Shown: one piece after another, positions 1 to 64,000 of the stretch
How positions within the stretch are numbered: position 1 is the stretch's first letter
Layout: every line of letters begins with the position of its first letter
DNA from: Desulfoscipio gibsoniae DSM 7213
GTDB taxonomy: Bacteria > Bacillota > Desulfotomaculia > Desulfotomaculales > Desulfallaceae
Reading direction: 5' to 3'
Length of the DNA: 64,000 bases
Assembly: GCF_000233715.2 (NCBI RefSeq)
Contig: NC_021184.1
Location: forward strand, 3,062,001 to 3,126,000
Position numbers and translations under genes: made by a program
Notes under the pieces: model-generated
Told to the model about the DNA's origin: nothing
Databases searched by the model: none
The model's input: the letters and a program-made list of their open reading frames with translations, nothing else

Positions 1-589
1 CCATGAACACCATATTGCCCGCGTCCGCAGGACCTGCTGCATTTTCCAGCGGGCGAGTATGCTTACGCACCGGTGTTGATTCACCCGTCAAAACAGCCTC
101 AACGGCTTCCAGATCCATTGTCTGTATTAATCGGATATCCGCCGGCACCCGATCCCCCGCTTCCAGCAAAACAATGTCCCCCGGCATTAGCTCGGCAGCG
201 GGTATTTTTCTTTCCATGCGGTTCCGAATTACCCTGGCCTCGGGTGAGGCCAGTTCCCTAAGTGCTTCCATGGAACGTTCGGCCCGGTATTCCTGCACCA
301 CTCCCAATATTGCATTAAGTAATACAATTATAGAGATAGTGACGGCATCGGACCATTCACCCAAAAATCCACTTATAGCCGTGGCAGCCAGCAGTACTAA
401 TACCATAAAGTCCTTGAACTGGTTCAAAAACATCTGCCACATGGCCATATCAGGGCCTCTTTCTAATACATTGGGGCCCACTCGTTCCATGCGGCTGTGA
501 GCTTCACCGTCAGTTAATCCCCTGACAGTATCCACTTCTAAGCGTAAAGCCGTTTCTTCAGCGCTAAGTGTTTGCCAAATTTCAGGCAT
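1..589 (-). CDS. P-type cation-transporting ATPase, N-terminal 196 residues (gene runs off the window)
   Basis: The gene begins at the ATG whose first base is 589, behind a GAGGGGTGAGGAC ribosome site, and leaves the window at base 1. Residues 1-60 form the cation-ATPase N-terminal domain, two hydrophobic segments follow at about 60-76 and 82-98, and the actuator domain carries the family signature TGES at about 168-171. This pattern fits the SERCA/PMCA-type calcium P-type ATPases, which pump cations across the cytoplasmic membrane using an aspartyl-phosphate intermediate. The phosphorylation loop lies outside the window, so ion specificity cannot be judged; calcium is only the commonest assignment for this architecture. 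It is divergent from rqcH. Confidence 0.88.
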   Translation of the reverse strand, partial: MPEIWQTLSAEETALRLEVDTVRGLTDGEAHSRMERVGPNVLERGPDMAMWQMFLNQFKDFMVLVLLAATAISGFLGEWSDAVTISIIVLLNAILGVVQEYRAERSMEALRELASPEARVIRNRMERKIPAAELMPGDIVLLEAGDRVPADIRLIQTMDLEAVEAVLTGESTPVRKHTRPLENAAGPADAGNMVFM

Positions 590-768
590 GTCCTCACCCC
601 TCGGAGTTGATTTCCATAATTATCTAAAAACATATTCAACCAGCAAAGAAAAAATTACACAAGTTTGGACATACCTTAATTTTGGTATAGTCCTTATTTG
701 GTTTATAGTTATCAGTTATCTGATTACCTGGTTTAACTAGTTTGTCTGGTGGTCAGCTCATGAGTTCG

Positions 769-862
769 TTAAGTTAAGCTAGGTTAGGTTGGGTTGGGTT
801 GGGTTAGGTTGGATAAGGCTAGGTTTGAGTTGGCTCAGTTGGCTAGTTGTTAGGTGGTTAAA
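769..862 (+). repeat. G/T-rich degenerate pentamer repeat (GGTTA/GGGTT)
   Basis: The 396-bp gap between the divergent ATPase gene and rqcH holds an irregular run of GGTTA, GGGTT and GGTTG units, densest at 781-812, trailing into looser GGTT/GGCT units. One strand is almost free of C, so the transcript or displaced strand could form G-rich structures. No coding frame is supported. Its function is unknown. Confidence 0.8.
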
Positions 863-905
863 AGAAATTGGTTTAATGCATATTTTTTCATGCGCTAAAG
901 ACTGT

Positions 906-935
906 TTGACCCCCTTTAAGCCCCGGTGTTATACT
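906..935 (+). promoter_or_regulatory. Probable sigma-A promoter of rqcH
   Basis: TTGACC at 906-911 and TATACT at 930-935 are separated by 18 bases and lie about 50 bp upstream of the rqcH start. This is a good match to the vegetative -35/-10 consensus; the start point would be near 942. Confidence 0.6.
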
Positions 936-985
936 GTAAGCGTTACATAAAAGTACAGTAGAACCAAAGCCGGAGGTAAACCGCC

Positions 986-2761
986 ATGCCCTTTGACGGT
1001 CTTTTTTTATACAATGTATGTCATGAGTTAAACGATAATTTGCGCCAGGCGCGCATTGAAAAAATTTATCAGCCCGCCCGGGAGGAGATAGTTTTAATCG
1101 TTAGCAGACCCGGGATGAAATACCGTTTACTTATCAATGCCAATGCCCAAAACGCCCGGGTACACCTAACCCGGGAGTCCGCACCCAACCCCACCATGCC
1201 GCCCATGTTTTGCATGCTGCTGCGCAAGCACCTGGAGGGCGGTAAAATCAGCGGATTTTACCAGCCCGGCTTGGACCGGGTACTTGATATAAGGGTGGAC
1301 TGCCGCGATGAGCTGGGCCGCCCGACCGAAAAATCGCTAATCTGCGAGATAATGGGGCGCCACAGCAACATCATACTGGTAACTCGTCCCGATAACACCA
1401 TACTGGACGGCATCAGGAGGTACGGCCATGCCGTTAGCCGCCACCGGGAAGTGCTTCCCGGTCAACTTTATATACCCCCGCCTGAAACCCATAAGGCCAA
1501 CCCACTGGCAGTTTCGGAGGAAGCTTTCCGGGAAGTCATCATTGGCGGCGAGTTAGACGACAGCCTGGCCGTGGCCATGCAAAAATCGCTGGATGGGTTC
1601 AGTATTCCCACCTGCAGGGAACTCGTCAAACTTGCAGGCTTAAAGCCCAATACCCTTTTAGACCACTGCGGCGAACATGAGCTGCGCACCCTCTGGCAGA
1701 CCTGGCAGCAGATAGCCTCTGACGCCAGGGAGCATACATTGCAGTCAATGCTGGTTTGCAATCGCAAAGGCGAGCCCGTGGAATTTTTCCCACTGCCCGT
1801 GATCACGGATGAAACATCTACCTACACAACCGGCCGGGCCAACGAAATAGCCGGTGCCTTTTTCTCCCGTAAAATGGCCCGGGAAGCCGTAAATAAACAA
1901 AGGAACCAACTGCTGGGCATCATTAAAAAAGAAGCCAGGCGCATTCAAAGAAAACTGGCACTGCAGAAAAAAAGCGTTGCCGAGGCTGAGGAATCCGACC
2001 GGTTCCGTTTGTACGGAGAACTGCTCACCGCCAATATTTATCGCCTGGAGCGTGGCATGCAACATATTGAGCTGGAAAACTATCATGACCCCGAGGCTAA
2101 AACAATAGTTATACCACTGGATAAAGCGCTTTCCGCCTCGGAGAACGCCCAGTATTATTTTAAAAAATATAACAAAGCTAACAATACCAAAAAAGCGGCC
2201 GGTGAAATGGTCCGGCTCAGTGAAGAGGAATTGCAATATCTGGAGGGTATTAAAACATCCCTTGATATAGCTGAAGATATGGATGACTTGGAAGAAATAA
2301 GACAGGAACTGGCCAAACAGGGGTATATTAAAAAACCGGCTGTACAGCCGGGCAAAAAACACGCAAAAGAAGTAAAAAAACAAATCAAACCACTGCAGTA
2401 TGTTTCCGGTGACGGATTTATTATGCTGGTTGGTAAAAACAACCGCCAAAATGATACTTTGACTTTAAAAACGGCCGAGGATAACGATATCTGGCTGCAT
2501 ACCTGCAAAATACCGGGTTCCCATGTTATCATACGCACAGAAGGCCGAGAGGTGCCGGAAAAAACGCTGCTGGAGGCGGCCGCTCTGGCGGCTTATTTCA
2601 GCCGGGCCAGGGAATCCACCAACGTCCCCGTGGACTATACCCTGCGCAAGTACGTAAAAAAACCCAATGGAGCAAAGCCTGGCTACGTTATTTATGAAAA
2701 ACAAAGGACGGTTTTCGTTGACCCTCGGCCCGACACCATGCAACAGATAGAACGGGAATGA
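986..2761 (+). CDS. rqcH: NFACT-family ribosome quality control protein RqcH (Rqc2 homologue; FbpA-like)
   Basis: The 591-residue product has the full NFACT layout: an N-terminal NFACT-N domain starting MPFDGLFLYNVCHEL, a helical coiled-coil middle rich in Lys/Glu (about 310-450), and a C-terminal NFACT-R domain with the family block IWLHTCKIPGSHVII (about 505-520). In bacteria RqcH binds stalled 50S subunits carrying peptidyl-tRNA and recruits tRNA-Ala to add C-terminal alanine tails. Older annotations call the family fibronectin/fibrinogen-binding proteins. The ATG at 986 sits behind a GGAGG site with normal spacing and the length is typical. Placement next to a P-type ATPase gene gives no extra functional hint. 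Confidence 0.93.
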   Translation: MPFDGLFLYNVCHELNDNLRQARIEKIYQPAREEIVLIVSRPGMKYRLLINANAQNARVHLTRESAPNPTMPPMFCMLLRKHLEGGKISGFYQPGLDRVLDIRVDCRDELGRPTEKSLICEIMGRHSNIILVTRPDNTILDGIRRYGHAVSRHREVLPGQLYIPPPETHKANPLAVSEEAFREVIIGGELDDSLAVAMQKSLDGFSIPTCRELVKLAGLKPNTLLDHCGEHELRTLWQTWQQIASDAREHTLQSMLVCNRKGEPVEFFPLPVITDETSTYTTGRANEIAGAFFSRKMAREAVNKQRNQLLGIIKKEARRIQRKLALQKKSVAEAEESDRFRLYGELLTANIYRLERGMQHIELENYHDPEAKTIVIPLDKALSASENAQYYFKKYNKANNTKKAAGEMVRLSEEELQYLEGIKTSLDIAEDMDDLEEIRQELAKQGYIKKPAVQPGKKHAKEVKKQIKPLQYVSGDGFIMLVGKNNRQNDTLTLKTAEDNDIWLHTCKIPGSHVIIRTEGREVPEKTLLEAAALAAYFSRARESTNVPVDYTLRKYVKKPNGAKPGYVIYEKQRTVFVDPRPDTMQQIERE

Positions 2762-2858
2762 CAAGCTACAATCATTTTTTCATATAGTTTTCTTATTAAT
2801 CCCATAGTTTTGCCACATTTACAGCTTATAATTGAATAAAACAAAGGAGGTTTGGAAT

Positions 2859-3200
2859 ATGAATAAAAAAATAGGTGTAGTGGTAGCGACATTAGCCCTG
2901 GCAGCCACCATGGCGGTGCCCGCCTTTGCGGACACCACAGCTGACGCCAAGGCCTGGTTTGACCAGCGGTTTGCCGCTAAAGAAGCAGCCGTGGATCAAG
3001 CTGTGGAATCCGGTCGTCTGACTGCTGAACAGGGAGAGGCCATGAGGGATCACTTTGATCAAATGTATGAATTCCATGAGCAAAACGGCTTTACCTGCCC
3101 GTATGGAACTCCCGGTCAAGGACCAGGCTTTGGCCGCGGCGCTAAAGGCTTCGGCGGCGGCATGGGCATGGGCTTCGGTGCCAACGCACAACAGCAATAA
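2859..3200 (+). CDS. Small secreted protein with a DUF2680-like core
   Basis: The 113-residue product starts at the ATG at 2859, directly behind AAAGGAGG (2844-2850); an upstream in-frame start at 2832 would put that ribosome site inside the gene. Residues 1-25 are a signal peptide ending at AFA-D. A charged helical segment follows (AWFDQRFAAKEAAVDQAVES, then LTAEQGEAMRDHFDQM) of the DUF2680 type, and a Gly/Phe/Met-rich tail ends in AQQQ. The protein is predicted to be exported. Function is unknown; proteins of this kind are common in clostridia. Confidence 0.75.
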   Translation: MNKKIGVVVATLALAATMAVPAFADTTADAKAWFDQRFAAKEAAVDQAVESGRLTAEQGEAMRDHFDQMYEFHEQNGFTCPYGTPGQGPGFGRGAKGFGGGMGMGFGANAQQQ

Positions 3201-3253
3201 AACAAGCGGAGATGGTTCTTAAAGGGGCTAATTAGAATTTTTGCAGGAGAAAA

Positions 3254-3291
3254 AAGGCTCAAATATCAGGTAACCCCTGATTTTGAGCCTT
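3254..3291 (+). terminator. Long hairpin downstream of the DUF2680-like gene
   Basis: AAGGCTCAAA (3254-3263) pairs with TTTGAGCCTT (3282-3291), and an inner ATCAGG/CCTGAT extends the stem across a one-base bulge. No T-run follows, so it could be a weak terminator or a processing signal. Confidence 0.45.
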
Positions 3292-3382
3292 AATCATCGT
3301 GCCTTAATCATCGATAATGCGCAATAGCTACCTCGCAAAATTTTCAATTACTAGAAAGAATGAAGTAACTGAGGGAATTCAA

Positions 3383-3429
3383 TTGGGGAAATTTCGGAAG
3401 GCCGGTTGATCCTTCCAAAATTTCCCCAA
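3383..3429 (-). other. Inverted repeat downstream of the first agrD copy
   Basis: TTGGGGAAATTT-C-GGAAGG (3383-3401) pairs with CCTTCC-A-AAATTTCCCCAA (3411-3429), a stem of about 18 bp with a single mismatch and a 9-base loop. It lies 30 bp beyond the stop of the agrD at 3459-3587, where a 3' hairpin of that transcript would be expected. A different hairpin sits in the same place behind the second agrD (9708-9749). There is no clear T-run. Confidence 0.5.
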
Positions 3430-3458
3430 ATAGAAGTTTAAATGCACATCCACCGCAT

Positions 3459-3587
3459 CTAATTTTCTTTAGGTGGTTCTGGCTCATACATCATAAACAA
3501 ACTTGTAGCATTCATATTGGTCATAGCCACTATTGTCAATATAGTAGCTAGTCCACTAAATAATAACCTATTTATGTATTTTAACAT
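3459..3587 (-). CDS. agrD: AgrD-like cyclic lactone autoinducer precursor, copy 1
   Basis: A 42-residue peptide, too short for routine gene calling. The N-terminal helix MLKYINRLLFSGLATILTIV resembles the amphipathic membrane leader of AgrD. The ring region ATSLFMMYEPEPP follows the clostridial pattern of Ser/Cys, hydrophobic residues, aromatic, then an acidic Pro-rich tail ending PKEN. Serine in place of the usual cysteine predicts a lactone rather than a thiolactone ring, probably SLFMM. The ATG at 3587 follows a GGGAGTG ribosome site. It differs from copy 2 (9759-9887) by one synonymous base (CTA versus CTG), so the peptide is identical. Its own agrB neighbour is broken, so processing would rely on the intact AgrB encoded at 9881-10531. 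Confidence 0.78.
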   Translation of the reverse strand: MLKYINRLLFSGLATILTIVAMTNMNATSLFMMYEPEPPKEN

Positions 3588-3893
3588 TTTAATTCACTCC
3601 CTTCCATTTTAGTGAAAATAAAATATCCAATTTTTTTATAAGCAAATGGCCAAATGGGGTCAAAGTAAATGCTTGCCATAACAATCCAAAAGCAATAAAA
3701 TTGATACTTCATAAACTACTCTTAGCAAAGCAGCTATCGAAAAAAGAACGACCAGTTTAAGAACACTTCCCAATATAATTTCGGTTCCGTATCCCAGCAA
3801 TTCCGCTTGGTTTGGGTTGACCGCCTTATTTGCCACATACATTCCTACTCTGCGTCCCAATGCATGTACTGAAATACTCGCCATCCTTATCAC
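3581..3893 (-). pseudogene. agrB copy 1, internally deleted and frameshifted
   Basis: The first about 65 codons (from ATG at 3893, behind a GGAGG site) match intact AgrB with a few substitutions, up to LLRVVYEVSILL. About 340 bp are then missing relative to the copy at 9881-10531: the sequence jumps from the equivalent of about 10338 to about 9997. A short direct repeat, AAAAGCAA, lies at both break points in the intact copy (9989-9996 and 10329-10336), so the deletion probably arose by slippage. The deletion removes the catalytic His/Cys segment and shifts the frame to a stop at 3660; about 80 bp of unread agrB 3' end remain before agrD. No protease activity is expected. Confidence 0.85.
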
Positions 3894-4313
3894 CTCCTAA
3901 GAAGCATTTGCATAAAATATCGAATATGCCCATTACGCTTGATTACGTTATAAACATTTGTTAGACCCTTATAATGAAGTTTTATTGAACAGGATTGGTT
4001 CAGCAAACCCTATCTAGAGAAGGGCACAATTCGATTCTACAGGTAAAATTATAAAATGGCTTTATAAACGAACTGTGGCTTATTTTATCCGAAGAGAGGG
4101 CTCTATCTTAATAATGGCTCTTTTTGAACAGATCATTTAGTTATCATGAGGAGGCTTAATTTTGTGTAAGGTTATTTAAATAGATTCTAAATTTGTCATG
4201 GCCAATTAACATGGGTAACAGCAGTCAATTTCCAGGGGTTAAATACCACTGATTAATGTTTCTGGTAAACCAGTCACGCATGTGGACACCTTAACTTTTT
4301 GTATTATATACGC
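3894..4313. other. Gene-free AT-rich gap in the accessory island
   Basis: This 420-bp stretch has no convincing gene on either strand. It contains one member of a 76-bp repeat pair (4077-4152). The rest is AT-rich sequence with no recognisable promoter, tRNA or hairpin. Confidence 0.5.
4077..4152 (+). repeat. 76-bp dispersed repeat, copy 1
   Basis: From GGCTTATTTTATCCGAAG to TTAGTTATCATGAGGA this segment matches 22058-22133 with a single difference (CTCTATC versus CTCTGTC). In both places it lies on the 3' side of a minus-strand gene for a short lipoprotein. The copies are 18 kb apart and bracket the agr genes and the mobile-element nest. Origin unknown. Confidence 0.85.
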
Positions 4314-4958
4314 TCATTGAATCTGTTCAAGCTTTGTATTATTAATACCACTTCCATATTTAATTAGATCATTTAGTGTACATACAACCTTATTATCAGA
4401 ATTGAAAAATTTTATATTATGTATATTTGTACTCTTATTAATAATTATAATATATGCTTTATCACCCTTAATATCTTCCTCTATTATTTCATCATTATCT
4501 AGAACCATACTAACCTTTTCAAAGTCGGTTTTTATTTTTTTATCAGAATCAGGTAGCCACGTTGTTTCATTTAAGTTACCGAATATGATAGTATTATTAT
4601 AATCAGCAATTCTATTAACAGAAAATCCCATACTTAAGGCCATTTCTCCTTCTGCTTTTTTATCTGCTTTATATTTATTATCATTATCTTTAGCAAGGTA
4701 AAATAAGTCAAGACGCGCACCTTCTCCTTTAACTAAGCTAACAACTATGCGGCCTGAGAGATAGGGATTGATATCGCATACTTCAATATTGTTTAGATTA
4801 ATTCCAATGCTTTTATAGTAATCATTATATAATGCATTTGATATATTATTAATTAACGATTCGTCCTCATTACTAACATTAAGAACATAATTTTGTTTGC
4901 TACTGCACGCAGTTAATATAATAGCAATAGCAAGGAGAACTGTAATTTTTTTCAGCAT
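4314..4958 (-). CDS. Putative lipoprotein of unknown function
   Basis: The 214-residue product has a clear lipoprotein signal: MLKK, a hydrophobic stretch, and the lipobox ILTACSS with the modified cysteine at about 18. The mature part is strongly Asn/Asp/Ile-rich with alternating hydrophobic residues that look like beta-structure; no known domain is recognised. It resembles in size and style the lipoprotein encoded at 22232-22846, and both genes have the 76-bp repeat just downstream. Its ribosome site is GAGGGTGG. Base composition is markedly AT-rich compared with the flanking core genome, suggesting acquisition. Confidence 0.7.
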   Translation of the reverse strand: MLKKITVLLAIAIILTACSSKQNYVLNVSNEDESLINNISNALYNDYYKSIGINLNNIEVCDINPYLSGRIVVSLVKGEGARLDLFYLAKDNDNKYKADKKAEGEMALSMGFSVNRIADYNNTIIFGNLNETTWLPDSDKKIKTDFEKVSMVLDNDEIIEEDIKGDKAYIIIINKSTNIHNIKFFNSDNKVVCTLNDLIKYGSGINNTKLEQIQ

Positions 4959-4996
4959 AAATCCACCCTCGATAAAATAATATTCGCTTATTATTG

Positions 4997-5035
4997 AAAA
5001 AACAAAAGGGGCAGGCTTAATTCAAGCTGCCCCTT
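4997..5035 (-). terminator. Rho-independent terminator of the amidase gene
   Basis: On the minus strand AAGGGGCAG and CTGCCCCTT (5035-5027 and 5015-5007) form a 9-bp GC-rich stem followed by TTTGTTTTTT. It lies 10 bp past the stop codon at 5046. Confidence 0.85.
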
Positions 5036-5045
5036 ACTTTAAAAA

Positions 5046-6308
5046 CTAGCTGTTAAAATAAGAGGTATAAACGGTAAAATCAATATTTCTCATGTAACAA
5101 TTGGAACCACCCCAACTGGATATTAGATTAGTTAGGGGCCTGTTAAGCTTATCGTAAGAATGTTGTGATACAAAAATATCACTATAACTTGTGGGGTTGG
5201 GGTTCATGTCAGTTGTGTAAACAGAATGAGCATATGAGCCTGAACTACCATTTCTTACCTGATAAACTTCCCCAATGTCTTCGTAACGAGGGTTTATGTA
5301 TGTATAAACCCTATCGTTATTAAAGCCATACCCATTCGGACCTAGAGTCTTAGATTGAGTAGCGTAGTTCCATAAAGACGAAACTGATTCCCAATTTGAA
5401 CTTCCTCCTCCAGTTCCAGCGTACCATGTACTAGTCATCCTTACTTTATTTGCAATATTACTTTTAGTTTTAGTATCGTTTCCTTCTACGTATCCCCCAA
5501 AAGCGGCCCAAACACATTGAGAGACGAAGTTTGTGCAATCACCACCACTTCCTGCAGTGTAGAAAAACCTACTACTTTGTGATGATTCAGCAAACCTCTC
5601 AGCATAAGCAGTTCCTCTAGGTGAAAAATAAGTATATGAAGCTGCGGCTGTAACCGAATCAGAACCTGTAGTGCTTGTATCTGGATGAGGTGAAGGCATT
5701 AATTTGCTTTCTTCGAATTGCTTTTTCATTTTAACGATATCGTTGAGCTTTTCTTCCTTCATTTTCTTTTGAAGGTCTTGTCCTTTTAAACCTGCCTTAT
5801 TTTTTTCGCGATATGAAGCCTTATATTGTTCAAACTCATCAAAGCCTGAATCAATTTTTGTTATAAACCACTTATTTCCATCATGCTTTAACTTGAAATC
5901 ATAATCAACATTGTATATTCCAGATTTTATATCTAAAGTATTTTGGCATTGATAATCGAGATCAATTAATAACCCAACCTGTGCTTGATTGTTATTGATT
6001 AAAATATCTTTATAATCAATTGAATAACTATAATCCTTATATCCTATACCGAATTCTCTGCTTACTTCTACCTCACATTCATTAATTATTTTATATAATA
6101 GCGTGTCATCGTTTTCCTCAATAATATTGCTCGTATTAGCAGTTTTTAGGTATTTAAATGAATCGAAGTAATTATTAAAGTATTGAGAAATTATTGACTT
6201 AATAGCTTCTTCATCATTTGCAGAAGGATTGTTTTGCGCAAAAGAAACGCTACTTATAAATAAAAAACCAAACATAGTAACAAATAGCAGCATTGTCTTT
6301 TTTATTAT
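5046..6308 (-). CDS. Secreted putative amidase-domain (Amidase_6-type) protein; probable AUA start
   Basis: The protein has a signal peptide ending near SSVSFAQ, an N-terminal alpha/beta region of about 150 residues, a Lys/Glu-rich linker (about 165-205), and a C-terminal putative amidase domain. That domain starts YTYFSPRGTAYAERFA and has the cysteine block GGDCTNFVSQCVWAAFGG, with a later AHSVYTTD histidine and a C-terminal SQHSYD. Proteins of this family are usually exported and may act on peptides or cell wall. The first ATG (6293) lies 21 bases from the AAAGGAGG site, too far, and would start inside the hydrophobic core. Reading from ATA at 6308 (6-base spacing) restores the expected n-region IIKKT. 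This suggests an AUA start or a decayed ATG. It lies between agr genes and may be an agr output. Confidence 0.72.
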   Translation of the reverse strand: MIKKTMLLFVTMFGFLFISSVSFAQNNPSANDEEAIKSIISQYFNNYFDSFKYLKTANTSNIIEENDDTLLYKIINECEVEVSREFGIGYKDYSYSIDYKDILINNNQAQVGLLIDLDYQCQNTLDIKSGIYNVDYDFKLKHDGNKWFITKIDSGFDEFEQYKASYREKNKAGLKGQDLQKKMKEEKLNDIVKMKKQFEESKLMPSPHPDTSTTGSDSVTAAASYTYFSPRGTAYAERFAESSQSSRFFYTAGSGGDCTNFVSQCVWAAFGGYVEGNDTKTKSNIANKVRMTSTWYAGTGGGSSNWESVSSLWNYATQSKTLGPNGYGFNNDRVYTYINPRYEDIGEVYQVRNGSSGSYAHSVYTTDMNPNPTSYSDIFVSQHSYDKLNRPLTNLISSWGGSNCYMRNIDFTVYTSYFNS

Positions 6309-6743
6309 ATTTTTCCTCCTTTGTATTATTTAAACTATTAAATAGAATAAATCAAACTAATTTTTTGACACCGTCACCTCCCTTAATTTAAACACATTAT
6401 TTAATTACTCCACCAAGTAGTTCGTTTATTTTTACCAATTAACTAATACAATCAACTCCCTTTTTTCCTTATGGTTCCAATTATATTATGTGAAGAATGA
6501 ATATTCAACAGCTCTACTAAATCACCGATTTAAGGGGTCAATTACCGAATATATATTATTCCTCGTGAATATTATCGTTTTCATGTCAGGCTTGACGGAT
6601 AATTGGCACCCAATCGGTATTTCAAAGGCTTTTCTGATAACCATTAAATATAGACTCCAACCACACTGAGGCTTGCCTAACAAACCACCTCATCTAACAA
6701 GACCCATTGAAATCACCCCCAAGAGAAAAAATGATACTATCTA
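6309..6743. other. Gene-free AT-rich gap
   Basis: No supported gene lies in this 435-bp stretch. From about 6669 upward it is the start of a segment duplicated at 13752-14500. Near 6700 both copies keep a good ribosome site, GGGGGTGATTTCA or GGAGGTGATTCCA, in front of an ATG that opens only five codons before TGA. This may be a remnant. Confidence 0.4.
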
Positions 6744-6872
6744 TTAAACCAAGTCCTTTCTTGACATCATCGTACCATTGCCCCTATCCATTTCCAATAC
6801 CTGGTGCGCAACACGTGGGAAATGCTGCATAACTCGTTAAGATCCTTGCTTTAACCGTCAATTTTTGTGCAT
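6744..6872 (-). pseudogene. Frameshifted remnant of a small Spo0E-like ORF
   Basis: Read on the minus strand this gives QKLTVKARIL, then after a one-base shift RVMQHFPRVAHQVLEMDRG, which aligns with LTVETRILRVAQQFKRIAHF of the small ORF upstream of agrB (10464-10736). The extra base is in CTTAACG versus CCTACG. A third copy lies at about 13826-13954. The pattern LR..L..LT...IL..xQ..xR is like the short Spo0E-type phosphatases, but the central SQELD motif is not preserved, so that name is tentative. Confidence 0.35.
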
Positions 6873-6901
6873 AAAAAAACAGCTCCATTATTTAGAACTG
6901 T
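6873..6901 (-). terminator. Terminator of agrC
   Basis: On the minus strand ACAGTTC and GAGCTGT form a 7-bp stem (one G-T pair) around TAAATAATG, followed by seven T residues. It lies about 40 bp beyond the agrC stop and is also present in the duplicated segment near 13957-13985. Confidence 0.7.
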
Positions 6902-6942
6902 TCCAATGGAAATAAAAACTATAAACTTTCATTGAATAAGCC

Positions 6943-8286
6943 TTAGTTATTCCAGGGGATATATATCACAAATTGCACACCCGGATAATTTTCAGGCTTT
7001 GTTAGAATTAATTGACCGTTGTAGCGGCCCACAATCCGTTTAATTATAAACAACCCCAGGCCGCTGTGGCTGCTTACATCTTTGGTAGTATATCCGGCGT
7101 CAAATATATGATCCCGTACGTCTTCAGGAACAACAGCACCAGTATTGGACACTTTTATTTGCAATCCCATTTTGTTACCGGTAATTACCAGGTCCACCTT
7201 CGGATAGCGACCGGATGTTGCCGCGTCAAAAGCGTTATCCAGCAAATTGCCGGTTATTTGGGTTAAATCCTGCGGTGGAAGCGGCAAAACGCAATTTTGT
7301 ATATTGACTTGCCAACTAAAATCAATACCACGAGACTTGGCGTTTTCTTGCTTAACACTTATGAGAGCACCTAATTCCGGCGGGTTAATACTGAGTAAAT
7401 TTGCAATTTGGCGCACATTATTATATAAGGTCCCAATATATTCTTCAGCTTGGTTATACCGCTTTGCATTCAGATATCCGTATACTGCTGTAAGGTGATT
7501 ATAAAAGTCGTGGCGCTGAACTTGCATTTTGAGGTTCAAATTATGCATTTCTTTGATATGAAGCAATTCAGCTTCTAACCTTGCTTCACGTTTTGCCAGC
7601 TTTAATGTGTATCCGGCTAACGACAAAGTAGCAAATACAGATGAGATAATAACAACACTGCAGGTTGTTACCAGGGCAGCAAGGTTAAAGCTTGGGTACA
7701 CTGCAGCAGCATAAATATAAAAGCTGATATTAAGTAATACCAACATTAAGACTTGGATAAGGCACAGTATAAAAAGATAGCTTTGGCTAACAAAATGCAT
7801 GTGTGAACGCCATTTTATCATCATTAATTCAAGTAATGGGATCCGCCATCCACGCTTGGCGGTTGCATGAGTTACACCGACTAACAAAGCCAGGTGCGGC
7901 AAGGTAAATATTATCCGCAGCAGGGGGTCGGAAATAATGTCCTCCAGTTTATAGGAAAAAACTCGGGCTAGAAGGGGAACGGACACCCCTTCCGTTAAAC
8001 CTAAGATAATACTTGCAAGCACCTGAATAATTATTGCTAAACTCCAAGGCACCCGGAAAAAGAGGTGAACAAAGATAACCATTAATATTATTTGTAGAAA
8101 AGTATGTACGCCAAAAATAATCGGTAATGAGCGGATGGTATATGAAAACAGGGAAGTTAGCAGAGAAAGTGCTATGAGAAATGCGAATGATTTTCTTTTT
8201 CCTGCCAGTATTAGTGCCATATAGTATAAGACTAAACTTTCCGGAACTGATACGCCTAAAAAGGGAATAAGCAGCATGAAATCCAT
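6943..8286 (-). CDS. agrC: AgrC-like sensor histidine kinase
   Basis: The 447-residue protein has six or seven hydrophobic segments in residues 1-220, matching the pheromone-sensing membrane half of AgrC, then a cytoplasmic kinase. The phospho-acceptor region is QRHDFYNHLTAVYGY with His at about 259, the N-box is NLLDNAFDA, and the G-box is SGLGLFIIKRI. The relaxed RHDFxNH box is typical of the HPK10/Spo0B-like kinases that include AgrC. It lies 19 bp after the gene for the LytTR regulator, in the same operon. A 5'-truncated, nonsense-bearing copy of its 3' third lies at 14025-14500. The expected ligand is the AgrD lactone encoded nearby; this is inferred from gene context. Confidence 0.88.
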   Translation of the reverse strand: MDFMLLIPFLGVSVPESLVLYYMALILAGKRKSFAFLIALSLLTSLFSYTIRSLPIIFGVHTFLQIILMVIFVHLFFRVPWSLAIIIQVLASIILGLTEGVSVPLLARVFSYKLEDIISDPLLRIIFTLPHLALLVGVTHATAKRGWRIPLLELMMIKWRSHMHFVSQSYLFILCLIQVLMLVLLNISFYIYAAAVYPSFNLAALVTTCSVVIISSVFATLSLAGYTLKLAKREARLEAELLHIKEMHNLNLKMQVQRHDFYNHLTAVYGYLNAKRYNQAEEYIGTLYNNVRQIANLLSINPPELGALISVKQENAKSRGIDFSWQVNIQNCVLPLPPQDLTQITGNLLDNAFDAATSGRYPKVDLVITGNKMGLQIKVSNTGAVVPEDVRDHIFDAGYTTKDVSSHSGLGLFIIKRIVGRYNGQLILTKPENYPGVQFVIYIPWNN

Positions 8287-8305
8287 CTTTACTTCCCCTT
8301 AAATA

Positions 8306-9046
8306 TCATGATTCGAGCAAGTTCATTAAGGCATGTACCCGATTCCGAGTAAGTAAAGCCTTGCCGTTACTCTTCTTAAACTTTACCTCATAATAAGAAG
8401 AGCCGGGGAGATTAACCACCCGCTCAATTTGCTCAATATTTATAATGTAGGACTTGTGTGAGCGAAAAAACCCCGTTCCCAACTGCTGTTCAAAATTCCG
8501 CAGGGTATCCCGTGCTGTATGATTCCCATTAACGCAATGAAGAATAGTCTGGCGCCCATGCTTTTCCAGGTAACAAATATCATTAAGGTTTAAAAACACT
8601 CGTTCATAACCTAAATTAATAGCCAACTTTGTGGTTTGCAGGCGGGAAGCGAGTTTAGTAAGGAGCCTTTCCGACGCACCCAATGTCTTTTGGATACGGT
8701 GAATTGTATTTTTTACCCGTTCTTTATCAATAGGCTTTAAAATGTAATCGTAGGCGTAAACGCGATAAGCTTCAAGAGAGTATTCTTTATGGGCGGTAAT
8801 AAAGATAATATACAAATCGGGTTTCATTTCCTGTATTTTTTCAGCCAGTTTTATGCCTTTCATGTCGGGCAGTTCGATGTCCAATAAGGCCAGATCCGGG
8901 TTCCTGTCTTTAACAAGCCTGAGGGTGTCGGCTGCATTTTTTGCTGTCCCTACAAGCTGAATATCATCTAACTCACATAGAATTGATTTGAGCAATAGTA
9001 ACACTCCCGGTTCGTCGTCAGCTGCTATGGCTTTAACCGGAATCAT
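8306..9046 (-). CDS. agrA: AgrA-like response regulator (receiver + LytTR DNA-binding domain)
   Basis: The 246-residue protein has an N-terminal receiver domain with acidic pocket DDE (10-12), phospho-acceptor Asp56 in LLDIELPD and the conserved Lys in DYILKPID, joined to a C-terminal LytTR domain (about 145-246) with the typical CYLEKHGRQTILHC and FFRSHKSYIIN blocks. LytTR regulators such as AgrA bind direct repeats upstream of virulence, peptide and quorum-sensing genes. It is the first gene of the agrA-agrC transcript and has a consensus promoter at 9094-9122. Targets probably include the agrB-agrD unit and secreted products nearby, but no LytTR repeats could be identified with confidence by eye. 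Confidence 0.9.
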   Translation of the reverse strand: MIPVKAIAADDEPGVLLLLKSILCELDDIQLVGTAKNAADTLRLVKDRNPDLALLDIELPDMKGIKLAEKIQEMKPDLYIIFITAHKEYSLEAYRVYAYDYILKPIDKERVKNTIHRIQKTLGASERLLTKLASRLQTTKLAINLGYERVFLNLNDICYLEKHGRQTILHCVNGNHTARDTLRNFEQQLGTGFFRSHKSYIINIEQIERVVNLPGSSYYEVKFKKSNGKALLTRNRVHALMNLLES

Positions 9047-9093
9047 AACCCTGACACCTCCTGCAATTTCCAGATTAAAACTTGCTTCAAAAA

Positions 9094-9122
9094 ATAATAC
9101 TTAGAGAATTTACATATGACAA
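9094..9122 (-). promoter_or_regulatory. Probable promoter of agrA-agrC
   Basis: On the minus strand TTGTCA (9122-9117) and TATTAT (9099-9094) are separated by 17 bases, with an AT-rich upstream tract. The agrA start is about 47 bp downstream. Confidence 0.65.
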
Positions 9123-9707
9123 TTTTTTTTAATCTAATCAGTTGCAGATATTGGTCAAATTGAAAATTTTAAGTATAGACGGGTGATTATGCTATATTGT
9201 TCCCTGTAATACTCTGTTTCCTTTATACAAAAAGTTTGTCGGAGGAATTTTTTAAGAGATTACTATGAGGAAGGAGTTAATGCTTAATTATCGAAAAAAG
9301 CTTTTATTGGACATTATACCATTATATGCTTATTCGATCAATTTGATACCAACAGGACTCACTAAGCTTGTAGTGGGGTAGCTTTATATTAAAAAAAAAT
9401 AGGTAATTCAAGCCACTTAAAAGGCACATGGTTAGCAAGTCCTACTTTTTTAAGAAGCGGTGGGAGTAGTCGGGATAGCCCTAACCAAATTGGACGGTAC
9501 CGCTAAGGGGGGCTATTTAAACAGGGTTTTGATATACCTATTTAGATGATCGGTGTTGGCGATGGCAGAGATAATGTAGCCCCTTTGATGCTTGGAAATT
9601 TGACGATGCACTGTTTGAAAGGAAAGATAAAACGGTAGAGCAGGAAGGGTATTTTCACAAGATGAGTGGGCAGAAAGCAGTAATGAGCCGGGGGACATGC
9701 TCCATTC
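9123..9707. other. Intergenic stretch between agrA and agrD copy 2
   Basis: No gene is well supported. On the plus strand 9265-9381 could encode a 38-residue basic/hydrophobic peptide (MRKELMLNYRKKLLLDIIPL...), but its GGAGG site is badly spaced. Around 9540-9700 the plus strand reads as broken fragments (for example FDDALFERKDKTVEQEGYFH) that look like a decayed gene of unknown type. No known riboswitch could be assigned. Confidence 0.35.
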
Positions 9708-9749
9708 GGGTTAACCCGGAAAATCAATCAGGGTCTTCCGGGTTAACCG
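9708..9749 (-). other. Hairpin downstream of agrD copy 2
   Basis: GGTTAACCCGGAA (9709-9721) and TTCCGGGTTAACC (9736-9748) form a perfect 13-bp stem with a 14-base loop, 10 bp beyond the agrD stop. It probably stabilises or ends the agrBD transcript; there is no T-run. Confidence 0.55.
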
Positions 9750-9758
9750 ATCATACAT

Positions 9759-9887
9759 CTAATTTTCTTTAGGTGGTTCTGGCTCATACATCATAAACAA
9801 ACTTGTAGCATTCATATTGGTCATAGCCACTATTGTCAATATAGTAGCCAGTCCACTAAATAATAACCTATTTATGTATTTTAACAT
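9759..9887 (-). CDS. agrD: AgrD-like cyclic lactone autoinducer precursor, copy 2
   Basis: This 42-residue precursor is identical in protein sequence to copy 1 at 3459-3587. Its ATG (9887-9885) lies inside the last codons of agrB, whose stop is at 9883-9881, a 7-base overlap that implies translational coupling. It has a hydrophobic helical leader, a predicted SLFMM ring with serine as nucleophile, and the acidic tail YEPEPPKEN to be removed by AgrB. This is the functional-looking member of the pair because it sits directly behind an intact agrB. The exact length of the released exocyclic tail cannot be read from sequence. Confidence 0.82.
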   Translation of the reverse strand: MLKYINRLLFSGLATILTIVAMTNMNATSLFMMYEPEPPKEN

Positions 9888-10531
9888 TTTAATTCGCTCC
9901 CTTTCCAATTTGGTAAAAATAAAATATCCAACTTTTTAATAAGCAAATGACCAAATGGGGTCAAAGTAAATGCTTGCCATAACAATCCAAAAGCAATAAT
10001 CCAACTAATTAAGTAGCCCGGTCCGACAATAAAGGATACAATTGATAAAAATAATGCCGCTATAAGCGTTAACTTACGAAACCTATCTTTTATAGCTTTA
10101 CTTTTTAGAGGCTTGTTGAGGGATGCTTGGGGTGCATAGCGCCAGTAAAGGCAGAAAGATATCACTAAAACCCCTGCCAGTATTAAGCCGGGTAATCCTT
10201 GAAAAAGGGGAAACATAACCTTAATCATACACCCCAGTGAGAGAATGATTAAAACACTGGTTACAAGGCACCGGTAATATGCTGAACAGTGAGCTCCGCC
10301 CGACAAGGTGCGAAGTAGACCTATAACAAAAAGCAAAATTGCTACTTCATAAACTACTCTTAACAAAGCAGCTATCAAAAAAAGAACGACCAGTTTAAAA
10401 ACACTTCCCAATATAATTTCGGCTCCGTATCCCAGCAATTCCGCTCGGTTTGGGTTGACCGTCTTATTTGCCACATACATTCCTACTCTGCATCCCAATG
10501 CATGTACTGAAATACCCGCCATCCTTGTCAC
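9881..10531 (-). CDS. agrB: AgrB-like membrane endopeptidase
   Basis: The 216-residue integral membrane protein has five or six hydrophobic segments. Its catalytic pair is in RTLSGGAHCSAYYRC: His81 and Cys88, with the same seven-residue spacing as the active-site His/Cys of staphylococcal AgrB. The N-terminal amphipathic part (VHALGCRVGMYVANKTVNPNRAEL) is typical. AgrB cleaves the AgrD C-terminal tail and closes the ring. The first ATG at 10531 follows a GGGGGTGAC stretch. It overlaps agrD by 7 bases downstream and the small Spo0E-like ORF by 68 bases upstream. A deleted second copy lies at 3581-3893. Confidence 0.9.
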   Translation of the reverse strand: MTRMAGISVHALGCRVGMYVANKTVNPNRAELLGYGAEIILGSVFKLVVLFLIAALLRVVYEVAILLFVIGLLRTLSGGAHCSAYYRCLVTSVLIILSLGCMIKVMFPLFQGLPGLILAGVLVISFCLYWRYAPQASLNKPLKSKAIKDRFRKLTLIAALFLSIVSFIVGPGYLISWIIAFGLLWQAFTLTPFGHLLIKKLDILFLPNWKGSELKC

Positions 10532-10736
10532 CCCCGCCCCTTTGTTTTATCTTACCAGATATTCCACTGATTACTGATGCAAAATGTGCAATACGTTTGA
10601 ATTGCTGCGCAACTCGTAGGATTCTTGTTTCAACCGTTAATTTCTTAATTATAAAATTAATTAGAGCCTCTCGTAATGGAGATATTTCTGTCACATAAAT
10701 CTGCCACATATTGATCATGGATGACATCCGGGGCAA
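10464..10736 (-). CDS. Small ORF upstream of agrB, possibly Spo0E-like
   Basis: A 90-codon frame (TTG at 10736; ATG alternatives at 10727, 10718 and 10709) overlaps the start of agrB in another frame. Its core ISPLREALINFIIKKLTVET then ILRVAQQFKRIAHFA follows the helix-turn-helix rhythm of Spo0E-type aspartyl-phosphate phosphatases, but the hallmark SQELD is replaced by AQQFK. The part beyond residue about 62 overlaps agrB and may not be meaningful. Two related degenerate copies lie beside agrC (6744-6872) and beside the agrC fragment (about 13826-13954), so the unit travels with agr genes. Coding status is uncertain. Confidence 0.35.
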   Translation of the reverse strand: MPRMSSMINMWQIYVTEISPLREALINFIIKKLTVETRILRVAQQFKRIAHFASVISGISGKIKQRGGGDKDGGYFSTCIGMQSRNVCGK

Positions 10737-10778
10737 TAATAAAAACCAATGGACGGACTAATTGACCTTTTACTAGTA

Positions 10779-11297
10779 TTAAGATCCGCAAAATTTCAAA
10801 AATTTTCGAACAAGACTATTTGAGTAAAAACAGAAACCCACCACGCCACCGATTGTATTAGCTATAATATCATCTACATCAAAGCATCTGTTAGAAGTAA
10901 GAGTTATGGCCATAATGATTAATTGAAATGTCTCAATGCAAACAGACGCCATGAAACTTATAAATATTATTTTCTTGCAACTATAATATTTCTTATTCAA
11001 CAATGGAAGCAAAAACCCATTGGTAAAAAAAGGATAATATTGCAACTAAAACCCTTAATCCTTTGCGCTATGATAGGTAATGCATATGCTTTAATATCAT
11101 ATCCAGAAGAGAGTTCATACTTAAAATGCTCAAGAGTCTGCTGTAAAAAATGAAATGGTATTAAGTTGTAATAAATGTTTTTTGGAGTCCAGACTAAAAA
11201 TAAAATTAATTGGCATTTGCGTAATTATAAAAATTAAAATAATATAAAAAACAAATACAGTTTTAATATTATCTAGTTTATTCTTTTGTACCTGCAT
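10779..11297 (-). pseudogene. VanZ-like protein gene with two frameshifts
   Basis: Reading from ATG at 11297 gives a membrane segment (VFVFYIILIFIITQMPINFI), then a shifted frame continues with NLIPFHFLQQTLEHFKYEL, and a further shift leads to VCIETFQLIIMAIT and RCFDVDDIIANTIGGVVGF. The last block is the VanZ-family signature (FDxDDxxxNxxGxxxG). The whole gene length is present but needs two frame corrections, so it is a pseudogene or contains sequence errors. VanZ-like proteins are small membrane proteins linked to glycopeptide resistance in some contexts; no role is claimed here. Confidence 0.7.
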
Positions 11298-11312
11298 AGC
11301 GCCCCCTATGGT

Positions 11313-11346
11313 ACAGAGTAGGCTGACATTTTGTCACCTACTCTGT
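11313..11346 (-). terminator. Hairpin between the secreted-protein gene and the vanZ-like pseudogene
   Basis: ACAGAGTAGG (11313-11322) pairs with CCTACTCTGT (11337-11346), extended inside by TGACA/TGTCA. It follows the stop codon at 11359 on the minus strand by 13 bp. No T-run is present. Confidence 0.5.
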
Positions 11347-11358
11347 ATTCACATTAGA

Positions 11359-11901
11359 CTATTTATATACTTTGAAGTCCCCGGACTCATAATAGCCGGT
11401 GTTAAAATCAAATGCAACATAATAATCTTCATTTGCAGTCACTGTAAAGCTAATGGTTTTCCAACCGTCATTGGTATAAATCGTTTTTGCAGAAGTGCTT
11501 TTTCCTGAGCTATCTACCAACCAAATCGATATTGGTGCACGGAGGTTAGATAAAGGATTTTTCCTGTTAATAGCATCTTCTTTAGTTTTATATATACCAA
11601 AACAACCATCTAGTTTGATAGTAGTTCCACTAGTACGAACCCATTTATGACTGTATAACATTCCACTTGCCCAATTTACAGTACCCTCATAAGTGCCCAA
11701 TTTTACAGTCTCATTTGAGGGGCTTGGTGGTTTAACTCCAGAAGGTTGGCTAATATCAGGCTCAGAAGTTAATGAACCTGGTGGTTGTGAGCTAACTCCC
11801 GTACCTTGACCTGTTGTGTTTGCTGCAAAAGCAGGCACAACAAATAAACATGATACAAGAGAGCCAATTGCATAATCTACACCCCATAAACTACGAGGCT
11901 T
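11359..11901 (-). pseudogene. Secreted protein of unknown function, 5' end lost
   Basis: The frame ending at 11359 encodes about 160 residues after a recognisable export signal (IGSLVSCLFVVPAFAAN). Reading upstream there is no ATG before an in-frame TAA at 11904-11902; only a GTG at 11838 inside the signal sequence is available. The mature part begins with a Ser/Pro/Gly/Thr-rich linker followed by a beta-rich domain with aromatic repeats (GTYEGTVNWASG, DYYVAFDFNTGYYESG). No family is recognised. The 5' loss lies about 75 bp from a transposase unit, so insertion or flanking deletion is the likely cause. Confidence 0.55.
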
Positions 11902-11974
11902 TTAACACACGTAAAAAGCACCATACCCAAAATATTAAATCTTAAATATCTCATAAATTCTAGTAAAATTAAAA

Positions 11975-12041
11975 GGTTTCACCTGTTAGCTTGCAGAAAT
12001 GTTCTTTGTACCCCTACAAAAAACGCAAGCGAGGTGAAACC
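11975..12041 (+). promoter_or_regulatory. Inverted repeat that covers the transposase ribosome-binding site
   Basis: GGTTTCACCT (11975-11984) and GCTTGC (11989-11994) pair with GCAAGC (12025-12030) and AGGTGAAACC (12032-12041). The downstream arm contains the AGGTG ribosome site, 10 bases before the transposase ATG at 12047. RNA reading in from outside would fold this stem and hide the site. Similar structures limit transposase translation in several insertion sequences. Confidence 0.6.
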
Positions 12042-12046
12042 CTAAT

Positions 12047-13211
12047 ATGTATATTCTTGAAGGAGTACTTTTTCCCTTTGAAGTTTTCATAGAAAATTTT
12101 AATGAGCAAGATAAAATTTATAAAGTTATTACCCAAATTAAATGGGAAGAATTAGATAAATTTTATGCCTGTTATAGCGGTCCAGGCCGCAAGGGGTACG
12201 ACAGGCAAGCATTATTTCGCGCTCTGGTACTTAAAAAGCTGATGGGGCTAACCACTACAAAAGCATTAGTTAAATGCTTGGCTTATTCACCGCTGTTAGC
12301 GTATTGGTGTGGCTTCGATATCATGAAACCTACACCCTCTGAAAGCGTGTTCTCCCGTTTCGAAAAAGGGCTAACCTCAGAGGGATCTTGGTGATTTGTG
12401 TAATAGCCTTTTAAGTCAGGTCTTATCAATGACAACCTCCACCGGAGAAATTGCTATTGATAGTACAGATATTACAGCTAAAGAACGCCCTCGCAAGGAT
12501 GGAAAAACCGGTGCTGCTTTTGGGCACCGTACTGCTTCCAGCGGGGAAATGGATATTTTTTATGGATATAAACTCCACTTGGCAACTGTTAATACTAATC
12601 ACGGCCCGATACCTGTAGCCGCCAGGATTGCTCCAGCTAACTACTCTGATTTTGAGTTTGCTGAAACTTTAATGAATGAAGGCTATTATTTCCACAATAA
12701 AGCGTTTGGTTTTGCGCCTAGTTATTACCTTATGGATGCCGGTTATGACGCTGAATACATATATTCACAAGCTTTAAAGTTGCGTGGCCAGGCAATAGTT
12801 AAATTGAATCACCGCGGGAAGAAGGGCACATATAAGGAACATACTGATTATGGTACTCCTTTATGTCCGGGTAAAAATGCTATGGTTTATCGGGGCACTG
12901 AGAAGAAAAATTTAACCAACAAGTTTTGCTACCCCAGGATTTTCGGTCAACCAGTAGATTGCCAAGGTGAGTGCGGGTGCACTAGTTCTTATGGGTATGT
13001 CAAAAGGGTATCTATTAATGAAAACCCGCGAATGTTCTGTAGCCCCCACCGTGGAAGCCGCACCTGGCATGAGATTTATAAGCATCGCACTTCAATTGAA
13101 AGATTATTTTCCGTGTTAAAGGGCCATCTCTACATGGACCGGTTAATTAAAAGGGGTATAGATAAAGCGTTTACCGATATTATGATTTGTTTGATAACGT
13201 TTCTTGCTTGA
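12047..13211 (+). mobile_element. Insertion-sequence transposase (DUF772 + DDE domain), split by a frameshift
   Basis: The first frame (12047-12394, 115 residues) is the N-terminal DUF772-type domain (GPGRKGYDRQALFRALVLKK). The second frame (to 13211) is a DDE transposase with IAIDSTDI (first Asp), YYLMDAGYDAEYIY (second Asp) and HRTSIERLFSVLK (Glu), as in IS1182/IS5-like elements. Joining them needs a +1 shift in CCTCAGAGGGATCTTGG (12375-12391), before the TGA at 12392. The A-run at 12362-12366 would shift the wrong way, so a mutation is more likely than programmed frameshifting. Clear terminal repeats were not found, so only the transposase limits are given. It is the only plus-strand gene in this part of the island. 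Confidence 0.75.
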
Positions 13212-13750
13212 ACCATTGTTCAGCTTAAAGATAAAGCGTTACCGAATGTAGCATAATATCCGAATTTATATTTTCTTTTATGCATTTTACTTTCCTAGGA
13301 TACTTCTGTCCTTTTTTAATCAATATTTATACCAGCAAATTCCATTAAGTTATATTTGCGTATTTTTGTAAATTAATTGCATTTACCCTAGTATTATCCT
13401 TTTGCTTCCAGGCTGAGAATTTTAATTTTGCAATTGGCTCACAAGAGCTATAATACATAACAGTATTAGCTTTACTCTTTTCATATAAAAACTCCTCCTT
13501 AATTTGTTTAAGAATAAATATCTGGCAATTTAAAACAACTAAAAAAGTGGTTAAATAGAGCTTACTGTCAGTCATTTAATTTAATTTAGATTGGTGTGCT
13601 TTCTTTCGTCAAATTATTATAAAAATTCATCCATACCATGAGAATATTTGATGTCTTTTATTGATATATAGGCCAAATACCCTTCTTCAATAACAGCCCG
13701 TTTTAGTGGTTTGTAGTAGGCTAACTTTTGTGAAGTTATTGCGGACTCCG
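13212..13750 (-). other. Decayed sequence with two short remnants
   Basis: No complete gene. On the minus strand AAGGAGGAG followed by ATG at 13484 opens a 20-codon frame (to 13422) that looks like the start of a signal peptide (MKRVKLILLCIIALVSQLQN) and then stops. At 13745-13617 an open stretch of about 40 codons ends in AYISIKDIKYSHGMDEFL and reads like the C-terminus of a lost gene. Neither is assigned a family. Confidence 0.4.
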
Positions 13751-13751
13751 T

Positions 13752-14500
13752 GGTTTGCCTAACAAACCATTTCATCTAATAAAACCCATTGGAATCACCT
13801 CCCCGAGAAGTAAATGAATACTATCTTATAACCAAGACCTTTCTTGACATCATCGTACCATTTTCCCTATCCATTTCCAATACCTGGTGTGCAACACGTG
13901 GGAAATGCTGCATAACTCGTTAAGATCCTTGCTTTAACCGTCAATTTTTGTGCATAAAAAAACAGCTCCATTATTTAGAACTGTTCAATGGAAATAAAAA
14001 CTATAAACTTTCATTGAATAAGCCTTAGTTATTCCAGGGAATATATAACACAAATTGTACACCCGGATAATTTTCAGGCTCTGTTAGATTTAATTGACCG
14101 TTGTAGCGGCCTACAATTTGTTTAATTATAAACAACCCCAGGCCGCTGTGGCTGCTTACATCTTTTGTGGTATAGCCAGCGTCGAATATATGATCCCGTA
14201 TATCTTTAGGAACAAAAGCACCGGTATTGGACACTCTTATTTACAATCCCATTTTGTTACTGGTAATTACCATGTCCACCTTCGGATAGCGGCCGGATGT
14301 TGCTGCGTCAAAAGCGTTATCCAGCAAATTGCCGGTTATTTGGGTTAAATCCTCCGGTGAAAGCGGCAGAATACATTTTTTTAAATTGACTTGCCAACTA
14401 AAATCAATACCACGAGACTTGGCGTTTTCTTGCTTAACACTTATGAGAGCACCTAATTCCGGCGGGTTAATACCGAGCAAATTTGCAATTTCGCGCACTC
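13752..14500 (-). repeat. Second copy of the agrC 3' region (about 750 bp)
   Basis: This block aligns with 6669-7418 from the TTGCCTAACAAACCA stretch to the codons around IANLL of agrC, with scattered substitutions. It includes the agrC terminator and the degenerate Spo0E-like remnant. Similarity ends abruptly at about 14500, where unrelated sequence begins. Confidence 0.85.
14025..14500 (-). pseudogene. agrC fragment: 5'-truncated, with an internal stop
   Basis: About 158 C-terminal codons of an AgrC-like kinase remain, from REIANLLGINPPELG through NLLDNAFDA and SGLGLFIIKQI to PWNN. The membrane half and the histidine box are absent. Within the ATPase domain the CAA (Gln) of the intact gene in GLQIKVSN is TAA here, and Lys becomes Arg next to it. 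It is therefore doubly inactivated. Its presence, with the broken agrB at 3581-3893, indicates a former second agr system or a duplication followed by decay. Confidence 0.88.
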
Positions 14501-14573
14501 ATCGCCTTGCTTACTTTTACAAGGGATGGCTTTTCTACTTTTACCGCCAAATTCCTGCTTTTCTTGTAATTTG

Positions 14574-14598
14574 GAATTGCCGCCGAAGGCGGCAATTC
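14574..14598. other. Perfect 11-bp hairpin palindrome
   Basis: GAATTGCCGCC and GGCGGCAATTC flank a GAA loop. It is far more GC-rich than its surroundings and lies 74 bp from the point where the agrC duplication ends, so it may be a mobile-element end or a former terminator. No T-run follows. Confidence 0.55.
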
Positions 14599-14791
14599 AT
14601 TCACCGCCCATTGCCATGCGTCACCATATGTTGTTGCAAGTCCAAATTTTAAAAACGGGGATATTCAATATATATTCCACATGCCAAGCACGGTAAATGT
14701 TAGTAAAAAGGATAAGCGAATAGAAATACTACCACTGGCTTATTGTCAGGTAGATGAAGATGGTTTGATTAGTTTCAAAGAAATCCAATAA
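14582..14791 (+). pseudogene. C-terminal remnant of an unknown plus-strand gene
   Basis: An open frame without its own start runs from the palindrome to TAA at 14789. It includes ASPYVVASPNFKNGDIQYIF and ends VDEDGLISFKEIQ. The composition is protein-like and the family is not recognised. It is likely the end of a gene cut off by rearrangement. Confidence 0.35.
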
Positions 14792-14865
14792 CAAAACAAT
14801 ATGTTAATTTGAAGCCTTAAAAACGGTACAGGGTTTGCAGTAGGGTATATTGCTCTTTTAATCCT

Positions 14866-15135
14866 TTAATTTCTTTTGGGCATGGCGTTTCTTATGTAAT
14901 AGGCGGCAAGTATAAAAACTAATAAAGGTAACAATACAAGTATTTTTAACCAATTTTCTGCACCCAAGAAATATAGTGATGGTAGAATTAAGGTGATCCC
15001 ACTACCTAGTAATATTTTCCAAGATCTTTTCCATAGTCCCCATATAAATAAAAGCACTGAGGTTCCAATTAACAACCAAAAAATAAACCAACCCAATAAA
15101 AACCCATTTGTAAATTTGCCCTCCCTATATTCCAC
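14866..15135 (-). CDS. Small membrane protein of unknown function
   Basis: The 89-residue product has three hydrophobic segments (FLLGWFIFWLLIGTSVLLF, ILLGSGITLILPSLYFL, ILVLLPLLVFILAAYYI) and a short basic tail. No conserved family is recognised. The ATG at 15135 has only a weak ribosome site, and the sequence just upstream is the end of an IS110-type fragment, so the true 5' end may have been lost. Confidence 0.5.
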   Translation of the reverse strand: MEYREGKFTNGFLLGWFIFWLLIGTSVLLFIWGLWKRSWKILLGSGITLILPSLYFLGAENWLKILVLLPLLVFILAAYYIRNAMPKRN

Positions 15136-15157
15136 TTACTATGTAAGTAGGTAAGCT

Positions 15158-15425
15158 TCAATGCTCAATAATGTTTAAGATTGCACGTAACCGGGAACGC
15201 CCACGCTTGGTGATCGTCGTTTCGCCCTTATGCTGACCGGAACTATTTTCCTTGAGACTGAGCCCTGCGTGGCGAATAATTTGTTGGGGATGAGCATAGC
15301 CGGTGAGATCCCCGATTTCGGCATATAATCCGGCAACGGTCTTTAATCCCACACAGGGCATGGTGAGCATCGCCTGAGCCCCCGGAACCAAAGTGAGTTC
15401 TGAGTATTCCGGGCGATATTACACC
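15158..15425 (-). pseudogene. IS110-family transposase, C-terminal (Transposase_20-type) fragment
   Basis: The frame reads YRPEYSELTLVPGAQAMLTM, then GLKTVAGLYAEIGDL, IIRHAGLSLKENSSGQHKGE and TKRGRSRLRAIL. This is the C-terminal domain of IS110-type transposases (AEIGD, GL.P...SG, ITKRG..LR). It lacks the extreme C-terminus and begins where the IS21-type element starts. The missing upstream part of the same gene continues on the far side of that element at 21881-22057. Confidence 0.75.
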
Positions 15426-15564
15426 ACCTGTCCGATTATAGGAAACCGTCATTCCGGCTGCAAGGAAACCGTTATTCCGGTAGCGGAAACCGCTAAATGA
15501 AATTCCTTTATAATGTATTTATGCATCAGAAATGATGTAAATACATTTGAAGGAGGTCATTTAA

Positions 15565-16314
15565 GTGACCAAATACCGAGAAATCCTTAGGCTTCATAGT
15601 TTGGGATTCAGTCAGCAGAACATTGCTTACAGCAGCAGTGTCTCTAAGAAAACGGTCAACCGAGTCATCAATAGAGCAAAGGAGTTAAATATTACTTGGC
15701 CATTAGATGACAATCAGACTGATGCTGTATTAGGGGGAATCCTGTTCCCTAAGACCAAGCAGGAAAACGTCAAAAAACGTATGCCTGACCTAAACTATAT
15801 CCATAAAGAGCTACTCAAAAACGGAGTCAGCAAAAAGCTCTTATGGACAGAATACATGGAGGATTGCCGCCTTAACGGTGAGGAACCACTCATGTATTCC
15901 CAATTCTGCTATTACATCCAGCAGGATGAGCAGAAACGCCGTGCAACCATGCATATTGGACGTAAACCAGGTGAACAGGTTGAGGTAGATTGGGCAGGCG
16001 ACCCTGCACACATCATCGATCCTGATACTGGTGAAATCATTGATGCCCATCTGTTTGTCGGGGTTATGACCTATAGCCAGTATGCTTATGTTGAGGCTTT
16101 CGTAAATGAAAAACAGCAAGCCTGGATAACTGCCCATATTAACATGTATGAATACTTTGGCGGCGTTGCCAAAATCCTTGTATCCGACAACTGCAAGACT
16201 GCCGTGATACATAAAGGTGGCTGGTACAATCAGCAGTTAAATGCCGTTTACTACGAGATGGCGGAACACTATGGTACTGCCATCATTCCCGCCAGGGTTA
16301 GAAAGCCCAAAGAT
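15565..16314 (+). pseudogene. istA: istA, 5' part (codons 1-250), cut by the recombinase-trio element
   Basis: Behind a GGAGG site the frame encodes an N-terminal helix-turn-helix (ILRLHSLGFSQQNIAYSSSV) and the start of the DDE integrase core (GEQVEVDWAGD and ILVSDNCKTAV with the first two acidic residues). It runs to ARVRKPKD, after which the reading frame enters inserted DNA and stops at 16389. The rest resumes at 20144 with KDKPNVEGSV. Removing the insert gives an uninterrupted protein of about 512 residues, so the host gene was intact before insertion. IstA catalyses strand transfer of IS21 elements. Confidence 0.85.
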
Positions 16315-16397
16315 TATTTTCAAATCTATATTATCATCAAAATCGGCGGGAACCACCCTAAAATAAACGGCAGTTCGGCCGCATATTGAAGATAATA
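16315..16397 (+). repeat. Left end repeats of the recombinase-trio element
   Basis: The outer inverted repeat spans about 16309-16352 and contains ATTTTCAAATC and TCATCAAAATCGGCGGGA. An inner copy of the short motif, ATTGAAGATAATA, lies at 16385-16397, 3 bp before the last recombinase stop codon. These are probable recombinase-binding sites. Confidence 0.7.
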
Positions 16398-16399
16398 AA

Positions 16400-17440
16400 T
16401 CAGGTTAGTCCACAATAGTCAAGCAGATACTGTTCCTTGCCTTTCCAATTTTTCGACCTTGCAGCTGATGTACCAATGGTTCCCTCATGATCGACAGACT
16501 CCAGAACCTTAGTGATGGTTTCTTCATCAGAATAGGAATAGATAGTCGTCGTTTCAATGCTGCTGTGGCCGAGGAAATCTCTGATGTAAGAAAGTGGAAT
16601 CCCCTTCTTGTACATGGTCATTGCTATGCTGTGCCGGAACATATGCGCATGGAGAGCTTCAGGAAAAGCGGCATCAGTTTTATGTGCGAGTCTTCCATAT
16701 TTCTTCAGAAAGTAATCGGCTGTTCCGGGTTTCATCTGTGTTTTCAGCCCATCATGGATGGTATAGAATAGGAAGGCATTCGAGGGGCTGTCTTTATGGA
16801 ATTCCGCAAGATAGGCATCCAAATGCTTAACCGCTGCTCCAAGAAGGGGAACATATCTTACTTTATTCCCTTTGCCGTGAATTCTGAGCCGTACACTGGT
16901 ATTACTGCGGATAATACAGTTTAACCGTGAATCAAGCATTTCCTGCATTCGTGCGCCTGTTTCATAAGCTAAGATCATGAAAAAACGGTCACGCCTGCCA
17001 AGCCTTGCTGTCATGTCGGGCAATGAGAATAAAAGTTTCAGCTGTTCTTGTGTCAAATACTCAGCATGCGGTTTTTTCACACCCTTGAATGCGTGAATGC
17101 CGGCAACTTCAAGATATACAGATGTCAGCTCCATATTCTCCTCACTGCAGTATTTCAAGAAGGATTTAATAGCTGACAGCCTCAAGTTAAGTGTATTCGT
17201 AGAGTTTCCGCGAGTATCCTTAAGCCATAGAAGGAAGTCATAAATGCCGCTCCTTGAAAAACATGAAAAATCCATCCGGTCAAAGCTGATGCTTTTTTCC
17301 TCATAACAATAATTACGCAGAAGATTTAATGTCTGCCGATAGGATCTGACCGTTTTGCCGCTGAAATTTCTCCTCGTTATGAGATAATCGTTTAGAAAGT
17401 CACGGAGCAACCGGTAGAAAATCATTTCATTCTTCTTCAT
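16400..17440 (-). CDS. Tyrosine recombinase, third gene of the trio
   Basis: The 346-residue protein starts at ATG 17440 behind GGAGGTGC and overlaps the previous gene by 14 bases. It has an N-terminal SAM-like core-binding domain (FLNDYLITRRNFSGKTVRSY) and a catalytic domain with Arg in ETGARMQEML, Lys in HGKGNKVRYV, the HxxR box HMFRHSIAM, His in LGHSSIETT and Tyr in IYSYSD. All five catalytic positions are present. Trio members are thought to act together in moving the element; individual roles are not established. Confidence 0.85.
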   Translation of the reverse strand: MKKNEMIFYRLLRDFLNDYLITRRNFSGKTVRSYRQTLNLLRNYCYEEKSISFDRMDFSCFSRSGIYDFLLWLKDTRGNSTNTLNLRLSAIKSFLKYCSEENMELTSVYLEVAGIHAFKGVKKPHAEYLTQEQLKLLFSLPDMTARLGRRDRFFMILAYETGARMQEMLDSRLNCIIRSNTSVRLRIHGKGNKVRYVPLLGAAVKHLDAYLAEFHKDSPSNAFLFYTIHDGLKTQMKPGTADYFLKKYGRLAHKTDAAFPEALHAHMFRHSIAMTMYKKGIPLSYIRDFLGHSSIETTTIYSYSDEETITKVLESVDHEGTIGTSAARSKNWKGKEQYLLDYCGLT

Positions 17441-18404
17441 GATGCACCTCCGGCAAGATGTCATCATTTACAGAAGAAAGCCGCCATTCCATTTCAGGGT
17501 AAAAGTCTTCCATAAGGGACAGATAATAATCCGTGTCAGCATAGCGGGAATGCCCCATATATTCGCTGAGGTAAGGATAAAGCGCATTAATATCCTGTCC
17601 TTCTCTGACCCATTGGTTCAGTCTGTGCACGGCATACCCGTGGCGAAAATCGTGGACTCTTACGGGGTTTCCGGCAACAGCACCGGATTCTGGAAGCTTA
17701 TCCCAAAACTCATGGAACCAATAGTTAAGCATTGACTTGTTAAAGTAATTCCCGTCCTTGTTTGGGAAAAACACTTGTCTGCCTGGGAATATGGATTCCA
17801 TGATGGAATCATACTCCCTGCATACATCACGTAGATCATCGCTCATATACACGATTCTGGCTTTCCAGCCCTTAGACTCCCGGACAGTTATCTTGCCCGT
17901 ATCAAGGTCAATATCTTCTGTTTTTAACATTCGCGCTTCCGAGGAACGCAACCCGCAGCAGTACAGCATACGAAAAATGACAGGGATAACATATCTTCGG
18001 GTCGGTGAAAACGGCGAAGGCGGGCAATGGTCGATAGCCTTGAAAAAAGCTTTCAACTCGGCATCCGTATAAATATGTGCCTCATATTTAATCTGCCTAT
18101 CCGGGATGTGCCCCGGAATCACGTAAGCATCATACCCGAGCCCCTTCATATACTTACCAAGCTGTCTTACCGGAGTAACCCTTCGCAAAAGACCGTTCGG
18201 ATGCTCTCCGGGTTTTAAGCGGAGCCATGCGGTACACATTTCCTTTGTAAGCATGCTCTCGCCTGGGAATTTCTCGTATGCAAGCATATCAAGGTGATGA
18301 AGAATCCGTGCCGAAGACCGGTAGGGATAGCCCAGCGCTCGCTTTTGATCAATAAAATCCTTAATGCAGGTGCCAATCAGGCTCTTAAATACATAATCAG
18401 TCAT
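17427..18404 (-). CDS. Tyrosine recombinase, second gene of the trio
   Basis: The 325-residue protein starts at ATG 18404, overlapping the stop of the first recombinase gene by 8 bases (ATGACTGA), a coupled arrangement. Catalytic residues are visible: Arg in CCGLRSSEARML, Lys in ESKGWKARIV, HxxR as HDFRHGYAVH, His in YMGHSRYADT and Tyr in DYYLSL. The N-terminal 110 residues form the DNA-binding core domain. A longer upstream frame exists but lies entirely within the preceding gene and has no ribosome site of its own. Confidence 0.85.
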   Translation of the reverse strand: MTDYVFKSLIGTCIKDFIDQKRALGYPYRSSARILHHLDMLAYEKFPGESMLTKEMCTAWLRLKPGEHPNGLLRRVTPVRQLGKYMKGLGYDAYVIPGHIPDRQIKYEAHIYTDAELKAFFKAIDHCPPSPFSPTRRYVIPVIFRMLYCCGLRSSEARMLKTEDIDLDTGKITVRESKGWKARIVYMSDDLRDVCREYDSIMESIFPGRQVFFPNKDGNYFNKSMLNYWFHEFWDKLPESGAVAGNPVRVHDFRHGYAVHRLNQWVREGQDINALYPYLSEYMGHSRYADTDYYLSLMEDFYPEMEWRLSSVNDDILPEVHHEEE

Positions 18405-19980
18405 CTGAAGTGCCTCCTCTCCAGGAAACTCTTCCGATGACGGACAGATCCAGTGCACACATCCTGAGCATGGATTCTTCCATAGAGATGTACGGCTTGT
18501 CCGATTCCTTTGAAACATGGCCGAGGACATCTGTTATGACTTGATGGGGCACCTTTGCAGCCAGCAGCCGGTGTACCATGGAATATCGGAAAAGGTGTGT
18601 GCCTTTAGCGGTACCATTTACTGGTTTAACCTTCTGTCGTTCAAGAAGCTTTGAACAAATAGAGTAAACAGAAGATAGCTTGTTGTACGGTGCTTGTTTC
18701 CGTAAGAATATATACGGATAGTGATCAGTGCGTTTGGGCCGTTCGTTTAGGATGTAATCCATCAGCGCATTGCCGATATCCGGCAGTAATGGCAGTGCAA
18801 GAGGAACACCGGTTTTTTTCTGATTCAGCCTGATTCTGTCTTTCCGCCAGTCAATCTCCTGAAAAGTGAGGCTGCAGATGTCACAATCGCGCAATCCCAG
18901 TTTCATGGCAAGAAGGATTATCGCTTTTGTACGCTTGGGCTCCTTTTCCAGTTGTGACATCAAGTTTGCCTGATCCTTTTCCGATAGGTAAGCGGCAACT
19001 GAACCTTTCTGAACAAAAACGCCCATTACAATGCCGGATAAATTCGTTCTCAGCAGACCAATAGCATAAAGAAACTCCAGCAGTGACCGCAGGATTGGTA
19101 TTATTGTGGCCATACTCCGCCTATTGCAGATATCCGCAAATTTTGTGACTGCAAGCTGGATTGTTTCAGGTGCGAGAGATTTTAAATCCTTCAGTGCGTC
19201 TATCTCTGTAAACTCCGTCATTTTTCGGAACACATAATCATGCAGTCCAATGGTAGCCTTGCTGAGGTTTCTCTGTTCCAGCGATTTAAGATACTGTGAG
19301 CGAATGGATTCAATTTCCAAGTTGCCGCAATCTGTGTCACGCTTGATTAGCCCCCATTGAAAATGTCCCGTGTCTGCGATTTCCATCAAAACATATGCGG
19401 CTTTACGGTTGATTTTCCACTTCCATTCTTTCATGAAGCCATTGCTGCGCAAACTGTTCATTCTCTGGATAAAGCTTTGCATCAATGCCTCATCATACTC
19501 TGAGATGCCGGCATCGTAAAAATAGCGCCGTATATCCATCCAGGAATGCTTGTATTGTCCCATTGTAGAAACTGTGAGATGCAAGTAATTAATCTCTATT
19601 TCAGCCTTGACAATGAGGTAATCAATACGAACACCTGCGGCAATTGGAAACTTCCGGCCATTAAAAAATTCCTGAACCTCAGCTTCGCACGGCATGGGCG
19701 GCTCGTTGAACAGGATGCCATGTTCATCCTTGGCGTGAGTACACGCTAATTCGTCAACCAGCTTTACACAGCGTATGTGCAGTGATCGGCGTTCCGGCGA
19801 ACCATTGTCATCTGCAATAAACGCATCATACAATTCGGCGCACGGCTCCGTTATGCCAAGTGATTCAGCACACTGCAGCATCTGGTTAAAGTAGCGGCGT
19901 CTGGATTCCCAGGTTTCACTGGCAAGCTTAGGTCTCAATTGGTCTAAAACAATTTTGATAGTGCTTTCAAGCTTTGTCAT
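18397..19980 (-). CDS. Tyrosine recombinase, first and largest gene of the trio
   Basis: The 527-residue protein has a long N-terminal region (about 330 residues) with two helical DNA-binding modules, then a catalytic domain: Arg in LGLRDCDIC, Lys in NQKKTGVPLAL, HxxR as HLFRYSMVH, His in VLGHVSKESD and Tyr in KPYISM. The ATG at 19980 follows GAAGGAGGATAACGT. As first gene of the overlapping set it defines the direction of the transcript, towards the left end of the element. Its extra N-terminal length is similar to the larger recombinase of Tn554-like elements. Confidence 0.85.
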   Translation of the reverse strand: MTKLESTIKIVLDQLRPKLASETWESRRRYFNQMLQCAESLGITEPCAELYDAFIADDNGSPERRSLHIRCVKLVDELACTHAKDEHGILFNEPPMPCEAEVQEFFNGRKFPIAAGVRIDYLIVKAEIEINYLHLTVSTMGQYKHSWMDIRRYFYDAGISEYDEALMQSFIQRMNSLRSNGFMKEWKWKINRKAAYVLMEIADTGHFQWGLIKRDTDCGNLEIESIRSQYLKSLEQRNLSKATIGLHDYVFRKMTEFTEIDALKDLKSLAPETIQLAVTKFADICNRRSMATIIPILRSLLEFLYAIGLLRTNLSGIVMGVFVQKGSVAAYLSEKDQANLMSQLEKEPKRTKAIILLAMKLGLRDCDICSLTFQEIDWRKDRIRLNQKKTGVPLALPLLPDIGNALMDYILNERPKRTDHYPYIFLRKQAPYNKLSSVYSICSKLLERQKVKPVNGTAKGTHLFRYSMVHRLLAAKVPHQVITDVLGHVSKESDKPYISMEESMLRMCALDLSVIGRVSWRGGTSDD

Positions 19981-20035
19981 ACGTTATCCTCCTTCTGACT
20001 TCTGTCAGGTCACTAAAAGGATAACTGCACTGAAT

Positions 20036-20143
20036 ATTATCTTCAATTGTATTCTATAGATTGGCTTGTGTACTGCGCTCCCGCCGATTTTGATGATAAT
20101 ATGGATTTGAAGATAATCTTTCTTATCAATAATTGAAGATAAA
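20036..20143 (+). repeat. Right end repeats of the recombinase-trio element
   Basis: This end holds an inner TATTATCTTCAAT (20036-20048), the complement of the left inverted repeat (CCGCCGATTTTGATGATAATAT followed by GATTTGAAGATAATC, about 20086-20119) and an extra outermost AATTGAAGATAAAA. The right end therefore has one more copy of the TTGAAGATAA motif than the left, so the ends are asymmetric. Confidence 0.7.
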
Positions 20144-20938
20144 AAAGATAAACCAAATGTAGAGGGTTCTGTAGGGAATATATCCACATGGATTACCGCT
20201 GCATTAAGAAATGAACAGTTCTTTTCACTGGCGGAATTAAATCGCGCCATTCGGGAGAAACTGGAGGCCTTCAATGCCCGACTTTTCCAAAAGAAAGAGG
20301 GCAGCCGGTTAAGTCTCTTCCTCGACGAAGAACTGCCATTACTGGCGCCATTACCTGCTACCCCTTATGAACTGGCCGAATGGAAAGAAGTCACCGTTCA
20401 GTTCAATTATCACATATCCGTTGACGGAATGCTATACTCAGCCCCTTACGAATACATAAAACGTAAGGTTGACGTTAGGATAACAGATAAAACAATTGAA
20501 GTTTTCTATAATCATAACCGCATAGCCTCCCATCGCCGTCTTTACGGGCGCAAAGGACGTTACAGCACCATAGTAGAACACATGCCGGAAGACCACCAGA
20601 AATATCTGGAATGGAACGGCGATCGTTTCCGCAAATGGGCTGAGCGAATTGGAAGCAATACGTATCAGGTGGTAGATGCAATACTTACCTCCAAACGTGT
20701 GGAACAGCAGACTTACAAAAGCTGTATGGGGCTTTTAAAGCTGGCTGACAAATATTCAATCGAGCGTCTGGAAGCCGCCTGCAATAAGGCACTTTCCTAT
20801 ACAGCCACCCCCAGTTATAAGAGTATCAAAAACATACTAACAACTGGGCAGGACAAGTCACAAAGTGAACCGGATAAATCGGAAACCACACACAATAACT
20901 ACGGCATTACAAGAGGTGCCGGCTATTACGGGAGGTAA
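20144..20938 (+). pseudogene. istA: istA, 3' part (remaining 262 codons)
   Basis: The frame continues istA from KDKPNVEGSVGNISTWITAA, the block with the catalytic Glu of the DDE triad (KPNVEGSV), through the beta-barrel region (QFNYHISVDGMLYSAPYEYI) to the stop at 20938. It has no start codon of its own near the junction. It is joined to istB by a 6-base gap. Confidence 0.85.
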
Positions 20939-20944
20939 ACATCT

Positions 20945-21721
20945 ATGACAAACCAAAGTACGATTGATAAATTAATTGAAATGCGCCTGACTGCCATGTC
21001 AAATTCATTCCGCAACCAGCTGACTGATGCCAAAATGAAAGAAGTACCTTTTGAGGATCGCTTCGGTATGCTGGTAGACATTGAATACAGCAGCCGAAAA
21101 AATAACCGTTTAAAAAGACTGATCAGGAATGCTGATTTTGACCAGCCGGATGCTAGTGTCATGGACATTGATTATACATCTGGACGTAAGTTAAACAAGC
21201 AACTTATCACAAGGCTTGCAACCTGTGAATATATCACGGAATATCGTAACATTTTCATTACCGGAGCCACAGGTAGCGGGAAAACATATATGGCCTGTGC
21301 CTTTGGTATGGAAGCCTGCAAGCAGTATTATACTGCAAAGTACGTAAGACTCCCTGACCTTCTAATAGACCTTGAAATGGCAAGGAATGAAGGCACCTAC
21401 AAAAAGGTCATGGCGAAATATGCTAACCCATTACTGCTCATTATTGATGAATGGTTGCTGCTAAAACCAAATGAAAATGAACGCAAAGACATTTTCGAAT
21501 TACTACATCGCCGTAGGAAGAAATCCTCTACTATCTTCTGTTCCCAATACAGAGCAGACGGCTGGTATGAGCAGCTCGGTGGTAACGATGGTCCCCTGGC
21601 GGATGCCATACTGGATCGTATCGTTCATGATGCATATAAAATCAATATCGAAAGCATTGATCCGTCCAGGGACATTTCAATGCGTGAGGTATACGGTTTA
21701 GATAAAATACTTAGTGAATAA
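20945..21721 (+). CDS. istB: IstB-like ATP-binding transposition helper
   Basis: The 258-residue AAA+ protein has Walker A GATGSGKTYMA and Walker B PLLLIIDEWLLL, with the later RRKKSSTIFCSQY sensor block. This is the layout of IstB, a DnaC-like ATPase that works with IstA in IS21 transposition. The ATG at 20945 lies behind GGGAGGTAAACATCT. The gene looks intact even though istA is split; it could serve related elements elsewhere if transcribed. Confidence 0.9.
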   Translation: MTNQSTIDKLIEMRLTAMSNSFRNQLTDAKMKEVPFEDRFGMLVDIEYSSRKNNRLKRLIRNADFDQPDASVMDIDYTSGRKLNKQLITRLATCEYITEYRNIFITGATGSGKTYMACAFGMEACKQYYTAKYVRLPDLLIDLEMARNEGTYKKVMAKYANPLLLIIDEWLLLKPNENERKDIFELLHRRRKKSSTIFCSQYRADGWYEQLGGNDGPLADAILDRIVHDAYKINIESIDPSRDISMREVYGLDKILSE

Positions 21722-21880
21722 CTAAATGGTGGTGGCCCAGTAGTTCCAAACAGGCGACTCACGCCACACCGGAACTGCGGCTTCGCCGCACAGGAACACT
21801 TATATCCATATTAATGGCGGTTTCCCAGTTCCGGACAGACGGTTTCCGTTTTTCCGGAACTGCGGTTTCACCGCAACGGT

Positions 21881-22057
21881 ATATCCAAGTTCCTCTTCTA
21901 CTTGCTTCATCAGTTCATCTATTTGACAGTTTAGCATGGCGTAGTGCTCTAACAATTCTGCCAACTCCATCCGAGCGGCTTTAACGCCCGCTGTGATGCC
22001 AATGGATTTCTTGGCTGTCCGCACCAATAGCTGAGCCCGTTTGAGACCGACCGATCG
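21881..22057 (-). pseudogene. IS110-family transposase, middle fragment
   Basis: The frame reads ARSVGLKRAQLLVRTAKKSI then GVKAARMELAELLEHYAMLN and ELMKQVEEELGYT, which is the coiled-coil segment preceding the C-terminal domain of IS110 transposases. It stops at the IS21-type end; its continuation is at 15158-15425. The upstream two-thirds, including the RuvC-like DEDD domain, is missing: beyond 22057 the sequence switches to the 76-bp repeat. Confidence 0.7.
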
Positions 22058-22133
22058 GGCTTATTTTATCCGAAGAGAGGGCTCTGTCTTAATAATGGCT
22101 CTTTTTGAACAGATCATTTAGTTATCATGAGGA
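22058..22133 (+). repeat. 76-bp dispersed repeat, copy 2
   Basis: This copy is nearly identical to 4077-4152. One edge coincides with the broken end of the IS110-type fragment and the other faces the lipoprotein gene at 22232-22846, matching the arrangement at copy 1. Confidence 0.85.
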
Positions 22134-22231
22134 TGGTACAAATTAAAAGTGAGTTATTAAAACAGCCGCTTAGCGCTTATAATCCAAGGTTATAAGTTTG
22201 TTGTAAACTATTGCAAGGAATGTAATAGATG

Positions 22232-22846
22232 CTAAAATTCGTATGAATATACCTTATTTGTCTCGTTAAATCCAACTACTTCCTTAATATATTTTATATC
22301 ACCTATCATGTAATTCATGTATGTGTTTTGATTTTGGTCGATTTTTATCACATTAACAGCGCTATTCTTATATTCAATATGTACTTCATTTATACTTTTA
22401 TCATTAATATAACCGCCTATTAATATACAATCTCTACCATCATTTAGCGATAAGATGATAGTATGTTTTGTGAATGGGGCTTTTAAATCAACTTTAGCTA
22501 TGTCAATCTCATTTAGCTTGTAAAATTTATGCTCTTTTTTTATACAAGCTAATCCCTCATGTAATATATTATTCTGTTTTATGAGAAACATAACAAAAGA
22601 GTAGTTTTCAACAGGATTTATCTCTTTTATAGTAAGATCAGCATTTCCAAAGTCATTTTTTATATTGTTCTTAATTAATTCTATAATATCTTTTTCATAG
22701 TTGGATGAATCAATTACATAATTTATATTATTTATCTTTATTGTGCTGTTATTAGAATTATTTGAGTTTTTTTCATTAGGAATGCTGCATCCAAATAATT
22801 GCACAAGTCCCAATAATAACAAAATAACGGTAAGAATCTTACTCAT
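22232..22846 (-). CDS. Putative lipoprotein of unknown function
   Basis: The 204-residue product has an N-terminal signal and lipobox (LVQLFGCSIP, Cys at about 20) and then a short Asn/Ser linker. The mature part is Ile/Asn/Lys-rich with alternating beta-like pattern. It resembles in layout the lipoprotein encoded at 4314-4958 (about the same length, the same 76-bp repeat downstream) although residue identity is low by eye. The ATG at 22846 has a GGAGGATTC ribosome site that lies within the end of an insertion-sequence remnant. No function is inferred. Confidence 0.68.
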   Translation of the reverse strand: MSKILTVILLLLGLVQLFGCSIPNEKNSNNSNNSTIKINNINYVIDSSNYEKDIIELIKNNIKNDFGNADLTIKEINPVENYSFVMFLIKQNNILHEGLACIKKEHKFYKLNEIDIAKVDLKAPFTKHTIILSLNDGRDCILIGGYINDKSINEVHIEYKNSAVNVIKIDQNQNTYMNYMIGDIKYIKEVVGFNETNKVYSYEF

Positions 22847-23011
22847 AATGAATCCTCCGATTTATCACTATTTTCTAGCACTACTTTTTTGTAGTCCAAA
22901 TATCCGCGGTCAAAAACATTTAAAGCATCTTTTTCTGTAACTACCAGTTCTTTGCTAAAAACCGGTTTAAGTAATTGAAAAAATGTTGATTTTGTTGTAT
23001 TTGTCCTGCAT
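22843..23011 (-). pseudogene. Short remnant of an IS4-like transposase
   Basis: After a one-base correction the minus strand reads MQDKYNK then STFFQLLKPVFSKELV, and continues with DALNVFDRGYLDYKK. The first part looks like the start of an IS4-type transposase and the second like its second-Asp block (FDRGYxDYKK), joined with most of the gene missing. The frame ends at 22843, overlapping the lipoprotein start codon. Confidence 0.45.
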
Positions 23012-23233
23012 TGTAAATCTCCTTATACTAGAGATTTGGGTAAGGACTACCATATACCTATTATAAGGATTTTTTCTTTGCAAGGACAGGTTTAATCTGC
23101 CGATTTGGCTTAATATAATTAATTTTAGCCGTTTTTGAGTCTTTTTAAAACTTGACGTAGAGCAATTCTATTTATGCAACGCTAGTGATTTAGGGGAATG
23201 ACTAAATTTTCGCCCCTGCAAGAGTTAATGGTT

Positions 23234-23574
23234 TTAAAAAGTTTTTATGCAATCATAAAACAATGTTTTAAGTTCGTCCTTAGCGTCTATCTCTCCACTC
23301 AAAACCATCACAACAAAATCATCTTCAGTTACAATGAACGCATAATAACAAAGATATTCTTTGTGGGCACTGTTTATTGTGCATTCAAAGGCTACGACGT
23401 CATATTTAGTTACCTCTGCAATGTCGTCCAGTATTCTTTAGGTGCGGACTGAGGTGGTCCTGAAGTTTGAGTTAATTCTAGTTCACCATCACCACAACTA
23501 GACGCAAATAATAATACTATTATCAAAAAAAGAAATCTGCTCATATTATTTATAAACTGTTTGTCTTGGTTCAT
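23234..23574 (-). pseudogene. Frameshifted small lipoprotein gene
   Basis: From ATG 23574 (ribosome site GAAGGTG) the minus strand encodes MNQDKQFINNMSRFLFLIIV, a lipobox FASSCGDG, and a linker to PKEYWTTLQR, then stop. In another frame the same stretch continues as ILDDIAEVTKYDVVAFECTI to LFYDCIKTF, ending at 23234. One frame correction near 23430 would give a lipoprotein of about 112 residues. It is the third short lipoprotein of this island. Either the gene is inactivated or the window has an indel error. Confidence 0.55.
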
Positions 23575-23847
23575 AAAATCACCTTCGTTTTTATTGATAT
23601 TGCATATGGTGTAAAAAGGAAGGAAGTCATGATGTAAATTAATAATCTTTTAATCATGGGGAGTAAAAAGTTAGATTATTGATAATCGGTATAGCCTGTA
23701 TCAGGAAACTTCAAAGCCACAATGCCTTAAATGAAATTTGACATACTCTTTATTCGGAAAATGTTCTTCAATCAACTAAAGAAACTCCTGTACTACACTA
23801 ACCCCGCTACACTACGGGACGGTTAAATCGTTTTCCCTTGGCTTTGG
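23575..23847. other. Short gap with a weak coding remnant
   Basis: No gene is supported. On the minus strand near 23720-23790 the phrase EEHFPNKEYVKFHLRHCGFE appears without start or continuation, probably a fragment of a lost gene. This marks the edge of the accessory island. Confidence 0.35.
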
Positions 23848-25662
23848 TTACTTTAACTCAATACCAATAATCTTCATCAAAGCCAATGCATTGGTGGATT
23901 TCGAAACCCCGGGTTTAAGACGATAATCAAATGTAATTTTCCGACCGGTGATCTTATCGGTAAAATGATAATTCTTAATCAAAGGAATTTCTTCTTCCAA
24001 GCTGCTTAACTCCAGGTCGTGAGTAGATACCAGCCCAATGGTTCCCAGATCATGTAAACTCCTGATTACCGCTTTAGCGCCTAGAATTCTGTCCTTGGAA
24101 TTGGTTCCCTTGAAAATTTCATCAATTAAAAAAATCATTGGCTTACCGGTTTTACCGGCATCCACTATCAACTTTATTCTTTGCAGTTCTGCATAAAAGC
24201 TGGAAATGTTTTTCTCCAGGTTATCATTGATATGAATACTAGAATAAATATCCATAAAGCAACATTTGAACTGACCGGCACATACAGAAGCACCGGCAAA
24301 GGCAAGCACTAAATTAATACCCACAGTTCTAAGCAGAGTGCTTTTACCGGACATATTGGAACCGGTAATAAGCAAAACCGTACCCGGTTCGGACAGTTCA
24401 ACGTCATTATAAACGCGCATTTCATCCTTGATCAATGGATGTCCCAGTGCAATCCCATTAAGTTCAGGTTTGGAATCGGTTATTTCGGGCACCGCCCAAT
24501 CAGGGTGATCATGGACCAAGCCGGCCAGGCTGGATAATGCTTCAAAATCGGCCAGCACCTCAATCCAGGTTCTGAGTGAACGACCGGAACTGTTTCTCCA
24601 ATTCTCCAACATTATCACCGTTTGCAAGTCCCATAAAATGCCGATATTAATAATGGGATGCAAGCTGGAATGACGCATACCAATCCTTTCCACAATTTTA
24701 AAAAGCTGTTTAATCTGCCGTGACGGGACATCTCCACCCCTGGACAGCTTTCTCTTCAAACCCTTCAGCACTGGCGTCGTAAAATTTTCCGGTTCAACAC
24801 ATGCCAATAGTGCCGTATAACGCCGCAGCTCATTAACTGTGTTACCGGTTTTGATAAATATTTGCCCGGCGGTTTTTTCCGTTAAAGCTACGATTACTAT
24901 CTGAATCGCCAAGGTAAAAACCCAAATATACCGGGGGATAAAATGCAAGTATCCGAGGGCGGCTAAAATTAAGGTTATAATCGGAAGGAATAGAAGTAAT
25001 GATGTAAACTTGTTTGTTAATAATAGTTTAGCTTCCGCCCAATCCAGTAGTTTTTGTAAATCACCAGGTTTTCCAGGTTTGTCTAACATGCCTGTGGCCT
25101 GAAAATGTTGGCGCCAATCCAAACGTAAGCTCAGTTCTTGAATAGCTAGTTGACGGTGCTTAATTTCTTTTAAGCCGGCTGAGGAATTTAGCAATTGAGC
25201 CAACCTTTCTTCACCAACAAAAGAAGTGGTGGCATTAATGTACTGGAATAATGACCCTTGTCCAAAAATATTCAGGTCTAATGAATAACGATGTTCAGGG
25301 TCGACGAACCGCTCGCCGGTATTGGCAAACTCCAGCCATTTGCCCTCCAAACGACGCATGGCATTATCATTTATACATACTAGAGAATTTAGGTATCTGA
25401 TATGATCTTTAATCCGGTTATGTTTAATAATCATCCAAATAAAAATTAGGAGCAGTATACCAATGCAAAACAGATATACAGGTTTTGCTGATTCAAACGA
25501 ATAGGCCAGAGAAAAAACCACCGCAGCCATAAATACCAGGGGGCGCAAAAATACATATAAATCGTTTTGCTTGCTAATTGCAGATAGTTTTGACGACACT
25601 TTTTCCTTTTTAACCTGGTATTTTTTATAAATTTTATCCACTAATTTATCACCATCATTCAT
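23848..25662 (-). CDS. MutS-family ATPase with N-terminal and central membrane segments
   Basis: The 604-residue protein ends in a MutS-type ABC ATPase: Walker A LLITGSNMSGKSTLL, signature region NISSFYAELQRI, Walker B MIFLIDEIFKGTNS and the His switch LVSTHDLEL. The MutS core (lever/clamp helices) precedes it, but the mismatch-recognition domain I is absent. Instead there are hydrophobic pairs at about 38-80 and 220-265 that look like transmembrane helices. It is thus a membrane-anchored MutS relative, not the canonical mismatch repair protein. It lies 41 bp after the exporter adaptor gene on the same strand and may be co-transcribed. Its role is unknown. Confidence 0.8.
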   Translation of the reverse strand: MNDGDKLVDKIYKKYQVKKEKVSSKLSAISKQNDLYVFLRPLVFMAAVVFSLAYSFESAKPVYLFCIGILLLIFIWMIIKHNRIKDHIRYLNSLVCINDNAMRRLEGKWLEFANTGERFVDPEHRYSLDLNIFGQGSLFQYINATTSFVGEERLAQLLNSSAGLKEIKHRQLAIQELSLRLDWRQHFQATGMLDKPGKPGDLQKLLDWAEAKLLLTNKFTSLLLFLPIITLILAALGYLHFIPRYIWVFTLAIQIVIVALTEKTAGQIFIKTGNTVNELRRYTALLACVEPENFTTPVLKGLKRKLSRGGDVPSRQIKQLFKIVERIGMRHSSLHPIINIGILWDLQTVIMLENWRNSSGRSLRTWIEVLADFEALSSLAGLVHDHPDWAVPEITDSKPELNGIALGHPLIKDEMRVYNDVELSEPGTVLLITGSNMSGKSTLLRTVGINLVLAFAGASVCAGQFKCCFMDIYSSIHINDNLEKNISSFYAELQRIKLIVDAGKTGKPMIFLIDEIFKGTNSKDRILGAKAVIRSLHDLGTIGLVSTHDLELSSLEEEIPLIKNYHFTDKITGRKITFDYRLKPGVSKSTNALALMKIIGIELK

Positions 25663-25703
25663 TATAGCTATTTGATCGAAAGGCAGGTAATACCTACTTG
25701 ATT

Positions 25704-26891
25704 TTATCCCTTAATCCTGGTGTTTTCCTTTAAATCCAGGCTGCCGTCCCGAATAAGTATTTCCCCTGCTTGGAGGCCTCCGGTACTTTCAATGTTTTCC
25801 CTGTCCCCGATGCCCGTTTTTACAAGCCTGTGTTCAACCCGGTTATCTTTAACCACCATTACTTCCCTGCCGCCGTCTTTTAAGGTGCGCACGGCTTCCC
25901 TGGGTATGATTGATACGTTATGCCTGGTGGACGTCTCAATGGCCACTTTTACCTCGTACCCGGGTTTCAGGTTGGCTGAGTCATGCAGTGAGATTATAAC
26001 GGGCACCCGTCTTTGGATAACCCCAAGGGCTGATTGTTTTTCTTCAGCCTGGGGATATATTTCCATTACCTCACCGGTTAGTATCTTTGAACCGAGGACC
26101 GGGGCAGTAATTTTCACTCGCTGACCCAGGCTTACCTCACCCAGGTCGTCACTTAAGATATCCGCCTTAATTTCCAGTTGGCCAGTCACCGCCACGCTGG
26201 CCAGCAATGTGCCCGGGTTTACCACCTGTTCCTGTTTGGCCGGCAGATTTAAGACTAAACCGTCAACCGGGCTTTGCATTGTCAGCTGCCGCTCCTTGAG
26301 GTTAAGGTTCTGCAATGACTGGTTTAATCCCGACTCCTGTGCTCTGGCGCTTTCCAAAAGTTGTGTCTGTTCTTTTATGCTTTGTTCCAACGTCTCCACT
26401 TTTAAACGGGCGGATTCAAAATCAACCGCGGTCATAGCCCCGGCTGCATATAATTCCCGAGCACGTTCCAGATTGCCGGCGGCATTTTTAAGTTCCAGTT
26501 GGGTACGGTCTATAGCAGCCTGGGTGGCAGAAATTGAGGCTGTGGTTTGGTTCAATTGAGAGCGGGTATCAGTAATTTGCATGGACAGGTCCAAGTTCTC
26601 CAATACCACCAACGCCTGTCCCTTTTTCACGATCTGGCCGGTGTCCACTGATACCTGAATGACCTTGGCATTTTGGAGGGCTTGCAAGTCGTATTTGGTG
26701 GCGGGCTGAACATAACCGGTATCTTCCACAGTCTGAATTATATCCCCTGTCCTGACCTGTGCCGTTTCCGCTTCAATACCGCCCATCATAACCATTATTA
26801 TAACTGCTAACGCCAATGTTATAACGATACCTGCCAGCACAAACATTTTTTTTCTTCGTTTAGCAACCGGTTTCATAATGTACACCCCCAT
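25704..26891 (-). CDS. MacA/HlyD-like membrane fusion (adaptor) protein
   Basis: The protein (395 residues from ATG 26891, or 390 from ATG 26876, which has a better-spaced GGGGGTG site) has one N-terminal membrane anchor (MFVLAGIVITLALAVIIMVM), a biotinyl-lipoyl half-motif (DTGYVQPATKYDLQALQ), a long coiled-coil hairpin (about 85-195), the second lipoyl half (QSPVDGLVLNLPAKQEQVV) and beta-barrel/membrane-proximal domains. In Gram-positive bacteria such adaptors partner FtsX-type permeases of ABC exporters. Its first start codon overlaps the permease stop (TAATG), so translation is probably coupled. Confidence 0.87.
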   Translation of the reverse strand: MGVYIMKPVAKRRKKMFVLAGIVITLALAVIIMVMMGGIEAETAQVRTGDIIQTVEDTGYVQPATKYDLQALQNAKVIQVSVDTGQIVKKGQALVVLENLDLSMQITDTRSQLNQTTASISATQAAIDRTQLELKNAAGNLERARELYAAGAMTAVDFESARLKVETLEQSIKEQTQLLESARAQESGLNQSLQNLNLKERQLTMQSPVDGLVLNLPAKQEQVVNPGTLLASVAVTGQLEIKADILSDDLGEVSLGQRVKITAPVLGSKILTGEVMEIYPQAEEKQSALGVIQRRVPVIISLHDSANLKPGYEVKVAIETSTRHNVSIIPREAVRTLKDGGREVMVVKDNRVEHRLVKTGIGDRENIESTGGLQAGEILIRDGSLDLKENTRIKG

Positions 26892-29302
26892 TAATCTTTA
26901 TTCTTCAATACTTCCACCAGCTGAAGCTGTTTGACACCCCTGACAGCCAGCAAATGCGCAACGATAATGAAGAAAAAACCGCCCAGCACAGCATATAAAT
27001 AAGTGGCTGGATAAATTAAGACCGGATAGGTGAACAAGTCTGTACTCACCGTACTAATATAGCCCTTAACCATCAAGTAGCCAAAAGGCAATCCCAGGGC
27101 CACTCCAAGCAAAGATTGCAAAAGATTTTCCTTCAGGAGTATACCCGAGACCTCTTTTATCGAATAGCCCAGTACCCTAAGCGAGGCTAGTTCCTTTTGT
27201 CTTTCCGAGAAACTGATTACCGAAGAATTGTATACTATGGCAAAGCCCAGCAACAGGGCAAAGAAAACCATTACTGTAATGGAGTAAATCATGGCTTCCA
27301 TATTCTTATTGAAATTGTCCAGTTCCTTTTGGCGGCTGAGAATGGATGACACACCGGTCATTTCCTCCAGTTCCGCTTCAAGCCCGGCGGTGAGTGCCGG
27401 GTCCATTTTCAGCATCACACCGGATACCAGTTGTCTCTCATGTAGCAGTGAATTTGCCTGCTTAAGAGAGACGAAACAACCGCCTCCCACCAGCTGCCTG
27501 TTAATACCCATGATTTTAACCGGGGTCTGCCTTGCCGGGCCAATGCCAAGCATCGTTTCCACTTCCACCATATCGCCGACCTTTGCTCCCAGCCTGTCCG
27601 CCGTCCTCTGACTGATCAGCATGCCTTCCAGGGGTACTTCAATAGAGCGTTCTTGATGATCCGACAGCCTTTTTAAGGTGGTTCCTGGATTAATTCCCGT
27701 AATTGAATCATCTTCACTTTTACCGTTAAATTTGATTTTAACCGGTATCTCCAGCAGGGGTTCCGATCTTTGCACACCCTCAATGCGTTCTATACTCAAC
27801 AGCTCGCTTTCTTTAACCGGTGCGGTAAAGCGTACCAGGTAATCGTAGCGCTGGTTCTGGTAAAAGTGTGATTTAATCATGTAGTCCACGGCATCGATGG
27901 TAAATAACGATACCACCAGCATACCCACAGCAAAAACTACTCCCACCATAGTAATACCAAAACGCCCCAGGTTCCGGGCAGCTGATCTGATGCTCATTTT
28001 CCAGGCGGTATCCAGCCGGTGCCACAGCCATGAACAGCTTTCTACCGGTGTTCTACCGCCACCTTTGGGAGGCTCCGGGCGCATGGATTCAGCAGGGTTT
28101 ATAGTTACCACGCTGCGACACGCAGTCAAACCGGCCAGGGTGCTGATGGCGATACTGAGCACAAATCCATAGACCATGGCTTGGGTGTTAACAGCACCTA
28201 TGGTTGACGGCAGGTTGAAATACATGGCATAGGCCTGGGACATGACCGAGGCCAGGGCGAGACCCAGCAGCGTTCCTAAAATGGCACCGCATAAAGCCAC
28301 CAGTATTGAGTACCCGGTATAATGCAGTATAACTTGCCGGTTAGAGTAACCCAGAGCCTTCATTACGCCGATTTGTAAGCGCTGGTAGCGAACCATACGG
28401 CTTAGTATGACAAATTGGATAGCTGCAGCTATACCCAGAAAAATGGCAGGCATATAGCGTGATGATGCCTTCAGACCGTCCAGCTCCGCCTCCAGCATGG
28501 CGTTGCTGAGCTGTTGTTTGCGGGGATAACTGCCCAGATTGCCATATGGCTCCAGTATGTCTTCAACCTGTCCGGCCACCCGGTCGGCGTCGGCACCCGG
28601 AACCAGAGATATAAGCACCTGGTTTATCTGACCCGGCAGGTTCAATATTTGCTGCGCCCTTTCCCGGGACATCATAATTACACCGAAAGTCCTGGGATCG
28701 GGCAGCAGAGTGCCGGCGTCTTTCATTAGATAAATAAATTCAGGCCCGGTAGCGGTGCCCACCACAGTTAAAGGCACGGTCTTTCCCTCGGCCACTATGT
28801 TGACGGTATCACCATATTCCAGCAGGTTACCTTCAGCATACTGGGGATCCACCAGTATTTCGATATCCCCGGTGCGGATATGCTCCCCGGGCTGTGTAAC
28901 CACCGCATCTGCAGCAAAAAAACGGCCGGTGAGCAGTTGCAGGCTGTTAATTTCGTATTCCACGGGCAGTGTATAGCTGGTTAGGCGAGCGGTGGCCCGT
29001 TTGTTATAGTCGTTAACCAGGGTGACATCCTTTTGTATGCGCCCGGTTACCCCCGCCACCCCGGGTATGGTTTCAATTTGTCTGGTCACCTGCTGCGGGG
29101 CTTTGATTACATGAAAGTAATAGTCTGCAAAGTTATTGTCCCGGTAAAACTTTTCTTTAGATGCGTTTAAATTGTAATACGCAGTGGTCATGGCTATATA
29201 AACTGCTATACCCACCGTAACCACCGCCACCACTGCCAGGAACTGCCCCTTTGTTTTTCCGATGGTGCGCCATAACTTTTTATTCAGGGCACTCATTACC
29301 AC
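26891..29302 (-). CDS. FtsX/MacB-like ABC exporter permease
   Basis: The 803-residue membrane protein has the double FtsX layout: N-terminal helix, extracellular MacB-like periplasmic core (about 45-260), three helices (AIFLGIAAAIQFVILSRMVR and following), a linker, then another helix, second extracellular domain and three helices at the C-terminus (ITVMVFFALLLGFAIVYNSS onward). The repeated blocks YQRLQIGVMKALGYS and RQKELASLRVLGYS are FtsX coupling motifs. It overlaps the ATPase gene by 7 bases and the adaptor gene by one base. Substrate unknown: candidates include lipophilic drugs or peptides. Confidence 0.88.
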   Translation of the reverse strand: MVMSALNKKLWRTIGKTKGQFLAVVAVVTVGIAVYIAMTTAYYNLNASKEKFYRDNNFADYYFHVIKAPQQVTRQIETIPGVAGVTGRIQKDVTLVNDYNKRATARLTSYTLPVEYEINSLQLLTGRFFAADAVVTQPGEHIRTGDIEILVDPQYAEGNLLEYGDTVNIVAEGKTVPLTVVGTATGPEFIYLMKDAGTLLPDPRTFGVIMMSRERAQQILNLPGQINQVLISLVPGADADRVAGQVEDILEPYGNLGSYPRKQQLSNAMLEAELDGLKASSRYMPAIFLGIAAAIQFVILSRMVRYQRLQIGVMKALGYSNRQVILHYTGYSILVALCGAILGTLLGLALASVMSQAYAMYFNLPSTIGAVNTQAMVYGFVLSIAISTLAGLTACRSVVTINPAESMRPEPPKGGGRTPVESCSWLWHRLDTAWKMSIRSAARNLGRFGITMVGVVFAVGMLVVSLFTIDAVDYMIKSHFYQNQRYDYLVRFTAPVKESELLSIERIEGVQRSEPLLEIPVKIKFNGKSEDDSITGINPGTTLKRLSDHQERSIEVPLEGMLISQRTADRLGAKVGDMVEVETMLGIGPARQTPVKIMGINRQLVGGGCFVSLKQANSLLHERQLVSGVMLKMDPALTAGLEAELEEMTGVSSILSRQKELDNFNKNMEAMIYSITVMVFFALLLGFAIVYNSSVISFSERQKELASLRVLGYSIKEVSGILLKENLLQSLLGVALGLPFGYLMVKGYISTVSTDLFTYPVLIYPATYLYAVLGGFFFIIVAHLLAVRGVKQLQLVEVLKNKD

Positions 29303-30006
29303 TCAATCCTTTCCGGTGGCAGAGGAGTGACATTCTCCCTGATATCAGCTATGGCACCGTCCCGCATGCGCACCACCCGGTGGGCCATATCCCCGATAGG
29401 GGTATTATGGGTGACAATCACCACTGTGCTGCCCCGATCCCGGTTAATTTTAACCAGCAGGGCCAGGATAAGTTTCCCGGTCTGATAATCCAGGGCGCCG
29501 GTAGGCTCGTCACATAACAGCAGGCGAGGGTTTTTCACCGCCGCCCGGGCGATGGACACCCGCTGCTGCTCACCACCGCTCATTTGGGAGGGGAAATGGT
29601 CCATTCTATCGGCCAGTCCCACATCCTTGAGTACATCGAGCACATCCAGTGGCTCGTCCACCAAGTCAGCGGCCAGTTCCACATTTTCCCTGGCCGTCAG
29701 GTCAGGTATCAAGTTGTAAAACTGAAACACAAAACCGATTTCATTTCTTCTGTAATTAGTTAACCGCTTGTCACCGGCCAAGCTGAGATTTTCGTTCAAA
29801 AAAAGCATCTCCCCGGTGGTGGGAAGATCCATTCCGCCCATGATGTTCAGCAAAGTGCTTTTGCCCGAACCGCTGGGCCCCAAAATCACCAGTATTTCAC
29901 CCTGATAAACATCCAGGGAAGTTTCCCTCAGGGCATTAACCGTTATTTCGCCCATATGGTATGTTTTGGTTACCCGGTCAAGCCTCATCAGTACATCCAT
30001 GGTCAT
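29296..30006 (-). CDS. ABC transporter ATP-binding protein (MacB/LolD type)
   Basis: The 236-residue ATPase has Walker [15 protein letters not shown]-loop [12 protein letters not shown], signature [13 protein letters not shown], Walker [13 protein letters not shown] and switch VIVTHN. This set fits the LolD/MacB subfamily that works with FtsX-type permeases. It is the first gene of the exporter operon (ATPase, permease, adaptor, then the MutS-like gene). Start at ATG 30006; an alternative ATG lies three codons downstream. Confidence 0.92.
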
Positions 30007-30249
30007 AACCCACGCCCTTAACGGTTTTTGGCTGTGCCATACGGCTGTCCAATAGATTGTTTTATCTCTAGTATTCGTAGTCTAATGAAGTTTACCTGCC
30101 AAATTATTTTACTTATCAACAAAATACAAGCTATGCAGGCGTGCACGATTAAAGAATATTCGAGGCTAGACCCTTGCTGTTGCAATATTGAAAAATAATC
30201 TTTAATATACAAGCATAACCAACATGCTATTTATAAGGAGGAAAAAGCA

Positions 30250-31152
30250 TTGTATTTGGTAACTTTTCTGTTTGAGAGGCAAGAAAGTCTAGGGGTATTA
30301 ACCAGCGATAGACAGCAAATCATACCCTTAGAAACCATTATTCAACAATCGACACCCGGTACCATGGTGGAGTTTATTGAAATGCTGTCACAAGATAGCG
30401 CCGGTAATAGCGACGCATATTTCGAGCAACTGCAAAAAGCAGCGGATGAAAAGAACGGCCTGTCATTGAACAGTGTAAAAGTTTTGGCGCCAATACCCCG
30501 CCCGCCGCGGGGCGTCATTTGTATGGGCAAGAATTATCAAGAACACGTCCAGGAAATAGCAGAGGCTACCAAACAAGCGGCGGATATACCCAAATACCCG
30601 GTTTATTTTCATAAAATAGTTGACCAGGCACCGGGCCACCAGGATAATATTCCCAATCACAACGCAATTACCAAAGCCCTTGATTATGAAGTGGAACTGG
30701 CCGTGGTTATCGGCAAAGAAGGTAAAAATATACCGGCTGAAAAAGCGGAGGAATACATATTTGGTTACACCATACTGAACGACATCACCGCCCGGGATTT
30801 GCAGAAACGGCATCAGCAGTGGTACAAGGGTAAAAGCCTGGACGGCACCTGCCCCATGGGACCTTATCTAGTCCACAAAAGCGCCATTGATTTCCCGCCT
30901 GCCTTAAACATACAGTGTTATGTAAACGGTGAATTACGGCAAAACGATAATACCCGCAATCTTATCTATGATATCCCCCACATTATCAGCGACTTTTCCC
31001 GAGGCCTAACGCTGAAACCGGGCGATATAATATCCACAGGCACTCCCTCGGGCGTGGGAATGGGGTTCAAACCTTTTAAATTTTTGAAAAGCGGGGATAA
31101 AATTGATTGTAATATTGAACAGATTGGCACACTAACAAATATTGTAGAATGA
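30250..31152 (+). CDS. Fumarylacetoacetate hydrolase (FAH)-family protein
   Basis: The 300-residue product starts at TTG 30250 behind ATAAGGAGGAAAAAGCA. The C-terminal two-thirds is the FAH fold with ICMGKNYQEH, the metal-binding acidic residues in DYEVELAVVIGKEG (Glu pair), NDITARDLQKRHQQW, KSLDGTCPMGPYLV and GDIISTGTPSGVG. Members act as 2-keto-4-pentenoate hydratases, acylpyruvases or oxaloacetate decarboxylases on keto acids. The substrate cannot be named from sequence. It is followed by an M42 peptidase gene 36 bp away, possibly in one transcript. Confidence 0.87.
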   Translation: MYLVTFLFERQESLGVLTSDRQQIIPLETIIQQSTPGTMVEFIEMLSQDSAGNSDAYFEQLQKAADEKNGLSLNSVKVLAPIPRPPRGVICMGKNYQEHVQEIAEATKQAADIPKYPVYFHKIVDQAPGHQDNIPNHNAITKALDYEVELAVVIGKEGKNIPAEKAEEYIFGYTILNDITARDLQKRHQQWYKGKSLDGTCPMGPYLVHKSAIDFPPALNIQCYVNGELRQNDNTRNLIYDIPHIISDFSRGLTLKPGDIISTGTPSGVGMGFKPFKFLKSGDKIDCNIEQIGTLTNIVE

Positions 31153-31188
31153 TCTAGCATTTCATTTTAACCCAAAGGGGTGTTACAC

Positions 31189-32304
31189 TTGGCGGTTAAT
31201 ATTAACGATGCGCTGAGAAATGAAATTGTCGATCTGCTGCGAGAGCTGATACCCGTAGCGGGTGTTACGGGGTTTGAGGATGCGATCAGGGAAAAAATTA
31301 TAAATTTGCTGGAGCCCACCGGCCTGCAGATGAGCACTGATCATATGGGCAACCTTTACGGCACTGTGCCGGGCAAAAAAAGCGGCGGCACCAAACTTCC
31401 CAGGGTAATGATTTGCGCTCACATGGATGAAGTAGGTTATGTGGTCAGCAACATTGACGCCCAGGGGTTCATTTATCTTTATCCATTGGGCGGCATACCT
31501 GAATACTTAGGACCGGGTGAATGGGTGTCGCTGCATACCGGTTCAGGAGTCGTCCAGGGGAGTGTAGGCATGCACCCGCCTCACCTGCCGGTGACGGGAC
31601 AGCGGGAGATTTTCGTGGACGTGGGAGCGCAAAACAAGGCTGAGGTACTGCAAATGGGGATTTCTACCGGCACGCCGGTAACCTTTACCCATAGTTTTTA
31701 CCAACTCAACGAAAACCGGGTGATGGGCAGGTGTCTTGATGACCGGATGGGCTGCGCCGTTCTGATAGCCCTTTTAAACACGTTGTCTACTGACCCTGTT
31801 GAGGCCGAAGTCACCGGGGTGTTCTCCAGCACTGAAGAGCACGGCATGCCGCCAGGCAGCGGTCCATCCTACGTGCACGGGTCCCGCGGTGCTCTGGTTG
31901 CAGCCATGAAAATAAAACCGGACTTTGCCGTGGTGGTGGACAGCATGGTATGCAGCGATATACCCGGCATTCCCACCCACCTTCGCCAAATCAGCCTGGG
32001 TCAGGGTGTGGCGCTGCGCTTGGTGGACGATCTGGCTATTATGCGCCCGCCCATGCGCACCTTTTTAAAGGAAACGGCTAAATCAGCCGGTGTTACCATA
32101 CAAGAAGGCATATCACGTTCTTATACCGACACGTCGGCAATCCAGCTTTTCGATATCCCGGTGGCAACCCTGGGTATACCTTTGCGCTATGCCCATGCTC
32201 CCGCCCAAATAGCCGACATTAATGATCTGGTGCAAACAACACAATTTATGAAGGTCATTGCGCAAAAAGCCGGGCAATATTTGTTTAATTTTAATAAAAA
32301 ATAA
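31189..32304 (+). CDS. M42-family metallopeptidase (glutamyl aminopeptidase/FrvX-like)
   Basis: The protein of about 371 residues shows the M42 metal ligands: His in ICAHMDEVGYVV, the bridging Asp in GRCLDDRMGCAVL, the catalytic Glu pair in FSSTEEHGMPP, Asp in DFAVVVDSM, and the C-terminal His in LRYAHAPAQIADI. M42 enzymes form dodecameric cobalt- or zinc-dependent aminopeptidases that finish peptide breakdown in the cytoplasm. TTG at 31189 is preferred because AAAGGGGTG lies 7 bases upstream; a GTG at 31180 would overlap that site. Confidence 0.88.
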   Translation: MAVNINDALRNEIVDLLRELIPVAGVTGFEDAIREKIINLLEPTGLQMSTDHMGNLYGTVPGKKSGGTKLPRVMICAHMDEVGYVVSNIDAQGFIYLYPLGGIPEYLGPGEWVSLHTGSGVVQGSVGMHPPHLPVTGQREIFVDVGAQNKAEVLQMGISTGTPVTFTHSFYQLNENRVMGRCLDDRMGCAVLIALLNTLSTDPVEAEVTGVFSSTEEHGMPPGSGPSYVHGSRGALVAAMKIKPDFAVVVDSMVCSDIPGIPTHLRQISLGQGVALRLVDDLAIMRPPMRTFLKETAKSAGVTIQEGISRSYTDTSAIQLFDIPVATLGIPLRYAHAPAQIADINDLVQTTQFMKVIAQKAGQYLFNFNKK

Positions 32305-32399
32305 CTTACAGGTATAGTAAATGAATTTCAACAAATACTAGCAGATGAACTTGCTTAACCCTTAATCATTTCCAAACACCCAAAGGAGGCAGGCTAATT

Positions 32400-32573
32400 A
32401 TGGCCAGAAGGCGCGGCAGCATTATGTCGGACAAGCTGAAGATGGAGTTAGCCGGAGAACTTGGGGTTGCCGATATTGTACGTGCAGAAGGCGGTTTCGG
32501 CAGTGTTTCGTCAAGGGACTGCGGTAATATGGTCCGCCTGGCTATACAAAGGGCAGAACAGTCAATGGTTTAG
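32400..32573 (+). CDS. Alpha/beta-type small acid-soluble spore protein
   Basis: A 57-residue protein behind AAAGGAGG. It carries the family segments LKMELAGELGVADIV and the DNA-binding GGFGSVSSRDCGNMV with RLAIQRAEQ. These proteins coat and protect DNA in dormant spores and are degraded by the Gpr protease at germination, usually at an E-[IF]-A site; here the matching segment is ELAGELG. Expression is expected in the forespore under sigma-G. It shows that the organism forms, or descends from, endospores. A strong terminator follows. Confidence 0.85.
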   Translation: MARRRGSIMSDKLKMELAGELGVADIVRAEGGFGSVSSRDCGNMVRLAIQRAEQSMV

Positions 32574-32587
32574 GGAAGCAGGTTCAG

Positions 32588-32614
32588 GGATGCGCTAAAT
32601 AGCGCATCCTTTTT
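32588..32614 (+). terminator. Rho-independent terminator of the spore-protein gene
   Basis: GGATGCGCT and AGCGCATCC (9-bp stem, AAAT loop) are followed by TTTTTG. Confidence 0.9.
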
Positions 32615-32741
32615 GTTTGCCGGGTGACAAATGGAGATGGTTCTTGCTTGCCACACTTGCTCTTTAGTTAATCAGCATAATCTGCTACAATATATAGTGT
32701 ACCATTTTGACACATAATCTTACATGATGTGGGGTGGCGAC

Positions 32742-33905
32742 ATGAACAGGATCAATATGAATATTAGCAAATTTGTTGCACCGGAAATAATCTTCGGCCT
32801 GGATGCCATCGGCCAGGTGGGAGAAAGTGCGCTGCGCCTGGGCGCCAAAAAGATTTTTGTAGTTACAGACTACGGTGTAAAAAACCACAGCTGGGTGAAT
32901 AAAGTTTTGCAATACCTGGATCAGGCGGGATTAGAATGCCAGGTATGGTATGACATAACCAGCAACCCCAAGGATACCGAAGTGGCCAGGGGGGCCGAGG
33001 AATACCTGGCCTCTGAATGCGATGCCATAGTAGCCGTGGGTGGCGGAAGTCCAATAGACGCGGCCAAGGCCATGGCCATCATTGCTACCAACGGCGGCCA
33101 AATCCAGGATTATGAGGGTATCAATAAAATCACCCGGCCGCTGCCACCCATGCTTATGGTACCTTCCACCGCAGGTTCAGGCTCTGAGGTATCCCAGTTC
33201 GCCATTATAGTAGACAAGCAGCGCAAGAAAAAAATAGCCATCATATCCAGATCCCTGGTGCCGGACATTGCCATTATCGACCCGCAACTACTGCAAACCA
33301 AGGATGCACAGCTTACTGCAGCCACCGGAGTAGATGCCCTGAGCCACGCCATTGAATCTTATGTTTCACTGGCTGCCAACCAGTTAACTGATGTCCGGGC
33401 CATAGAGGCCATAAGATTAATAGCCGAAAATCTGAGAGAATCAGTGGCCTGCCGGACCAATATGCAGGCTAAATCCGCCATGGCTATGGCCAGTTTGCAG
33501 GCCGGCCTGGCCTTTTCCAATGCCATATTAGGTGCTACCCATGCCATGACCCACCAGGTGGACGGCCTGCTTGATCTGCACCATGGGGAAACCAATGCTA
33601 TTTTGCTGCCCCATGTCATGGAATTTAACTTAATATCCTGCGCAGATAAGTACCGACAAGTAGCTATAGCCATGGGCGAAAACGTAACCGGCCTCAACAA
33701 ACAGGACGCGGCCCAAAGGGCCATTAGCGCTGTGCGTCGCCTGGCACGGGATATCGGTATCGACTACGGGCTTTCCGCCATGGGCTTCAGGGAGGAGTAT
33801 ATACCCGAGCTGAGTAAAAACGCCCTGCATGATGCCTGTATCATAACCAACCCCAGGGACGCCAATGCTGACGATTTAGCCCGCATTTTTTATAAGGCTT
33901 TGTAA
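32742..33905 (+). CDS. Iron-containing alcohol dehydrogenase 1
   Basis: The 387-residue protein belongs to the Fe-ADH (type III) family: nucleotide-binding VGGGSPIDAAKAMA, then AGSGSEVSQFAII, and metal-binding His/Asp residues in LSHAIESYVS (about 195-205), ATHAMTHQVDGLLDLHHGE (His ligands). It oxidises or reduces primary alcohols/aldehydes with NAD(P). ATG 32742 lies behind GGGGTGG. It is 12 bp ahead of the sensor kinase gene, so enzyme and two-component system probably share a transcript. It is about 30-40 percent similar by eye to the second Fe-ADH at 37715. Confidence 0.88.
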   Translation: MNRINMNISKFVAPEIIFGLDAIGQVGESALRLGAKKIFVVTDYGVKNHSWVNKVLQYLDQAGLECQVWYDITSNPKDTEVARGAEEYLASECDAIVAVGGGSPIDAAKAMAIIATNGGQIQDYEGINKITRPLPPMLMVPSTAGSGSEVSQFAIIVDKQRKKKIAIISRSLVPDIAIIDPQLLQTKDAQLTAATGVDALSHAIESYVSLAANQLTDVRAIEAIRLIAENLRESVACRTNMQAKSAMAMASLQAGLAFSNAILGATHAMTHQVDGLLDLHHGETNAILLPHVMEFNLISCADKYRQVAIAMGENVTGLNKQDAAQRAISAVRRLARDIGIDYGLSAMGFREEYIPELSKNALHDACIITNPRDANADDLARIFYKAL

Positions 33906-33917
33906 GGAGGATTGAAG

Positions 33918-35582
33918 ATGGAAAATCAGCATTTAATTAATGAAAAAAAGTATCTAATCGAACAACTCACCGGCATTCATTCCTCCAAAATAAATTATTA
34001 CCTGGAAGTTAAAAAAAGAAATGAAGAAATTATCAAGCAAAATAACCGTTTAGAGATTATACATCAAATCATCAAGGATATTAATATAGATATGTCGCTG
34101 GGGGATATCATCGAGCGAGTATACCAGCGCCTGCCGTTAGTTATTCACTGCGACTTTTTGGGTTTAGCACTGATGCAGCACAGTGATTTATCTATGACAG
34201 CCATGATTCCCGACTGCGACTGCACTGGCCGCCCGGTACCATTTAAATCTTTACTCTGGCATACCGTGCGGGAGAGACAAAGCAAAGTATATTCCTTTTC
34301 CAAAGAGGAGCGCACAGCGCAGGACTGCCCGCCCATTAATCAGCTGAACCTAGTCTCCCTGGCTTTGGATCCACTGATTGTCAAAAGTAACGTAATTGGT
34401 GTGCTGATGATCGGCAGCCAAAGGGAAAACGCTTATACCGAGGATGAGGTCAAATTTACCCGGCAGCTGGCCGACCAACTGACTATTTGCATAGAAAACG
34501 CCCGTCTTTATGAACAGGTATTACACGGCAAAATGGAATGGGAAGAAACTTTTCGCTCTCTGACCGACCCAATTTTGTTAATTGACCAAAACTATAATAT
34601 AATCCGCTGCAATAACCAACTGGAAGGATTACCGGGTCAAATAAACGGTGAACCGGAAAAAAGCAAATGTTATCGCTATGTATGGGGAAGAGATGAAAAG
34701 TGCGAATTTTGCCTGATGGATGAAGTTTATCAAAACCAGGCCCCTGCCTACCGCCGCATCCAATTGGAGTCGGGGAAAACATTTGATGTACATTATTATC
34801 CTGTATTTAAACCAAACCGTGAAATTTATTCGGTGATTCACCACACCAAAGACATTACTGAACAAATCAAAATGGAAGCGCAGCTGACACAGTCGGATAA
34901 ACTGGCGGCTATCGGCGAAATGGCGGCCGGGGTGGCCCATGAGTTAAACAGTCCCATGACCGCAATTATCGGCAATTCCCAGATGATCATGCGGGATGGT
35001 GGTATTGACGAAAGCAATGCAGAACTTCTGCAAGATATCATTAACTGCGGACTGCGGTGTAAAAGAATCATTCAAAATTTACTCACCTTTTCCCGGCAGG
35101 ACCAGCGGCCCATGGCCCGCACCAATCTGAACAAAGTGGTGGAAAGTGTACTTTCATTAGTTCAGTATCAAATTAACCGTAATAATGTGGCCATTAAGCT
35201 GAATCTTGATACAAATCTCCCGGACGTGCTGGCCAACGAACAACAGCTGGACCAGGTACTGGTCAATTTGCTGCTCAACGCCCGGGATGCACTGGAAAAC
35301 AGTCCAAGGGACAAGCAAATCACCATCACCACCGAGCTCAGAAAAACCGATGCCGGCGAATATGTAACTGTCAAGGTAACAGATAACGGTGAGGGCATTC
35401 CAGCGGAGCATATTATGAAAATTTTTAACCCTTTTTTCACCAGCAAAGAGGCCAACCGGGGCACCGGGCTGGGTCTATCAGTCAGCCTGGGCATAGCCGA
35501 AGCCCACGGGGGCACCATCGAGGTGAACAGCACACCGGGACAAGGCAGCTGTTTTACTCTGTTTATCCCGGTAAACTGCTAG
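33918..35582 (+). CDS. NtrB-like sensor histidine kinase with GAF and PAS domains
   Basis: The protein of about 554 residues (ATG 33918, AGGAGG 7 bases upstream) is soluble. It has an N-terminal coiled coil, a GAF domain (about 60-195), a PAS domain (about 205-310) containing a Cys pair in RDEKCEFCLMD, then HisKA with phospho-acceptor in VAHELNSPMTAIIGN and HATPase blocks NLLLNARDAL, DNGEGIP and GTGLGLSVSLGIAEAHGG. The absence of membrane helices and the CxxC in the PAS domain suggest it senses a cytoplasmic redox or metabolite signal. Its partner is the sigma-54 response regulator encoded 88 bp downstream. Confidence 0.9.
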   Translation: MENQHLINEKKYLIEQLTGIHSSKINYYLEVKKRNEEIIKQNNRLEIIHQIIKDINIDMSLGDIIERVYQRLPLVIHCDFLGLALMQHSDLSMTAMIPDCDCTGRPVPFKSLLWHTVRERQSKVYSFSKEERTAQDCPPINQLNLVSLALDPLIVKSNVIGVLMIGSQRENAYTEDEVKFTRQLADQLTICIENARLYEQVLHGKMEWEETFRSLTDPILLIDQNYNIIRCNNQLEGLPGQINGEPEKSKCYRYVWGRDEKCEFCLMDEVYQNQAPAYRRIQLESGKTFDVHYYPVFKPNREIYSVIHHTKDITEQIKMEAQLTQSDKLAAIGEMAAGVAHELNSPMTAIIGNSQMIMRDGGIDESNAELLQDIINCGLRCKRIIQNLLTFSRQDQRPMARTNLNKVVESVLSLVQYQINRNNVAIKLNLDTNLPDVLANEQQLDQVLVNLLLNARDALENSPRDKQITITTELRKTDAGEYVTVKVTDNGEGIPAEHIMKIFNPFFTSKEANRGTGLGLSVSLGIAEAHGGTIEVNSTPGQGSCFTLFIPVNC

Positions 35583-35670
35583 CATGCACAACACAACATA
35601 CGAAAATATATAAGTATAGCTATTAAGTATCTTTCGCTGAATATGAATATGAATATGGGAGGTATATGCT

Positions 35671-37206
35671 TTGACCCCCGGTGAAAACATTCTGGTAATT
35701 GACGATGAGGTTGAGGTCGGTAGTTTTTTTCGCCGCCTGCTGCAACGAAAGGGTTTTAGCGTCAGCCTGGCCCACACGGGCAGCGAAGCCGTGCAATTGA
35801 TTGAATCAGCTAATTTTGCCGTGGCCTTTATCGACTTAAAGCTGCCCGATACCAGCGGGCTTAATTTGTTGCAGCAATTAAAGAACAGCCAGCCCGATTG
35901 CGAGGCCATTATTATGACCGGCTACGGTACCACCCGCACCGCGGTTAAGGCTATCCAAATGGGCGCCTTCGACTATATAGAAAAACCCTTTGAGGATATC
36001 GCCGAAGTTGAGGAACTAATCGACAAAGCGCTGGACTACGGGCGCCGGATAACGGGTAAAACTGCGGGCCGGCCCGAGTGGTTCAACACCGCCGAACAGG
36101 TAGGTTTTATAGTGGGTAAGACTCCCAGGATGCTGCGCCTGGCCACCGTAGCGGACAAAATTGCTCAAAAAAATATTAACGTACTCATCCAGGGTGAAAC
36201 AGGCACAGGCAAGGAAGTGCTGGCCCGGTTTATTCATGCCGCCAGCCCACGGCAGCAGCAAACATTTATTCCTATAAACTGTGGTGCCCTGCCTGAAAAC
36301 CTGCTGGAAAGCGAGCTATTCGGCCATGAAAAGGGAGCATTTACAGGAGCTTCCTGCTTGCGCCGGGGTATTTTTGAAATTGCAGATAACGGGTCACTTT
36401 TCCTGGATGAAATAGGGGAAGCCAACCCTTCCATCCAGGTTAAATTGCTGCGGGTTCTGGAAACAGGCGAGTTTTTGCGGGTAGGTGGCGAAAAGCCGGT
36501 GAAAACCGACGTCCGCATTATTGCGGCCACTAACGTAGACCTGGAAAAAGCCGTTCAGGATAAGCAATTTCGTGAGGATCTTTTTTACCGTCTCGACGTG
36601 GTGCGCCTGGAGTTACCGCCCTTGCGGGAAAGAAGGGAGGACATTCCCAGGCTGGTGAACCATTTTATTGCCCGTGCCAGGGACCGGTCCTCCAGAACAC
36701 TGCAAGTTTCACCGGAAGCTATGTTGTTACTGCAGGAGCACAGCTGGCCGGGTAATATACGGGAACTGGTCAATATTGTGGATCAAGCCATCGCGCTGTG
36801 CGAAGGTAATATGATTCTCCCTACGCATTTATCGAACAAATTATTGCAAGCTACAGCTAAAATCTTTGCCCCGGCAATGGAACATACAAGCACTGCGGAA
36901 CAGTTAGTGCTTGAGACTCTGGAAAGAACCACCACCGACCCCGGGTGGGTGGAAGCGCTGAGCCAGGACAATATTTTAAAAGCCTACCGGTTAACCAAGC
37001 AAATCCAGGAGAGACTCTTCAACCGCATGCAGGTGTTGTCGGTACCAGGCCCTCTACCGCCCAGCCTGGAGGAAATGGAAATCGAGACTATTACCCGCAC
37101 CCTGGCTTATTACGATGGCAATATAACCACTGCAGCCCGCTCCCTGGGCATAGGCAGAAACACCCTCTATAGAAAGATTAAAGAACACGGTATAGAAATC
37201 AAATGA
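35671..37206 (+). CDS. Sigma-54-dependent response regulator (receiver + AAA+ + Fis-type HTH)
   Basis: The 511-residue NtrC-like regulator has a receiver domain (phospho-acceptor in VAFIDLKLPD, Lys in YIEKPFED), a sigma-54-interacting AAA+ domain with Walker A GETGTGKE, the GAFTGA loop in EKGAFTGASC, and Walker B SLFLDEIGE. The C-terminal Fis-type helix-turn-helix reads NITTAARSLGIGRNTLYRKI. A phosphorylated regulator of this type activates RNA polymerase-sigma-54. Start is TTG 35671, behind GGGAGG. The nearby -24/-12 promoters at 37621 and 39070 and their shared upstream palindrome are the obvious candidate targets. Confidence 0.92.
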   Translation: MTPGENILVIDDEVEVGSFFRRLLQRKGFSVSLAHTGSEAVQLIESANFAVAFIDLKLPDTSGLNLLQQLKNSQPDCEAIIMTGYGTTRTAVKAIQMGAFDYIEKPFEDIAEVEELIDKALDYGRRITGKTAGRPEWFNTAEQVGFIVGKTPRMLRLATVADKIAQKNINVLIQGETGTGKEVLARFIHAASPRQQQTFIPINCGALPENLLESELFGHEKGAFTGASCLRRGIFEIADNGSLFLDEIGEANPSIQVKLLRVLETGEFLRVGGEKPVKTDVRIIAATNVDLEKAVQDKQFREDLFYRLDVVRLELPPLRERREDIPRLVNHFIARARDRSSRTLQVSPEAMLLLQEHSWPGNIRELVNIVDQAIALCEGNMILPTHLSNKLLQATAKIFAPAMEHTSTAEQLVLETLERTTTDPGWVEALSQDNILKAYRLTKQIQERLFNRMQVLSVPGPLPPSLEEMEIETITRTLAYYDGNITTAARSLGIGRNTLYRKIKEHGIEIK

Positions 37207-37209
37207 CCC

Positions 37210-37256
37210 AAAAGGCAACAGCGAACCTTAACCATTAGGGTTGGCTGTTGCCTTTT
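37210..37256 (+). terminator. Terminator of the two-component operon
   Basis: AAAAGGCAACAGC and GCTGTTGCCTTTT form a 13-bp stem, with an inner AACC/GGTT pairing, directly after the stop codon. Confidence 0.8.
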
Positions 37257-37480
37257 ACGCTTTGACCAATCCCGCCATATTTAGTACGTTGAATTATGCT
37301 TAACTGTTTTTATAAATTCCCTAAAGTAGCATGTTTTAAGGTATTTTTCTATTCCTTCTGGGCATGCTAGAAAATTATAATTCAAGAACATTTGTTGTGC
37401 GTATCACACTGTACATAAATGCATTAGTTTAGCATGAAATTCCAGTATAGACTAAAGCTGATCTCTTTGTCCCTTTTCGG

Positions 37481-37502
37481 CACTATGGTTCCATAATAGA
37501 AC
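37481..37502 (+). promoter_or_regulatory. Candidate activator-binding site (enhancer) for the second alcohol dehydrogenase gene
   Basis: The 22-bp element contains CTATGGTTCCATAATAGAAC, a partial palindrome (CTAT...ATAG). It matches 38931-38952 at 18 of 22 positions and lies 118 bp upstream of the -24/-12 promoter. A weaker relative, TTCCAGTATAGAC, is at 37440-37452. Confidence 0.6.
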
Positions 37503-37620
37503 TTGCCCTTAGAGTTAATAATAACTTTTTAGTTTCATTTTGGACCATTATCTTAATTATTTATATATTTACTATAATTTTTATTCGCTGCAAATTTAAA
37601 AATGCTTGAAATAAACGCAC

Positions 37621-37636
37621 TGGCACGACCTTTGCG
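37621..37636 (+). promoter_or_regulatory. Sigma-54 (-24/-12) promoter of the second alcohol dehydrogenase gene
   Basis: TGGCACGACCTTTGCG has the invariant GG and GC separated by exactly 10 bases. It is about 80 bp from the start codon. Confidence 0.82.
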
Positions 37637-37714
37637 TTTAAATAATACTCAAAATAAATAAAATAGTAGGGAAATTAAAACACCTACTCATAATTCAAAG
37701 GAGGTAATCATTTA

Positions 37715-38878
37715 ATGGCATTAGGAGAACAGGTTTACGGTTATTTTATCCCCACGGTCAACCTCATGGGTGTTGGCTCTCACAAAGAAACCACTAATCA
37801 GGTAAAAATCTTGGGCGGAACCAACGCACTCATCGTAACCGATGCATTCCTGGCCAAATCCGGCATGGGTGATGAAATTAAAGCCCTGGTGGAAGCCTCC
37901 GGCGCTAAAGCCACCGTATGGGGCGGAGCCGAGCCCAACCCCACCGACAAAAACGTACATGACGGGCTTAAAGTTTATCAGGACAACAATTGCGACATGA
38001 TCATTTCTCTGGGTGGCGGCAGTTCCCATGACTGCGCCAAGGGTATTGGTATTGTTGCCACCAATGGTGGTAATATACGAGACTATGAAGGGGTGGACAA
38101 GTCTTCCAAAGCCATGCCCCCGTTTATAGCAATAAACACCACCGCCGGAACGGCCAGCGAGATGACCCGTTTCTGTATCATCACCGACACCGATCGTAAG
38201 GTTAAAATGGCTATCGTTGACTGGCGGGTTACACCCAACATCGCCATTAACGACCCCCTGTTAATGGTGGGTATGCCACCGTCCCTTACCGCTGCCACCG
38301 GCATGGATGCGCTGACCCACGCAGTAGAAGCGTATGTATCCACCGCTGCCACACCTGTTACCGACTCAGCAGCATTGATGGCTATCAAGCTGATTTCCGA
38401 GAACCTTCGTGCCGCAGTGGCCAACGGTTCCAACATGGTGGCCCGGGACAACATGGCTTACGCTGAATTTCTGGCCGGCATGGCCTTCAATAACGCTAGC
38501 TTGGGCTACGTACACGCCATGGCTCACCAACTGGGCGGTTACTATAATCTGCCTCACGGCGTATGCAACGCTATTCTGCTTCCCCATGTTTGCTTATTCA
38601 ACCTGATCGCAACCCCCGAGCGTTTTGCCGACATCGCCGAAGCCATGGGCGAAAATATTGAAGGACTCAGCACCCGGGCAGCCGCTGATGTGGCCATCGA
38701 AGCCATCCAGCAGCTTTCAGTAGATGTGAGCATACCCACCGGATTAACTGAGCTGAATGTGCAAGAAAAAGATTTTCAGGTAATGGCCGAAAACGCTATG
38801 AAAGACGCCTGCTCTCTGACCAACCCGCGTCTGGCCACCCTGGAGGATGTCATTCAAATCTACCGCAACGCCATGTAG
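37715..38878 (+). CDS. Iron-containing alcohol dehydrogenase 2
   Basis: The 387-residue protein has the Fe-ADH nucleotide site [16 protein letters not shown], the [13 protein letters not shown] segment, and metal ligands in [10 protein letters not shown] and [19 protein letters not shown] (two His). It is closest to the ethanol/methanol dehydrogenase branch of type III enzymes ([11 protein letters not shown] at the N-terminus). The ATG 37715 follows AAAGGAGG. It has its own sigma-54 promoter and enhancer-like element and ends in a strong terminator, so it is a single-gene unit. With the aldehyde oxidoreductase gene next door it probably feeds aldehyde into ferredoxin-linked oxidation. Confidence 0.9.
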
Positions 38879-38930
38879 TGATCTGATTGTCAACGACGTT
38901 GTTGTAAAAATAATACTTGTCTCATTTTGG

Positions 38931-38952
38931 GGCTATTGTTCCAGAATAGAAC
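38931..38952 (+). promoter_or_regulatory. Candidate activator-binding site for the aldehyde oxidoreductase gene
   Basis: The element contains CTATTGTTCCAGAATAGAAC, with CTATT/AATAG inverted. It matches the site at 37481-37502 and lies 117 bp upstream of the next -24/-12 promoter, almost the same spacing. Its last three bases overlap the following terminator stem. Confidence 0.62.
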
Positions 38953-38992
38953 GCCATCGTTGTGCAATTTCAATGCATAACGATGGCGTTTT
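38950..38992 (+). terminator. Terminator of the second alcohol dehydrogenase gene
   Basis: AACGCCATCGTT pairs with AACGATGGCGTT (12 bp) and is followed by TT-A. Confidence 0.75.
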
Positions 38993-39069
38993 ACAGTAAA
39001 TATCCCAAATTATTAGAGTTATTTATTGCTACAAGCGCTCCTATGCCCCAAACCTGTTAGACATCATGC

Positions 39070-39085
39070 TGGCATATTATTTGCT
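39070..39085 (+). promoter_or_regulatory. Sigma-54 (-24/-12) promoter of the aldehyde oxidoreductase gene
   Basis: TGGCATATTATTTGCT keeps GG and GC exactly 10 bases apart; the start codon is 131 bp downstream. Confidence 0.82.
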
Positions 39086-39216
39086 TAGTTATTTAGAACA
39101 AGTATTTAATAAAACAACAATGCCGTTGCACAAAGCGCATATTTTGTGTTTCAATTAACTCAATAACATTCCTTATTAATTAATCACCTAATTGTATTAT
39201 AAGGAGGAAAAGAGAT

Positions 39217-40944
39217 ATGCAAAAAATACTTAGGGTCAACATGGCCAACAGAGATTTTAAAATTGAAGACGTACCGCAAAAATACGCCGCTATGGGCGGC
39301 CGGGCATTAACCTCGCAGCTAATTGCCGACGAAGTACCCGCCACCTGTAATGCCCTTGGAGAATTCAACAAGTTAGTAATCGCCCCGGGCCTGCTGTCCG
39401 GCACCCAGGCACCATCTTCGGGTCGCCTTTCGGTGGGCGGCAAGAGCCCGCTGACCGGTGGCATTAAAGAAGCCAACGCCGGCGGTATTACATCTCAAAA
39501 GCTGGCCAACCTGGGCATTAAAGCCATCATCATTGAAGGTAAGCCCGCCGGCAAAGGTTTTTCCCTGCTTAAAATCACCCCGGACGGCATGGAAATGCTG
39601 CCCGTCGATGATTTAGCCGGCAAGGGCACCTATGAGGTAACCGCCATTTGCCGCCAGCGTTACGGCGACAAGGTGGCCGTCATCACCATTGGCCCGGCTG
39701 GAGAAATGCTCATGCCCTCCGCGGGCGTAACCAATAATGACAGCGATGGTAATAGTAGCAGGTACGCCGGACGCGGCGGTTTGGGTGCCGTTATGGGCTC
39801 CAAGGGTTTGAAGGCCATCGTGGTGGACTGCCCTAAAACATTCGATGCCCCTGTCCAAGACCCCGTGCGATTCAAGGCAGCAGCTAAAAAGTTTGCCAAA
39901 ATTCTCCTGGATCACCCGGTTTGCGGCCAGGGACTGCCTGCGTATGGTACCAACGTTTTAATGAATATCATCAACGAGGCTGGTGCGCTGCCTGTACGGA
40001 ACTTCTCTTATGGCCGGTTTGACAAAGCCGGTGAAGTAAGCGGTGAAAAACTGGCCGAAGTAGCCAACGCCAGGGGCGGCAAAGCCACTCACGCCTGCCA
40101 CCCCGGCTGCGTAATGCGCTGCTCCAACGTCTACCCCATGCCGGACGGTAAGGTTTGCTCCCCCATCGAATATGAAACCGCCTGGGGTTTCGGCCCCAAC
40201 CTGGAAATCAGCGACCTGGATGTAGTGGCGAAATTAAATTACATTTGCAATGATGTAGGCTTGGACACCGTTGAAGCCGGCTGCACACTGGGCGTACTGG
40301 CCGAAGCAGGTGCAATCCCCTTTGGTGACGGCCCGGTTGCCATTGCCGCCCTGGAAGAGGTGGGCAATGGCACCCCGCTGGGCCGGATCATCGGCAGCGG
40401 TGCTACCAATGCCGGTAAAGTGTTTGGTGTCACCCGGGTTCCTGCCGTCAAAGGCCAGGGCATTCCAGCTTACGATCCGCGCTCCTGCAAAGGGAACGGT
40501 GTCACTTATGCCACCACCACCATGGGTGCTGACCACACGGCAGGATATGCAGTTACAGCGAACATTTTAAAAGTTGGCGGCTTTGTCGACCCCACCCAAA
40601 AGGGTGGGCAAGTAGAATTGTCACGCAACCTACAAGTTGCCACCGCGGCTATAGACGCCTCAGGCCTGTGCCTGTTCGTAGCCTTTGCAGTGCTGGACAA
40701 CCCCGAAGGACTCCCCACCATCGTGGAAATGATTAATGCCCAGTATGGAACTGCACTTACAGTGGACGATGTAGTGGCCCTTGGACAAAGTATACTTAAA
40801 ACAGAACGGCAGTTTAATAAAGAGGCCGGCTTTACCAAGGCCGACGATAGATTACCTGAGTTTTTCAGCAAAGAAGTGTTTGCACCACATAACACCCAAT
40901 TTGACGTTAGCGACGAAGAGTTGGACGAGGTTTTCAATTTTTAA
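39217..40944 (+). CDS. aor: Tungsten-type aldehyde:ferredoxin oxidoreductase
   Basis: The 575-residue protein matches the AOR family. The N-terminal domain binds the pterin cofactor (KSPLTGGIKEANAGG, YAGRGGLGAVMGSKGLKAI), and the iron-sulfur cluster ligands are CHPGCVMRC (CxxxCxxxC) with a fourth Cys in DASGLCLFVA. The EYETAWGFGPN block is also typical. AORs oxidise aldehydes to acids and reduce ferredoxin, or reduce acids in reverse. ATG 39217 lies behind AAGGAGG. Single-gene unit with its own sigma-54 promoter; no accessory electron-transfer subunit gene follows. Confidence 0.93.
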   Translation: MQKILRVNMANRDFKIEDVPQKYAAMGGRALTSQLIADEVPATCNALGEFNKLVIAPGLLSGTQAPSSGRLSVGGKSPLTGGIKEANAGGITSQKLANLGIKAIIIEGKPAGKGFSLLKITPDGMEMLPVDDLAGKGTYEVTAICRQRYGDKVAVITIGPAGEMLMPSAGVTNNDSDGNSSRYAGRGGLGAVMGSKGLKAIVVDCPKTFDAPVQDPVRFKAAAKKFAKILLDHPVCGQGLPAYGTNVLMNIINEAGALPVRNFSYGRFDKAGEVSGEKLAEVANARGGKATHACHPGCVMRCSNVYPMPDGKVCSPIEYETAWGFGPNLEISDLDVVAKLNYICNDVGLDTVEAGCTLGVLAEAGAIPFGDGPVAIAALEEVGNGTPLGRIIGSGATNAGKVFGVTRVPAVKGQGIPAYDPRSCKGNGVTYATTTMGADHTAGYAVTANILKVGGFVDPTQKGGQVELSRNLQVATAAIDASGLCLFVAFAVLDNPEGLPTIVEMINAQYGTALTVDDVVALGQSILKTERQFNKEAGFTKADDRLPEFFSKEVFAPHNTQFDVSDEELDEVFNF

Positions 40945-41021
40945 AGAATAACTCAAGGCATTACTCTAACCCCCTTATTTATATAAAATCGCCTCTCGAT
41001 AAATAACTTTATATACTTCAA

Positions 41022-41057
41022 AACCCCTGTTCCTTTCCGGAACAGGGGTCCCTTTTT
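41022..41057. terminator. Bidirectional terminator between aor and the aminomutase gene
   Basis: ACCCCTGTTCC and GGAACAGGGGT form an 11-bp stem followed by CCCTTTTT on the plus strand and by TTTT on the minus strand; it serves the convergent genes. Confidence 0.85.
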
Positions 41058-41063
41058 ACGGCT

Positions 41064-42416
41064 TTAGCTCGGCGTATTATCCTTAAGCCCGGCTTCCCAG
41101 CCGTATGGGCTGTCCACATCTGACGGCGGATCTACACTGCTTGCCGGATATCCGCCGTTGGCACAGCGAAAAACCTTTCCCTCCCAGGTTCTAATCATCA
41201 CGTTATCCTTTTCCACTGACAATAAATATTGAGGAAGCAATGGCGTCTTGCCAGCACCACCGGGCGCATTGATGATATACCACGGCACGGCCAGGCCCGA
41301 TGTATAACCGCGCAAGTTTTCCATTATTTCCAGTCCCTCTTGAATAGTGGTTACAAAGTGTGTTGTGCCTTTAACAGGCTTGGCATGAAAAATATAGTAC
41401 GGGCGAACATGTATTTTAAGTAATTCATGGTTTAATTTCTTCATTATGTGCGGGTCATTGTTAATTCCCTTAAGCAGCACAGCCTGGTTACCCAGCTGTA
41501 TGCCGGCCTTGGCCAACATACGCGTGGCCTTTAAAGCTTCCCGAGTTACCTCCATGGGATGATTAAAATGCGTATTCACAAAGATTGGATGGTGTTTTTC
41601 CAGCATGTTACATAGTTTGGGTGTAATACGCTGCGGCATAGTTACAGGTACCCGGCTGCCAATGCGCTTTATTTCAACATGCTCAATATTATCAAGTTCG
41701 GTAAGTATCCAATCCAGCCAATCATCAGATAAAGTAAGCGGATCGCCACCGGTAATCAACACATCCCGCACCTCGTGATTAGCACGGATATACTCAATGG
41801 CTGCCTTAATATCCTCTACAGAAGCTGGCCTATCCACTTCACCTATATTGCGCCTGCGCTGGCAATGCCGGCAAAACATGGCACACTGGTTGGTTGCATT
41901 AATTATCAAACGATCTGCATAACGGCGGGTAATCCGCGGGGCTGGTGATGTATATTCCTCGGCCATGGGATCTTCTTTGCCCCAATTATCACGTATTTCC
42001 CAAATACTTGGTATACCCTGCATCCTCACCGGACAATTAGGGTTGTCTGTTTGCATAAGGCTTAAATAGTAAGGCGATACTGCCCAGCGGAATTTCCTGC
42101 TGACAAATTCAATATGGCCGGCTTCTTCATCCGTAAGCGGCAGAAGCTGCCGTAACTTTCTTACATCGCTGACTCTGTTACGCATTTGCCAGCGCCAGTT
42201 TTGCCAATCAGAATCCGTAGCGCCCAAAAAATTTAGTATGTTTCTTTTTCTCGTTTGGTATTGCTCTTCCAATTTAAAGCCGGTAGGAATATGTTTGGCA
42301 GCCTTCAGGTAATCTTCAATACGGTGCTTTAACTCCCCGGCCCTCTTCATGGCCACCTGGCGTTTTTCATGATCCGGGTGCACTAACAAACTCTTCTTAT
42401 TGATTAAACTATCCAA
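41064..42416 (-). CDS. KamA-family radical SAM 2,3-aminomutase (lysine or glutamate)
   Basis: The 450-residue protein has the radical-SAM cluster motif CAMFCRHC (Cys178, 182, 185), the conserved ITGGDPLTLSDDWLDWIL block and the PLP-binding lysine in NAPGGAGKTPL. The family moves an amino group from C2 to C3 using SAM and PLP. Where lysine 2,3-aminomutases have acidic residues for the substrate side chain (the GVND and CDL regions), this protein shows GINND and IFHAKPVKGTTHF, which by eye favours a glutamate 2,3-aminomutase; that is tentative. Beta-amino acids made this way are often osmolytes. No ablB-like acetyltransferase gene is adjacent. Confidence 0.82.
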   Translation of the reverse strand: MDSLINKKSLLVHPDHEKRQVAMKRAGELKHRIEDYLKAAKHIPTGFKLEEQYQTRKRNILNFLGATDSDWQNWRWQMRNRVSDVRKLRQLLPLTDEEAGHIEFVSRKFRWAVSPYYLSLMQTDNPNCPVRMQGIPSIWEIRDNWGKEDPMAEEYTSPAPRITRRYADRLIINATNQCAMFCRHCQRRRNIGEVDRPASVEDIKAAIEYIRANHEVRDVLITGGDPLTLSDDWLDWILTELDNIEHVEIKRIGSRVPVTMPQRITPKLCNMLEKHHPIFVNTHFNHPMEVTREALKATRMLAKAGIQLGNQAVLLKGINNDPHIMKKLNHELLKIHVRPYYIFHAKPVKGTTHFVTTIQEGLEIMENLRGYTSGLAVPWYIINAPGGAGKTPLLPQYLLSVEKDNVMIRTWEGKVFRCANGGYPASSVDPPSDVDSPYGWEAGLKDNTPS

Positions 42417-42645
42417 TAAACCCCACCTCCATATGGTATTAATTTGTATAAATTAAATAAACATGCAAACATACTGTTAATAATTAATAAGTTGCTTGTT
42501 GGTGAATAAATTATAAGCCAATTACATTATATCAATAAATAGTTAAAGTGAAAAGTTTATTTTTTAAAAATGTATATCTGCACACAAGGCATATATGGTT
42601 TAGGCATAACCATAACACGTTATATTTGTAATGCCCTGCAAATAT
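42417..42645 (-). other. Upstream region of the aminomutase gene with a palindrome
   Basis: The AT-rich gap holds TATGGTT-TAGGCAT-AACCATA (about 42594-42614), an inverted repeat that could be an activator site. No -24/-12 promoter was found on the minus strand. Confidence 0.35.
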
Positions 42646-44427
42646 TTAATCCTGATTTAATCGGTATTTACTAATTTTTCGGTAAATAGTAGCCCGGCTA
42701 ATGCCCAGTGCAGCCGCAGCGCGCGTTTTACCCTCCTCTGACCAACCATATAGATTAAGTGCTCCATTGATGGCTTCTTTTTCCAAACATTTAAGTGGCT
42801 TAATCTCCATTGTGTTCACCGGCATAGAACTGTTTTCATGGTGGCGCAGACGAGGAGGAAGACTATCAGGTTCAATTACTGTCCCTTCTTCCAAATTAAT
42901 GGCATATTCAACCGCATTGATCAACTCTCTGATATTGCCCGGCCAGTGATAATCCAGACACAGTTTCAGCGCCCCTTCGCTAAAGCCTGTAATATTCTTT
43001 TGTAACAGCCCGGCAAACCGGTGTCTGTAATGTTCCAGCAGTGCGGGTATATCATCCCGGCGCTCTCTCAGCGGTGGCAGCACCAATGGAATAACGCTTA
43101 GACGGTAGAAAAGATCCTCACGGAAGCTTCCCCGGCGCACCATTTCCTGCAAATCGCTGTTGGTGGCAGCAATTACCCGAATATCCACATGTATAAGCCG
43201 CGTGCCGCCAACCCGTTCAATCTGTCTTTCCTGCAGCACACGCAGCAGCTTGGCTTGTAGATAAAGGGACATATTGCCGATCTCGTCGAGAAAAACAGTG
43301 CCGCCATTGGCCAGTTCAAATTTACCTGGTTTACCACCGCGCCTAGCACCGGTAAAGGCACCCTCCTCATAGCCAAAAAGTTCGCTTTCCAGCAAATGCT
43401 CGGGTATGGCCCCGCAATTTATGGGCATAAAGGGTTTATGTCCATGCGGCCCGGCGCTATGGATGGCCCGCGCAAAAACTTCTTTACCCGTGCCGCTTTC
43501 GCCCAATATAAGCACAGTGGAGTTACTGCGGGCTATTTTTTGGGCTTTGTTTTTTACTTCACGAATGGCTTTACTTTCGCCAATAATATCATTGAAATTA
43601 AGCATTTCTTGGGTGGTGACGATTTGATAGGCCAGTCTCTGGGCCTCTCGAAAATCCCTAAAAGTGGCCACCACCCCTGCACAAGTTCCTTCTCCGGAAC
43701 GTACGGGCCGGGCGGTAATCAAAAGGTGGTGTCTTTTACTACGGGCGTTGACAAAGTATTCACGGGAATTAAACCCCTTGCCCTTTTTAAGCACTTGCAG
43801 CAATGGCATATCCTCAAAAATCCGCTGTATCGGCTGTCCCAGCAGCTGATCCTTAGGCATACCAAACATTTTCTCCGCGGATCGGTTACAATGCGTAATA
43901 ATCCCGTGCTCATTAATAGCCAGGACACCTTCATAAACGGCATCCACCACCGCTTCCAGTCTGCCGGCCATAACAATTTTATCTTTAAGCATTTCCCGCT
44001 CCATAATTTTACCGGAGATTAGGTCAGCCATCCGACCCACAAAATCAATTAATGTTTCTGTGTTATTGTTCAAAGTTTGTTTTTGCTCTTCATTAAAAGC
44101 TACCAGGCTGATGGTGCCAAGCACTCTATCTTCCACAGAGATGGGATAAACAATATAAGCCCGGTAAAAGCAGGTGCCCGAAAGCGAGCAGGATGAACAA
44201 AGGGAATGAAAACCAGGCTCATTGATGAACACATGCTTACCGGTTTGCAAAACATGCTTGTTAACCAGCCCCCGGAGCAAACGACTACCTACATCGGCCC
44301 GCACCTGACCGGTACCCGCCACCCGTACCAGGTTGGCGTTAATTATCTCCACTTCAACTTTTAAAGCAGCGGCAATAGCATCGGATACCCGCTGTTCCAT
44401 TTCTCTGGCCTGCATCAAGCTGAGCAT
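42646..44427 (-). CDS. Sigma-54-dependent activator with Cys-containing sensor and PAS domains
   Basis: From ATG 44427 (GGGGG 9 bases upstream) the protein has 593 residues; a longer upstream frame lacks a ribosome site. The N-terminal sensor domain (about 10-165) contains the cluster CSSCSLSGTC, suggesting metal or redox sensing. A PAS domain follows (about 170-280), then the AAA+ domain with GESGTGKE, EEGAFTGARR and Walker B TVFLDEIGN, and a Fis-type HTH (EEGKTRAAAALGISRATIYR). There is no receiver domain, so it is controlled by ligand, not phosphorylation. It lies 193 bp beyond korC; the korDABC promoter is of the -24/-12 type, making that operon a likely target. Confidence 0.88.
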   Translation of the reverse strand: MLSLMQAREMEQRVSDAIAAALKVEVEIINANLVRVAGTGQVRADVGSRLLRGLVNKHVLQTGKHVFINEPGFHSLCSSCSLSGTCFYRAYIVYPISVEDRVLGTISLVAFNEEQKQTLNNNTETLIDFVGRMADLISGKIMEREMLKDKIVMAGRLEAVVDAVYEGVLAINEHGIITHCNRSAEKMFGMPKDQLLGQPIQRIFEDMPLLQVLKKGKGFNSREYFVNARSKRHHLLITARPVRSGEGTCAGVVATFRDFREAQRLAYQIVTTQEMLNFNDIIGESKAIREVKNKAQKIARSNSTVLILGESGTGKEVFARAIHSAGPHGHKPFMPINCGAIPEHLLESELFGYEEGAFTGARRGGKPGKFELANGGTVFLDEIGNMSLYLQAKLLRVLQERQIERVGGTRLIHVDIRVIAATNSDLQEMVRRGSFREDLFYRLSVIPLVLPPLRERRDDIPALLEHYRHRFAGLLQKNITGFSEGALKLCLDYHWPGNIRELINAVEYAINLEEGTVIEPDSLPPRLRHHENSSMPVNTMEIKPLKCLEKEAINGALNLYGWSEEGKTRAAAALGISRATIYRKISKYRLNQD

Positions 44428-44620
44428 TGGTATAAACCCCCGAAATTTATTGAATAAGAAAAATGCCATTAGTTTAACTACTTTAGTTATACAAAAGCTA
44501 CAAAGCTTAGTTTTTTGAACAACAAAAGAGGAGGCTTTATCCATCGCCTCCCCCGCTTATTATTTATCATAAACCAGATACAAGCTATTTATCAATATAT
44601 TAAAAAGTGCTGTATAATCA

Positions 44621-45175
44621 TCAGTTTAAAACTTGCTCCGCCAGCTGCCAACCCAAATCCAGCGCCTTTTTATTTAACTCTTCAGTTCCCCGGGGCACGC
44701 GGGCAAGCAGCGCATCGGTTAAAGACTCCTGGGATACAACACCTGTAATTCTTGTCACTGCACCAAGGGCCACAACATTGGCCACCATCTCCCGTCCAAC
44801 CTGTTCCCGGGCCGCCCGGCTGATGGGTAGAGCATAAACAACGCCTTCCACAGCGGGCTGGTTATGCACATATGTGGAATCTATAATTAACACACCGTCT
44901 TTATCCAAATCTCTAACAAATTTATCACATGCTTCCTGGCTCATGGCCAGTAGTACATCCGGCCGGGCAACCCGGGGATAATCAATTTCCTCGTCACTGA
45001 TAATAACCTCGGACCGGCTGGCACCGCCACGGGCTTCCGGCCCATAAGACTGGGACTGTACTGAGTTCTTGCCGTCCCGGATAGCAGCATCTGCAATAAT
45101 GATACCAGCCATTATAAGACCTTGCCCCCCGCTACCGCTTAACCGAAGTTCTTTATTTTCACCCATAACCCTCAC
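44621..45175 (-). CDS. korC: 2-oxoacid:ferredoxin oxidoreductase, gamma subunit
   Basis: The 184-residue protein begins KELRLSGSGGQGLIMAGIII, the gamma-domain signature (GxGGQG), and includes QSQSYGPEARGGASRSEVII. It is the last gene of korD-korA-korB-korC on the minus strand, 5 bp after korB. The ribosome site is GGGGGTGAGGGTT. In these complexes the gamma subunit helps bind CoA. Confidence 0.9.
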   Translation of the reverse strand: MRVMGENKELRLSGSGGQGLIMAGIIIADAAIRDGKNSVQSQSYGPEARGGASRSEVIISDEEIDYPRVARPDVLLAMSQEACDKFVRDLDKDGVLIIDSTYVHNQPAVEGVVYALPISRAAREQVGREMVANVVALGAVTRITGVVSQESLTDALLARVPRGTEELNKKALDLGWQLAEQVLN

Positions 45176-45180
45176 CCCCG

Positions 45181-46029
45181 TTAAGTACCCTTGAGCGGGG
45201 CTATCATACCGCCACCTGTTTTTTGACTAATCCCATCGACTAACTGCTGATACACCGCAGTGTATTCGGGGCTTGCCTGGCTATGCAAACGGCCTATAAT
45301 TATTTTCCCGGCCAACTCATTTGAATCCATTTTCTCTGCTTTTTGCACCAGTACTGCATTTTCCTTTTGCCACAGCAGCATTTCCAACCCGCCCTTCATG
45401 CTGTTGCGCCTACCGTATGCCGTGGGACAAGCGGTGATAGCTTCAATCAGACTGAAACCTCTGTTTTTAATGCCCTCTACAATTAGCTCGGAAAGCAAAC
45501 CACTGTGATAAGTGGTACTTCTGCCCACATAACTGGCACCAGCGACGCGGGCCAATTCCGCTATATCGAAATTTGGTTCAATAACTCCATATGGCGCGGT
45601 GGTGGCTTTTTTATGCACCGGCGTCATTGGTGAAAACTGTCCCCCGGTCATGCCGTAAATGTTGTTGTTAAAAAGCAATACTGTTAAATCAATATTTCGC
45701 CGGGCTGCATGTATAAAATGGTTGCCGCCAATGGCGGTGGCATCTCCGTCTCCAGTGATTACAATTACATTCAGTTCCGGACGGGCCATTTTTATACCCG
45801 TGGCATAGGCCAGTGCCCGCCCGTGGGTTGTATGCAGCGTGTTAAAATCAAGGTAACCCACCGCCCTTGAGGAACACCCAATGCCACCTACAATCACCGC
45901 GCGGTCCTGATTCAGATCAAGCTTTTTTATGGCCCTCAACAAAGAGCCCAATACAATGCCGTTGCCACAACCAGGGCACCAAATATGAGGAAATTTTTCC
46001 ATTCGCAGGTAACGTTCCAATCCCCGCAT
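45181..46029 (-). CDS. korB: 2-oxoacid:ferredoxin oxidoreductase, beta (TPP-binding) subunit
   Basis: The protein of 282 residues is counted from ATG 46029, one base after the korA stop and behind GGAGGTGG; a longer frame would overlap korA. It has HIWCPGCGNG, with the cluster-ligand cysteines, the TPP/Mg site GDGDATAIGGNHFIHAARRN and NNNIYGMTGGQFSP. It decarboxylates the 2-oxoacid at thiamine diphosphate and passes electrons to ferredoxin. The sequence best fits the KGOR (2-oxoglutarate) group, though branched-chain acids cannot be excluded. Confidence 0.91.
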   Translation of the reverse strand: MRGLERYLRMEKFPHIWCPGCGNGIVLGSLLRAIKKLDLNQDRAVIVGGIGCSSRAVGYLDFNTLHTTHGRALAYATGIKMARPELNVIVITGDGDATAIGGNHFIHAARRNIDLTVLLFNNNIYGMTGGQFSPMTPVHKKATTAPYGVIEPNFDIAELARVAGASYVGRSTTYHSGLLSELIVEGIKNRGFSLIEAITACPTAYGRRNSMKGGLEMLLWQKENAVLVQKAEKMDSNELAGKIIIGRLHSQASPEYTAVYQQLVDGISQKTGGGMIAPLKGT

Positions 46030-46030
46030 G

Positions 46031-47173
46031 CTAAACCACCTCCTGGATGGCCGCAAGTATATCACCGGGCTCAATTAACTCACCATGCACACGGTGCAAC
46101 CCCCGGACCTGTGTAAGATTCCGAACCACCCGTTCCACTTCCAACCGGTATTGGCCAAGGTTCATTTCCGGCACAATGATGGTATGTGCCCGCCGGGCTA
46201 TTTCCAGCACTCGTTGTTCAGGGAACGGCCAAAGGGTAAGCGGGCGGTATAATCCTGCCTTGATGCCCTTTTGCCGGGCTTCTTTTACCGCGTGGCGGGC
46301 AGGGCGGGCCGAACAGCCGTAGGCCAGCACCACCACCTGAGCGTCTTCTAAATAAAATGCATCGTCAAGTATAATATCGGCTAAATGATAATTAATTTTA
46401 TTATGCAAGCGCTGCAGCAGATTTTCCACCACCTCAGGATCACTGGTGGGCATACCCTGTTCATCATGAGCCAGGCCGGTAACGTGATAGCGATAGCCGT
46501 CTCCAAAACTAGCCATAGGAGGGACCCCGTTCTCATCCGGACGATAGGGTAAATAACCTGCCGCATTGGAAGCAGGGACCAAACGGTTGATTATTTGCAT
46601 TTCACCGGTGCTGGGTAAAACCACCTTTTCCCGCAGGTGACCCACCACTTCATCCATAAGCAATATAACCGGCACCCGGTATTTTTCAGCCAGGTTTACT
46701 GCCCGCACCGTTAGGTCAAATACTTCCCGCACCGAAGCAGGACTAAGCACAATAACGGGATGATCGCCATGGGTACCCCAGCGGGCCTGCATTACGTCCC
46801 CCTGGGCAGGTGCTGTGGGCATACCTGTGCTGGGACCACTGCGCTGGACGTTGATAATGACGCAGGGTACCTCGGCCATGGCGGCAAAGCCAATATTCTC
46901 CTGCATTAAGGAAAATCCCGGCCCACTGGTGGCTGTCATGGACTTTAGGCCTGCCAGCGATGCACCAATTACCGCAGCCAAACTAGCCAGTTCATCTTCC
47001 ATTTGCATAAACTTACCGCCCATCCGCGGTAGGCGTTCTGCCATAATTTCTGCGATCTCCGTTGACGGAGTAATAGGATAACCTGCAAAAAAACGCACCC
47101 CGGCCACCAATGCCCCTTCGGCCACTGCCTCGTTTCCTTGCATCAACCGGGCCATTTCAACCATTTGGCTCAT
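46031..47173 (-). CDS. korA: 2-oxoacid:ferredoxin oxidoreductase, alpha subunit
   Basis: The 380-residue protein has the pyrimidine-binding domain FAGYPITPSTEIAEIM, MEDELASLAAVIGASLAG with the conserved Glu, TSGPGFSLMQENIG and the GDVMQARWGTHGDH block typical of KorA/VorB subunits. The C-terminal domain (VVVLAYGCSARPARHAVKEA) is the transketolase-C-like part. It is preceded by the ferredoxin subunit gene and overlaps the start signals of korB. Confidence 0.92.
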   Translation of the reverse strand: MSQMVEMARLMQGNEAVAEGALVAGVRFFAGYPITPSTEIAEIMAERLPRMGGKFMQMEDELASLAAVIGASLAGLKSMTATSGPGFSLMQENIGFAAMAEVPCVIINVQRSGPSTGMPTAPAQGDVMQARWGTHGDHPVIVLSPASVREVFDLTVRAVNLAEKYRVPVILLMDEVVGHLREKVVLPSTGEMQIINRLVPASNAAGYLPYRPDENGVPPMASFGDGYRYHVTGLAHDEQGMPTSDPEVVENLLQRLHNKINYHLADIILDDAFYLEDAQVVVLAYGCSARPARHAVKEARQKGIKAGLYRPLTLWPFPEQRVLEIARRAHTIIVPEMNLGQYRLEVERVVRNLTQVRGLHRVHGELIEPGDILAAIQEVV

Positions 47174-47276
47174 CTCAGCACCCCCCCTTCGGCCAGTTTT
47201 TTTATATCGGCTGCACCACCATAATTACATAAGCTAACATTTATTATAACCTATATTATTCCCGCTCCAATCTTCG

Positions 47277-47492
47277 CTACACTACATGAATAGAAATAGC
47301 CAATTCCGGGCAATGAATTTCACACTGACCACAGCCGATACAGGACGCCGGGTTAACTGACACAGCCTTATCCCGGTTATCCAACAATATTACTTTTTTC
47401 CCACAAAGAGCGGCACAAATACCGCAACCCTTGCACCATTGACGATTGATGTGTATTCCATAACTATTATATTGTCTTGCAGGCATTGCCAT
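47277..47492 (-). CDS. korD: 2-oxoacid:ferredoxin oxidoreductase, delta (ferredoxin-like) subunit
   Basis: The 71-residue protein starts at ATG 47492 behind GAAAGGAGTGG; an upstream in-frame start at 47573 would lie inside the promoter. It has two [4Fe-4S] motifs, CKGCGICAALCG and CIGCGQCEIHCP. It carries electrons from the TPP subunit to soluble ferredoxin. As first gene of the operon it follows the -24/-12 promoter at 47537-47552. Confidence 0.9.
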   Translation of the reverse strand: MAMPARQYNSYGIHINRQWCKGCGICAALCGKKVILLDNRDKAVSVNPASCIGCGQCEIHCPELAISIHVV

Positions 47493-47536
47493 ATATACCA
47501 CTCCTTTCACTTTTTCGGCGTTATAATTTATGTCAT

Positions 47537-47552
47537 TGCAATTCATATGCCA
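47537..47552 (-). promoter_or_regulatory. Sigma-54 (-24/-12) promoter of korDABC
   Basis: The minus strand reads TGGCATATGAATTGCA, with GG and GC 10 bases apart, 45 bp upstream of the korD start. The 22-bp element seen before the alcohol and aldehyde dehydrogenase genes is not present here, consistent with a different activator. Confidence 0.78.
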
Positions 47553-48068
47553 ATCACCGACCACGTCGTGCACAGGCTAATTAACTGCTTTTTAAATCAA
47601 CTAAGAGATAACAGGATGATAATTAACATCTCAACCTGATACTTTATCTTATTATCTTCAGTCTAACAGCACATATCTCAATTTGACACCGATCTCATTA
47701 TGATACCATAACCCTATATGGCCGATTATCACAGCTGCAAATAGCATAAAGTGATAAACCCTTTCTCACATAGATAATTTCATACCCAACCACCAACTAT
47801 GTCGTTAAGTTACTTATAATATAACACAAAAGACAACTGTTATCCTTTAACAAAAGACTACCACAGTTGCCTGTCTTATTATTTTGGGGTTAAAAAAGGA
47901 TAAACAGGTAAAGTACATAAAATTAAACATGAGACATAAGAGGTGATATAAAGGTACGCAAAGAAAGTATTTAAATGGTGCGTTGGTGGAGGTGTTGTAT
48001 TGAGGATATAAACTCAGTACAGCTCGCACTATAATTTTATACTATTAGTTAAAAAAGGAGGTTTCGTA
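47553..48068. other. Regulatory gap between korD and the cupin gene
   Basis: This 516-bp AT-rich divergent region has no supported gene. It should contain the enhancer of the korDABC promoter and the promoter of the cupin gene. A possible partner site is the CCATATAGGGTTATGGTATC stretch (minus strand, about 47703-47722), but nothing is certain. Confidence 0.4.
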
Positions 48069-48416
48069 ATGTTTCTGGACAGTGCTAAAAACATTAAGGA
48101 GATTCATGTAAACGCCCCGGGGGCGCTAAATGTAATCAAACAAACCCTGGTGGGTCCGGACCAGGGCTGGGCCGGGTGGGTGATGCGCCTGTTCACCGTT
48201 GCACCGGAGGGGCACACTCCCCGACATTCTCATTCCTGGCCGCATATCAACTACATTGTTAGCGGCGAAGGTATTATGTACCTGGACGGCCAGGAACATC
48301 CTGTAGAACCCGGTTATACGGCGTATATTCCCGGCGGCACGGAGCACCAGTTTATTAACCGCGGGCATCAGGACTTTGTTTTAATCTGCATCGTACCGGA
48401 AGAGGGCGACGTATAA
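48069..48416 (+). CDS. Small cupin-domain protein
   Basis: The 115-residue single-domain cupin has the two metal-binding motifs: PRHSHSWPHINYIVSGEGIM (His residues and Glu) and PGGTEHQFINRGHQDF. The ATG 48069 lies behind AAAGGAGG. Such proteins can be isomerases, dioxygenases, metal sensors or sugar-binding units; the substrate is not evident. Its last 49 bases overlap the 3' end of the DUF1287 gene on the other strand. Confidence 0.8.
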   Translation: MFLDSAKNIKEIHVNAPGALNVIKQTLVGPDQGWAGWVMRLFTVAPEGHTPRHSHSWPHINYIVSGEGIMYLDGQEHPVEPGYTAYIPGGTEHQFINRGHQDFVLICIVPEEGDV

Positions 48417-49180
48417 TCAACCGGAGGATAACGGAAGTGGCCTATAATTTCCCATTTGGCCAAACAATCTTCTTCCCTGGCCATGCCGGCGTTATGAATG
48501 GCCAGGGGCACACCCTTTCTATTTCTACGGTCGCTGATTATACCACAGTGTTCCAGACCGTTGGGAAACCGCCAGTAGACCACGTCACCCCATTGCCAGG
48601 TTGATAAATCATCCCCCTCGACCAGAAGAGGAAGAGATTGCCCGTACCTGGTAAAAAACCTCATTTGATTGGGTACGCGGCGGTGATCAATATTGGTATC
48701 CGGGCCCTGTAAACCCCAGTTTTGTGGATACAGCTCAAAATAATCACGCATGTCCTCGTGAATAAGTTTCTGCAAATCAATGCCCCCATGGCGGAAAGCC
48801 CGCACCACCACATCGGTGCAGGCCCCGCCTTCGGGTGGTACATCACCGCCCGGGTAATCTATTTTAAGGTAAGAAGCATCATATATCACTTTCCGGACTA
48901 CTTCCTGCCTGGCACCAAGGACTACCAAATCATAGACATTTCGTTCCTCAGATGGTTTTTCCTCCACAGGTGAAGGGCCCAGCGTCTGAATCAGCGGTCT
49001 ATGGGCCTGTTCCTGCCGATGAGAATCAATTCCGCATCCTGCAGTTGACCAAATAAGAGCCAGTAACACTAGACATAAAACAGCACGCATTGCAACACCG
49101 CTATTTATCGTGCCGCCGGTCCCCAGACTAAAGCTGGTTAATATCAATTGATTTTTCTTTTTTACGTGTATCACTTTCAT
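48368..49180 (-). CDS. DUF1287-family lipoprotein
   Basis: The protein of about 270 residues has a possible lipoprotein signal (LCLVLLALIWSTAGCGID) that begins about 30 residues after the ATG at 49180; an internal ATG at 49090 would give a normal signal peptide. The mature part is a DUF1287 domain: KIDYPGGDVPPEGGACTDVV with the conserved Cys, DTNIDHRRVPNQMRFFTRYG and HCGIISDRR, a papain/NlpC-like cysteine and histidine arrangement. The ATG at 49180 overlaps the upstream sigma-like gene by one base, implying coupled translation. Confidence 0.78.
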   Translation of the reverse strand: MKVIHVKKKNQLILTSFSLGTGGTINSGVAMRAVLCLVLLALIWSTAGCGIDSHRQEQAHRPLIQTLGPSPVEEKPSEERNVYDLVVLGARQEVVRKVIYDASYLKIDYPGGDVPPEGGACTDVVVRAFRHGGIDLQKLIHEDMRDYFELYPQNWGLQGPDTNIDHRRVPNQMRFFTRYGQSLPLLVEGDDLSTWQWGDVVYWRFPNGLEHCGIISDRRNRKGVPLAIHNAGMAREEDCLAKWEIIGHFRYPPVDYTSPSSGTMQIKTKS

Positions 49181-49746
49181 CACCTAAACTCCATCGCCCT
49201 TGCCCGTTTAGGCGGATTTTTCGATGGAGACGAAACGTTCAATACTTTCCGCAGGGACCACCTTCCTGCAGATAGCAAACATGCCACATCTGTTTTATCC
49301 AACTCGGTTAAATCAGCTATTTCAGAATAGGTCAGACCCAATGTATCCCGCAATACCACCAGCAGCCTTTCCAAGGGCGGCAAGCACAGCAACGCCTCTT
49401 GCATCTGCAATCCACTGCGAGAGTATTCATAAGTTGTCATTGAAGCGTATGTATGGTCCTGTTCACATACCAATGTGGTTTTATTTATAAATGCAGAACA
49501 TAAAGCTTTAAAAACAGAATTAACATTTATATTTTTATTCCGGTTAAATAACTGAACTATGCCCTTGAATAACTTGTTGCACCCTTGTCGACCCTGCGGG
49601 TTCAAGGTACAAACGGATGCTTCGATAAGCTTGGCAGTCAGTCGGTGGTTACCTGTCAACCTGTAACAAGTAGTATATAGCAGTTTGAATATTTCATCGG
49701 GTGATTTAACTGCGTCAAAAACCCCGCTTGTTCCCGACATAACCAC
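49180..49746 (-). CDS. Sigma-70-like (ECF-type region 4) protein
   Basis: The 188-residue protein has a C-terminal sigma region-4-like helix-turn-helix: ALLCLPPLERLLVVLRDTLG followed by LTYSEIADLTELDKTDVACL. The N-terminal half has weak resemblance to region 2 (YTTCYRLTGNHRLTAKLIEA). It may be a degenerate ECF sigma factor or a regulator with a sigma-like DNA-binding domain. Its stop overlaps the start of the DUF1287 lipoprotein gene, which may be its regulatory partner. Confidence 0.65.
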   Translation of the reverse strand: MVMSGTSGVFDAVKSPDEIFKLLYTTCYRLTGNHRLTAKLIEASVCTLNPQGRQGCNKLFKGIVQLFNRNKNINVNSVFKALCSAFINKTTLVCEQDHTYASMTTYEYSRSGLQMQEALLCLPPLERLLVVLRDTLGLTYSEIADLTELDKTDVACLLSAGRWSLRKVLNVSSPSKNPPKRARAMEFR

Positions 49747-50184
49747 TCCTCCCTCTTACTATCCGCATTATAAAATCTATTGGCTAAGATATGGACAAAG
49801 CAATAGTAGCCATTACCCCATAAAGTTAATACGTACCTCCAGTGTTTTTAAAGGTTACCAAGGTCTTGTATCATTACCATAATTAATCAAATACACTTTC
49901 GCAAGAAGCTACGTTGAAAAGATAAGTTTTATTGCTAATGGTATTTGCCAGTATAAACGATCACCTGTAAGTTTAAACACATCTAACCACAAAAAGATGA
50001 CAGCAATGTAAAAAAATATTTAAAATAAAATAATTAAGGCTCAAAAAATTGCCGTTCGGCGTTAAAAGTTACCCACAAGAATTCACAAAGCATGATTTCC
50101 ATAATTTATTTAAAACCCTTCCCCGGCTAAGCAGGGAAGGGTTTTTGATTAATCTTTCAACTTTCAACACCCGGCACCAATTGC
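49747..50184. other. Gap before the pyr operon end
   Basis: No gene is supported. It contains the pyr operon terminator (50111-50146) and a short repeated string TTTCAACACCCGGCACCA near 50163-50180, also seen at 53095-53113 and inverted at 60748-60763. Confidence 0.5.
50111..50146 (-). terminator. Terminator of the pyr operon
   Basis: On the minus strand AAACCCTTCCC and GGGAAGGGTTT form an 11-bp stem around TGCTTAGCCG; AAATAAAT follows. It lies 39 bp beyond pyrF. Confidence 0.75.
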
Positions 50185-50892
50185 TTATATTTCATCTAGT
50201 ATAGCTGCAACCGCAGCAATCCGGTCTGTGGCCCCGGTCACCGGGCGCCCCACCACCAGATGACTGGCACCTGCCTTGACGGCCTCTCCCGGTGTCATTA
50301 CCCGGCGCTGGTCGCCCAGCTGAGCTCCGGCAGGGCGAATGCCGGGGGTAATGATTGTAAAATCCGGCCCACAGGTATCGCGCACCAGCTTAATTTCCTG
50401 AGGTGAACAAACCACGCCATCCAAACCCGATTCCCGGGCCAGCAGTGCCCAGGATCGCACCCGTTCCTCAATTTCACCCGTAAAACCCATATCCCGGTGA
50501 TACGTCTCCCGGTCAATACTGGTGAGCACGGTCACCGCCACCACCAGCGGGGCCGGTATACCCAACCGGTCGGCTTCTTCCCGGGCGGATGCACCTGCGG
50601 CCCGCAGCATGGCACCGCCCCCGGAGGCGTGTACATTGATTATAGAGGCCCCGGAACGCACCAGCACCCGGGCGGCCCTCCCCACGGTGTTTGGTATATC
50701 GTGCAGTTTCAGGTCCAGGAAAACTTGCGTCCCTGCGGCCACTATCTCTTGGACGATCTCGATACCGGCCCCGTAAAACAATTCCATCCCTACTTTAAAA
50801 AATCCCACATGCCCGGCCAGTTCGCCCACCAACTCAAGCGCCTTTTCCTGTGTGTCCACGTCCAGGGCAACGATTAATTTATCCTTTGACAA
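50185..50892 (-). CDS. pyrF: Orotidine 5'-phosphate decarboxylase
   Basis: The 235-residue protein starts at TTG 50892 behind GGAG (9-base spacing); a longer frame would overlap pyrD. It has the active-site block FLDLKLHDIPNTVGRAA (DxKxxD), IVALDVDTQEKAL near the N-terminus and the phosphate loop TPGIRPAG with VVGRPVTGA. It catalyses the final step of UMP synthesis. It is the last gene of the operon, overlapping signals with pyrD upstream. Confidence 0.94.
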   Translation of the reverse strand: MSKDKLIVALDVDTQEKALELVGELAGHVGFFKVGMELFYGAGIEIVQEIVAAGTQVFLDLKLHDIPNTVGRAARVLVRSGASIINVHASGGGAMLRAAGASAREEADRLGIPAPLVVAVTVLTSIDRETYHRDMGFTGEIEERVRSWALLARESGLDGVVCSPQEIKLVRDTCGPDFTIITPGIRPAGAQLGDQRRVMTPGEAVKAGASHLVVGRPVTGATDRIAAVAAILDEI

Positions 50893-50899
50893 TTCTATA

Positions 50900-51829
50900 T
50901 CACTCCTTGTTTGGGTACCGCTGGGCCAATCCAACCAGTTCACTGATATCGACAAAACCGTGATCGATCATATATTGCTCAATACCTTCCACAACATCCA
51001 GGGTAGCCCGTGGATTGACGAAATTGCCGGTGCCCACCGCCACCGCCGTAGCTCCGGCCAGGATAAACTCCAGGGCATCCCGAGCAGTCATAATTCCCCC
51101 CATACCCAGTATGGGCAGAAGAGGCAGCGCCCGGTGCACCTGCCAAACCGCCCGCACCGCCACCGGGCGCACTGCCGGGCCGCTTAACCCGCCGGTAATA
51201 TTGCCCAGCACCGGCCTGCGCCTGTCCACATCAATAGCCATACCTAACAGGGTATTAATCATAGACAGCGCGTCTGCGCCGGCTCCGGCCACCGCCTCGG
51301 CCATAGTTACCAAATCCGTTACGTTGGGGGACAGCTTGACGATAACGGGCAAACCAGCAGACGCCTTGACCGCCCGGGTCACCTCTGCCGCCGTGTAGGG
51401 ATCACTGCCGAACTGAATGCCTCCTTTTTTAACGTTGGGGCATGATATATTGACTTCCAATCCAGCTACGCCGGGGACACTGTCCAGACGGCGTGCCACT
51501 TGCGCATAATCCTCCACCGTATCACCGGCAATGTTTACGATCACCGGCACTCCAAGCGCGGCCAGCCGGGGCATAATTTCCTCCGCCACCCGCTCTACGC
51601 CCGGGTTCTGCAGCCCAATGGCATTGAGCATCCCCGAAGGTGTTTCGGCAATGCGCGGCGGCGGGTTGCCCAACCGGGGTTTAAGCGTGGTGCCTTTAAC
51701 AATAATCGCCCCCAGACGTTGCAAAGCAACGTATGGCTGGTATTCCAAACCAAAACCGAAGGTACCGGAAGCCGTGGTCACAGGATTATTCATACTAATG
51801 CCCCCGAGGTTAACCGCCATATTCATCAC
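50900..51829 (-). CDS. pyrD: Dihydroorotate dehydrogenase, class 1B catalytic subunit
   Basis: The 309-residue FMN enzyme has [25 protein letters not shown], the active-site Cys in [14 protein letters not shown] and the FMN-phosphate loop [15 protein letters not shown]. Presence of pyrK beside it marks the NAD-linked class 1B (PyrD2K2) type. The start overlaps pyrK by 4 bases (ATGA), giving translational coupling. Confidence 0.95.
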
Positions 51830-52632
51830 CAGATCACCTCCCCCGCTGAAAAAACCGGCCCATCAACACAGGCATGCCGGTATATTTCCATACCATTGGC
51901 ATCCTTTACACGGCAAACACAGGATAGGCAGGCACCCACCCCGCAGGCCATTCTCTCCTCCACCGACACCTCACCCGGCACTCCCGCGTCATTTAACATG
52001 GCACACAGCACCTTTAACATGGGCGATGGGCCACAGGCATAAACATAGTCCGGTTTCCGCTGCAGCTCCTCCGCCAGCAAATCAGTAACCAACCCCCGGT
52101 GCCCGGCGGAACCGTCGTCCGTGGCCACACGTACAGCAAAACCTAATTCTTCGGCAGCATCAGGAATCAGCAGTTGGTGGGCGTTGCGAGCACCCAGCAG
52201 CACCTTAACCCGCTGAGCATGGCCAGCCCGTGCTATTTCCTGCAATAAAAAATACAGCGGCGCAGCTCCAATGCCACCGCCTACCACGATAAACCTATTA
52301 TAATTATGACTGGCCTGCTCCCCGGTGAACACAGTGAAGCCACGGCCCAAAGGACCCATAATATCTAAAAAACCATCCCGGCGGCCGGCCAGCCAGGCCG
52401 TACCTTTACCCACCACCTGAAACATTATTTTCATCCGGCCGGACAGCCGGTCCACGGAGTGAATGCTGATGGGACGCCGCAGCAGCGGGTCACTGCCCTC
52501 CCCGCAGCGGATATGTAAAAACTGCCCTGGCATAGCCGCCTGGGCCAGGGATGGGGCCAAAAATTCAGTAACCCATACACCGGGCGCAGGTTCCCGGCAA
52601 TCGGTTATCTCAGCCTGCACTAACTGGGACAT
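51826..52632 (-). CDS. pyrK: Dihydroorotate dehydrogenase electron-transfer subunit
   Basis: The protein of about 268 residues is counted from ATG 52632, behind GGGGGTGACC. It has the FAD domain (GQFLHIRCG and [11 protein letters not shown]), an NAD domain ([15 protein letters not shown]) and a [2Fe-2S] site [11 protein letters not shown] with a fourth Cys in [10 protein letters not shown]. It passes electrons from dihydroorotate oxidation by PyrD to NAD. A 465-bp interval separates it from carB, unusual within this otherwise tight operon. Confidence 0.93.
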
Positions 52633-52823
52633 AAAAATGGTCACCCCCGTTTACTTAATTCGTATAGTCGTAATTACACAAGAAAATTAAAGTTAAAATA
52701 GCCCATAATACAAAGGAAATTCCTTAGTGTAAAATTCGAAGCTATATTCACTTAAAATTAATATTGGTTTCATGAACACTTAACAACACTCTGGTATATT
52801 ATATTTAAAGGAGGTATTGCTGC

Positions 52824-52976
52824 ATGTCGGATAGAGAGCACGCTATAAGCGCATTAACCCAAATGATTCGCTCCAACAATGAAAAGGCTGAAAAGAACCA
52901 GGAACTGAAAGAGTGGTTCAACAACTTGAACCGGGACCTGATGCAAGCGGTGGAATTCTTACGGAAAAGCGCTTGA
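52824..52976 (+). CDS. 50-residue protein encoded antisense within the pyr operon gap
   Basis: The small gene has a strong ribosome site (AAAGGAGG, 9 bases from ATG 52824) and encodes a highly charged helical peptide (MSDREHAISALTQMIRSNNE ... EWFNNLNRDLMQAVEFLRKS). It lies between pyrK and carB but on the opposite strand, and is followed by a 17-bp perfect hairpin. Amphipathic heptad-like spacing suggests an oligomeric helix. No family is recognised; it could be sporulation-related or regulatory, but nothing in the sequence proves this. Confidence 0.6.
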   Translation: MSDREHAISALTQMIRSNNEKAEKNQELKEWFNNLNRDLMQAVEFLRKSA

Positions 52977-53031
52977 TTCAGGTCTTTTTACTTTTCCTTT
53001 AACCTAAACCGGGCAAATGCTCGATTATGAT

Positions 53032-53067
53032 AAGCCCCGAGCGGAATAACTATTCCGCTCGGGGCTT
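53032..53067. terminator. 17-bp perfect hairpin after the small antisense gene
   Basis: AAGCCCCGAGCGGAATA and TATTCCGCTCGGGGCTT flank a two-base loop. A short AAGTTTT follows on the plus strand. It also lies between carB and pyrK on the minus strand, so it could attenuate the pyr operon. Confidence 0.7.
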
Positions 53068-53071
53068 AAGT

Positions 53072-53113
53072 TTTCAACCTTTCAACCTTTCAACCTTTCA
53101 ACACCCGGCACCA
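53072..53113. repeat. Tandem TTTCAACC repeat running into the 3' end of carB
   Basis: Four copies of TTTCAACC (last as TTTCAACA) are followed by CACCCGGCACCA, which encodes the last carB residues on the minus strand. The string TTTCAACACCCGGCACCA is repeated beyond pyrF at 50163-50180. Confidence 0.7.
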
Positions 53114-56100
53114 TATTCCTGCAGCGGCAGCAGTGGAAAATCGGAACCTTCCTTGATATCGCCCAGCACTTCCAGAATGGCCCGGGCAGTGTCCAGGGAG
53201 GTCAGACATGGTACAGCTAGTTCCACGGTGGCCCGCCGGATTACAAATCCGTCCCGCTCGGGGGCTTTGCCTCTGGTCAGAGTGTTGATCACCAGGTGAA
53301 TATCTCCCTGGCGCAGCAAGTCGGCAATGTGGGGAGAACCTTCCCGCACCTTGTTCACCCGCGTCACAGTCACCCCGTAAGCCTCCAGGTAGCGGGCCGT
53401 ACCCGTGGTGGCAAATATATTATAACCCAGGCTGCTGAAACCCTTGATAATGGGCAGCATCTCTTCTTTGTCTTTATCAGCCACTGTCACCAGTATATTA
53501 CCCTTCCTTTGGAACACTACACCTGAAGCCAACAGCGCTTTGTACAGGGCCACCGGGTAGCTGGCGTCCACCCCCAGCACCTCACCGGTGGATTTCATTT
53601 CGGGGCCCAGTGATATATCCACCTGCAGCAGCTTGGCGAAACTGAACACGGGGGCCTTAACCCCCACCAGATTGCCCTCCGGGTAAAGACCGCCCTGGTA
53701 GCCCATATCCTTGAGGTTTTGGCCCATGATAATCTTGGTGGCCAGATTAATCATGGGAATACCGGTGATTTTACTCATATAAGGTACCGTGCGGCTAGCC
53801 CGGGGGTTCACTTCAAGCACGTAAATTCGGCCGTTGTAAAGCACATATTGAATGTTGATCATACCCCGCACATCAAGTTCCAAAGCCAGCCGGGTGGTAT
53901 AGTCCACGATCTGCTCCCGCACCGTTAGGTCCAGGTGGTCGCCCGGGTAAACGGCAATGCTGTCCCCCGAATGCACTCCGGCCCGTTCTACGTGTTTCAT
54001 AATACCGGGAATTAGCACCGTTTCCCCGTCGGCGATGGCGTCAACTTCAATTTCCTCGCCCAGGAAATATTTATCCACCAGCACCGGGTGTTCCGGTGTC
54101 ACCTTAACGGCTGTTTCCATATAGTTTCTCAAATCTTCGATATTATAAACAATTTCCATAGCCCGCCCACCCAGCACATAAGAGGGGCGCACCAGCACCG
54201 GAAAACCTATTTCACCGGCAATTTCCTCGGCCTCGGTCACTGAGAAGGCGGTACCCCCCGGGGGCCGGGGAACATCCAGTTGACTGAGTAGGGCGTCGAA
54301 ACGCTCGCGGTCCTCGGCCCGGTCAATACTATCCAAAGAGGAGCCTAAAATATTAAAGCCGGCCTTGTGTATATGCGCAGCCAGGTTAATAGGCGTCTGG
54401 CCGCCAAACTGCACAATTACGCCTGCAGGCTTCTCCTTTTCCAGTATATTCATTACATCTTCGGGCAGCAGCGGCTCAAAGTATAGCCGGTCAGCGGTGT
54501 CAAAATCAGTGCTGACGGTTTCGGGGTTATTGTTGATGATAATAGCTTCATAGCCCATCTCTTTCAGCGCCCACACCGAGTGCACCGAGCAGTAGTCGAA
54601 TTCGATGCCCTGGCCAATGCGGATGGGACCGCCGCCCAGCACCACCACCTTGCGATTATCTGTGGGTTGGGCTTCATCTTCGGTATCATAGCAAGAATAG
54701 TAGTAAGGCGTAACGGCATCGAATTCTGCAGCGCAGGTATCCACCATTTTATAGACCGGCTCAATGCCGTACCCTTTGCGCAGCGCCCGCACCTCATCCG
54801 ATGTAATACCCACAGTTTGGGCCAGGTAAGCATCGGCCATACCCATTTCTTTGGCTTTTTTGAGCAGCTCCGCTGTCAACCCCGTCCGGCCTCCACGGCG
54901 TAGTTGATCCTCCAACTGCACCACGTTATAAATCTTTTGGATAAAGAAGCGGTCAATTTTGGTCAGGTTAAATATGCGTTCAAAAAGCATACCCCGGCGC
55001 AGCGCCTCAGCCAATACAAACAGTCGCTCGTCGTTGGGCTGCACCAGTTTTTGCTCGATTTGTTCCTGGGATAGATCCGCCAGCCCGGGGTAAAAAAGGC
55101 CAGGCACGCCAATTTCCAGGGAGCGAATCGCTTTCAGCAGCGCCCCCTCGAGGGTACGGTCAATGGACATTACCTCACCGGTGGCCTTCATCTGGGTACC
55201 CAGGGACCGGTCAGCCAGGGCAAACTTATCAAATGGCCAGCGGGGGAACTTGATAACTGCGTAATCAATCGATGGCTCAAAGCAGGCATAAGTTTTACCG
55301 GTCACCGCATTTTTAATCTCATCAAGGTTCAGGCCAATGGCGATTTTACTGGCCACCTTGGCGATGGGATAACCTGTGGCCTTGGATGCCAGGGCCGACG
55401 ACCGGGATACCCGGGGATTGACCTCGATAACGTAATAAGTGTAGCTGTTGGGATCAAGGGCGTACTGCACGTTGCAGCCGCCCTCCACGCCCAGGGCGCG
55501 AATAATCTTCAGCGCGGCACTGCGCAGCATCTGGTATTCCCGGTCGCTTAAGGTTTGGGCCGGTGCCACCACCACGCTGTCCCCGGTATGCACGCCCATG
55601 GGATCGATGTTTTCCATACTGCAGATGGTAATGCAGTTATCAGCACTATCCCGCATTACTTCAAACTCAATTTCTTTCCAGCCCACCAAACTGCGTTCAA
55701 TGAGTGCCTGGTGGATAATGCTGGCCTTCAAACCCTTGGTGCAGGTGCTGACCAGCTCATCCATATTGTAAACCATGCCGCCACCGGTGCCGCCCAGGGT
55801 GTAGGCCGGGCGCACCACCAGCGGAAAACCGATCTGCTTGGCAAATGCCACCGCTTCTTCCACCGAGCAAACGATGACACTTTCAGGCACGGGCTCGTTA
55901 ATTCTCTCCATGGTGGACTTGAACTGCTCCCGGTCCTCGGCCCGTTTAATGGCATCCAGCGGGGTGCCCAGCAACTGCACATTATACTTATCCAGCACTC
56001 CCAACTCAGACAGTTGCAGCGCCATATTCAGCCCAACCTGGCCGCCCAGGGAGGGTAAAAATCCGTCGGGTTTTTCTTGTTCAATGACCCGGGCGACGAA

Positions 56101-56316
56101 TTCAGGGGTGATGGGCTCGATATAAATCCGATCGGCCATATTGGCGTCGGTCATGATGGTAGCCGGGTTGCTGTTGATCAGCACCACTTCCAGCCCTTCC
56201 TCCCGCAGCGACCGGCAGGCCTGGGTACCCGCGTAGTCGAATTCAGCGGCCTGGCCGATGATGATGGGACCGGAGCCCACTACCAAAACCTTTTTAATCC
56301 CTTCCTTAATTGGCAT
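53098..56316 (-). CDS. carB: Carbamoyl-phosphate synthase, large subunit
   Basis: The 1072-residue protein shows the duplicated ATP-grasp structure: first half [20 protein letters not shown] and [20 protein letters not shown], second half [20 protein letters not shown] and [18 protein letters not shown]. The C-terminal MGS-like regulatory domain (about 935-1060) includes [13 protein letters not shown]. It makes carbamoyl phosphate from bicarbonate, ATP and ammonia supplied by CarA. The start is 1 bp after the carA stop. The last codons lie inside a repeated sequence (EYGAGC), so the extreme C-terminus may be of repeat origin. Confidence 0.96.
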
Positions 56317-56317
56317 A

Positions 56318-57397
56318 TCACTGTACCTCCCCGCGCATCATATCCATGAATTGGTCGAATATATAGTCAGACTCCTGCGGCCCCGGTGATGCCTCGGGAT
56401 GGTACTGCACCGCAAACAAAGGCAAGTATTTGTGACGGATCCCTTCCACCGTGTTATCGTTTAAATTGATATGGGTAATATCAATATCCATTCCTTTAAG
56501 GGACTCCTCATCCACGGAAAATCCGTGATTGTGCGAGGTAATGTAGACCCGGCCGGTACGCAAATCCTTTACCGGGTGGTTGGCGCCCCGGTGGCCGAAC
56601 TTCATTTTATAGGTTTTAGCACCCAGTGCCAGTGCCATTACCTGATTGCCCAGGCAAATGCCGAATAGGGGATATTTGCCGATGATCTCCCGGGTGGTAG
56701 CTATGGTTTTAGGCACGTCCACCGGGTCACCGGGCCCGTTGGAAATCAACACCCCATCGGGACCAATCTGTGCGATTTGCTCGGGCGTAATGTCGGGGGG
56801 CACCACAATTACCGCGCAGTTTCGCTCCCGGAGCTTGCGAATAATATTTTGTTTGGAACCCAGGTCAATGAGCATCACCCGAGGGCCCCGGCCTTCAATG
56901 GCGTAGGTCTCTTTGACGGCCACATCAGCCACCAATTTTTGGCCGCTCAGGTGCGGGCAATTTTTGGCTTTCTCTACGAGTTGAGCCTGATCCACCGCAC
57001 CGGTGGCGATAACGCCCCGCATGGTTCCGTAACTGCGCAGGTGTCGGGTAAGCGCCCTGGTATCCACTCCACTGATACCCAGCACTCCCTCCCGGGCTAA
57101 GAAATCACCGATACGGTAACCGGCCCGCCAGTTACTGGGATAGTCACAGGCCTCTTTGACCACAAAGCCGCGAATAAAGGATTTTTTGGCCTCAAAGTCT
57201 TCACGGTTGATACCGTAATTACCGATCAGCGGGTAAGTCATCACCACTATCTGACCGCAATAAGAAGGGTCGGTCAATATTTCCTGATAACCGGTCATGC
57301 CGGTATTAAACACAACCTCGCCCCATTGCTCCCCCGTGGCACCAAAAGCACGGCCCGTAAAAAGGGTCCCGTCTTCAAGAGCTAACATAGCTTTCAA
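56318..57397 (-). CDS. carA: Carbamoyl-phosphate synthase, small (glutaminase) subunit
   Basis: The 359-residue protein has the CPSase small-chain N-domain ([20 protein letters not shown]) and a class I glutamine amidotransferase with the nucleophile in [13 protein letters not shown], and His/Glu in [11 protein letters not shown]. It supplies ammonia to CarB. It lies between pyrC and carB; the 179-bp gap to pyrC holds no recognised signal. Confidence 0.96.
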
Positions 57398-57576
57398 AAC
57401 GCATACACCTCCGCAGTTTAATCCAATTATGACTGGCTATTGTATCTATCATGCCCCGCTGGAAACGACAAGTTGTTTTTTTATATTCAAAGCGCTATAT
57501 AATAATAGTCTAGACGATATTCATACCTCTGCGGTAAGTTTCATAATTATACCAAACGACCAGTTGTAACAGCAAT

Positions 57577-58845
57577 TTATGCAGTATATATACAAAAACC
57601 CGACCGTATGGTAATTACCGGTAATCCTTTCAGGGTTCGACCGGCAAAGGGAGTGTTCTCGCCCTTGCTGGCAAATTGTTCGGGATCCACTGTTTGCGTA
57701 GATATGGGATCTATAATGGTAATATCCGCTGCGCTTCCCTCGGCCAAAGTTCCACGATCAACGCCCAATACGCGGGCCGGGTGCAGCGATAATTTGGCCA
57801 CCGCCTGCAAAGGAGTGAGAATGCCTGTGTGCACCAGCTCGGTCCAAACCAGCCCCACCGCAGTTTCCAGTCCCACCAGGCCAAAGGGGGCCAGATCGAA
57901 TTCCACGTTCTTTTCATCATAGGTATGGGGGGCGTGATCGGTGGCAATTACATCTATTGTGCCATCCGCCAACCCTTCCCGCACCGCCTGCACGTCCTTT
58001 TCACCACGCAGCGGCGGGTTAACCTTGGCCGCAGTATTGTACCGGGCCACCGCACGGTCGGTTAAAGTGAAGTGGTGCGGCGTCGCCTCCGCGGTAACGG
58101 CATAGCCCCGCTTTTTGGCCTCCCGGATCAGCGCCACAGACCCCGCGGTGCTTACATGGGCTATGTGCAGCGGGCAGCCTGTTTCGGCCGCCAGTATGAC
58201 GTCCCGGGCCACCATAACCTCTTCGGCTGAGGCGGGAATCCCTTTCAGCCCCAGCATGGTGGAATTATATCCCTCATGCATCACTCCACCCGCCGCCAGG
58301 GTTTGATCTTCGCAGTGGGAAATCACAGGAGCGCCCAGCATCTTACAGTACTGCATGGCCCGGCGCATCAGCCCGGCATCGGATACGGGACGGCCGTCGT
58401 CGGAAAAGGCCACCGCACCGGCGTCCCGCATGTCACCCAATTCGGCCAGCTCCTCACCCCGGCTGCCCCTGGTGATAGCGCCAATGGGATAGACATTAAC
58501 CTGGCCTTCTTCGACCGCCCGCTTGCGGATAAACTCTACAATAAAACGGTTATCTGTCACCGGGTCGGTGTTAGGCATACAGGCCACGCCGGTATAGCCG
58601 CCCCGGGCCGCTGCCGCAGTGCCGGTGGCAATGGTTTCCTTGGCCTCATAGCCCGGCTCCCGCAGATGCACATGCATATCGATAAAGCCAGGTGCCACTA
58701 TCTTGCCCGTGGCATCAATTATTTTCGTGTTCCTATCTGGTGTAAACCGAGCGCAGATGATACCGTCTTGCACACATACATCGGCCGTTTCGTCCCTGCC
58801 TGAAGCCGGGTCAACTAACCGGCCGCCTCTAATAATCAGCTTCAT
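57577..58845 (-). CDS. pyrC: Dihydroorotase
   Basis: The 422-residue protein (ATG 58845, GGGGGAGG upstream) has the metal-binding [36 protein letters not shown] and the [15 protein letters not shown] catalytic block. It cyclises carbamoyl aspartate to dihydroorotate. The start overlaps the last codons of pyrB by 17 bases. Confidence 0.95.
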
Positions 58846-59767
58846 TGTTAGCACCTCCCCCGGTAAGCAGGTACAGCAAGGCCATACGCACCGCCACCCC
58901 GTTGGTTACCTGTTCTTCAATTAACGACGCAGGCCCGTCAGCAATATCATGGGCGATTTCCACCCCACGGTTTATGGGCCCGGGATGCATGACCAGCACA
59001 TCCGGCCGGGCCAGGGCAATGCGCTCCCGGTTCAGCCCATACAGCCGGGCGTATTCCCTCAGGCCCGGGAACAGGCCCTGCTGCTGCCTTTCCTTTTGAA
59101 TACGCAGCATAATGACCACATCGGCGCCCACCAGGGCGTCTTCAGGCCGGTAAAACACCCGGGCACCGGTTTGTTCAAGTCCGGGGGGCAGCAGCGTGGG
59201 CGGGCCGCAGGCCCGCACTTCGGCCCCCAGTTTAGTAAATCCCCAAATATCCGAGCGGGCTACCCGGCTGTGTAGAATATCTCCAACGATTACCACCGTA
59301 AGACCATCTATTTCTCCACGGTGCTCCCTTACGGTAAAAAGGTCCAGCAGCGCCTGGGAGGGATGCTCGTGTGCCCCATCCCCCGCGTTAATTACCGCTG
59401 CTTTTACAGTTTTAGCAAGTAAATTCGGCGCCCCGGCCATAGGGTGGCGCAGCACAACCACGTCAGCGCCCAGCGATTGAATGGTCCGGGCGGTGTCGTA
59501 TAAACTTTCACCTTTGGCAACACTGCTGGAGGAACTGGATATATTGATGCTGTCCGCACTCAGGTACTTGGCCGCCAGTTCAAATGAGCTGCGGGTTCGG
59601 GTGCTGTTTTCATAAAAAAGGTTCACTACCGTACGCCCCCGCAGCGTAGGTACTTTTTTAATGGGTCTGCTAATGATTTCCTTCATGGGTACAGCTGTGT
59701 CCAGTAAAAAATTAATTTCGGCGGCAGTCAGATTTTTTAATCCCAACAAATCCTTATGTTTATACAA
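58829..59767 (-). CDS. pyrB: Aspartate carbamoyltransferase, catalytic subunit
   Basis: The 312-residue protein starts at TTG 59767 behind GGGGAGGGGGGGACCC; a longer open frame extends upstream through the attenuator and is not used. Motifs are [17 protein letters not shown] (carbamoyl-phosphate), [11 protein letters not shown] and [12 protein letters not shown]. Without pyrI nearby it is probably the unregulated trimeric type. Transcription entering it is controlled by the leader at 59790-59932. Confidence 0.95.
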
Positions 59768-59789
59768 TCCAAGGGTCCCCCCCTCCCCA

Positions 59790-59932
59790 ATAAATAAGCC
59801 TCCCCGGTTTAGAAAAACCCGGCGGAGGCCGACTGAGCTAATACACAGGGATGTGTTTGACACCATGCATTTAAGCACGTTTATCCCCATTAGAGCTTAA
59901 AGCTCTCCCTTGCCAGCCTCACGGGACCGCTT
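59790..59932 (-). promoter_or_regulatory. PyrR-dependent attenuator before pyrB
   Basis: On the minus strand the PyrR-binding loop GGTCCCGTGAGGCTGG (about 59931-59916) fits the UCCnGnGAGGyU consensus. It is followed by a terminator-like hairpin GCCTCC-G-CCGGGTTT / AAACCGG-GGAGGC (59829-59798) and TTATTT. When UMP is high, PyrR would stabilise the upstream hairpin and favour termination. Confidence 0.75.
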
Positions 59933-59947
59933 AAAGGAGCCAAAATT

Positions 59948-60511
<564 letters not shown>

Positions 60512-60525
60512 TCATAAATGGCATT

Positions 60526-60615
60526 AAAAAAACCTGTCTATCCCGGTAAGAGGCATAGACAGGCATACTGAACCTGTTTACACTATGGATCCTTACCGGT
60601 CTCACGGGACCGATT
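60526..60615 (-). promoter_or_regulatory. PyrR-dependent attenuator before pyrR
   Basis: On the minus strand the binding hairpin CGGTCCCGTGAGACCG comes first. CCGGTAAG then can pair with the later CTTACCGG (antiterminator), or the terminator CCTGTCTAT/ATAGACAGG followed by seven T residues (60532-60526) can form instead. The alternative pairings are mutually exclusive, as in classic PyrR leaders. Confidence 0.85.
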
Positions 60616-61000
60616 TAAAAGGTGATTTTTCATCTAGGCAATACTATCAAAAACAAAGGGTGGTGTCAACGGGTTTCGGCAACACACTCTGCTAATTTTC
60701 ACCCAGTAAAAAATGCCAACTACCCCCCAGCTAAGCTGGGGAATGTTTGGTGCCGGGTGTTGGGTAAGACAAGGGAAGACAAGGGGACGTTTCCAACGTC
60801 TTACCTTTACAACAAGACAATTGGACGCTTCCAACGTCTTACCTTTAGATCTTGCTGCCAGATAAGAATGTTCAACACGGGATGTTTCCATTTTCTTTCT
60901 TCCGGCTTTGTGTTCTGGTTCAAAAAGTTAAAAGGCCAAGGATTGCAGGGGAAATGGAAATTGTCTTCGGGCAGTGCCCAACAAATAGCTGTAGTACTAA
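60616..61000. other. Gene-free stretch with short repeats
   Basis: It contains CCCCAGCTAAGCTGGGG (about 60725-60741), an inverted copy of the CAACACCCGGCACCA string (near 60748-60763), and a 24-base direct repeat, GGACGTTTCCAACGTCTTAC and GGACGCTTCCAACGTCTTAC, 38 bp apart (60785 and 60823). No gene is supported. Confidence 0.5.
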
Positions 61001-61276
61001 TTAAAGTTTGTTAATACCTAAAAAAATCAATGTCACCCCAAGCATTACAGAGACCATGCCCAAAAGCGATACTTTGCCGGCCAACCCCACCAGTCCAAGG
61101 GTGGTAACGATAATCAGCACGGTGGGTCCTACCATGGCAAGCACAGCATTTATCTTAAAGGCTGTCTCCACCCGATTGAAGTGCAGCATGAGTAAGGCCG
61201 CTGTAAATTCAATAGTTGCTGATAAAAACCGCATGGCTGCCATGGAGAGTACAATCTTATCAAATAAAAAAAACAT
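61001..61276 (-). CDS. yqhV: YqhV-family small membrane protein (DUF2619)
   Basis: The 91-residue protein has three hydrophobic segments and the family start FDKIVLSMAAMRFLSATIEF followed by AALLMLHFNRVETAFKINAVLA. YqhV proteins are conserved in spore-forming Firmicutes, where the gene commonly neighbours spoIIIA genes; here it stands alone. Ribosome site GGGGGTGGG. Confidence 0.82.
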   Translation of the reverse strand: MFFLFDKIVLSMAAMRFLSATIEFTAALLMLHFNRVETAFKINAVLAMVGPTVLIIVTTLGLVGLAGKVSLLGMVSVMLGVTLIFLGINKL

Positions 61277-61391
61277 TATTTCCCACCCCCGTTAATTACT
61301 ATTTTTTCTTATGCGGGTGCGGGCATTAAAATGCATAGCACTTACGATCGGGAGGTAAAATATCCAGTGTTTGAGAAAGGATGTGGACATC

Positions 61392-62732
61392 ATGGGGGCG
61401 AAAGCCGGAACTTCTGCACTGGCCGCCATAGCAGGCGTACCTTTTATTATGGTGCTGGGCAACTCCATGCTTATACCGGTACTGCCGCAATTACAGGCAG
61501 CGCTAAACCTCAGCGAGTTAAAAGTCAGCATGATCATCACCGCATTTTCCATACCCGGCCTGCTCATTCCGCTGGCCGGCTTTTTATCCGACCGCATCGG
61601 CCGCAAAAAAGTAATTATTCCCGGTTTGATTTTATACGGCCTAGGCGGGGTTATCGCCGGGCTGGCTGCAATATTTCTGCATGAAAGGGCCTATACATGG
61701 ATTATCAGCGGGCGCATTGTCCAGGGTATCGGTGCTGCGGGCACCACCCCCATCGCCATGGCCCTGACCGGAGACTTATTTACCGGCCCCAAACGCAGCA
61801 AGGCACTGGGGGTAGTGGAGGCCGCCAACGGCTTTGGCAAAGTACTTAGCCCCGTACTAGGTGCCGCCATTGGCTTAATTGCCTGGTACGCTACCTTTTT
61901 ATTTTTCCCGGCCATTATTATCCCCATCGCATTGGGCATTTGGTTTTTAATCAAGGAACCTGAGAGCAACCGGGCTACCCAAAGCATTGCCCAATATGGC
62001 AAGTCCATTAAAAAAGTTTTCCAAAAAAAGTCAGTATTACTGGCTACCATTTTCATGGGTGGTATGGTAGCCTTGCTTATACTCTTCGGTATATTGTTTT
62101 TCTTAAGTGATTACCTGGAGGAAACCGTGGGTTTAACAGGTATCGTTAAAGGCGCTGCCCTGGCCGTACCCGTGCTGTTCATGTCCGTTACTTCTTACGT
62201 CACCGGCCTACTCATCAAAAAGAAAGTTCGGCTGATGAAGTGGTTGGTGGTCACAGGGCTCAGCCTGGTAGCAGCTTCCCTGGCCGCATTAAATCTGTAC
62301 CAAAACATTTATTTCTTCTTCGCCGGCATTTCCATTACCGGACTGGGTACGGGTCTGCTGCTGCCTTGTTTAAACACTATTATTACCAGCACCACTGACG
62401 CCCAGGAAAGAGGCCTGATCACTTCCGTATATGGCAGCGTGCGCTTTTTAGGTGTGGCCGCGGGGCCTCCCCTGTTTGGCTATCTGATGGGCATAAGCAG
62501 CGCCTACATGTACTGGGGCGGTGCCATACTGGCCGGGGTAACGGCTCTAACGGCGTTGTTTTTTATTAGGGTCAAAGATTTAACGATGACGGACGATACG
62601 GGACAAGGGCAACAGCCACAAGAGGCAAATGGCTCGGCGGTACAGGCTATAAGACCCGAGTTTGTATTTGACCCGACCCGCAAACCCCTGCCCGAGAAAA
62701 AGGAAAACGCGGGGAATAACAAACGAAAGTAA
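61392..62732 (+). CDS. Major facilitator superfamily transporter
   Basis: The 446-residue protein (ATG 61392, AAAGGATG upstream) has about 12 hydrophobic segments, motif A in GFLSDRIGRKKVIIP between helices 2 and 3, and motif-C-like GFGKVLSPVLGAAIG in helix 5, which points to an antiporter/exporter of the DHA1 type. The C-terminal tail is a 45-residue charged, Gln/Pro/Lys-rich cytoplasmic extension. Substrate unknown; multidrug or metabolite efflux is most likely. Confidence 0.88.
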   Translation: MGAKAGTSALAAIAGVPFIMVLGNSMLIPVLPQLQAALNLSELKVSMIITAFSIPGLLIPLAGFLSDRIGRKKVIIPGLILYGLGGVIAGLAAIFLHERAYTWIISGRIVQGIGAAGTTPIAMALTGDLFTGPKRSKALGVVEAANGFGKVLSPVLGAAIGLIAWYATFLFFPAIIIPIALGIWFLIKEPESNRATQSIAQYGKSIKKVFQKKSVLLATIFMGGMVALLILFGILFFLSDYLEETVGLTGIVKGAALAVPVLFMSVTSYVTGLLIKKKVRLMKWLVVTGLSLVAASLAALNLYQNIYFFFAGISITGLGTGLLLPCLNTIITSTTDAQERGLITSVYGSVRFLGVAAGPPLFGYLMGISSAYMYWGGAILAGVTALTALFFIRVKDLTMTDDTGQGQQPQEANGSAVQAIRPEFVFDPTRKPLPEKKENAGNNKRK

Positions 62733-62920
62733 ATCGAATCTGCCTAGCCATGCGAACCCTTAAAACGAGATGACATTTTTCATTGCTCGTGATAGATATC
62801 ATGCCATCCCCATCCTGACAAATGACTGAGACGGACGGAAACTGAAAAGAGGCGCCATGCGCGTGGTGGCTCAGGTAGTTAAAATTATCCAACCCCTGAT
62901 GCATTACAAGGGATGGCGAA
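62733..62920. other. Gap between the MFS gene and the toxin gene
   Basis: No gene or clear terminator was recognised in this 188-bp stretch; it holds scattered short inverted repeats only. Confidence 0.4.
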
Positions 62921-63226
62921 TTAAAGTAAAAACTTATAATCTCTTTTTCCGCTAATAATCCGCCTGATTTCAATCGTTTCGTTGTTTAGCAAAACATAAA
63001 ACACCAAATAATTATCAACTATCAAAATACGATATCCTTGCCGGGTCAGCCTTCTATTTTTCGGTATCGCTCCGATTAGCGGAAAGTCCTCGAGCTGTAA
63101 AATGTTCTGTTCGATTTTATCCACCAGTTTAAGTGCGGCAGCAGAATTGTCGTTTGCGATATAATCAATAATTTCTGCCAGATCCTGCACTGCAGCTTCG
63201 GTGATATTAATTGGATACTTTGGCAT
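62921..63226 (-). CDS. RelE/ParE-family toxin
   Basis: The 101-residue basic protein has the ParE-type start YPINITEAAVQDLAEIIDYI, central FPLIGAIPKNRRLTRQGYRI and terminal YLVFYVLLNNETIEIRRIISGKRD. It is encoded after, and overlaps by 20 bases, the antitoxin gene, the normal order for such pairs. ParE members inhibit gyrase and RelE members cleave mRNA; this sequence is nearer ParE. Confidence 0.85.
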   Translation of the reverse strand: MPKYPINITEAAVQDLAEIIDYIANDNSAAALKLVDKIEQNILQLEDFPLIGAIPKNRRLTRQGYRILIVDNYLVFYVLLNNETIEIRRIISGKRDYKFLL

Positions 63227-63482
63227 GGATACGGCTCCTTAAATCTGCCATAGCATCGCGGAATAGGCGGCGCTTTCCAGCGCGGCTTTGTTCTTCGGCC
63301 TCGTCCAGCTTGTCATAAAGTTCTAATAGGGCTTGTTGCTCCTCAAAAAGCTGCTGGCTCATAATGACTAAATGACCGTTGCCATTCTTGGTAATAAAAA
63401 CAGGCTTTTGTTCTTTGATGCAAATTTCCTCAATTTCTGGTGTTTTATTACGCAAATCTGACACAGGACGAATTATTGGCAT
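63207..63482 (-). CDS. Phd/YefM-family antitoxin
   Basis: The 91-residue protein starts at ATG 63482 behind GAGGTGAACG (a longer frame starts at 63512). Residues 1-50, PIIRPVSDLRNKTPEIEEIC and KPVFITKNGNGHLVIMSQ, form the Phd/YefM DNA-binding fold, and the acidic C-terminal half (LLELYDKLDEAEEQSRAGK) should wrap the toxin. It likely represses its own promoter. Confidence 0.85.
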   Translation of the reverse strand: MPIIRPVSDLRNKTPEIEEICIKEQKPVFITKNGNGHLVIMSQQLFEEQQALLELYDKLDEAEEQSRAGKRRLFRDAMADLRSRIHAKVSN

Positions 63483-63511
63483 ATCGTTCACCTCATGAAT
63501 AGCTTTTGTCA

Positions 63512-63724
63512 TTATTGTATCATAATTTTGATACTTATAATAGGTACAAGAATCATGGAGATTTCCAGAGTATAGCTTCCGAAAGTAATAAATTCCTTAT
63601 CCTGGCTGTTAAATATCGACATGAGCTGTTCAGGGAACGCCCTTATGATGATAAATCTCAATATGGTAGCCAGAATGTTTATTATGCTACAATAGTTAAC
63701 TAACATCATTAGGCTTTCTTGCAA
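63512..63724 (-). pseudogene. Fragment of a MATE-type transporter gene
   Basis: Seventy codons read RFIIIRAFPEQLMSIFNSQD and FGSYTLEISMILVPIISIKI, which resemble the segment around helices 9-10 of MATE efflux proteins. Both ends are missing and there is no ribosome site. It abuts the toxin-antitoxin unit and slightly overlaps the methyltransferase gene end, so it is probably debris of rearrangement. Confidence 0.4.
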
Positions 63725-64000
63725 TAATAGTTCTTACAACATGCTTATGAGGGATATTACTTGATTCGCAATCAAATATAAACTCATTAGAATAAAGCAT
63801 TTCCCAATCTTTATAATAGCTTTGAAGTTCTTGTCTTTCATAGAGGTATTCATTTTTACCCCAATCCGGGGCAATCTCAACATCTGGATGTTCGACGAAG
63901 GTACACATTACATTTAACCCACCGGCTACTGTATTATTTTTTATGTTATCAAACTGATGTTTTCTAATTTCTGGTCTAATGTATTGTAAAGTTCCAATTG
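63696..64000 (-). CDS. Probable SAM-dependent methyltransferase (TehB-like), C-terminal part
   Basis: The frame is open from the window edge to the stop at 63696, about 100 residues. It includes LQYIRPEIRKHQFDNIKNNT, VAGGLNVMCTFVEHPDVEIA and RQELQSYYKDWEMLYSNEFI, then HVVRTIIARKPND. The pattern (a glycine-rich turn leading to a central beta strand, ELxxxYxxWE and a final RTIIARK strand) fits the C-terminal half of TehB-like class I methyltransferases. The SAM-binding part lies outside the window. Confidence 0.6.
   Translation of the reverse strand, partial: IGTLQYIRPEIRKHQFDNIKNNTVAGGLNVMCTFVEHPDVEIAPDWGKNEYLYERQELQSYYKDWEMLYSNEFIFDCESSNIPHKHVVRTIIARKPNDVS

Follow-up and report, generated by a model that had tools for sequence, protein, structure and literature searches.

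Tandem dyad elements and sigma-54 promoters before alcohol dehydrogenase and aldehyde:ferredoxin oxidoreductase genes of Desulfoscipio gibsoniae, with a candidate two-component regulator

The window, meaning the whole stretch of 64,000 nucleotides that was analyzed, spans positions 3,062,001-3,126,000 of a single 4,855,529-bp contig and carries a putative three-gene sensory unit followed by an alcohol dehydrogenase gene (adh) and an aldehyde:ferredoxin oxidoreductase (AOR) gene. Short inverted repeats and candidate -24/-12 promoters lie before these genes. The features are as follows.

32698-32714, + strand: single dyad TGTACCATTTTGACACA, just after a -10-like TACAAT (32686-32691) and before the ErcA-like gene; proposed autoregulatory operator.
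32742-33905 (open reading frame opens at 32724), + strand: ErcA-like paralog of iron alcohol dehydrogenases, first gene of the triad.
33912-35582, + strand: histidine kinase with a GAF plus PAS-like sensor region (PAS_4 below its curated cut-off).
35671-37206, + strand: NtrC-type response regulator with receiver, AAA+ and Fis-type HTH domains; proposed activator.
37468-37503, + strand: candidate adh enhancer, dyads TGTCCCTTTTCGGCACT (37468-37484) and GGTTCCATAATAGAACT (37487-37503) with centers 19 bp apart; contains the first 22-mer.
37531-37547, + strand: third, weaker dyad AGTTTCATTTTGGACCA, between the adh enhancer and promoter.
37621-37635, + strand: adh -24/-12 sigma-54 promoter TGGCACGACCTTTGC, a perfect TGGCAC-N5-TTGC that is kept in orthologous promoters.
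37715-38878, + strand: iron-type alcohol dehydrogenase (adh), 387 aa (PF00465/PF25137).
38918-38953, + strand: candidate AOR enhancer, dyads TGTCTCATTTTGGGGCT (38918-38934) and TGTTCCAGAATAGAACG (38937-38953); contains the second 22-mer.
38947-38993, + strand: strong hairpin (-30.9 kcal/mol, z -8.5), overlapping the AOR enhancer at its right end.
39070-39084, + strand: AOR -24/-12 sigma-54 promoter TGGCATATTATTTGC, TGGCAT-N5-TTGC, one mismatch from TGGCAC-N5-TTGC.
39217-40944, + strand: AOR, 575 aa, with AFOR_N and AFOR_C domains.

Residues D198, H202, H267, and H281 of the alcohol dehydrogenase (ADH), which we take to be metal ligands, are present in all 31 sequences compared. In AOR, C294, C298, and C302 are found in 26 of 26 sequences, and C485 in each of the 25 with a letter at that position. 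An earlier note on this DNA had labeled the two genes as alcohol and aldehyde dehydrogenases. The first label holds, whereas the domains of the second product (PF01314, PF02730) identify an aldehyde:ferredoxin oxidoreductase. Pairs of ADH and AOR have been linked to alcohol growth in Gram-positive sulfate reducers (PMC5770442, PMC10907483), and the pair of D. kuznetsovii is abundant on methanol and ethanol (PMC5770442).

The best family for the first triad protein is NF041833 (ErcA). Its score of 501.5 bits is below the curated cut-off of 550, and three relatives reach 488-495 bits, so the protein is called ErcA-like rather than ErcA. Four positions that are presumably metal ligands are kept in 41-42 of 42 sequences, and the protein may therefore still be an enzyme. 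In the kinase, the most hydrophobic 19 residues score 1.69, near the customary threshold for a membrane span. Because this stretch holds an aspartate and a lysine and lies in the GAF region, the kinase is probably soluble. All 43 kinase sequences compared keep cysteines 253, 264, 267, and 383, which points to a cytosolic signal that would be redox-, metal-, or thiol-linked. The regulator (PF00158, 233 bits) has GAFTGA at residue 222 and the receiver Asp55, and it falls below the equivalog cut-offs for NtrC (TIGR01818, 420.6 versus 558.6 bits) and AtoC (NF008469, 426.7 versus 714 bits). The genome also encodes sigma-54 (PF04552, 209 bits, one match).

Direct comparison of 37481-37502 with 38931-38952 gives identity at 18 of 22 positions, just as the earlier note reported for its two 22-bp elements. 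The first is separated from its -24 box by 118 bp (37503-37620) and the second by 117 bp (38953-39069). These distances had been given correctly; both promoters had also been called perfect, which is true of the one at 37621 but not of the one at 39070, with its TGGCAT. The 20-bp consensus of the elements matches the window twice at three or fewer mismatches, versus 0.01 matches expected. A search of the whole 4,855,529-bp genome, which the earlier note had proposed, returned the two elements as the only perfect matches and the only ones within two mismatches. One further match, at three mismatches, lies inside an open reading frame. Weak matches to a 15-bp core number 21 at two or fewer mismatches (both sites included) versus 18 for a reversed control, and were taken as chance; the three such loci that were inspected are all within open reading frames. 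The likeness of the two regions reaches further upstream, with 30 of 40 positions identical between 37464-37503 and 38914-38953. Each 22-mer is part of a larger candidate enhancer, of which it holds the downstream member of a tandem dyad pair and part of the spacer.

The repeated unit is a 17-bp dyad, TGTTCC-N5-GGAACA, that is common to the adh and AOR upstream regions of family genomes with the regulator. A perfect copy is found upstream of the AOR gene in G004 (MAG.313). In 14 regions from eight family genomes, the dyad occurs twice with centers 19 bp apart. One of these tandem regions lies behind adh in D. geothermicus and is not followed by an AOR gene. The 14 regions were picked by eye from 19 family upstream regions; the AOR region of G006, the adh and AOR regions of G001, and the AOR and kinase regions of G004 were left out of the spacing test and of the model described below. 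At a spacing of 19, the summed best score of the 14 regions is 257, versus 174.6 for shuffled sequences (sd 3.4; 200 shuffles). All other spacings from 12 to 69 score 215 or less, and most of these also exceed the shuffles because the dyads themselves are enriched.

A second test used all 20 family adh/AOR regions, that is, four of the five left-out regions restored plus two further adh copies. Spacing 19 scored 354 versus 250.5 (sd 4.1; largest of 100 shuffles 262), and the next best was 298 at spacing 42. The dyad consensus was read from the scored sequences, so the dyad score is circular, whereas the spacing score is not. Because the promoters are homologous, the counts do not represent independent events.

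The nearly equal gaps of 118 and 117 bp had been offered as a sign that one activator controls both genes. Across the 14 family promoters, the gap between tandem and promoter ranges from 73 to 141 bp, so equal promoter spacing no longer counts toward a common regulator. What stays constant is the 19 bp between the dyads, not the distance to the promoter.

TGGCAC-N5-TTGC is not rare in the window (seven matches at one or fewer mismatches versus 5.4 expected), so the evidence for the promoters is their position and conservation. A strict TGGCAY-N5-TTGC site accompanies 12 of the 14 family tandem regions, with the GG and GC in register at 37621 and 39070. The remaining two have a degenerate site only (AGGCAC, TGGAAC), found with a widened pattern. 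Among 47 adh/AOR regions outside the family, 28 have a strict -24/-12 site and 34 a relaxed one. The promoter at 39070 agrees with the TTGGCATNNNNNTTGCT consensus of Nie et al. (PMC6615313).

The third adh dyad is present at a near-constant distance in all seven family adh promoters examined. Its summed score is 59 versus 45.1 (sd 2.1), a value reached by none of 1000 shuffles. G001 (MAG BRH_c8a) carries a second adh copy with a weaker tandem, and its AOR region has weaker or single dyads. The hairpin at 38947-38993 is probably the end of adh transcription; its T run is short. A terminator scanner passed over this hairpin; what it listed was a weak, terminator-like stem within the first AOR dyad, at 38919-38933.

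A sequence-only model was built from the 14 family tandem sites. Among the best 150 candidates scored in this genome, two sites have E values of 5 or less, those before adh (E 7.6e-7) and AOR (E 2.8e-6), both of them training sites. Thus, the motif is neither frequent nor unlinked to -24/-12 promoters, the outcome that the earlier note had named as contrary to its proposal.

Regulator orthologs occur in 10 of 16 family genomes: this one, eight others with full-length copies at 66-83% identity, and G004, where the gene is in pieces. At E <= 0.0033 the model finds sites in nine of these 10 genomes and in none of the six without the regulator (best 0.175); eight of the nine supplied training sites, and G004 is the only independent positive. 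In the tenth, G001, there is no strict-model match at adh or AOR, where the dyads are weaker or single. A match at E 0.011 lies elsewhere in G001, upstream of a sigma-factor-like open reading frame, and no -24/-12 site was found in the 13-kb locus around it.

The recognition helix of the regulator is also conserved. Residues L492, G493, G495-T498, and Y500-K502 (L, G, GRNT, YRK) are invariant in the 42 of 43 aligned sequences with letters there, whereas the recognition helix differs in a same-genome paralog that is 56% identical for most of its length. The comparison itself shows the sites, their geometry, their conservation, and their co-occurrence with the regulator and its helix. The regulator at 35671-37206 is predicted to bind the tandems, and very probably does so. 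This agrees with the proposal of the earlier note that one activator, most simply this one, serves both genes.

The motif also extends beyond the family. Across 113 order-level genomes searched with stricter filters, 12 have a match at E <= 0.005, and three of these are outside the family. One match, in G102, is upstream of an ADH gene that is cut off by the end of its contig and shows 77% identity in the 170 residues available; no main-type kinase above the cut-off used was found in that genome, and genome incompleteness may explain the absence. Further model matches were inspected on G008 contig 8, G001 contig 45, and G055 contig 37, and these were assigned to no target.

Seventeen promoters that were neither in the model nor picked through it provided a held-out set, in which several members are close relatives of each other. 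Nine of these beat 200 of 200 shuffles, and two were reached by one or two of 200. The remaining six did not stand out, being matched by 5, 11, 12, 13, 117, and 133 of 200 shuffles. Three promoters that had been picked via the model or a dyad scan were excluded from this set (D. alcoholivorax Hdr, G004 adh, and the D. palustris site after the regulator gene); when they are included, 12 of 20 beat all shuffles, two nearly do, and six do not.

A dyad search was applied to the 47 adh/AOR upstream regions outside the family, which come partly from the same genomes as the held-out promoters. Genes with <66% identity, an unclear start, or <150 bp of upstream sequence were excluded. Every combination of 4096 half-sites and five spacers (20,480 dyads) was scored against 30 shuffled sets; this scoring was used because an unnormalized half-site search was dominated by AT-rich words. 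Registers of the TGTTCC-N5-GGAACA palindrome take ranks 1, 2, and 4. Spacing 19 is the best of 52 (z 18.1), followed by 23 and 24 (15.7 and 14.7), and 18 is also high. Taken singly, 22 of the 47 regions reach at least 16 of 24 for the tandem and 25 score 15 or less, with a shuffle mean of ∼12.5.

All 35 genomes outside the family with a kinase listed at 52-63% identity were compared at the kinase locus. The genes for the ErcA-like protein, kinase, and regulator are together at 34 of these loci, and the last has no ErcA-like match in the stretch. Counted by eye at the same loci, adh (at least 66% identity) is present in 25 and AOR in 24 (some partial), giving 29 loci with either gene and six with neither. 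At E <= 1e-110, the kinase is found in 55 of the 113 order-level genomes, a threshold that includes paralogs at 42-47% identity.

These distributions bear on the question of which protein owns the sites. Another activator of the genome with a similar Fis-type helix might share or own them, and the local system would then be only a neighbor. The genome has many activators, with 71 matches to the domains of the regulator, and the TGT-N10-12-ACA type of site is common to 15 published groups (PMC6615313). Moreover, the motif may be common to related activators, since model matches in D. arcticus (G008) have another sigma-54 activator and an aldehyde dehydrogenase nearby. However, the triad shares its stretch with adh or AOR at 29 of the 35 outside loci, and the regulator co-occurs with the sites within the family; we regard this explanation as improbable.

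Less probable still is that the sites belong to the PAS-type sigma-54 activator at 42646-44544, acting as a one-component regulator like AdhR or AorR. Less than 4 kb separates the end of the AOR gene from the start of the gene for this activator, and in Clostridiales the one-component type predominates among sigma-54 activators (PMC6615313). In that paper, 387 of 431 activators with an N-terminal domain are of this type. Its presence and absence across genomes do not follow the sites, and it was rejected as their owner on this ground: there is no ortholog at E <= 1e-150 in G010 (a geothermicus-labeled MAG) or G015, both with sites, whereas orthologs at 73-78% identity exist in G003 and G005, both without sites. 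The gene directly follows, on the same strand, a 2-oxoacid oxidoreductase operon with its own candidate -24/-12 site, which would be a likelier target.

The 40-bp likeness between the regions upstream of adh and AOR (30 of 40) might also mean that a promoter region was recently duplicated, or that sequence is conserved in general, with no protein-binding site involved. This explanation has almost no credibility, given that the 19-bp dyad spacing is constant while the promoter distance ranges from 73 to 141 bp, and that promoters outside the family, although diverged, show the dyads again.

The single dyad before the ErcA-like gene occurs in eight of nine family genomes examined, 17-45 bp before the start of that gene. 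The summed dyad score for the nine genomes, the exception included, is 81 versus 61.2 (sd 2.3), and it is reached by 0 of 1000 shuffles and by 0 of 59 permuted half-sites. The position of this dyad suggests that the regulator may control its own operon by repressing a sigma-A promoter. A promoter scanner found no sigma-A promoter at the start of the ErcA-like operon, which makes the sigma-A repression step weak. The autoregulatory dyad does not recur as such in the 32 upstream regions compared from outside the family, a few of which have a dyad elsewhere. A sigma-54 promoter for this operon is not proposed; the strict pattern is found in one and the relaxed pattern in eight of 42 upstream regions.

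In D. gibsoniae, the model detects the tandem only at adh and AOR. Other species may have further targets. In Desulfotruncus alcoholivorax, a tandem lies upstream of a three-gene HdrC-B-A-like operon (E 9.8e-5 on one strand and 4.1e-3 on the strand of the operon), with a -24/-12 site, TGGCACGTTTTTTGC, 72 bp past it. The products have Pfam Fer4_8, two CCG, and FAD/Fer4 domains; the names HdrC, HdrB, and HdrA were given by inspection. A tandem and a -24/-12 site directly follow the regulator gene of Desulfocucumis palustris, with the -24/-12 site ∼360 bp before a gene for a small HTH_1 protein, which we take to be ModE-like. Next come genes for an ABC-permease-like protein that has no Pfam match and for MoaA (Mob_synth_C) and MoaC. 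Both sets of targets would fit AOR chemistry, which involves ferredoxin electrons and a pterin cofactor.

The site of NtrC (NR-I) is a dyad with five central bases, and NtrC has a GRNT-containing recognition helix of the Fis type. The system described here resembles NtrC in its five-base-center dyad and GRNT helix, and differs in half-site, in 19-bp tandem spacing, and in targets. Sigma-54 control of alcohol genes is itself already known. In Clostridium, AdhR controls adhA and AorR controls aor through sigma-54, with TGT-N10-12-ACA sites (PMC6615313), and three AdhR sites have been proven by mutation (PMC7017808). As in these systems, a sigma-54 activator is encoded here ahead of genes for an iron alcohol dehydrogenase or an aldehyde oxidoreductase; TGTTCC-N5-GGAACA corresponds to TGT-N11-ACA, and there are several sites per promoter (three at Clostridium adhA1/adhA2). 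In Table 1 of PMC6615313, AdhR (adhA) and AorR (aor-moaD) are two distinct activators, and the pathway they serve is alcohol synthesis. In contrast, a single response regulator with a receiver domain, encoded with a kinase and an ErcA-like protein, would serve both genes in sulfate reducers.

Two other systems share some of these parts. In Desulfovibrio vulgaris, a Gram-negative sulfate reducer, the sigma-54 response regulator for adh and hdr genes is DVU2394 (PMC3333781, PMC4641369). Its site is described as a direct repeat (PMC3333781), whereas the present site is an inverted repeat in tandem. Its motif is reported from only one other strain, and the descriptions available in these two papers do not name an AOR target (PMC3333781, PMC4641369). 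In Pseudomonas, ercA adjoins the ercS kinase gene and has a reported part in regulating ethanol use, so in both settings an iron alcohol dehydrogenase gene lies beside a sensor kinase gene (PMC12997753). However, ErcS is a hybrid kinase, predicted to be in the membrane, whose network includes a LuxR-type regulator (PMC12997753), whereas the kinase described here is probably soluble and is paired with an NtrC-type activator.

The earlier note held that the binding site appears not to be described. No description of this regulator or site was found in the titles and abstracts searched on sulfate-reducing Firmicutes, nor in the main text of PMC6615313 with its 39 groups. The terms regulator, two-component, and histidine kinase are absent from the main text of the D. 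kuznetsovii ADH/AOR papers (PMC5770442, PMC10907483). The claim stands in this respect, but it must be qualified, since sigma-54 control of alcohol and aldehyde genes with TGT-N10-12-ACA sites had already been published for Clostridium (PMC6615313). It is the conserved local architecture that was not found described.

The simplest explanation for these observations is that the two-component system of kinase and regulator, encoded with an ErcA-like ADH, controls adh and AOR via the tandem dyads and sigma-54 promoters. We give this reading a probability of roughly 0.86 on the basis of sequence comparison. From the same comparisons we infer binding, activation, the signal, the metabolic direction, and autoregulation. 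A stimulated kinase would phosphorylate the regulator; the signal might be the alcohol, the corresponding aldehyde, or the redox state that results from them. Two regulator dimers would then occupy the tandem dyads, 19 bp apart, upstream of adh and of AOR, and the third dyad may assist at adh. The AAA+ ring would contact sigma-54 polymerase at the -24/-12 promoter 116-117 bp downstream, turning both genes on. ADH would convert the alcohol to the aldehyde and AOR the aldehyde to the acid, which would yield NADH and reduced ferredoxin for sulfate respiration. Through the single dyad that covers the presumed start of the erc-like operon, the regulator probably restrains its own production.

A wider and more tentative reading, to which we give less than an even chance, extends to the order of this bacterium. 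The ErcA-like paralog might be part of a sensor together with the soluble, cysteine-marked kinase and report alcohol or aldehyde turnover to the NtrC-type regulator. The latter would activate ADH, AOR, and, in some species, Hdr-like and pterin-cofactor genes through tandem enhancers, while a single dyad at a sigma-A start would let it hold back its own operon.

For Gram-positive sulfate reducers and their relatives, the analysis provides a concrete, testable regulator of alcohol oxidation, together with a predicted site and regulon. It also finds a catalytic-looking ErcA-like enzyme encoded with a two-component system at almost all of the loci examined. This linkage means that the regulatory role of Pseudomonas ErcA may be tested in a second, distant setting.

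The tandem enhancer (two TGTTCC-N5-GGAACA dyads with centres 19 bp apart) and its sigma-54 promoter persist in two genomes in which an adjoining alcohol- or aldehyde-oxidation gene has moved or been lost. In D. geothermicus, the aldehyde:ferredoxin oxidoreductase (AOR) gene lies at another place and is inverted, and a tandem enhancer with a -24/-12 site is retained downstream of the iron-type alcohol dehydrogenase gene adh (L059:13386-13750, script orientation). No AOR match was found after these retained elements in the 18.5-kb stretch extracted. In a geothermicus-labelled MAG (L056), the adh between the regulator and AOR genes has been lost, leaving only its last 25 codons (script orientation). 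Despite this loss, the AOR promoter unit is retained.

At the AOR enhancer of Desulfoscipio gibsoniae, a very stable hairpin (38947-38993, -30.9 kcal/mol) has its 5′ end inside the right half-site. By eye, and from sequence only, similar inverted repeats are seen downstream of the enhancer in other AOR upstream regions of the family.

The ErcA-like operon is preceded by a spore protein gene:

32400-32573, small acid-soluble spore protein, 57 residues (PF00269, 28.6 bits)

An ORF resembling such a protein was also noted by eye upstream of the kinase gene in the family genome MAG.313. The histidine kinase itself (33912-35582) carries cysteines 253, 264 and 267 within a PAS-like region; these and cysteine 383 are kept in all relatives compared (43/43). 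Possibly, the kinase is a metal, Fe-S or thiol sensor.

The window also holds a minus-strand 2-oxoacid oxidoreductase operon, whose first gene encodes a ferredoxin:

47538-47552, minus strand, candidate -24/-12 site TGGCATATGAATTGC, ~45 bp upstream of the likely ferredoxin gene start (47492)

A PAS-type sigma-54 activator gene (42646-44544) comes after this operon, and the orthologous operon in L110, a relative's stretch, likewise has a -24/-12 site upstream. The operon and its site are probably a second, separate sigma-54 unit.

Matches to the tandem dyad also occur elsewhere, including one in Desulforamulus putei that is distant from the triad locus (the ErcA-like, kinase and regulator genes):

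L210:8075-8110 (G055 contig 37), model match, E 6.1e-4, with a -24/-12 site 51 bp further downstream

In D. arcticus, two matches (L108:7458-7493 and 13891-13926) lie on either side of a different sigma-54 activator gene, whose neighbours encode an aldehyde dehydrogenase of family PF00171 as well as an iron alcohol dehydrogenase. A similar motif may be used by a related sigma-54 activator.
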